A DNA stretch of 21,665 bases, from IMG/VR virus record IMGVR_UViG_3300036760_000313, positions 1 through 21,665 of that record; one strand, written 5' to 3'. The notes under the pieces are model-generated. The model was not told the DNA's origin. It searched no databases and was given only the letters and a program-made list of their open reading frames with translations. A program made the translations under genes and the position numbers. This document shows positions 1-21,665 of this stretch, one piece after another. This stretch comes from a virus. How positions within the stretch are numbered: position 1 is the first letter of the stretch; each line of letters starts with the position of its first letter.

Positions 1-117
1 CGACCGCTCGAGCTTCAGGCTGCCGTACATGCCCTCGTAGAACGCCCGTTTGCTCTTGTTGCCGTAGGCGGAGTACAGCGGGCTCACGATGCGCGTCGCT
101 GCCGCGGTCGCTGCCAT
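1..117 (-). CDS. N-terminal fragment of next virion gene (possibly portal)
   Basis: An ATG at 117-115 overlaps the stop of the preceding gene (TGATG) and opens a frame that runs off the left edge of the window. The first 39 residues include the stretch YSAYGNKSKRAFYEGMYGSL. The tight coupling and continuous frame support a real gene. Its place after the terminase and a small protein is where phages often put the portal, and short-tailed-phage portals tend to have a charged, aromatic N-terminus. That identity is an inference from position; nothing in these residues is diagnostic. Confidence 0.65.
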   Translation of the reverse strand, partial: MAATAAATRIVSPLYSAYGNKSKRAFYEGMYGSLKLERS

Positions 118-362
118 CAGTAGCCCCCGCTCTTGAACTTCGCGAGTGTCGGCACCGCGGTCGCCTTACCGCTGAGCAGCGTCGCCGGCTGCCGGAGCTT
201 GTCCTGCTTCGGCGTCGGCGTCGACAGCACCGTGCTTGAGGTCGGTGCGGCCGGCGTCGGCGTCGCGAGCAGCGTGGCGGCCGGGCCCGGCGACAGCATG
301 GGCGTCGACGGCGTCGCCGCTTTCGGCCCCATGTTGAGCAGGTACGAGGAAAATGCCGCCAT
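117..362 (-). CDS. Pro/Thr/Ala-rich small protein, unknown function
   Basis: This 81-residue frame starts at ATG 362-360 and its TGA overlaps the start of the next gene, which supports it. The middle is low complexity with repeated TPTP and AAPT-type segments, and the C-terminus is basic and glycine-rich (FKSGGY). There is no signal peptide, membrane helix or catalytic motif. The low-complexity linker look fits a small virion or scaffold-related protein between terminase and portal, but the family is not recognised. No strong ribosome binding site precedes the start, so translation may depend on ribosomes finishing the acetyltransferase 22 bases upstream. Confidence 0.6.
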   Translation of the reverse strand: MAAFSSYLLNMGPKAATPSTPMLSPGPAATLLATPTPAAPTSSTVLSTPTPKQDKLRQPATLLSGKATAVPTLAKFKSGGY

Positions 363-384
363 CAGGTGATGACGGCCGGGCTCC

Positions 385-843
385 CTACGCCCCGAGGCGC
401 TTCACGTAGACGGTTTCGAGTGCGAGGAAGCCTCGCCGTTCAAGAAACGCGCCAACGTCCGAGCCGGCCGGCGATGACAGTTTTAGCACAGACGCCCCTT
501 TTCGGGTAGCACAGTCCTCCGCCGCCTCGAGGAGCCGGGGCCCGACCATCGCTCCGCGGTACGCCGGCAGCACCCACCACGCCGTTTCCTGGGCGATGCG
601 CTCGCCGAGTACGTCGTCGTCCACGTTGTCGAGGAGCGCGACACCGATCATGCCGATGAGCCCGATGCCCTCGATTTCATAGACGAGCACCGCGCCCTTC
701 TCGAGCGTGAACATGAGGTACTTGCCGACCTGGGCCTCGCACCTCGGGAAGAACCGGCCGTACGCCGAGTCCTGCGCGAACAGCCGCGCCATCGCGAGCA
801 GGTCGTCGACGTCCTCGAGTGTCGCTTCTCGCACGCGCATCAT
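385..843 (-). CDS. GNAT family N-acetyltransferase
   Basis: A 152-residue protein of normal GNAT domain length. The order of elements fits the fold: an N-terminal VREATLEDVDDLLAMA strand and helix, a central beta section with the EIEGIGLIGMIGVALL hairpin, then the acetyl-CoA-binding motif WWVLPAYRGAMVGPRLLEAA (about residues 89-108; RGAMVG stands for the usual RxxGxG/A loop) and a C-terminal FLERRGF segment typical of the last helix and strand. It would move an acetyl group from acetyl-CoA to an amine; the acceptor is unknown. Two ATGs in tandem start the frame after a GGGGGAG site. Single acetyltransferases next to terminase genes occur in various phages and have been discussed as modifiers of virion or host proteins; that role is inference here. 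Confidence 0.85.
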   Translation of the reverse strand: MMRVREATLEDVDDLLAMARLFAQDSAYGRFFPRCEAQVGKYLMFTLEKGAVLVYEIEGIGLIGMIGVALLDNVDDDVLGERIAQETAWWVLPAYRGAMVGPRLLEAAEDCATRKGASVLKLSSPAGSDVGAFLERRGFLALETVYVKRLGA

Positions 844-905
844 CTCCCCCTTCCGGCGTCGGACGGCCTCGAGCCGCGCCCTCGAGCCCCTCGAGCACGT
901 TGCTG

Positions 906-2471
906 TCAGTCATCCTCGTACGGATTCTTGTCGCGGATCGCTCGCCCGACGTCCTCGTGCAGGCTCGGGTCGTTGTCGTCCATCCGACGCGCTCGCCCGC
1001 CGCCCGGCCGCGTGTGCCGCTTCGTGCCCGGCAGCTCGTCGACGTCGGCCGGCATGTCCGGCAGCGCGAACGTCTGCGCGAGCGCGTCGCTGAAGTTGGG
1101 CGAGCGCCCGATCTTCACCTTCACGAGGTCTTTGTCCTCGAGCATCATTTGGCCCTGGACGAACGTGTAGGTGATCGCCGTCATCTCCTCGATGAGCTCC
1201 GGGTGATTCGGCAGTCGGCCGAACTTCACCCAATCGCTGAAGCCGAAGTACATCTCGGCGCGCCGGTTCTTGTAGCGCGGGTCGATGGCCTTGTCGGAGT
1301 AGATGATCGGGATCGCGTTGCGTCCGGCCGTGAGCAGGTTGTCGATGACGCCGTGGCCCCAATGGCCGGTGTCATCGACGAGCACGAGCACGTTGCCGCC
1401 CGGCCGCGGGTTCCACCGGCGTTCGGACTCCATGACGCGGGCCGCGATGTCCGTGGTGCGCACGTTGCGCATGTGCCACGGGGTCCCGGCGTACATGCCC
1501 TGCCGCGGGAAGCCGACCGTGAGGTCGTCGCCGAACCTCGCGACGTCGACGCCGAGCCGCTTCTGCATGTGCTCGTACTCCTCAGGCTTCACCTTCCGCG
1601 CAATCGCCTTGTCGATATCCTCGATGGAGAACAGGGCATTGATGGACGCGGGCGGGAACTCGCCGAGGATGTAGGACTTGACCCAGGGATTCTCGAGGCC
1701 GTAGGTCGCGATCTGCTGCCGGGCCCAGGTGATCGCCCGCTCCCGCACCGCGGGCTCGAGCCGCTTTGAGTTGACCCACGCCTTCGGATCTTCCGGGTTG
1801 CCGGTGATCTTGATGACGTTCCACTGAGAGCGCAGCCGCGTCGCCGCGAAGTAGAGCATGCCCTCGAGCGAGACCGGGTTGCCGGCCTGGATGACCTTCC
1901 CGAACTCGCACCGCGAGAGCGCCTGCTCCGCGGCCCGCAGAATGGACGGCGGCACCGCGCCCGACTCGTCGATCTGCGCCATGACGTATTTGGCGTGCAG
2001 GCCGGAGAACGTGTTGCCTTGCTGGTCCGGGTCCGCACGCTTCGGCCACGAGCGGGCCTCGATGAACCATTTTTCAGGGAAGTCGTTGGCGAACACCCGC
2101 GAGCTCGTCCACGTGAACGCGCTCGAGAGGTACGGGCTCCGGCCGAGCCACTTCGCGTACTCGGCCCACAGGTTCGCCTTGAGGTTGCCCTCGGTGATGG
2201 ACGTGCACAGGCCCTTCGGGGGCTCGTCCCGCGTGCCCTTCGTGGAGATGAACCACAGGCCGGCCATCGCGAGCACGGCGCTCTTGCCGGGCCCGACGCA
2301 CGCCTGGAGCGCGATACGCTGGTGCTCCGGCTTGTCGCTCGAGAACAGCTCGAGCGCCTTCTCCTGCCACGAGTCCGGCACCGCGCCGAATTGCTCGTCG
2401 ACGAATCGGAGAATCCCTCGGCCCGGCTCCATGTAGGACCGGAGCCGGTCGACCCACGCGCCGGTGCTCAC
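906..2471 (-). CDS. terL: Terminase large subunit
   Basis: The 521-residue motor and nuclease that pumps phage DNA into the prohead and cuts it. ATPase half: Walker A-like QACVGPGKSA (residues 56-65) and Walker B VMAQIDES with the catalytic acidic pair D168/E169. Nuclease half (RNase H-like fold): GVDVARFGDD (first Asp at 309), LVLVDDTG (366/367) and SDALAQ (462), the usual three acidic positions. Length is normal for a full two-domain terminase. The GTG start at 2471 overlaps the TGA of the small subunit (GTGA), so the two are translationally coupled. The last 40 residues are charged and probably disordered, as is common where TerL meets the portal. Confidence 0.95.
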   Translation of the reverse strand: MSTGAWVDRLRSYMEPGRGILRFVDEQFGAVPDSWQEKALELFSSDKPEHQRIALQACVGPGKSAVLAMAGLWFISTKGTRDEPPKGLCTSITEGNLKANLWAEYAKWLGRSPYLSSAFTWTSSRVFANDFPEKWFIEARSWPKRADPDQQGNTFSGLHAKYVMAQIDESGAVPPSILRAAEQALSRCEFGKVIQAGNPVSLEGMLYFAATRLRSQWNVIKITGNPEDPKAWVNSKRLEPAVRERAITWARQQIATYGLENPWVKSYILGEFPPASINALFSIEDIDKAIARKVKPEEYEHMQKRLGVDVARFGDDLTVGFPRQGMYAGTPWHMRNVRTTDIAARVMESERRWNPRPGGNVLVLVDDTGHWGHGVIDNLLTAGRNAIPIIYSDKAIDPRYKNRRAEMYFGFSDWVKFGRLPNHPELIEEMTAITYTFVQGQMMLEDKDLVKVKIGRSPNFSDALAQTFALPDMPADVDELPGTKRHTRPGGGRARRMDDNDPSLHEDVGRAIRDKNPYEDD

Positions 2472-2866
2472 TTCTTGTCCCGAGCCATCTCGAGCGCGTC
2501 GGCGATCGTGAGCCTGCCCTTGAGGATATGCGTCATCGAGTACCGGCCCTTGACCTTGTTGAGCTCCCGGGCCGCCGCCTGCCGCGCCGAGAGCTCGATC
2601 GTCTCGTCGAGCGCCCAGGTGGTGAACAGCGCGTCGAGCTCGGCCGCGGTGAGGTCGGCCTTCTTCTCGCGCCGGGTGACGGTCGCCGCGATGGCGGCCT
2701 GGACCTTACGCCTTCTTAACAGACAGCTCGCCCGGACGTGCGCCCCTCGAGGCCCGTAGCCGGCCGCCTTCGCCGCCGCCGTGCCGTTGCCGGCGCAGGA
2801 GCCCATGAAGGCCGCGACGAACCGGCGCTCTTTCTCCGAGAGCTTGTCGCTACTGCTGCGTCCCAT
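2468..2866 (-). CDS. terS: Terminase small subunit
   Basis: A 132-residue protein with the Terminase_2 type N-terminal DNA-binding region: LSEKERRFVAAF, then a TAAAKAAGYG helix-turn-helix and LLRRRKVQAAI (residues 9-60). The C-terminal part is helical and would drive ring assembly. It recognises phage DNA and hands it to TerL, whose start codon overlaps its stop. The start ATG at 2866 lies 17 bases inside the end of the upstream gene. A second copy of the same helix-turn-helix signature occurs inside the coiled-coil protein at 11722-12735, described separately. Confidence 0.92.
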   Translation of the reverse strand: MGRSSSDKLSEKERRFVAAFMGSCAGNGTAAAKAAGYGPRGAHVRASCLLRRRKVQAAIAATVTRREKKADLTAAELDALFTTWALDETIELSARQAAARELNKVKGRYSMTHILKGRLTIADALEMARDKK

Positions 2867-3113
2867 TCCAGACCACCGTGAACGTCAGCCCGTCGACCGT
2901 CCGCTCCCAGGGCCCGCAGCCGACGCGGTCGGGCACCTGAGCCGCATCGTACGCCGCGTTGCGGCGCTCGAGCCGTTTCTGGTCGAGCTGGCGTACGGTC
3001 CGGGTGTCCCCGTGCTCGCGGCCGTGGCGCCGGCAGTAGATCCCATCCTGGCGGTACTTGCCGCAGTCGGGCACCGCACACAGCGACGACGCCGTTACTT
3101 TGCTCGACGCCAT
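2850..3113 (-). CDS. Small Cys/His-rich (zinc-finger-like) protein
   Basis: This 87-residue protein has LCAVPDCGKYRQDGIYCRRH near the N-terminus (about residues 11-30). The C-x4-C spacing followed by C-x2-H resembles the short treble-clef or knuckle fingers that open many phage HNH proteins, but no HNH catalytic core follows. A basic helix (QLDQKRLERRNAAYDAA) comes next. A DNA- or RNA-binding role beside the packaging genes is plausible. It overlaps its neighbours by 19 and 17 bases, consistent with one operon. Confidence 0.75.
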   Translation of the reverse strand: MASSKVTASSLCAVPDCGKYRQDGIYCRRHGREHGDTRTVRQLDQKRLERRNAAYDAAQVPDRVGCGPWERTVDGLTFTVVWNGTQQ

Positions 3114-3580
3114 CGGAGCCCGTGCCTGTCCCGCGATTCGGTGAGCACCTTCGAGCGTACGCCCTCGTCCAGGGCCGCGGAGATTTTGCTCGGCTGGACC
3201 TTGTCGAACCGCGCCGTGAGGTCAGCCATCTCCACGTACGCGACGCCCCCGAGGAGCCCGAGGATGTCCTTCAGGAGCGTCGACGGGCCCGGCTGGTACT
3301 TCTTCCGGCGGCGCGGAGCGACTCCGTGCAGGCCGGTCTCGTCGACGTACGGCCGCGTGATGCTCGGCACCGGGCCGGCCGGCGCGACGTGCGCGGCCGC
3401 AAGATCGAGCGCGTCCGCGGAGTGTGTCGTCGGCAGCCGCTCGAGCCACACGCGGAACGCCGCCACCACCGCGGGCCCGTCGCCCAGGGCGGTGAACTCG
3501 CTCCGGTGCCCGTCGTGCTCGATCGTGACGTTGAGTGACGAGCGCGGGTCGTACGTGATTTCCGGGGGATCAGCCGCCAT
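3095..3580 (-). CDS. Hypothetical protein with winged-helix-like C-terminus
   Basis: A 161-residue frame starting at ATG 3580 after a good AAGGAG site at 6-base spacing. The N-terminal half (LNVTIEHDGHRSEFTALGDG, about residues 16-35) looks like a beta-sandwich or beta-hairpin module. The linker is basic (RRRKKYQPG). The C-terminal 50 residues (DLTARFDKVQPSKISAALDE, then RDRHGLRWRRA) have the length and pattern of a winged helix with an Arg-rich wing. That suggests nucleic-acid binding, but the family is not recognised. The start lies 11 bases inside the previous gene. Confidence 0.75.
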   Translation of the reverse strand: MAADPPEITYDPRSSLNVTIEHDGHRSEFTALGDGPAVVAAFRVWLERLPTTHSADALDLAAAHVAPAGPVPSITRPYVDETGLHGVAPRRRKKYQPGPSTLLKDILGLLGGVAYVEMADLTARFDKVQPSKISAALDEGVRSKVLTESRDRHGLRWRRAK

Positions 3581-3818
3581 ATTTCTCCTTCAGCGCGTTC
3601 CGCAGCTTGTCGCGGTCCTCGACGGACGGGCACACAATCATCAGCGCCGGCTCGTCGGTCGCCTGGAATTGCATGCCCGTCGCGCTCACGCTCCGATGCT
3701 GCTCGGGTCCGATCGGGTACGCCCACACGTTGTAGAACACCCGGAGCCCGCTACGCTCTTTGTGTTGCGGCGACTCGGCCGCCTGGGTTGGTTTCGACGA
3801 CGTCCGCTTCACAGGCAT
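3570..3818 (-). CDS. Hypothetical small protein
   Basis: An 82-residue frame starting at ATG 3818. A Lys/Ser/Thr-rich N-terminal tail of about 25 residues is followed by what looks like a small alpha/beta domain (LRVFYNVWAYPIG, MQFQATDEPALMIVCPS, EDRDKLRNALKEKYGG). The composition is unlike an antisense shadow. Its first 68 bases overlap the end of the gene at 3751-4107, and its end overlaps the next gene by 11. No motif gives a function. Confidence 0.65.
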   Translation of the reverse strand: MPVKRTSSKPTQAAESPQHKERSGLRVFYNVWAYPIGPEQHRSVSATGMQFQATDEPALMIVCPSVEDRDKLRNALKEKYGG

Positions 3819-4107
3819 CCATTCTGCGCATCAGCGCCTCGACGAGCTCGAGGCCCGCGGCCCGACGCTCTACCGCGTCAATCCTCGCCTTTTGGGTCCC
3901 CAGGTTCGCGTCGATCGAATCCGCCCGCGTCCGCAGCACGTTCAGGCTCCGCCGTAGGAGCTTCAGGTCGAGCGTCGACGCCTTCCGCACCACCGGCCGG
4001 CCCTTCCCCTTCGCCGCGTGAATCGCCTGCTCGAGCGTCATGCCCTTGCTCACCACGATCCTCGTCGTACCCTTTTGCCTTCCGATCCCGAGCGTTCGTC
4101 TGCTCAC
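3751..4107 (-). CDS. Hypothetical basic, partly coiled-coil protein
   Basis: A 118-residue frame starting at GTG 4107 (alternative ATG at 4041, residue 23, MTLEQAIHAAKGKG). The N-terminus is basic. A heptad-like section (LLRRSLNVLRTRADSIDANL, then IDAVERRAAGLELVEALMRR) suggests a short coiled coil. Its 5' 230 bases are also read by the upstream gene at 3878-4531 in another frame. This frame has the more protein-like composition of the two in the shared stretch, so the start or the upstream gene's end is uncertain. Function unknown. Confidence 0.55.
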   Translation of the reverse strand: MSRRTLGIGRQKGTTRIVVSKGMTLEQAIHAAKGKGRPVVRKASTLDLKLLRRSLNVLRTRADSIDANLGTQKARIDAVERRAAGLELVEALMRRMDACEADVVETNPGGRVAATQRA

Positions 4108-4531
4108 GTTCAGCCCCCCGCGTTGTGTAGAACTCCCCGATGGCCGAGAGCGTCCGGCGCGTCACCGCGTCGAGCGTCTCGTCCTCCCCGATCTGAATGG
4201 CGATGAGCACGCGCCCATCGCCCGGAGCGCGGCACGCCCGCACCGCGGCAACGATGGCCGCCCCGAGCGTGTGCTTCTCCGCCTTCGGCATCAGCGACGC
4301 GCCGAGCCGGTTGTATGTCTGCACGAGCGCCGAGCGGAGCCGGCGATTGTCCGCGACCGCGTCGAGGTACGCCTGCTCGCCGAGCGACGCGAACTCCGCC
4401 CGCGCCTCGAGCGCCTCGGCCGCACGCCGGATCGCTTTTGTGAAGCCGACCGCGAAGCCGTGGTCGGCCTCGAGGCTCGAGGCCCGCCGACGCAGCACCG
4501 TCGCGAGGTCGTCCTTGACCACTTCCTTCAT
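3878..4531 (-). CDS. Hypothetical protein with suspect C-terminal tail
   Basis: A 217-residue frame whose ATG (4531-4529) overlaps the methyltransferase stop (ATGA) behind GGTGGGGG. Residues 1-140 look genuine: helical, with SLEADHGFAVGFTKAIRRAA, LGEQAYLDAVADNRRLRSAL and an IAIQIGEDETLDAVTRRTL segment. The last 75 residues are an acidic, Gly/Glu/Arg-rich tail (EDRGEQGHDARAG and similar) with the composition of a shadow frame, and they coincide with the body of the next gene. Either the two genes overlap by 230 bases or a frameshift has removed the natural stop. No known family was recognised. Confidence 0.6.
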   Translation of the reverse strand: MKEVVKDDLATVLRRRASSLEADHGFAVGFTKAIRRAAEALEARAEFASLGEQAYLDAVADNRRLRSALVQTYNRLGASLMPKAEKHTLGAAIVAAVRACRAPGDGRVLIAIQIGEDETLDAVTRRTLSAIGEFYTTRGAEREQTNARDRKAKGYDEDRGEQGHDARAGDSRGEGEGPAGGAEGVDARPEAPTAEPERAADAGGFDRREPGDPKGED

Positions 4532-5610
4532 GCCCCCACCTCCGCAGCCCACAGCCGCGCATCGTTCCCGAAGCACGTCCATCCCGGCGTCTGTTTGCGG
4601 GCAAAGAGTTCAAGCTTTGGCCCGTGCGGGTAGAGCTGCTCGATGAGCTTCCGGAAGTGCTCCGGCTTCTCCGAGTGCTCGCCCTCGCGTCGAACCGTCT
4701 GCACGCTATCGTGCCGGATGCCCTCGATCGACACGTCCGGCGTCGCGCTCCCGCGGCCGGCGACGATCAGGAGCTCGTGCTTCACGAACGAGTAGTTGCC
4801 CGGCCGTCCGAGCACCTTGTCCCACACGTATTGCGTTTTCGCGTTGAAGCCCCATGCCTCGATGATGTCCCGCGGGCCGGGGTTCTCGAACACCATCGAC
4901 GCCGTCACCCACAAGAACAGCACGGAGTCCGGCCTCGCGTGCGCCGCGACCGGGAGCTGGCACAGCTCCTCCATCGACATCGCCGGATAGTGCTGCTCGG
5001 CCGGCGTGTGCGATCCGTCCGCCCACGGCGTCGACTCCCGATAGCTCCACGGCGGATCGGCGTAGATGACACGGTACATGCCCTCGAGCGTCGCCTGCGC
5101 GTCGAGTACCGCTGTTCGTTTGTGGATTTTAATTCGCTGGATCAGCTCGCGCCGCGTGAGCCGTTCCGACCGCGCCGTTTCGAGATATTGCGATTGCTCC
5201 GGCTGCGTCAGCGGCGCGACGACCTGCGCGTGCGCGAACGACGGCGCGACGTCCCGCTCTGCCGGCATGACGTGACGCGCCACATAGGCGTAATTGGAGA
5301 GCGTTTCAAGCGCGAGCCCGGTCGAGTCGAGCAGCGCGTCCCTCCGCTCTTGCCATTCGGCGCGGGTGTCTGAGTACGCGAGCAGGTCGCCGACCCAGTA
5401 CGGTGATGCCTCACAGACGGCGGCCGCGAAGCCCATCGCGTTGAGCCACTGATGAATGGTTGGCGTGCCGACCACCTCGACCGACCGAGCCCGGAGCGTG
5501 AACCCCGCGAGCTCGATCGGTCGTGCATCGAGGATTGGCAGCCCTTCAGTCACGCCGCGTGACTGGACGTTTTTTCGTATTGACTTTGGTGCCTGCCATC
5601 CTCCTGACAT
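4528..5610 (-). CDS. MT-A70 family DNA N6-adenine methyltransferase with ParB/KorB-like N-terminus
   Basis: A 360-residue two-part protein. The C-terminal half has the MT-A70 signature: IYADPPWSY (DPPW at residues 185-188), the middle LLIVAGRG strand and SEKPEHFRKLIEQL followed by KLELFARK near the end. It would transfer a methyl group from S-adenosylmethionine to adenine N6 in phage DNA. The N-terminal 165 residues carry LSNYAYVARHVMP, FAHAQVVAPL and RLTRRELIQRI, the arrangement of ParB/KorB-like helix-turn-helix segments, and probably give DNA binding. Start ATG 5610 follows GAGGA. No restriction partner is visible, so it is an orphan methylase, probably for protection or regulation. The target site is unknown. 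Confidence 0.9.
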   Translation of the reverse strand: MSGGWQAPKSIRKNVQSRGVTEGLPILDARPIELAGFTLRARSVEVVGTPTIHQWLNAMGFAAAVCEASPYWVGDLLAYSDTRAEWQERRDALLDSTGLALETLSNYAYVARHVMPAERDVAPSFAHAQVVAPLTQPEQSQYLETARSERLTRRELIQRIKIHKRTAVLDAQATLEGMYRVIYADPPWSYRESTPWADGSHTPAEQHYPAMSMEELCQLPVAAHARPDSVLFLWVTASMVFENPGPRDIIEAWGFNAKTQYVWDKVLGRPGNYSFVKHELLIVAGRGSATPDVSIEGIRHDSVQTVRREGEHSEKPEHFRKLIEQLYPHGPKLELFARKQTPGWTCFGNDARLWAAEVGA

Positions 5611-5614
5611 CGCG

Positions 5615-6037
5615 CTATTCCTCGACGACCGGAGCGGCCGCGTCGTCCTCGTTCGCCACTGATGGCGCGCTCCGCGTTGGTTCGTCCGCGTCGCCGCCCT
5701 CGTCGGAGTCGACGAGCTTGACCGCGACCCTCTCCTCGCCGTGTATCCACGTCAAACGAACGCCGTGCGCGGCGTACGTCTCGTACGACTTTTTCCGGAG
5801 ATGCTGGAGCGCGTTCGCCTGGAGCCCCTTGCGCTCGCCGTTGGCGTCGTTGATCGTCTCGTAGCACTCCGCGAGCGACTTGCAGAGCGCATCGAGCGCC
5901 CGATCTTTCGGGATATCCAGGCCCGGGAGCCGCTGCGCCTGAGCGCGGGCCTTTTTCGGTTTGTTACCGCGAGCGGCCTTCCGCGCCGGCGTTGCCGGTC
6001 GAGCGGGCCGCGACGTTTTGACTGGTCGCTTTGCCAT
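5615..6037 (-). CDS. Hypothetical protein, basic N-terminus and acidic C-terminus
   Basis: A 140-residue protein starting at ATG 6037 behind GGGAG at 6-7 bases. The first 35 residues are rich in Lys, Arg, Ala and Pro, like a DNA-binding tail. The core (ALDALCKSLAECYETIND, then ALQHLRKKSYETYAAHGVRL) is helical, followed by a strand pair (WIHGEERVAVKLVDSDE) and an acidic disordered end. It sits directly upstream of the methyltransferase (TAG then ATG, 4 bases between). The HNH gene overlaps its first 74 bases. Similar small helical proteins occur in phage replication operons, but I cannot assign a function. Confidence 0.75.
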   Translation of the reverse strand: MAKRPVKTSRPARPATPARKAARGNKPKKARAQAQRLPGLDIPKDRALDALCKSLAECYETINDANGERKGLQANALQHLRKKSYETYAAHGVRLTWIHGEERVAVKLVDSDEGGDADEPTRSAPSVANEDDAAAPVVEE

Positions 6038-6599
6038 GAGGTACTCCCTGAGTGATATGGCCTACTTGTGATCCGCTGAGGCCGAACCGAGCGGCCACGA
6101 CCCAACGGGGTGTTCCGCTAGATCGTAGAAGTTGAATCTCTCGACGTTGATCGTCTGACACTTTCGATCGTCCGTTGCGCTCGCCGGCGAGCAGCCCAGG
6201 ATACTTACACATCCCGTTCTCGTCGCCGCGAGCGTGCCGATCACGTGGGCACGGCGGGATGGGCTTCCAGCGGCCCTTCGCCACGCAATCTCTCACGTTG
6301 TGGAGCTGCGTCCCGAGAAACAAATGTGCGGGGTTAACGCACGCCGGCACGTCGCACTTGTGCAGCACGTTCAGGTCGTCCGGGATCGTGCCACGGCAGA
6401 GCGTCCACGCGAGTCGATGAGCCCCTTGTGAACGGCCGTTCCAGCGGACCTTCCCGTATCGGTCACAATATCCACGCCACAGCCAGCATCCGGTCGCGCT
6501 CGGTTCACTTCGCGCCCGCAGCCATCGCCGAGCCGCCCAAGACAGAGGCGTCGGCAGTACTCCGCGAGCAAGAGGGCGTCCGAAATTGTGTGGGTGCAT
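5964..6599 (-). CDS. HNH homing-type endonuclease
   Basis: Homing-type HNH protein with a DNA-binding C-terminus. Core motifs: GCWLWRGYCDRYGKVRWNG, AHRLAW, VLHKCDVPACVNPAHLFLGT (the H-N-H metal site) and NVRDCVAKGRW. The C-terminus has RNGRSKVSDDQRREIQLLR and VAARFGLSGSQVGHI, a helix-turn-helix that usually sets site specificity. I chose ATG 6599 (211 residues, weak GGAG 4 bases upstream); similarity to HNH proteins begins only near 6500, and the 5' part runs through ruvC in another frame. Its end overlaps the next gene by 74 bases. It probably is a selfish element that invaded the 3' end of ruvC; such free-standing nucleases cleave cognate alleles lacking the insertion. Confidence 0.75.
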   Translation of the reverse strand: MHPHNFGRPLARGVLPTPLSWAARRWLRARSEPSATGCWLWRGYCDRYGKVRWNGRSQGAHRLAWTLCRGTIPDDLNVLHKCDVPACVNPAHLFLGTQLHNVRDCVAKGRWKPIPPCPRDRHARGDENGMCKYPGLLAGERNGRSKVSDDQRREIQLLRSSGTPRWVVAARFGLSGSQVGHITQGVPHGKATSQNVAARSTGNAGAEGRSR

Positions 6600-6985
6600 A
6601 CGACTCCGGGGAACAGCTCTTGCGCTCGAGCCTTCCCGATGTTTTTCCGATCGGTTGAGTTGGTGCCGGGCGGAATGATGACGCCCATCGCCGGCTGCCA
6701 CGTGCGCGGCACCACGAGATCATAGGTCACGCCGGCCGCGGCGAGCACACCCTCGAGGGATCCGAAGTTGCGGCCGAACGTGAACGCGCCCGCGTGCCCC
6801 CACCCGGGCGAGCTCCACACGTGCTCGAGCACGCACCGCGGAGCGTGCATCCCGATCGCCCGATCGATCGCTCGCACGATGGCCCGGGGATTCTCCGGCA
6901 TCGCCTCGGCGTAGCAGAGATGCCCTTGCGAGTCGACGGCCGCGATGCCGCCACTGACGCCGGGGTCGATGCCGAGGTATCGCAT
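6371..6985 (-). CDS. ruvC: RuvC-like Holliday junction resolvase, C-terminus altered by HNH insertion
   Basis: Four-way-junction nuclease of the RNase H-like fold. Catalytic acidic residues are in place: YLGIDPGVSGG (D7), VLEHVWSS (E54) and TISDALLLAEY (D136). The recognisable fold ends around residue 150; single-domain phage RuvC proteins are about 160 residues, yet this frame continues to 204. The extra 55 residues (GCGREVNRARPDAGCG and onward) are Arg/Gly-rich and lie wholly within the HNH gene's coding sequence in another frame. I read this as loss of the original stop when the HNH gene entered. It would trim recombination intermediates before packaging. A promoter candidate lies just upstream (6997-7025). 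Confidence 0.85.
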   Translation of the reverse strand: MRYLGIDPGVSGGIAAVDSQGHLCYAEAMPENPRAIVRAIDRAIGMHAPRCVLEHVWSSPGWGHAGAFTFGRNFGSLEGVLAAAGVTYDLVVPRTWQPAMGVIIPPGTNSTDRKNIGKARAQELFPGVVCTHTISDALLLAEYCRRLCLGRLGDGCGREVNRARPDAGCGVDIVTDTGRSAGTAVHKGLIDSRGRSAVARSRTT

Positions 6986-6996
6986 GAAGGTCCTAC

Positions 6997-7025
6997 ATTC
7001 TGGACTAGCACGCCGTACGCGTCAA
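6997..7025 (-). promoter_or_regulatory. Candidate sigma70-type promoter ahead of ruvC
   Basis: On the minus strand TTGACG (7025-7020) and CAGAAT (7002-6997) are separated by 17 bases. The -35 matches 5 of 6 consensus positions and overlaps the DnaB stop codon; the -10 matches 4 of 6. Predicted transcription start would leave a leader of under 10 bases ahead of the ruvC ATG. The short leader and the weak -10 make this tentative. Confidence 0.35.
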
Positions 7026-8413
7026 CGTCGCCAGCCGCGGGGCGGGCGGGGCTTCTGCTCGGCGGGGCCCGCATCAGGGAGCGGCACCTCCTCGGGCTCG
7101 AGGCCGGCGTCGGCGAAGGTCTGCGTTTCCCGATCGAAGGTCAGCGTCACTGTGCCCGTGGGCCCGTTGCGTTGCTTGCCCAGGATCGCCGCGGTCGGGC
7201 CGCTCGCCCGATGATTCTTCCGGTGCAGGAACAGCACGATGTCGGCGTCCTGCTCGAGCGAGCCGGATTCTCGCAGGTCGGAGAGTTGCGGGGTCTTGTC
7301 GGTCCTCGAGTCCGCACCACGGTTGAGCTGCGAGAGCGCGAGGATCGGCACGCTGCACTCGTCGGCGAGCACCTTCGTCCGGCGCGAGATGTCAGTCATT
7401 TCGTCGTTGCGCGTCGCTCCGCGGCGATCGAGCGTGCCGGGCATGAGCTGTAAGTAGTCGATGATGACGAGCCCGAGGCCGCCCTCGTCGAGCCGCAAGC
7501 GCCGGCACGCGGCCCGGATGTCCCAAATGGATTGCCCGCCGCGGTCGTCGACGTAGATCGGAAGCTCGTGCATGACGCCCATCGCCTCGGCCAGCTTCGT
7601 GAAGTCGTCGGGCGCGAGGTGCCCGGCCATGATGCGCCGGAGTGGAAGGGCGGCGAGGTGCGCGAGCATCCGGCCCTGAAGCTGCCGCGTGCGCATCTCG
7701 AGCGAAAAGATCGCGACGCGCTTGCCCGTGCGAGCCGTCGCGATCGCGTTGTTGAGGATGAGCGCCGTCTTGCCGATCGACGGGCGGGCCGCCACTACGA
7801 TCATGTCTCCGGCCTGCCACCCGAGCGTGAGCTCGTCGAGGCTCGGGAATCCCGTGGTGACGCCAGTGAGTTGCCCGCGGAGCTCGACGCGCTTTTCGAT
7901 CCAGCCGTAGAGCTCGCCGGCCGTCGTGCGCAGGTCCACCATGCGCCCGGGCTCCGCGCCTCGTTGGAGCTCGATGATGGCCTTGTCCGCGGTCGCCACG
8001 ATCTCACTCGAGCGCGTCTCGCCGTCGTAGGCCGCGACGAGCATCTCGTCGCCGACGTCGATGCACCGGCGTCGGGTCGCCATCTCCCGTACGATCGCCG
8101 CGTAGTACGTCGCGTTGGCGGAGTGCGGCACGCCGTCCGTGAGGCTTGAGATGTACGCCGGGCCGCCAAGCTCCTCGAGCTCGCCGCGCCGGGTCGCCTC
8201 GTCCTTCACGGTGACGAGGTCCACTTCCACCCGGCGCTCGTGGAGCTCGAACGCGATTTCGTAAATCATCCGGTGCGCGTGCCGGAAGAAGTCGCCGGCC
8301 CGGATGACGCCGGCCAGCCGATCGAGCTGCGCGTTGTTGATAAGCACCGCGCCGAGCACGGCCTTCTCCGCCTCGAGGTTGTGCGGCAGGATGCGCTCGG
8401 ACGGATCGATCAT
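7022..8413 (-). CDS. dnaB: DnaB-like replicative DNA helicase
   Basis: A 463-residue full-length DnaB-type hexameric helicase, which unwinds DNA 5' to 3' ahead of the fork. N-terminal domain: PHNLEAEKAVLGAVL (residues 10-24) and YISSLTDGVPHSANATYYA (88-105). C-terminal RecA-like domain: TGFPSLDELT, Walker A AARPSIGKTA (208-217), Walker B VIIDYLQL (316-323), ILALSQLNRG and LRESGSLEQDAD (380-391). All key residues are present. ATG 8413 overlaps the stop of the upstream gene (ATGA) and has AAGGGCGG before it, so it was preferred over the long upstream extension of the frame, which only shadows the neighbouring gene. Confidence 0.95.
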   Translation of the reverse strand: MIDPSERILPHNLEAEKAVLGAVLINNAQLDRLAGVIRAGDFFRHAHRMIYEIAFELHERRVEVDLVTVKDEATRRGELEELGGPAYISSLTDGVPHSANATYYAAIVREMATRRRCIDVGDEMLVAAYDGETRSSEIVATADKAIIELQRGAEPGRMVDLRTTAGELYGWIEKRVELRGQLTGVTTGFPSLDELTLGWQAGDMIVVAARPSIGKTALILNNAIATARTGKRVAIFSLEMRTRQLQGRMLAHLAALPLRRIMAGHLAPDDFTKLAEAMGVMHELPIYVDDRGGQSIWDIRAACRRLRLDEGGLGLVIIDYLQLMPGTLDRRGATRNDEMTDISRRTKVLADECSVPILALSQLNRGADSRTDKTPQLSDLRESGSLEQDADIVLFLHRKNHRASGPTAAILGKQRNGPTGTVTLTFDRETQTFADAGLEPEEVPLPDAGPAEQKPRPPRGWRR

Positions 8414-8889
8414 CGGCCGCCCTTGCGCGTGCACTCGACATCGGTGCGGCACTTCGGCGCGTGCCGGCAGTCGGACGGCGGAGCGGTGAGCACGTCGTCG
8501 TCGACGCCGGCCGGCCCGCGACCGCCGAGCTTGTTGATGGCCGACGCGAACATCGCGATCGGGTACCGGGCCTCGACGTAGAACCGATCGCGGTGGTCGA
8601 AGAAGGCTACGATGCGCCGGTTGATTTCCTCGAGCGGCAGCGTCCGGAGTAGCCGCTTGATGATGGCCGTGTCCTTCGGCCAGTTGATGACGAGCTGCTC
8701 GTCGTTGTAGCGCGTGCGCCACACGGCCGCGTAGGTCTTGAGGATGTCCCGGGCCTGTTGCCCAGGGGTCGCCTCGCCGGTGAGAATCGCCTCGAGCGCC
8801 TCGAGCTCGTCGCCGAGTTTGCCCCAGGCGACACGGACCTTCTGAATCTGCGCGACCACCGCGGCCGGCACCCTTTCCTTCTCAACCAC
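8410..8889 (-). CDS. Putative helicase loader / replication accessory protein
   Basis: A 159-residue protein starting at GTG 8889 (AAGG about 10 bases upstream) with its stop overlapping the dnaB start. The central part reads YAAVWRTRYNDEQLVINW, KDTAIIKRLLRTLPLEEINR, FFDHRDRFYVEARYPIAMF. This arrangement recurs in phage proteins encoded immediately before a DnaB helicase and resembles the C-terminal helical module of phage replisome-organiser proteins. The last 30 residues hold Cys and His (DCRHAPKCRTDVECTRKGGR) and might bind zinc. The loader role is inferred from position and pattern; no ATPase motif is present, so it is not a DnaC-type AAA+ loader. Confidence 0.75.
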   Translation of the reverse strand: MVEKERVPAAVVAQIQKVRVAWGKLGDELEALEAILTGEATPGQQARDILKTYAAVWRTRYNDEQLVINWPKDTAIIKRLLRTLPLEEINRRIVAFFDHRDRFYVEARYPIAMFASAINKLGGRGPAGVDDDVLTAPPSDCRHAPKCRTDVECTRKGGR

Positions 8890-9094
8890 GTTTCACTAAC
8901 CTTGGTCGCATGTCGCGCCCTTCGACGGCAGCCCTGTCCAGCCGGCGCCGCTCGGCCGCCACGCGACGATCGGACTTCAACGCAGTCATCTCGTCGCGGA
9001 ACCGCCTCGACGCCCTACAGAGCTTCCACGGCGTGATAACGCCAGCTTCCGCCGCAGTCCGCATCTCGGTCTTACACCCCACACGTCCTCTCAA
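8882..9094 (-). CDS. Small basic protein, first gene of replication operon
   Basis: A frame of up to 70 residues ending at TGA 8882-8884, overlapping the next gene's GTG start by 8 bases. The start is uncertain: TTG at 9094 has GAGG at 8-base spacing, GTG at 9082 has AGAGGA very close, and ATG at 9064 has only a distant GGGGTG. The protein is Arg-rich (SRRFRDEMTALKSDRRVAAE near the middle) and probably binds nucleic acid. It is the first reading frame after the long structured non-coding region and may be a target of any leader-based control. Confidence 0.5.
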   Translation of the reverse strand: MRGRVGCKTEMRTAAEAGVITPWKLCRASRRFRDEMTALKSDRRVAAERRRLDRAAVEGRDMRPRLVKRG

Positions 9095-9164
9095 GTGGAC
9101 ACCCTCGCTTTCTCTCTAAGTACCTCGGTGCTTCACTCCCTGACTCTCATTCAGCACCACGCCT

Positions 9165-9386
9165 GAGCGCCACGGGGTACAGGCTCCCCTACACGACGGG
9201 AAGCCTGACCGGGAAAACGGGTGGCACATAGCCCTCGGCTTTTCGCGGTCCCGTGGATGCCGGCTGACGGCCCACAGGTCGGGTCAGACTTTCGTAGCCG
9301 ACAGCCGGCATCCCTTGCCCGCTCTGACCCTGCGGCCCCACGGTGCCAGCTCTGCAACGCCCCGGTTGCTGGCTTGGACGGCGCTC
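9165..9386 (-). ncRNA. Candidate structured RNA (leader or ncRNA) with H-type pseudoknot
   Basis: The window's one long gene-free stretch is dense in exact inverted repeats. A 12-base repeat (9255-9266 with 9302-9313) and an 8-base repeat (9281-9288 with 9323-9330) are interlocked, the topology of an H-type pseudoknot. Enclosing pairs: CCGTGG 9251-9256 with 9337-9342, TGGCAC 9222-9227 with GTGCCA 9343-9348, and 9165-9173 with 9378-9386 (nine pairs including two G-U if the minus strand is transcribed). Additional hairpins: 9344-9372 (bulged) and 9180-9207 (10 pairs, one G-U on the minus strand). A further hairpin at 9129-9156 sits just outside. No match to group I/II introns, HDV-like ribozymes, RNase P or tmRNA was seen. 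It could also be an origin acting as DNA. Confidence 0.4.
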
Positions 9387-9433
9387 GACCCCGGTGGCAG
9401 TGGCTCCCGGCCGAACGGTTGAATTGTGCCGTG

Positions 9434-9462
9434 GTGACGGAAAGTGGGAAACGAGGTAGAAT
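9434..9462 (+). promoter_or_regulatory. Candidate plus-strand sigma70-type promoter
   Basis: GTGACG (9434-9439) and TAGAAT (9457-9462) are 17 bases apart, matching 4 of 6 and 5 of 6 consensus positions. It points against all genes in the window. Transcription would begin near 9469 and meet a terminator-like hairpin about 30 bases on. Confidence 0.4.
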
Positions 9463-9468
9463 TGCTCT

Positions 9469-9536
9469 CGTTCGACCCGCGCTTCACCGCGGTTTGCGCC
9501 TGCCCGGCTTCGATCCCGGGCGGGCGCGTTCTTTGT
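9469..9536 (+). ncRNA. Candidate antisense small RNA
   Basis: Bounded by the plus-strand promoter at 9434-9462 and the terminator hairpin at 9496-9534, this would be an RNA of about 68 bases. It is complementary to the 5' end of any transcript begun at the facing minus-strand promoter (9532-9561). No open frame of note lies on the plus strand here. The arrangement resembles antisense control of replication genes in plasmids. Existence rests on the two predicted signals only. Confidence 0.3.
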
Positions 9537-9600
9537 ACCTCACCCGTGTCACCCGTGTCAACGTCGCGCTCGAGCCACCCGGTAATTGTGGGCGCTCCAT
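9484..9600 (-). CDS. Possible 38-residue basic peptide
   Basis: ATG 9600-9598 lies one base past the helicase stop (TGACATG) with GGGAG 8 bases upstream, and the frame ends at TGA 9484-9486. The product is Arg/Lys-rich (VRYKERARPGSKPGRRKPR at the C-terminus). Ribosome binding site and position favour translation, but the frame crosses two 9-base direct repeats, a promoter candidate and a hairpin, which suggests the DNA has other duties. Low confidence. Confidence 0.25.
   Translation of the reverse strand: MERPQLPGGSSATLTRVTRVRYKERARPGSKPGRRKPR
9496..9534 (+). terminator. Rho-independent terminator, plus-strand orientation
   Basis: Arms 9496-9507 and 9516-9527 form 12 pairs with one G-U if read on the plus strand, around an 8-base loop, followed by a T-rich run (GTTCTTTG). 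Read on the minus strand the G-U becomes an A/C mismatch and no T run follows, so the signal is oriented against the genes. Confidence 0.55.
9532..9561 (-). promoter_or_regulatory. Candidate promoter for the replication operon leader
   Basis: Perfect -35 TTGACA (9561-9556) and -10 TACAAA (9537-9532, 4 of 6) at 18-base spacing on the minus strand. Transcription from about 9525 would give a leader of over 400 bases, containing the structured region, before the first replication gene. The spacer contains two tandem 9-base repeats that could bind a regulator. Confidence 0.45.
9540..9557 (+). repeat. Two tandem 9-base direct repeats
   Basis: TCACCCGTG occurs twice in tandem (9540-9548, 9549-9557), followed by a degenerate third unit (TCAACGTCG, 9558-9566). 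They fill the spacer of the minus-strand promoter candidate. Iterons of an origin or a small operator are both possible. Confidence 0.6.
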
Positions 9601-9601
9601 G

Positions 9602-11449
9602 TCAGTGTCTCCCTTTTCTCGCGAGCGCGAGGGCGATGAGTTGCGAGGCTTCCCCGCTCGAGAGTCCGGGCTTGACCGGCACCCGGAGCCGAGCGAGGCA
9701 CTTGATTTGCTTCTCGGTCGCCGGCACGCCCTTCCACGCCGCGCCCTTGTCCTTCAGCTTCGCGACCGTCCGGCGCTCGGCCGCGATGAACGCCTCGCCG
9801 AGCCGGAGCGCCTGCTGCGCGTCCACCACGCCGGCCGCGATGGTCCGCGGGGCCGACGTCTCGTACGTCACCCGGCCGGCCCCCGGCGCTTGGATCGTGT
9901 GCCGGCGCGTGAGCACGACGTTGAACTTCTCGAGCAGGTCGGGCTCGACGCGCACAGTCTCCTGGTCGCCTTCCCAGGGGTATGTGATCTGGAACTTGTC
10001 GGTGCCCTCGCGCAGCCAATCGAGCGCGAGGCCCTGGCCTAAGTCGCCCATCTCCATGACGGTCCACACGTCGAAGCTCGAGGCCCGGGCCGCGAGCTGC
10101 TCGAGCGTCATGCGCTCGCCCTCGCCGAGCGCGATGCCTGGGTACTTCGCCTCGAGCGCGGCGAACTCCTCCTTGACTTGCTTGAGGTTCTTGCCCTTGA
10201 CGACGAGCGACGGCGGCAGGCCGTAGAGCACCGGCGAGCTCTGAAGCGAGTGCCGGCGTGCGATGTCGACGATGTCGATGACGAGGCAGTCCGTTTTGCC
10301 CGGAAAGATTCGGAGCCCGCGGCCGGTCATTTGCTCGTAGAGCGTCGCGGACTTCGTCGGCTTCGCGTGCAGGATGCACGACGCGATCGGCAGGTCGGTC
10401 CCTTCGGTGAGCACCATGCAATTCGTGATGATTTGGACAGTGCCGGCCTCGAACGCCCGGAGCATCTCCCGCCGCAGGTCCTTCGGAGTCTCGCCCGACA
10501 GGGCCGCCGCCTTGATGCCGGCGCGGTCGAACGTCGCCGCGAGCGCGTGCGCGTGCGCCACGTCGACGGTGAACGCGAGCGTCTGCCGGTCGCTGGCGTA
10601 CTGCTGCCAGCTTGCGACCGCGAGCTGATTCCGGCGCTCGACGTTCACGGCCTCGGCGAGGTCCTTTTGATTGAACTCGCCGCGGTGCATGCGCACGTGA
10701 TCGAGCGAGGTGTCGGTCTCGACGACCCACGGCACGATCGGCACGAGCCAGCCGTCACTGATGGCGGACTTCAGGTCGTAGCTGTACGCGATCGTCTGGA
10801 ACACGCACCCCAGGCCCACCGCGTCGGAGCGGTTTGGCGTCGCGGTGACGCCGATGAGCACGCGGTCTTTCGGCGCGACCGCGTCCCACCCCGTTAGGGC
10901 CGCCGACATCTTCGCCACGTCGTCGAACAAGGCGGCCTCCGCGTTGTCGACGCCCTCGACCGCGTCAGCCATCGGCAGGAAACCCAGGTGCGCGAGCGCC
11001 GTGCGATACGACGGGGCCGCCGCATGATGCGCCTCGTCGACGACGACGAGCCGACACGTCGTCCGGCCCATGAGTCGGCGCAGCCGTTGGCACTTCGAGG
11101 CCGTGAGCGTCTGGATCGACGCGATGACCACGTCGCACAGACTCGAGGCGTAGCGGTCAGCCTGCTCGATGCCGACGCGAGCGTGCGGATTCGCCGCGAC
11201 GATCTTCCGGGCCGCTTGGTCGAGTAGCTCCTCCCGGTGCGCGATGACGAGCATCTTGCGATCGCCGGCCGGGAACTGCGCGAGCCACGCCTTGAGACCG
11301 GGCCACTCGAGCAGCGCGGCGAAGAAGACGGTTTTGCCCGTGCCGGTCGGGGCCTTGAGGAGCAGCCGGGTCTGCCCGGCCGCGAGCCCGCGGCACACCG
11401 CCTCGGCCATGTCGCGTTGATAGGGCCGGAGCGTGGGGGCGGGGCTCAT
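9602..11449 (-). CDS. SF2 DEAH-box DNA helicase
   Basis: A 615-residue superfamily 2 helicase. Motifs in order: RPYQRDMAEAV (Q-like), Walker A APTGTGKT (33-40), VIAHREELLDQA (Ia), DEAH in VVVDEAHHAA (138-141), GVTATPNR (200-207), ITNCMVLTEGTDLP and motif VI YEQMTGRGLR (371-380). All catalytic residues are present. The C-terminus (TEKQIKCLARLRVPV, EASQLIALALARKG) is a small helical module found in phage helicases of this type. It probably remodels branched DNA during recombination-dependent replication, working with the annealing protein and exonuclease upstream. ATG 11449 overlaps a 16-codon mini-frame; GGAGGG lies 7 bases before it. Confidence 0.93.
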   Translation of the reverse strand: MSPAPTLRPYQRDMAEAVCRGLAAGQTRLLLKAPTGTGKTVFFAALLEWPGLKAWLAQFPAGDRKMLVIAHREELLDQAARKIVAANPHARVGIEQADRYASSLCDVVIASIQTLTASKCQRLRRLMGRTTCRLVVVDEAHHAAAPSYRTALAHLGFLPMADAVEGVDNAEAALFDDVAKMSAALTGWDAVAPKDRVLIGVTATPNRSDAVGLGCVFQTIAYSYDLKSAISDGWLVPIVPWVVETDTSLDHVRMHRGEFNQKDLAEAVNVERRNQLAVASWQQYASDRQTLAFTVDVAHAHALAATFDRAGIKAAALSGETPKDLRREMLRAFEAGTVQIITNCMVLTEGTDLPIASCILHAKPTKSATLYEQMTGRGLRIFPGKTDCLVIDIVDIARRHSLQSSPVLYGLPPSLVVKGKNLKQVKEEFAALEAKYPGIALGEGERMTLEQLAARASSFDVWTVMEMGDLGQGLALDWLREGTDKFQITYPWEGDQETVRVEPDLLEKFNVVLTRRHTIQAPGAGRVTYETSAPRTIAAGVVDAQQALRLGEAFIAAERRTVAKLKDKGAAWKGVPATEKQIKCLARLRVPVKPGLSSGEASQLIALALARKGRH

Positions 11450-11496
11450 GCGAGTCCCTCCAGTTCCAAGCTGCCGTAGAGCGCCGCGAGCGTCAT
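11446..11496 (-). CDS. 16-codon linking mini-ORF
   Basis: ATG 11496 overlaps the stop of the HNH remnant (ATGA) and its own TGA overlaps the helicase start (ATGA). It encodes MTLAALYGSLELEGLA, and its last codons contain the helicase ribosome binding site. It may act by carrying ribosomes to the helicase start, not through its product. See the twin at 14354-14407. Confidence 0.4.
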   Translation of the reverse strand: MTLAALYGSLELEGLA

Positions 11497-11720
11497 GGCC
11501 GGCCGCCCCGCAGGCCGGCGAACACCCGATACAGGGTCGCCGGTTTCATCGCGAGTCGACGCGCCATCTCTTGAACTCCGATCTTCTCTCCGTCCGCGGT
11601 GAGCAACCAGACAGAGCGAGCGTTCTGGCTCTGCTGCATCTTGGTCGCCCATCGCACATTGGCCGGCGCGTACCCCTTACGTCCGTTGAGGCGGTCGAGT
11701 GTACTCCCGTGACCGGCCAT
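11493..11720 (-). CDS. HNH endonuclease C-terminal remnant
   Basis: A 75-residue frame beginning one base after the stop of the previous gene. STLDRLNGRKGYAPANVRWA followed by TKMQQSQNARS is the end of the HNH core of homing endonucleases (the usual form is SLDRIDNDGxYxPxNCRWAT). It is followed by a small HTH-like tail (VQEMARRLAMKPATLYRVF) that these enzymes use for DNA recognition. The N-terminal two thirds, including the first His and the Cys pairs, are missing. It is therefore probably a decayed nuclease, or a surviving DNA-binding domain. The intact frame and overlapping stop argue that it is still translated. Confidence 0.7.
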   Translation of the reverse strand: MAGHGSTLDRLNGRKGYAPANVRWATKMQQSQNARSVWLLTADGEKIGVQEMARRLAMKPATLYRVFAGLRGGRP

Positions 11721-11721
11721 C

Positions 11722-12735
11722 TCAGATCACCCGCGTTGTTTTCACAGCACGACAACCCGGCCACTTGCTGATGAGCTCCTCCATGTCGCGAGCGTACTGA
11801 TTCACCTTCGTCTTGTTGATTTCGAGCACGTCCCGGGGGATCCCGTGCCGGCCGGCGAACACCGCGTCGATGAACGCCGCCTCGTCGGTGAACTCCGCCG
11901 AGTAGCGCGTGCGGTCACTCGCGCCGGCCGCCCGCACGATGTCCGGCTGCACGGTCTCGACGTTGCCCAGGTCGAGGGGCATCTCCTTCACCGCGGTCGC
12001 CTGCTGCCGGATCGCTCGAGCGGCCCGGCCCGCGTCGATGGCCTTCTCGATCTTCTTCGAGTCCATCAGCCGCGCCGAGGCCGCGTCGGGCTTCGTGAAG
12101 CCGGCACGGGTCGCCGCCTTGATGGGTGGGTAGCCGTCGAGCACGGACGTCACGAACGTCTGTTCGCGCTCCGAGAGGTCGGTCGACGCCGCCTCGAGCT
12201 TCAGCGCATCGGCCTCGAGCTTGTCGAGCTCCTTCTGCCGGTCGGCCGCCGCGACCTTCTCCGCTTCGACGCGCAGCCGATCGTTCTCGAGGTCGGCCTT
12301 GCGCTTGGCCTCCGCGGTGTAGCGGTTGTGCAGCACGTTGCCGTGGGTCGACGCGGCCTCGTACGCCTTCACCGCTCGGTCGCGCCGGCCGGTGAGCCGA
12401 CGATGAAACTGAAACACGACGGACGTGATCGCTTTCCAATACTCCTCGGCGTCGGTCTTGCCCCGGTTCGCCCCTTTGATTTTGAGTTGGAGCGCCTCGT
12501 CCTCGGCCGCGGTCGTCGGCGTTTGGAGCAGGAGCATCTCGGCGTGCGTCGCGAGCGCCGTCACTTCGATCGCCTTCGCGCCCTTGAAAAAGTCGAGCGC
12601 GTGCAGCACGAATCCATTGATCGCCGCGCCGACTTGCGTGGTGAGATTCACTTCCTCCGATGTCACCGGGTCGAGCACTTCCGGGGCCTGTGCCACAAGC
12701 CCGCGGGTCTTTGTCTCGGTCGCCTTCTTTGCCAT
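11722..12735 (-). CDS. Phage coiled-coil recombination-associated protein with inserted TerS-like HTH
   Basis: A 337-residue protein starting at ATG 12735 behind GGGAGG. The N-terminal third and the long Lys/Glu/Ala coiled coil (AVKAYEAASTHGNVLHNRY to about DRQKELDKLEADALKLEA) match a common phage family encoded beside annealing proteins. So does the C-terminal domain (TDEAAFIDAVFAGRHGIP, EINKTKVNQYARDM, WPGCRAVKTTRVI). Between them, about residues 185-245, lies LSEREQTFVTSVLDGYPP, KAATRAGFTKPDAASARL and KKIEKAIDAGRAAR, a Terminase_2 type helix-turn-helix similar to this phage's own TerS. A promoter lies at 12757-12785. Function unproven; a role in recombination is inferred from family and context. 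Confidence 0.85.
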   Translation of the reverse strand: MAKKATETKTRGLVAQAPEVLDPVTSEEVNLTTQVGAAINGFVLHALDFFKGAKAIEVTALATHAEMLLLQTPTTAAEDEALQLKIKGANRGKTDAEEYWKAITSVVFQFHRRLTGRRDRAVKAYEAASTHGNVLHNRYTAEAKRKADLENDRLRVEAEKVAAADRQKELDKLEADALKLEAASTDLSEREQTFVTSVLDGYPPIKAATRAGFTKPDAASARLMDSKKIEKAIDAGRAARAIRQQATAVKEMPLDLGNVETVQPDIVRAAGASDRTRYSAEFTDEAAFIDAVFAGRHGIPRDVLEINKTKVNQYARDMEELISKWPGCRAVKTTRVI

Positions 12736-12881
12736 GTAGTTCCTCCCTGGTCGCTGATTTTACGCTCGTTCGGAGTTCTTGTTAATAACACCTCGGCCGG
12801 GAGTTGACCGTGTCGCCACGTCAGATCGAGCAGCAGGTCGTTTCGGTAACGTTCTTTCGCGTCAAAGTCGTACGTTTTCAC
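12663..12881 (-). CDS. Hypothetical small protein overlapping the next gene
   Basis: GTG 12881-12879 overlaps the stop of the HNH gene (GTGA). The first 48 residues (KTYDFDAKERYRNDLLLDLT, then LPAEVLLTRTPNERKISDQG) look like real protein. The last 24 are Arg-rich and coincide with the start of the next gene in another frame, giving a 73-base overlap. The promoter of the next gene lies inside this frame. Either the natural stop has been lost or the overlap is tolerated. Function unknown. Confidence 0.55.
   Translation of the reverse strand: MKTYDFDAKERYRNDLLLDLTWRHGQLPAEVLLTRTPNERKISDQGGTTWQRRRPRQRPAGLWHRPRKCSTR
12757..12785 (-). promoter_or_regulatory. Strong sigma70-type promoter for the coiled-coil protein/helicase genes
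   Basis: TTAACA (12785-12780) and TAAAAT (12762-12757) at 17-base spacing; each matches 5 of 6 consensus positions. The predicted start leaves a leader of about 15 bases with a GGGAGG site before ATG 12735. The -35 and the next nine bases (AGAACTCCG) nearly repeat those of the promoter at 16059-16087. Confidence 0.65.
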
Positions 12882-13384
12882 AGCTCCATCTCCGCGAGCC
12901 GGTCGAGGAGCTCGGCCTGCCAGTCCGCAAGAGGCTCGAGGATGCCCGGCGCGGTCTCTCGAGCGACCACGCGCCACGCTATCACCTGGGTTCGGCGCGG
13001 TCGTGTCGTCGCCGGCATGTCGATCTCCCATGCCACCGGGCCGTCGTACCCGGCCGCGGTGAGGTGCTTCGCCCGGAGCGTGCCCGCGTGCCGGCTGATG
13101 GTCCCGTGCTGGTGCCGGTGTCGGCAAAGCTGCACCATCGTCCGCGAGGTCGAGCGGTCGCCGGCCATGTTGCCGCCCGCGCCCTTGTGCTTGTCGTGCG
13201 AGACTTCCGGCTGGACCTTGAGCGGCAGCTTCAGCTTGCGGCAGCCGCACCGCGGGAACCGGCAGCCGCGATCACGTCGGCACACCTTGGCCTTCTCGTT
13301 CCTCTCGTGCGTGTCGGTCGTCGCCCGGCGCTCGAGCTTCTTCTTCTTCCTGGCCGCGGCCGTTGGTTTCCACATAGGCGTCAC
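12878..13384 (-). CDS. HNH family nuclease
   Basis: A 168-residue protein starting at GTG 13384 behind a perfect GGAGGT at 6-base spacing. After a Lys/Arg-rich N-terminus come VCRRDRGCRFPRCGC (about residues 34-48, zinc knuckle Cys residues), EVSHDKHKGAGGN (60-72) and TMVQLCRHRHQHGTISRH (82-99), the spacing of a phage HNH domain with a Cys cluster. Phage recombination operons often carry such nucleases (NinG-like role, or packaging nickase); which applies is unknown. The C-terminal 50 residues form a helical tail. It lies 11 bases after the previous gene and its stop overlaps the next start. Confidence 0.8.
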   Translation of the reverse strand: MTPMWKPTAAARKKKKLERRATTDTHERNEKAKVCRRDRGCRFPRCGCRKLKLPLKVQPEVSHDKHKGAGGNMAGDRSTSRTMVQLCRHRHQHGTISRHAGTLRAKHLTAAGYDGPVAWEIDMPATTRPRRTQVIAWRVVARETAPGILEPLADWQAELLDRLAEMEL

Positions 13385-13395
13385 GGTTTCACCTC

Positions 13396-13785
13396 CTAGA
13401 CAATCGACCGCCACACCGGAATCCGGCGAGCGTGTCCGTTGGGTCGCTCGGTCTTGATGGCCCGGCCGGTGTCGACGATCCATCCGGCGAGCGCGGCCCG
13501 GCGCATCGCCGCGCCGATCGCGTTGGGGTACTTCGGCAGCTTCTCGATGACCGTGAGCGGGAGCTTCAGCCAAATGTCATCGGACGATACCTCGGGCTTC
13601 TCGAGGCACGCCGCGTACAGCGCATGGTCGATCGCGAGCGAGAGCTCCTCGTTGGTCTCTGCCCTCGCGAGGCCGGCGTCGCGTCGCCGCTCGCCTTCCT
13701 CGAGGCCGGCCGGCGACGGCGTCACGTCCTCCTGGGCCGGCGTAAACACGCCCGGCAGGGTCGGCTCGTCGCGCTTGCGCGTCAT
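13396..13785 (-). CDS. Hypothetical winged-helix-like protein
   Basis: A 129-residue protein whose ATG overlaps the exonuclease stop (ATGA). The first 40 residues are charged and probably disordered. The rest fits a winged helix: LSLAIDHALYAACLEKPEVS, DDIWLKLPLTVIEKLPKYPN (helix 2 and recognition helix), AIGAAMRRAALAGWIVDTGR and the wing and end strand (RAIKTERPNGHARRIPVWRS). Such modules are common in small phage replication/recombination proteins. Exact family not recognised; DNA binding is inferred. Confidence 0.75.
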   Translation of the reverse strand: MTRKRDEPTLPGVFTPAQEDVTPSPAGLEEGERRRDAGLARAETNEELSLAIDHALYAACLEKPEVSSDDIWLKLPLTVIEKLPKYPNAIGAAMRRAALAGWIVDTGRAIKTERPNGHARRIPVWRSIV

Positions 13786-14357
13786 CGGTACCTCTTGAGA
13801 ATCCTGTACGCCTCGTCGAAGTCGGCCCGGCGCTCGTGCCGCTCGACCTTCGCCCGGCCGTTGCGCGTCGCGTATTCGGCGAATCGGAGCACATGCTCGG
13901 CCGGCAGGTTGAGCTCCGGCGCGACGAGGATCGCTTGTAGCGCCGTCTGAATGAGATGGCCCTTGGTCGGCGGGCCGCTCTTGATTTCCACCACCGCGGC
14001 CGAGCCGTAGAAGTCGGTCGCGACGCGGTCGGGCCGGCCGCCGAACATGAGCGTGGGGTGCACGGCCGGTACCTCGACGTGCGCGAACGTCGGCCGCACG
14101 ATCGACATCGCCTTGACGTGTCCGAGGAGCCAGCCGCGGTACCGCGAGACGCACGTCGCCGGGTCGAGCGCCCCGAGGTCGTAGTCGGCCGTGAGCGCGT
14201 GCACGGCCTGCCCACGCTCGCAGGACTCCGCCGTGAAAAAGGTTTCGTCCACCCACCCGGCGAGTTGGAGTAGGCCGGTGATGTGCGGAAGAACCACGCC
14301 GCCCAGGTCGACGTACGTGTGCGTCGCCTCGTCGAACCGGAACGGCGCGGACTTCAT
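13782..14357 (-). CDS. PD-(D/E)XK exonuclease (Cas4/RecB-like), partner of the annealing protein
   Basis: A 191-residue nuclease starting at ATG 14357. The RecB-type order is clear: ERGQAVH (residues 47-53), HVEVP (E95), GGRPDRV (D110), VVEIKSG (E124, K126) and a following QTALQAI motif (the QxxxY-like helix). It would degrade one DNA strand to expose single strands for the annealing protein encoded just upstream, as lambda exonuclease does for Red beta. The two genes are linked by a 17-codon mini-frame whose stop overlaps this start; GAAGG lies in that mini-frame 7 bases before the ATG. Confidence 0.88.
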   Translation of the reverse strand: MKSAPFRFDEATHTYVDLGGVVLPHITGLLQLAGWVDETFFTAESCERGQAVHALTADYDLGALDPATCVSRYRGWLLGHVKAMSIVRPTFAHVEVPAVHPTLMFGGRPDRVATDFYGSAAVVEIKSGPPTKGHLIQTALQAILVAPELNLPAEHVLRFAEYATRNGRAKVERHERRADFDEAYRILKRYR

Positions 14358-14407
14358 ACCCCGACCTTCGTGGAGATTTGGAGCACGAAGTCTAAGCCGC
14401 CCATCAT
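14354..14407 (-). CDS. 17-codon linking mini-ORF
   Basis: ATG 14407 sits directly behind GGAGGGAA and overlaps the annealing protein's stop (ATGATG). The frame encodes MMGGLDFVLQISTKVGV and its TGA overlaps the exonuclease ATG (TATGA). It has its own strong ribosome binding site, so it is probably translated, perhaps only to couple annealing protein and exonuclease synthesis. Confidence 0.45.
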   Translation of the reverse strand: MMGGLDFVLQISTKVGV

Positions 14408-15426
14408 TTCCCTCCCAATGTGCCAATGCCCTCGACCGCTCGGCAGATGGCATCGTAGTCGCCGCGTCGGATGTCCTTGCTCGAGCTGTAGCCCCACTTC
14501 GTCAGGAGCCAATCCTGTACGACCTGCTCGATGCGCCCGGAGTTGGTGAGGATCGCGTGGTAGCGCCGGACCTGGGGCGCGGTGATGACGTCGCCGCTCT
14601 TGGCGTTCGAGCCGGCCGCTCGAGGCGGGGCGCTCCCCGCGGGCGGAGCGCTCGAGCTCCGCCGCTGCGTGTGCTCATACTCGTCGTCGTCGACCGCGTG
14701 CCCGTCGACGGCGTGCTGCGCGACCGTGCCCACCTCGCGATCGAACGGCGCGTCGCACTTCCGCCGCCACCGCTTGACCGCCTTCTCGCCCCACTGTCCC
14801 GTGTGATTGTCCTTCCGGCGCTCGATGACGTTGACCTGGACACAGTGCTCGTGCACGTAAGCGTCGAGCCACACCCGATCCCACAGCTCGAGGCCGATGC
14901 CGAGCCGCTTCGCGCACCGGCGCATCGCCGAGGCCGTCGTCGCCTCCATCGCATCGCCGAACGTCTGCTCACGGTTGCCGCGGTCGGCGAAGTAGTCTTG
15001 CTCGCCGAACGCGAACGCGGCCGGCTGCCCGTGAATGAGCAGCACGTACGGCATGACGACACTGTTGCCGTTGGTCGTCGGCTTCGCGACCGGGCGCATC
15101 GTCCACCCGAGCCGGCCGAACGCTCGGTTGAACCATTTGGTGTACGTCGGATGCGAGAGATACGGCTGTCCGCTCGGCTTCATGCGCACGTCGGCGAGGT
15201 TGACCGGCTCGTTGAGAATCGACTCCTCGGCGGCCGTGAGTTTCACCTCGACGAGGCCGAGCGCCCCGAGCTGCACTTCCTCGGTGAGCACTTGGGCGTC
15301 GATGACGTCGACGCGGCCGGGCATCATCGTCTCGCCCGGCACCGGCAGATTGCGGAGTTGTCGCTCGACTCGAGCCAATGCCCGCGTCCCCGGCCCGCGG
15401 GCCGGCCGTGCGTTGCGTTTGGTCAT
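14404..15426 (-). CDS. Rad52/Mgm101-like single-strand annealing protein
   Basis: A 340-residue recombinase starting at ATG 15426 behind GAGGA. The core (about residues 85-195) has YTKWFNRAFGRLGWTMRPVA, FAFGEQDYFADRGNREQTFG and DAMEATTASAMRRCAKRLGI ending in GLELWD. The aromatic N-terminal strand, the GDAxEAxxxxAxxRCxxxLGIG helix and the LWD end match the Rad52/Mgm101-type phage annealing proteins. It would pair complementary single strands made by the exonuclease downstream. The C-terminal 90 residues, after a Ser/Pro/Ala-rich linker, form a small domain (APQVRRYHAILTNSGRIEQV) that may bind single-strand binding protein or DNA. An earlier in-frame Met at 15558 is rejected because it runs through the hairpin region. 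Confidence 0.85.
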   Translation of the reverse strand: MTKRNARPARGPGTRALARVERQLRNLPVPGETMMPGRVDVIDAQVLTEEVQLGALGLVEVKLTAAEESILNEPVNLADVRMKPSGQPYLSHPTYTKWFNRAFGRLGWTMRPVAKPTTNGNSVVMPYVLLIHGQPAAFAFGEQDYFADRGNREQTFGDAMEATTASAMRRCAKRLGIGLELWDRVWLDAYVHEHCVQVNVIERRKDNHTGQWGEKAVKRWRRKCDAPFDREVGTVAQHAVDGHAVDDDEYEHTQRRSSSAPPAGSAPPRAAGSNAKSGDVITAPQVRRYHAILTNSGRIEQVVQDWLLTKWGYSSSKDIRRGDYDAICRAVEGIGTLGGK

Positions 15427-15482
15427 GGGGTCCTCGTTGGTGTAGGCTGGACGTGTTCTCGACGTCAGCCATGCGACTCCTG

Positions 15483-15516
15483 GGCCCGGCCGTGTGCCAC
15501 ACGGTCGGGCCGTTTT
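15483..15516 (+). terminator. Long hairpin after the RHH gene, terminator-like on the plus strand
   Basis: Arms 15483-15496 and 15498-15511 pair over 13-14 bases. On the plus strand the one irregular pair is a G-U and the hairpin is followed by GTTTTA, the form of a terminator. On the minus strand that pair is an A/C mismatch with no T run. On the minus strand it directly follows the stop of the RHH-like gene, so it could also act as a processing or stability hairpin. Confidence 0.45.
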
Positions 15517-15706
15517 ACGTACGGCGTTTCGGCTTCGCCCCGGTGAGCAAGTACTCAAGGGCGTTGGTGATACTCACATCCTCGACGTCCCACCCGCTGA
15601 TGTTCGCCAGCTCAAGGCGGGCCTGCTCGATGCGCCGAATCGCTGCCGGCGATACAAAGGCGTTCAGGCGCTCGGTCTTGCCGGTGTAGATGGTTGGCCG
15701 AGCCAC
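15515..15706 (-). CDS. Small ribbon-helix-helix-like DNA-binding protein
   Basis: A 63-residue protein starting at GTG 15706 behind GGAGG (10 bases). TERLNAFVSPAAIRRIEQAR (a basic strand and first helix) followed by WDVEDVSITNALEYLL (second helix) fits the ribbon-helix-helix pattern of MetJ/Arc-type repressors. It would bind operators as a dimer. Being in the first transcript after the promoter at 16059-16087, it is a candidate regulator of that promoter and its inverted repeat. The assignment is by pattern only. Confidence 0.65.
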   Translation of the reverse strand: MARPTIYTGKTERLNAFVSPAAIRRIEQARLELANISGWDVEDVSITNALEYLLTGAKPKRRT

Positions 15707-15708
15707 GG

Positions 15709-15852
15709 TTAGAAGTCCTCCCACGTGAGATGGTAGACGCCCGGCTCGAGCTTCATGCCGCCCGTGTCGACAGGCGTGCGCTCGAGCTCCCCGGCGAGCC
15801 ACAGGGCGGAGCAGAGGCCGGCGAGCAGATAGAGCGCGACAAAGAGAATCAT
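15709..15852 (-). CDS. Small single-pass membrane protein
   Basis: A 47-residue protein whose ATG overlaps the previous stop (ATGA). Residues 1-20 (MILFVALYLLAGLCSALWLA) form one hydrophobic helix with no charge, followed by a short polar tail (KLEPGVYHLTWEDF). The N-terminus could be a membrane anchor or signal sequence. Small early membrane proteins of phages often affect host membranes or exclude other phages; nothing specific can be assigned. Confidence 0.65.
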   Translation of the reverse strand: MILFVALYLLAGLCSALWLAGELERTPVDTGGMKLEPGVYHLTWEDF

Positions 15853-16052
15853 GCGAGCAGCTCCTTCGTCCACCCGTCGCGTACGGCGGGCGGGCATGGG
15901 GGATTACAAATGCCGTGCGAGATGGCCGTCACCGCGGGGTCGTCGGCCGGCCGGAGCACGATCTTGCACCACGCACAGATGACCGGGCCCGCGTACCGTA
16001 CAGGCCGAAGGCCGGCATCCGGGCCGGCCTTTGGTTGGGTGTTATTGACCAC
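15849..16052 (-). CDS. Small zinc-ribbon-like protein, possibly leaderless
   Basis: A 67-residue frame from GTG 16052. ICAWCKIVLRPADDP followed by AISHGICNPPCP (about residues 25-55) repeats the CAWCK...SHGIC..C pattern seen in small zinc-binding tails of bacterial sensor proteins; the four Cys residues probably bind zinc. No ribosome binding site precedes the GTG, and the promoter at 16059-16087 predicts transcription starting at the GTG itself. Codons 8-15 form a 9-base inverted repeat (16008-16016 with 16023-16031). The stop overlaps the next gene's ATG. Confidence 0.6.
   Translation of the reverse strand: MVNNTQPKAGPDAGLRPVRYAGPVICAWCKIVLRPADDPAVTAISHGICNPPCPPAVRDGWTKELLA
16008..16031. 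repeat. 9-base inverted repeat near the 5' end of the transcript
   Basis: AAGGCCGGC (16008-16016) and GCCGGCCTT (16023-16031) are perfect inverse repeats around a 6-base loop. On the minus strand the hairpin would form about 21 bases from the predicted transcript start, inside the first codons of the zinc-ribbon-like gene. It has no T run on that strand. Confidence 0.55.
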
Positions 16053-16053
16053 A

Positions 16054-16087
16054 CCGGGAGAATAGGCGCTCCCGGCGTTCTTGTCAA
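16054..16087 (-). promoter_or_regulatory. Consensus promoter with overlapping inverted-repeat operator
   Basis: Perfect -35 TTGACA (16087-16082), 17-base spacer and -10 TATTCT (16064-16059, 4 of 6) on the minus strand. A 7-base inverted repeat (CCGGGAG at 16054-16060 with CTCCCGG at 16069-16075, 8 bases apart) covers the -10 and start point, where a repressor dimer would block transcription. It separates the lysis genes from the recombination module and is the best candidate for the early promoter. Confidence 0.7.
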
Positions 16088-16091
16088 GTGC

Positions 16092-16532
16092 CTACGCGGT
16101 CGCGCTCTGTGTCTGCACGCCGTCGAGATGGAACGACTTGAGCAGGTCGACGGTCGCCTGGGTGTACTCGTCGACCGCCTTCTCGAACAGGGCCCGGGCC
16201 GCGTCCGAGTCGTCGAGCTTGTGATTGCTCACGAGCGCCGTGCCGAGCAGCGCCGTGCGCACGAGCGGCCGAGCCGCGGCGAACTTCTGCGCGCCCGTCA
16301 TCGGCGTCCCGTCCTGGTTCTTGACGCCGCTGCCGACCGCCTCGACCTGGACAAGGATACCGGCGAACACCGACAGGTCGTTCTGAATCGTCGCCTCGAT
16401 CTTCGCGACCTGCCCCCGCTTCGCCTGGGGAATGAGTAGCGACACGATGCCGCCGATGACCGGGATTTCCTTCGCGCCGACCGTCGCGAGCACGCTGCCC
16501 GCCTTCTTCAGAAAGTCCGTGAACCCTGACAT
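16092..16532 (-). CDS. Hypothetical protein in lysis cluster
   Basis: A 146-residue protein with ATG 16532 behind GGAGG at 7 bases. Its N-terminus has an amphipathic helix (GFTDFLKKAGSVLATVG) and a short hydrophobic stretch (IPVIGGIVSLLIP), then helices (VAKIEATIQNDLSVFAGILV, RPLVRTALLGTALV, DAARALFEKAVDEYTQATVD). One weak membrane segment and the position after holin and endolysin suggest a lysis- or membrane-associated role. I do not recognise the family. Confidence 0.75.
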   Translation of the reverse strand: MSGFTDFLKKAGSVLATVGAKEIPVIGGIVSLLIPQAKRGQVAKIEATIQNDLSVFAGILVQVEAVGSGVKNQDGTPMTGAQKFAAARPLVRTALLGTALVSNHKLDDSDAARALFEKAVDEYTQATVDLLKSFHLDGVQTQSATA

Positions 16533-16575
16533 GGGTTTGCCTCCAGAGGTTGCATCGAACCTCGAGAGTCTACCC

Positions 16576-16803
16576 TTACCGCCCCTTCGGGTCCACGGTG
16601 TCGGGCTTCGTGAGCGTGAGGCCGCCCTGCGCGTCGGACGGGATGCTTCGGTAGATCGTTTGCAGCACCACCGCGACGGCCGGCACGTAGACGAGGTACT
16701 TGGCCGGGATGATGTTGAGCACGGCCGGCGACGCGATGACCGTGATGAGCAGCGAGAGCAGCGCCGTTACGAACGTCTTGGAGTGCAGTACCCACTTGTC
16801 CAT
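16576..16803 (-). CDS. Putative holin
   Basis: A 75-residue protein starting at ATG 16803 behind AAGGGGG. Two hydrophobic segments, FVTALLSLLITVIASPAVL (residues 11-29) and YLVYVPAVAVVLQTIY (36-51), are joined by a short turn and followed by a charged tail (TLTKPDTVDPKGR). Size, two membrane helices and position 10 bases after the endolysin gene match class II-type holins, which open the inner membrane at the programmed time. Holins share little sequence, so the call is by topology and context. Confidence 0.7.
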   Translation of the reverse strand: MDKWVLHSKTFVTALLSLLITVIASPAVLNIIPAKYLVYVPAVAVVLQTIYRSIPSDAQGGLTLTKPDTVDPKGR

Positions 16804-16813
16804 TGGATCCCCC

Positions 16814-17254
16814 TTAGTACGTCCACAGCCACGGCCGCGGGGCGTCGGCCCGCGCCGGAGCACAATCGAGATGCACGAAGCGCGTGCCGGGCCCTTTCTG
16901 TTGGAGCCCGATGCCGGTGAAGTCGAGGTTGATCGCGAGCCGCACGAGCTCGAGCGCGTCCGCGCCGATCGCCTGGATGTCGGCCGCGACGCCGAGCGTG
17001 TGAGCGCCATCGCTTGAGCGCGTCGCCGACACCTCGACGTTGTGAGCCGGCGAGCGGTAGCACGAATCGAACACGAACGGCTTGCCGTACCGCCCGCGCA
17101 GCGTCTCGAGCTTGTCCATGAAGTCGACGTCGACGATGAGCGAGCCGTCTGTTTTGTCGGCCCACTCTGCCGGCGACACGTGCGACCACCGCCAGAACCC
17201 GGCCGGGATCTCGGCTGCTGAGGCGAATGTGAATCGCGTTTGCGTGACGTTCAT
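16814..17254 (-). CDS. Endolysin, peptidase M15 family
   Basis: A 146-residue zinc peptidase that cuts cell-wall peptide cross-links. M15 motifs: SCYRSPAHN (residues 64-72), the zinc ligands in HTLGVAADI (H85, D92) and FVHLD (H128), with the usual W-rich end. The length fits a single catalytic domain without a wall-binding domain. The N-terminal segment (PAGFWRWSHVSPAEWADKTD) resembles that of phage M15A-type enzymes. No signal peptide, so release depends on the holin downstream. ATG 17254 has AGGAG at 7 bases. Confidence 0.88.
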   Translation of the reverse strand: MNVTQTRFTFASAAEIPAGFWRWSHVSPAEWADKTDGSLIVDVDFMDKLETLRGRYGKPFVFDSCYRSPAHNVEVSATRSSDGAHTLGVAADIQAIGADALELVRLAINLDFTGIGLQQKGPGTRFVHLDCAPARADAPRPWLWTY

Positions 17255-17264
17255 GGGGTCGCTC

Positions 17265-19574
17265 CTACCGGACGAGGGGCTCGGGGCGGGCCGGCTGCGT
17301 GTTCCGCGGGGAGTACGATCGTACCCCCGGCAGCGCGACCGCCTCGGGCACCGCGGGCTTGCAGAGTATCAGATTCACGTAGGCCGGTCGATTGTCCGCA
17401 CTCGCTCCGGTGAAGGTGGGCGCACTCACGGTCCCTGTCGCGGTCGTCGTGTGCGTATGCCCACTCAGAGCCGATCCCGTAAAGGTCGGTGCGCTATTCG
17501 TACCCGTCGCAGTGACGGTATGGCCGTGGCTACTCAACGCACTGCCGGTGAACGTCGGTGCGGAGTTCGTACCTCCCGGAGTCAAGGTATGTGTATGCGT
17601 ACCCAACGCATCGCCAGTGAAGGTGGGTGCAGATACGGACCCTGTGGCCGTCGTAGTATGCGAATGCGAAGACAGCGCATCCCCCGTGAACGTAGGCGCA
17701 GTCACCGTCCCCGTGGCGGTCGTCGTGTGCGAATGCGTCCCTAAGGCGCTACCGGTGAAGGTCTCTGCGCTAGTCACCGCGCTGCTACCCGTGAATGTCG
17801 GCGTACTGATCGACCCGGTAGCCGTAGTCGTATGCGAATGGGTACCGAGTGCGGAGCCGGTGAAGACCTCCGCACTGGTCACACTACTACTGCCGGTGAA
17901 GGTGGGCGCCGATGCCGTCGCGGCTTTGAAGGTGCCAATGCCGGTAATGAACGAGGCCGAGCCGTCCGAGAACGTCGCTTGTACTGCCGCGGCCGTCGTC
18001 TGCACCTGCCATGCCATCGCCTGTCCTGGAGCAGTGGTCCCCGTGCCAGCGCTGCCAATGCCTTCGTCTAATGTCCACGACCCCGTCGCAGCCAGCGTCC
18101 CTGGAGTACCGCCGGAGACATTCGTGAAGCCGAATAGGAACTGCCCATTCGTCGTTGGCGTCACCGTCGCACTCGGTGCAGTGGGCGTAGTCGTAGAGGA
18201 CTGGAATTGATAGCCGCTCTTATCTAGCGGATCCGTCGTAGTCAATCCAGCGACCTCAATCGCGCAGATGACAATAGAGATCGCGCTCGCGGAGAAATGC
18301 GCAGTGACTATGTTGCTCGCGGTACCGCCGGTAATGTTGTAGGCGTACGCCAGTTCAATCGCTTGATGGTTCGTTGTGTCCGGTGCCAGACCGGTACTGA
18401 CTAGCGTATACGTATTGCCTTCGGTATCGGTCACGCTACTGAGCGTCTGCGAAGACGCGTTGCCCCAACTGACCACCGCAAGGATCGCATGCGTAGCCAC
18501 GGTCTTCTGTACAAAGGCCGTTGTCGCGCCGGTGGTCCCACTCGCTCCGAAGGCGGAGAAGACGGCCGCACCATACTTCACCGGAATGATGGGCCAGGTA
18601 ATCTTTCCGGCTTCAGTATATGACGTCAAGCCCGCGTTCGCGCCCGCGCTCTCTACGCCCAGCGATCGTGCACTACCTCCGGTCGCCGTGCTGGTCATCC
18701 CATGCGTACCGGTCGTACTCGCCGTGGTGCCGCCCTGTACCGACATAGTTCCGTGGGTATGCGCGGCGACTTGAGTGGTCGGCACCATCGTGAGCACCGG
18801 CACGGCCGTCGGAAACGCGACGGTACCGGTCGGTGTCACCGTGCCCGTCCCGTTCGTACCGGCGGGAGTGCCCGCACTATCAGAACTACTGGCCACGCTA
18901 TCGCCCGTGAACGTTGGTGTCGAGATCGTACCCGTCGCCGTCACCGTCCCCGTACCGTTCGTGCCCGCCGGAGTGCCTGCGCTCACCGCACTGCTTGCCA
19001 CGCTGTTGCCGGAGAAGGTCGGCGTGCTATTCGTCCCCGAGGGAGTCCCAGCACTGACCGACGAGGAGGCAACACTGTTACCGGTAAACGTCGGCGTCGC
19101 ATTCGTACCGGAGGGCGTCCCGGCGGATGTCGCGGAGGTGGTCTGCGCACTGGTGCCAGTAAACGTTGGCGCCGTGACACTCCCTGCTGGAGTCCCTGCC
19201 GAGTCGGTACTGGTGCTCACGGAGTCACCTGTGAAGGTCGGGGCCGTGTTCGTTCCTGCCGGAGTCCCTCCGCTGGTAGATGACGAGGCCACCGAGTTGC
19301 CGGTGAACGACGGGGCCGAGTTGGTGCCGGCCGGCGTGAGGTTGTCGCTGCCGCCCGTCGCCGCGATGTCCGCGTGCGAGGCCCGCGTGAGCCGGATGAA
19401 CTTCCCGTCGTACGTCGTCACCTCGGTCCATCCGTTCGGGCACGTGCCGGCTGCGAGGAACAGGAAGTTGCTCGCCTGCATCGGGCTCGGCATGAGCCCG
19501 TAGTCGAGCGTGTAGGTGACGACGCCCAGGCTCACGAGCAGACTGACGACGGCGTTGAGTGCGATCTTCTTCAT
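17265..19574 (-). CDS. Repeat-rich tail collar/fibre protein with HxH needle-like C-terminus
   Basis: A 769-residue virion protein starting at ATG 19574 (MKKIALNAVV...), chosen over a longer frame whose first 54 residues are shadow sequence of the previous gene. Order: hydrophobic N-terminal segment (1-25); collar domain with CPNGWTEVTTYDGKFIRLT; about ten units of GTxxxPTFTGxSVASS type; AHTHGTMSVQGG and WPIIPVKYG; a beta-rich inserted module (from SAFGASG to FITGIGTFKAAT, about 200 residues); six units with HSH, HTH or HGH every 20 or so residues; end DNRPAYVNLILCKP. The HxH series recalls the iron-binding needle tip of T4 gp37 and suggests receptor contact. Codon choice is much more varied than in neighbouring genes. 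Confidence 0.85.
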   Translation of the reverse strand: MKKIALNAVVSLLVSLGVVTYTLDYGLMPSPMQASNFLFLAAGTCPNGWTEVTTYDGKFIRLTRASHADIAATGGSDNLTPAGTNSAPSFTGNSVASSSTSGGTPAGTNTAPTFTGDSVSTSTDSAGTPAGSVTAPTFTGTSAQTTSATSAGTPSGTNATPTFTGNSVASSSVSAGTPSGTNSTPTFSGNSVASSAVSAGTPAGTNGTGTVTATGTISTPTFTGDSVASSSDSAGTPAGTNGTGTVTPTGTVAFPTAVPVLTMVPTTQVAAHTHGTMSVQGGTTASTTGTHGMTSTATGGSARSLGVESAGANAGLTSYTEAGKITWPIIPVKYGAAVFSAFGASGTTGATTAFVQKTVATHAILAVVSWGNASSQTLSSVTDTEGNTYTLVSTGLAPDTTNHQAIELAYAYNITGGTASNIVTAHFSASAISIVICAIEVAGLTTTDPLDKSGYQFQSSTTTPTAPSATVTPTTNGQFLFGFTNVSGGTPGTLAATGSWTLDEGIGSAGTGTTAPGQAMAWQVQTTAAAVQATFSDGSASFITGIGTFKAATASAPTFTGSSSVTSAEVFTGSALGTHSHTTTATGSISTPTFTGSSAVTSAETFTGSALGTHSHTTTATGTVTAPTFTGDALSSHSHTTTATGSVSAPTFTGDALGTHTHTLTPGGTNSAPTFTGSALSSHGHTVTATGTNSAPTFTGSALSGHTHTTTATGTVSAPTFTGASADNRPAYVNLILCKPAVPEAVALPGVRSYSPRNTQPARPEPLVR
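17395..17920 (-). repeat. C-terminal repeat block encoding HxH units
   Basis: Six to eight protein repeats of about 20 residues with a PTFTG(S/D)AL core and an HSHTTTATG-like arm. The DNA copies differ mostly at synonymous positions; for example PTFTG is spelled with several different codon sets. Confidence 0.75.
18810..19345 (-). repeat. N-terminal repeat block of the fibre gene
   Basis: Repeats of about 18-26 residues with a PTFTGNSVASS core joined by AGTPAGTN-type linkers. As in the C-terminal block, protein similarity is high while the DNA units use varied codons. Confidence 0.75.
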
Positions 19575-19582
19575 GGGCTCCC

Positions 19583-19907
19583 TCAGTGAATCGACATCCA
19601 CAGCACGAGCACTGTGCCGATGCGGTCGGTGCCGCCGATGTTGGCGATCGTGCCGTCGCCGGTGATCGTGAACTCGTCCGACACGTCGACCACGTCCGTC
19701 ACCGCGAAGCCTGCGCCGACGTACAGCGTCGCACAATGGACGGCGTCATCGGCGTAGAGGCCCGGGCACGGCGTACTCGCCGGGCCCGGTGTAGTCGAAC
19801 ATCTTGCGCTTGAGCGAGACTGAGGCGGTCGCGTCACCGGCGTCGGCCGGCATGGGCCGGGGGTCGCCGGCCGCACGATTCGGGTACAGCCACCACGGGG
19901 TCGCCAT
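19583..19907 (-). pseudogene. Small virion-type protein split by a +1 frameshift
   Basis: ATG 19907 overlaps the previous stop (TGATG) and opens a 53-codon frame (MATPWWLYPNRAAGDPRPMP at the start) that stops at 19746. A second frame continues from about 19757 to 19583. Joining the two with a +1 shift at the GTGCCCGGGCCTC stretch (19757-19769) gives 107 residues. Its C-terminal half (AVPG-LYADD, GFAVTDVVDVSDEFTITGDG, IANIGGTDRIGTVLVLW) aligns closely with the adjacent 106-residue protein. This is either a programmed shift, an indel mutation or a sequencing error. Neither half alone makes sense beside the paralogue. Function unknown; probably virion-associated. Confidence 0.75.
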
Positions 19908-20227
19908 CAGCGTGTTGACGTCCACACGATGAGGAGTTTACTCCCGGTCGTGTCAGTGCCGGCCGTGTTGTCGATCGTGGCGTCGGCCGAGATAGTGAAC
20001 TCGGTGAGCAGGTCCGTCACGTCCGTCACCGCGAAGCCCACGCCCGCGAGCCGGATGACCGCCTCGAGCGTGTCGGTCGCCTGGAAGATGCCGGCGACGG
20101 CGTGCGCTCCGGCCGCTCCGCCCGCGATGAGCGCGAAGATCGGCGCTCCTCGGAATCGGCCTTGCAGCTTGCGCATGGCGTCCTCGAGCACCGCGACCCG
20201 TTGGACTGTCCGGCCGAGCTCGCTCAT
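19907..20227 (-). CDS. Small virion-associated protein, intact paralogue
   Basis: A 106-residue protein whose ATG overlaps the stop of the upstream virion gene (ATGA). A short coiled coil (LGRTVQRVAVLEDAMRKLQG) is followed by a small hydrophobic stretch (APIFALIAGGAAGAHAVAG) and a beta-rich C-terminus (GVGFAVTDVTDLLTEFTISA, TAGTDTTGSKLLIVW). The C-terminal half is a clear duplicate of the next gene's. The beta-rich part may be a carbohydrate- or trimer-forming domain of a tail or capsid decoration protein; this is a guess from context. Confidence 0.75.
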   Translation of the reverse strand: MSELGRTVQRVAVLEDAMRKLQGRFRGAPIFALIAGGAAGAHAVAGIFQATDTLEAVIRLAGVGFAVTDVTDLLTEFTISADATIDNTAGTDTTGSKLLIVWTSTR

Positions 20228-21665
20228 TTTCTCGGCCCGGGGGTTCCGCCGACGAGCACGGTCGGGTTCTGTGTCCGCTGCTCGGCGAGCGCGGCGAGGC
20301 CCTCGATCGTCCGGCGCGTCTGCACGCTCGGGTAATGGAACAAGATGCCGGCGCTGTCATTGAGCGCCCCGAAGAACGCCGCGTCGCCCTCGCCCTGGCC
20401 GGCCTGTTGCGCGAGTCGGCCGAGCGCCGAGAACGCTCGAGCGCCGGACGGCCCCTCGTACCCACTGAAGCCCTGAGCGATGCCGCTGAGCTCCCGCAGT
20501 CCGAGCATGGTGCCCATGAGGTACGCCGCGTTCTCGTGCGCGATGCCCTTCGCGATCTTCTCCGAGTCGTCCGGCTGGTTGCCCTGAATCGCCCCGCGGA
20601 GCGCGTACCCGAGCGTCGCCGGCACGATGTAGAGCAGGGCGTAGTCGCCGGCCAGCCGAGCGATGGACGCCGGTGAGTTGAACTTCGTGCGCTTCGTCGA
20701 CTCGACCGTGAGGTTATACGTCGTGTTGAAGAACGAATAGAAATTGGTCCACACCTTCAGGAGCGGCCCGCCGCGTTGTACGCCCGCGAGGTCCTTCGTG
20801 TACCCGCTGCCCTGGGCGTCGATGACCGCTTGGTCGGCGAGCTGGACAGCGCGGGCCTCGTGCGCCTCGAGCGTGCGGCCCTCGAGGTCGCCGGCCATTG
20901 CCTTCTCGTACGCGCCGAGCCACGTCGGAACGTCGACGAGCCGCTGCGTTTTCTCGAGAAACCATAGGAACGAGTCCGCGATCGCCTTGCGCGTCACGAG
21001 GTCGTACGACAGCTTGCCGATGGCCTCGTCGACCCACCCGGAGAGCACGCCCTGGTCGAGCCCGACTGTGTTCCGGATCTCGGCAATCTCGCGCATTTGC
21101 GTCCGGGCGCGGTTGCGCATGAACTCGGATTTGAGGTCGACCCAGGCCGCGGAGTTTTCCATCGAGACCGCGTCGCGAGTCATCCGGTAGAGCCCCCGCG
21201 CCACCCAGGTCGGCCCGATGCGCACCATCGACTGTGTGATGCCGACCATGTTGACCGTCGACGTCACGAGGTTCCACCCGAGGCCGGCGATCGTCGCGCC
21301 GGTGCGGAGATGGTTGAGGACCTTCTCGAAGGCCGTCGTTGCCGGCACCGAGCCGAACGCGATGTCGCGGAGCGCGTCCTTGAATTGCCGGTACACCACG
21401 TCGCCGTGCGTCTCGTAAATCGCCTTCTGGATCCGGCGATCGTGCAGGATGCGCGACACGTCGAGGAGCGCCTCGTGGTGCGTGAGATCATGGATGACCG
21501 CCTGCACGTGCTCGGTCAGCACGCCGAAGTCGAGCCGCACCGGGAGTGTCACCTTGGCGGCCCGGGCCTTCGTGAATCCGCGTTTAGTTGTCGCGTTCAC
21601 GTAGGCCGCTTGTTTGGCCGCGAGGCCGGCGTCGAGGTCGAGGTGAGCGCCCGCGGTCGCCGACA
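20224..21665 (-). CDS. C-terminal part of a large virion/polyvalent protein
   Basis: The frame is open to the right edge, so at least 479 residues of a longer protein are present; the GTG at 21600 is only an internal codon. Mostly helical: VRLDFGVLTEHVQAVIHDLT, YETHGDVVYRQFKDALRDI, TIAGLGWNLVTSTVNMVG, then a middle rich in long helices and a hydrophobic section YALLYIVPATLGYALRGAIQ. This pattern is typical of the C-terminal regions of very large phage proteins thought to be internal virion or ejected proteins (large polyvalent proteins). No enzyme motif lies in the visible part. Confidence 0.75.
   Translation of the reverse strand, partial: SATAGAHLDLDAGLAAKQAAYVNATTKRGFTKARAAKVTLPVRLDFGVLTEHVQAVIHDLTHHEALLDVSRILHDRRIQKAIYETHGDVVYRQFKDALRDIAFGSVPATTAFEKVLNHLRTGATIAGLGWNLVTSTVNMVGITQSMVRIGPTWVARGLYRMTRDAVSMENSAAWVDLKSEFMRNRARTQMREIAEIRNTVGLDQGVLSGWVDEAIGKLSYDLVTRKAIADSFLWFLEKTQRLVDVPTWLGAYEKAMAGDLEGRTLEAHEARAVQLADQAVIDAQGSGYTKDLAGVQRGGPLLKVWTNFYSFFNTTYNLTVESTKRTKFNSPASIARLAGDYALLYIVPATLGYALRGAIQGNQPDDSEKIAKGIAHENAAYLMGTMLGLRELSGIAQGFSGYEGPSGARAFSALGRLAQQAGQGEGDAAFFGALNDSAGILFHYPSVQTRRTIEGLAALAEQRTQNPTVLVGGTPGPRK

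Follow-up and report, generated by a model that had tools for sequence, protein, structure and literature searches.

Gene order at the locus

The window, meaning the whole stretch of DNA analyzed here, is the 21,665-base IMG/VR virus record IMGVR_UViG_3300036760_000313. All of its recognized genes lie on the minus strand, and they encode a terminase, a methyltransferase, a Holliday junction resolvase, DnaB, an SF2 helicase, an exonuclease, an Mgm101-type annealing protein, and an endolysin. Within a 700-base gap, with the SF2 helicase gene upstream and a 159-aa gene followed by the DnaB gene downstream, lies a predicted pseudoknotted RNA of ~240 bases (Table 1). The stretch from the RNA to the next gene showed no terminator, and in most members of the RNA family the start codon of that gene falls ~20-60 nt past the last hairpin, H6. 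A short ORF precedes the 159-aa gene, and two relatives, L006 and L010, carry short ORFs (61 and 69 aa) at the matching position; the three predicted products are basic, and those of L006 and L010 have similar ends (FDPxPRL).

The 159-aa protein had no family match in the databases searched, which included Pfam and PHROG. Its AlphaFold model is all-helical with moderate confidence (pLDDT 75), and a fold search with this model gave no match among solved structures and weak matches to uncharacterized phage proteins, some of them named HTH or "phage conserved C-terminal." Going by the position of the gene, a role as helicase loader would be only a guess. Elsewhere in the window, a free-standing HNH endonuclease ORF (5964-6581, minus strand; HNH_3 4e-12) adjoins the Holliday junction resolvase gene and resembles a homing endonuclease insertion. 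Another ORF of 75 aa (11493-11720, minus strand) resembles the C-terminus of HNH-type homing endonucleases (TLDRLNGRKGYAPANVRWAT), with the catalytic part absent; it has no Pfam match and is likely a remnant. The 772-aa protein encoded at 17265-19583 (minus strand) carries many degenerate repeats (TPTFTGxS..GTPAGTN) and is tail-fibre-like, with no PHROG match.

Table 1. Positions in the window of the RNA, its predicted upstream transcription signals, and the adjoining genes
Feature	Position	Strand	Composition	Basis
SF2 (DEAD/ResIII-type) helicase gene, upstream of the RNA	9602-11449	-		Pfam ResIII 5e-22, Helicase_C; PHROG DNA helicase 1.5e-79
Sense promoter (predicted)	9532-9561	-	TTGACA (9556-9561), 18-nt spacer, TACAAA (9532-9537)
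Antisense small RNA, ~65 nt (predicted)	9469-9535	+	Hairpin 9477-9492, terminator hairpin 9496-9527, U-rich tail	Terminator scan; putative start
Antisense promoter (predicted), facing the sense promoter	9434-9462	+	GTGACG (9434-9439), 17-nt spacer, TAGAAT (9457-9462)
Helix H1	9383-9416	-	9409-9416 with 9383-9390; loop with conserved GGGAGCCA...GCCACCGG
Helix H2	9345-9373	-	9368-9373 with 9345-9350
Pseudoknot PK1	9315-9357	-	H2 loop UUGC (9354-9357) with GCAA (9315-9318) in the P1-P2 joint
Helix P1	9281-9330	-	9323-9330 with 9281-9288
Hairpin P2, within P1	9297-9309	-	GCCG-GCUGU-CGGC
Loop-loop contact PK2	9263-9305	-	P2 loop GCUG (9302-9305) with P3 loop CAGC (9263-9266)
Hairpin P3	9250-9278	-	9272-9278 with 9250-9256
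Terminal hairpin H6	9180-9207	-	GGCUUCCC...GGGGAGCC	By eye
Short ORF between the RNA and the 159-aa gene	8882-9064	-	60 aa from ATG
Small gene adjoining DnaB, family unknown	8410-8889	-	159 aa
DnaB-type replicative helicase gene	7022-8413	-		DnaB_C 5e-85; PHROG 1.9e-102

The RNA recurs at the same place in related phages

Relatives were gathered through a DnaB search and through a search with an SF2 helicase alignment, and the identity of the SF2 helicase between the window and these relatives is 45-62%. Side by side and in gene sense, the gaps past the helicase gene share an order of GGGAGCCA...GCCACCGG, a hairpin, GUGGRGCC, GGGUCAGAGC...GCAGGGGAC, a small hairpin, GUCUGACCC, a second hairpin, and GGGGAGCC. 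Additional members came in through two DNA patterns, and a covariance model of the core, R1, gave E values below 1e-10 for 12 distinct sequences. Among these are L014, which is outside the seed of R1 (E 4e-14), and the pattern-found L172 (87 bits); L010 is a weak thirteenth member (E 0.01-0.03) but has the RNA at the correct position. At least 12 further phage contigs thus have the same RNA at the same place, downstream of the SF2 helicase gene and in most cases upstream of a small ORF and DnaB, so that the order helicase, RNA, small ORF, DnaB is syntenic in the relatives. All members are uncultured phages. A relative of the 159-aa gene lies downstream of the RNA in most members, directly or past a short ORF, while L166 and L014 retain the RNA with a different gene directly downstream.

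A pattern match in L170 and R1 matches in L168 (813-929), in L170, and at 19356 of the window were set aside as chance. R1 matched neither L199 nor L200, two further relatives by helicase, nor any of 396 Acidobacteriota genomes, where an empty answer is weak evidence. Past the helicase gene, L012 and L200 share GUGGAUNNC, a helix, GGGGCGGGGG, a hairpin, and GAAGA, which is perhaps a divergent form of the RNA beyond the reach of R1.

Comparison with known RNA families yielded no counterpart. Neither the window nor seven relatives had a gathering match in Rfam 15, which includes ribozymes, group I/II introns, riboswitches, RNAI, CopA, GOLLD, and ROOL; at a relaxed threshold the window matched mir-1269 alone, at a chance level (E 0.64), and four relatives had no match up to E 0.5. 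We rejected a group I/II intron, ribozyme, or riboswitch for want of an Rfam match, in keeping with the view of the initial annotation that the region fits no such class. The idea of a cobalamin box, to which GCCACUG in H1 is loosely similar, was dropped for the same reason. A blastn search of phage records found no cognate sequence, and plasmid matches were short and unrelated. Among the open-licence papers searched, which do not include a 2017 survey listing 224 RNA candidates, none was found to describe the RNA.

Covariation supports a pseudoknotted fold

The domain consists of H1, H2, P1, P2, P3, and H6, together with two tertiary pairings. The initial annotation had drawn attention to a 12-base repeat (9255-9266/9302-9313) and an 8-base repeat (9281-9288/9323-9330), both of which are exact and interlocked. 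The 8-base repeat is indeed a helix, P1, with 98% of cells paired and double changes at 6 of the 8 pairs. As for the 12-base repeat, what the relatives conserve is the loop-loop contact PK2 inside it, which in the window is its conserved core. The terminal hairpin H6, also proposed from the window, has a counterpart in most relatives, where by eye it takes the form GGCUnCCC(C)/GGGGAGCC. On the other hand, the outer closing stems (9251-9256/9337-9342, 9222-9227/9343-9348, and 9165-9173/9378-9386) can be drawn in the window but do not recur in the relatives, and a number of their strands form part of different helices that do covary. A second pseudoknot, which covaries, and the upstream unit of convergent promoters and antisense RNA had both been missed.

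Covariation, which had been suggested as a check, came out clearly. In the model alignment of 13 sequences and 29 pairs, compensatory changes occurred on both sides at 25 of the 29 pairs, 88.9% of alignment pairs were paired compared to 68.2% after shuffling, and the covariation score was 0.542 compared to 0.187, with 0 of 500 shuffles as good for all five measures. Shifting the partner by one column lowered the paired share to 35-38%. Because the alignment had been built to fit the structure, we used hand-parsed strands as a separate check; H1, H2, P1, P2, and P3 each beat all 2000 strand shuffles, in a parsing that itself selected pairing strands. Across the 13 sequences, pairing was 97% for H1 and 97% for H2 (50% and 62%, respectively, when strand-shuffled), and it reached 100% for P2 and for P3, the latter with 13 distinct 5' strands.

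PK1 occurs as five pair types (CUGC/GCAG, CAGC/GCUG, UUGC/GCAA, CUAC/GUAG, and UCAC/GUGA). In the decisive test, hand-picked tetramers formed 50 of 52 pairs (0 of 20,000 shuffles as good), while a blind test with a generic duplex energy (557 of 20,000) was suggestive at most. For PK2, the duplex energy of a sequence's own pair beat that of shuffled partners, with 4 of 20,000 as good. These comparisons support PK1 and PK2 as tertiary pairings of the predicted fold. Strong covariation in 13 phage sequences and the lack of an Rfam match also bear out the earlier suggestion of a new structured RNA with an interlocked core, and the family looks new. With unusually clear covariation that includes two tertiary pairings, it would lie where phage replication is decided, and R1 and the named contigs are ready for further work on it.

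Folding energy was better than that of shuffled sequence, but modestly so, with z-scores of -2.25 for the minus strand and -2.82 for the plus strand of the window. The sense strands of the relatives ranged from -3.3 to +0.75 and were weak in most, and a 12-bp inverted repeat on its own, present once against a shuffle mean of 0.23, is no great rarity in this sequence. Since the energies are modest in the window and weak in the relatives, it is covariation, not energy, that proves the structure. A protein-coding region is ruled out by the covariation and by core indels of 1, 2, and 5 nt between members, and there is no conserved frame, consistent with the absence of a protein-like frame reported for the region.

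The orientation, which had been left open with a leaning toward the minus strand, follows from the noncanonical pairs. G-U outnumbers A-C by 19 to 2 in the hand-parsed helices and by 19 to 6 on the alignment, and the RNA is therefore the minus strand, that of the replication genes. Inverted repeats near helicase genes could also be expected of an element acting as DNA, such as a cruciform or the hairpins of a single-strand origin, but the tolerance of G-U on one strand largely refutes this, and the loop-loop and pseudoknot pairings covary; we find a DNA-level element scarcely credible.

Convergent promoters and a predicted antisense RNA

We scored promoters against the E. coli sigma-70 consensus, which may not be that of the host. 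The predicted sense promoter lies directly past the helicase gene and is the best-scoring site of this region of the window, with 0 of 60 shuffles as good. In 15 of 18 loci the top-scoring site falls at the equivalent position, about half of them individually above most shuffles. The -10 box of the predicted antisense promoter lies 75-111 nt downstream of the sense -10 box in 14 of 18 loci. The antisense RNA would be 65-110 nt long across loci, and nearly all relatives have its two-hairpin fold, the last hairpin being followed by a U-rich tail; the stems vary in sequence and keep their pairing (0 of 2000 strand shuffles, hand-parsed). Convergent promoters with a terminated two-hairpin antisense RNA are thus predicted in most of 17-18 loci, and the antisense RNA would span the first 60-100 nt, the 5' end, of the leader. 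Comparative sequence analysis establishes the fold, its strand, and its conserved place, and likewise, as conserved sequence signals, the predicted convergent promoter pair and antisense terminator.

A CTACATnTTGnGG-like motif, a possible regulator site, was noticed by eye just upstream of the sense -35 box in ~12 of 19 loci and is not evident in the window. A U-turn (YUNR) loop motif in the antisense hairpins was inconsistent by eye and was dropped.

Possible roles in phage replication

We put at about even the chance that the RNA is a structured leader under antisense control, heading the phage replication operon. The locus is predicted to make a terminated antisense RNA that would pair with the leader of replication genes, and DnaB is among the genes downstream. 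The pseudoknotted domain would be the 5' leader of an operon comprising the short ORF, the 159-aa gene, and the DnaB helicase gene, and it would be transcribed from its own sigma-70-type promoter just past the SF2 helicase gene. The convergent antisense RNA would bind the 5' hairpins of the leader during transcription, and pairing with the nascent leader could alter the folding of the pseudoknotted domain. The altered fold may in turn set the expression of the replication genes and, through it, the timing and strength with which phage replication starts. Since L166 and L014 retain the RNA although a different gene comes first downstream, a gene-specific translation switch fits less well.

In plasmids, antisense RNAs of ~70-140 nt target the leader of a replication gene, as do CopA on CopT in R1, Inc RNA in ColIb/IncB, and RNAIII in pIP501, and the IncB/ColIb leader has a pseudoknot. 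The phage locus is alike in its predicted antisense RNA against a replication-gene leader and in having a pseudoknot, whereas its conserved domain is much larger and its target gene is no known Rep protein. The proposed type of control would thus be one already known from plasmids. If the antisense reading is true, plasmid-style RNA copy control would also exist in phages that show no integrase.

The same layout recalls ColE1, in which the short antisense RNA I covers the 5' part of the structured RNA II (PMC11012335). In the arrangement predicted here, a short convergent antisense RNA with hairpins likewise overlaps the 5' end of a long structured sense RNA, but this locus is found in phages, before a DnaB operon, with two antisense hairpins and no match to an Rfam model. 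RNA-based origins that are linked to parABS are also known from the cluster A mycobacteriophage prophages RedRock, Alma, and LadyBird (PMC7157519), which, like the present locus, tie a phage noncoding RNA region to DNA replication; unlike there, no ParB gene adjoins the RNA here, and of 15 contigs all but one lack the ParB family, the exception being a weak match within a 3646-aa reading frame ~19 kb off. Because the layout is that of RNA I/II and RNA-based prophage origins are known, we keep an RNA-primed origin as the main rival. The sense RNA would fold, hybridize with the template near its 3' end, and be cut to give a leading-strand primer, with the antisense RNA repressing priming as RNA I does on RNA II. 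The finding of DNA polymerase A and integrase families in none of 15 contigs agrees with such an origin. However, five contigs of 46-48 kb show no GC skew switch at the RNA, no hybrid-forming element or RNase H site was identified, and phages with their own DnaB frequently have protein-based origins. An origin of this kind is unlikely in our estimation. It is about as unlikely that the pseudoknotted transcript acts in its own right as initiator or primer, at an antisense-controlled ColE1-like origin that evolved independently in DnaB-carrying tailed phages, which would be a new way of starting phage replication.

An elaborate fold that stays when the downstream gene differs (L166 and L014) might instead belong to a trans-acting or structural RNA, cut from the operon transcript in the manner of GOLLD and ROOL, with a place that is merely historical and no relation to replication control. 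GOLLD and ROOL are ornate, conserved, phage-linked RNAs (PMC12286853), and the present RNA shares this elaborate conservation, but it is smaller, is a leader in a replication operon, and has no Rfam match. Its position next to the replication genes and in sense with them is constant, and a terminator of its own was not seen; we regard a trans-acting or structural role as unlikely.

An antisense-controlled leader, our preferred reading, joins two parts that do not always occur together. The antisense unit is also found in relatives without the RNA (L008, L009, L012, L013, L036, and others), which allows for a separate function of each part. For the antisense part, lambda oop is the nearest phage precedent: at pO/oop, a short antisense transcript lies by the origin and the replication genes and opposes the main promoter (PMC3985674), although oop is antisense to cII. 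The antisense promoter could accordingly serve transcription interference near an origin, with the RNA domain as a separate mRNA stabilizer, and the occurrence of the unit without the RNA fits this. The covariation of PK1 and PK2, however, exceeds the needs of a stabilizing stem, and we consider this arrangement quite improbable. We know of no pseudoknotted RNA domain at that place in lambda. Within the few hundred bases that follow the antisense unit, other long-range inverted repeats replace the RNA in L008 (GACACCATCT/AGATGGTG) and L036 (GGGACATCTT/AAGATGTCCC) and may form another structured RNA in this slot.
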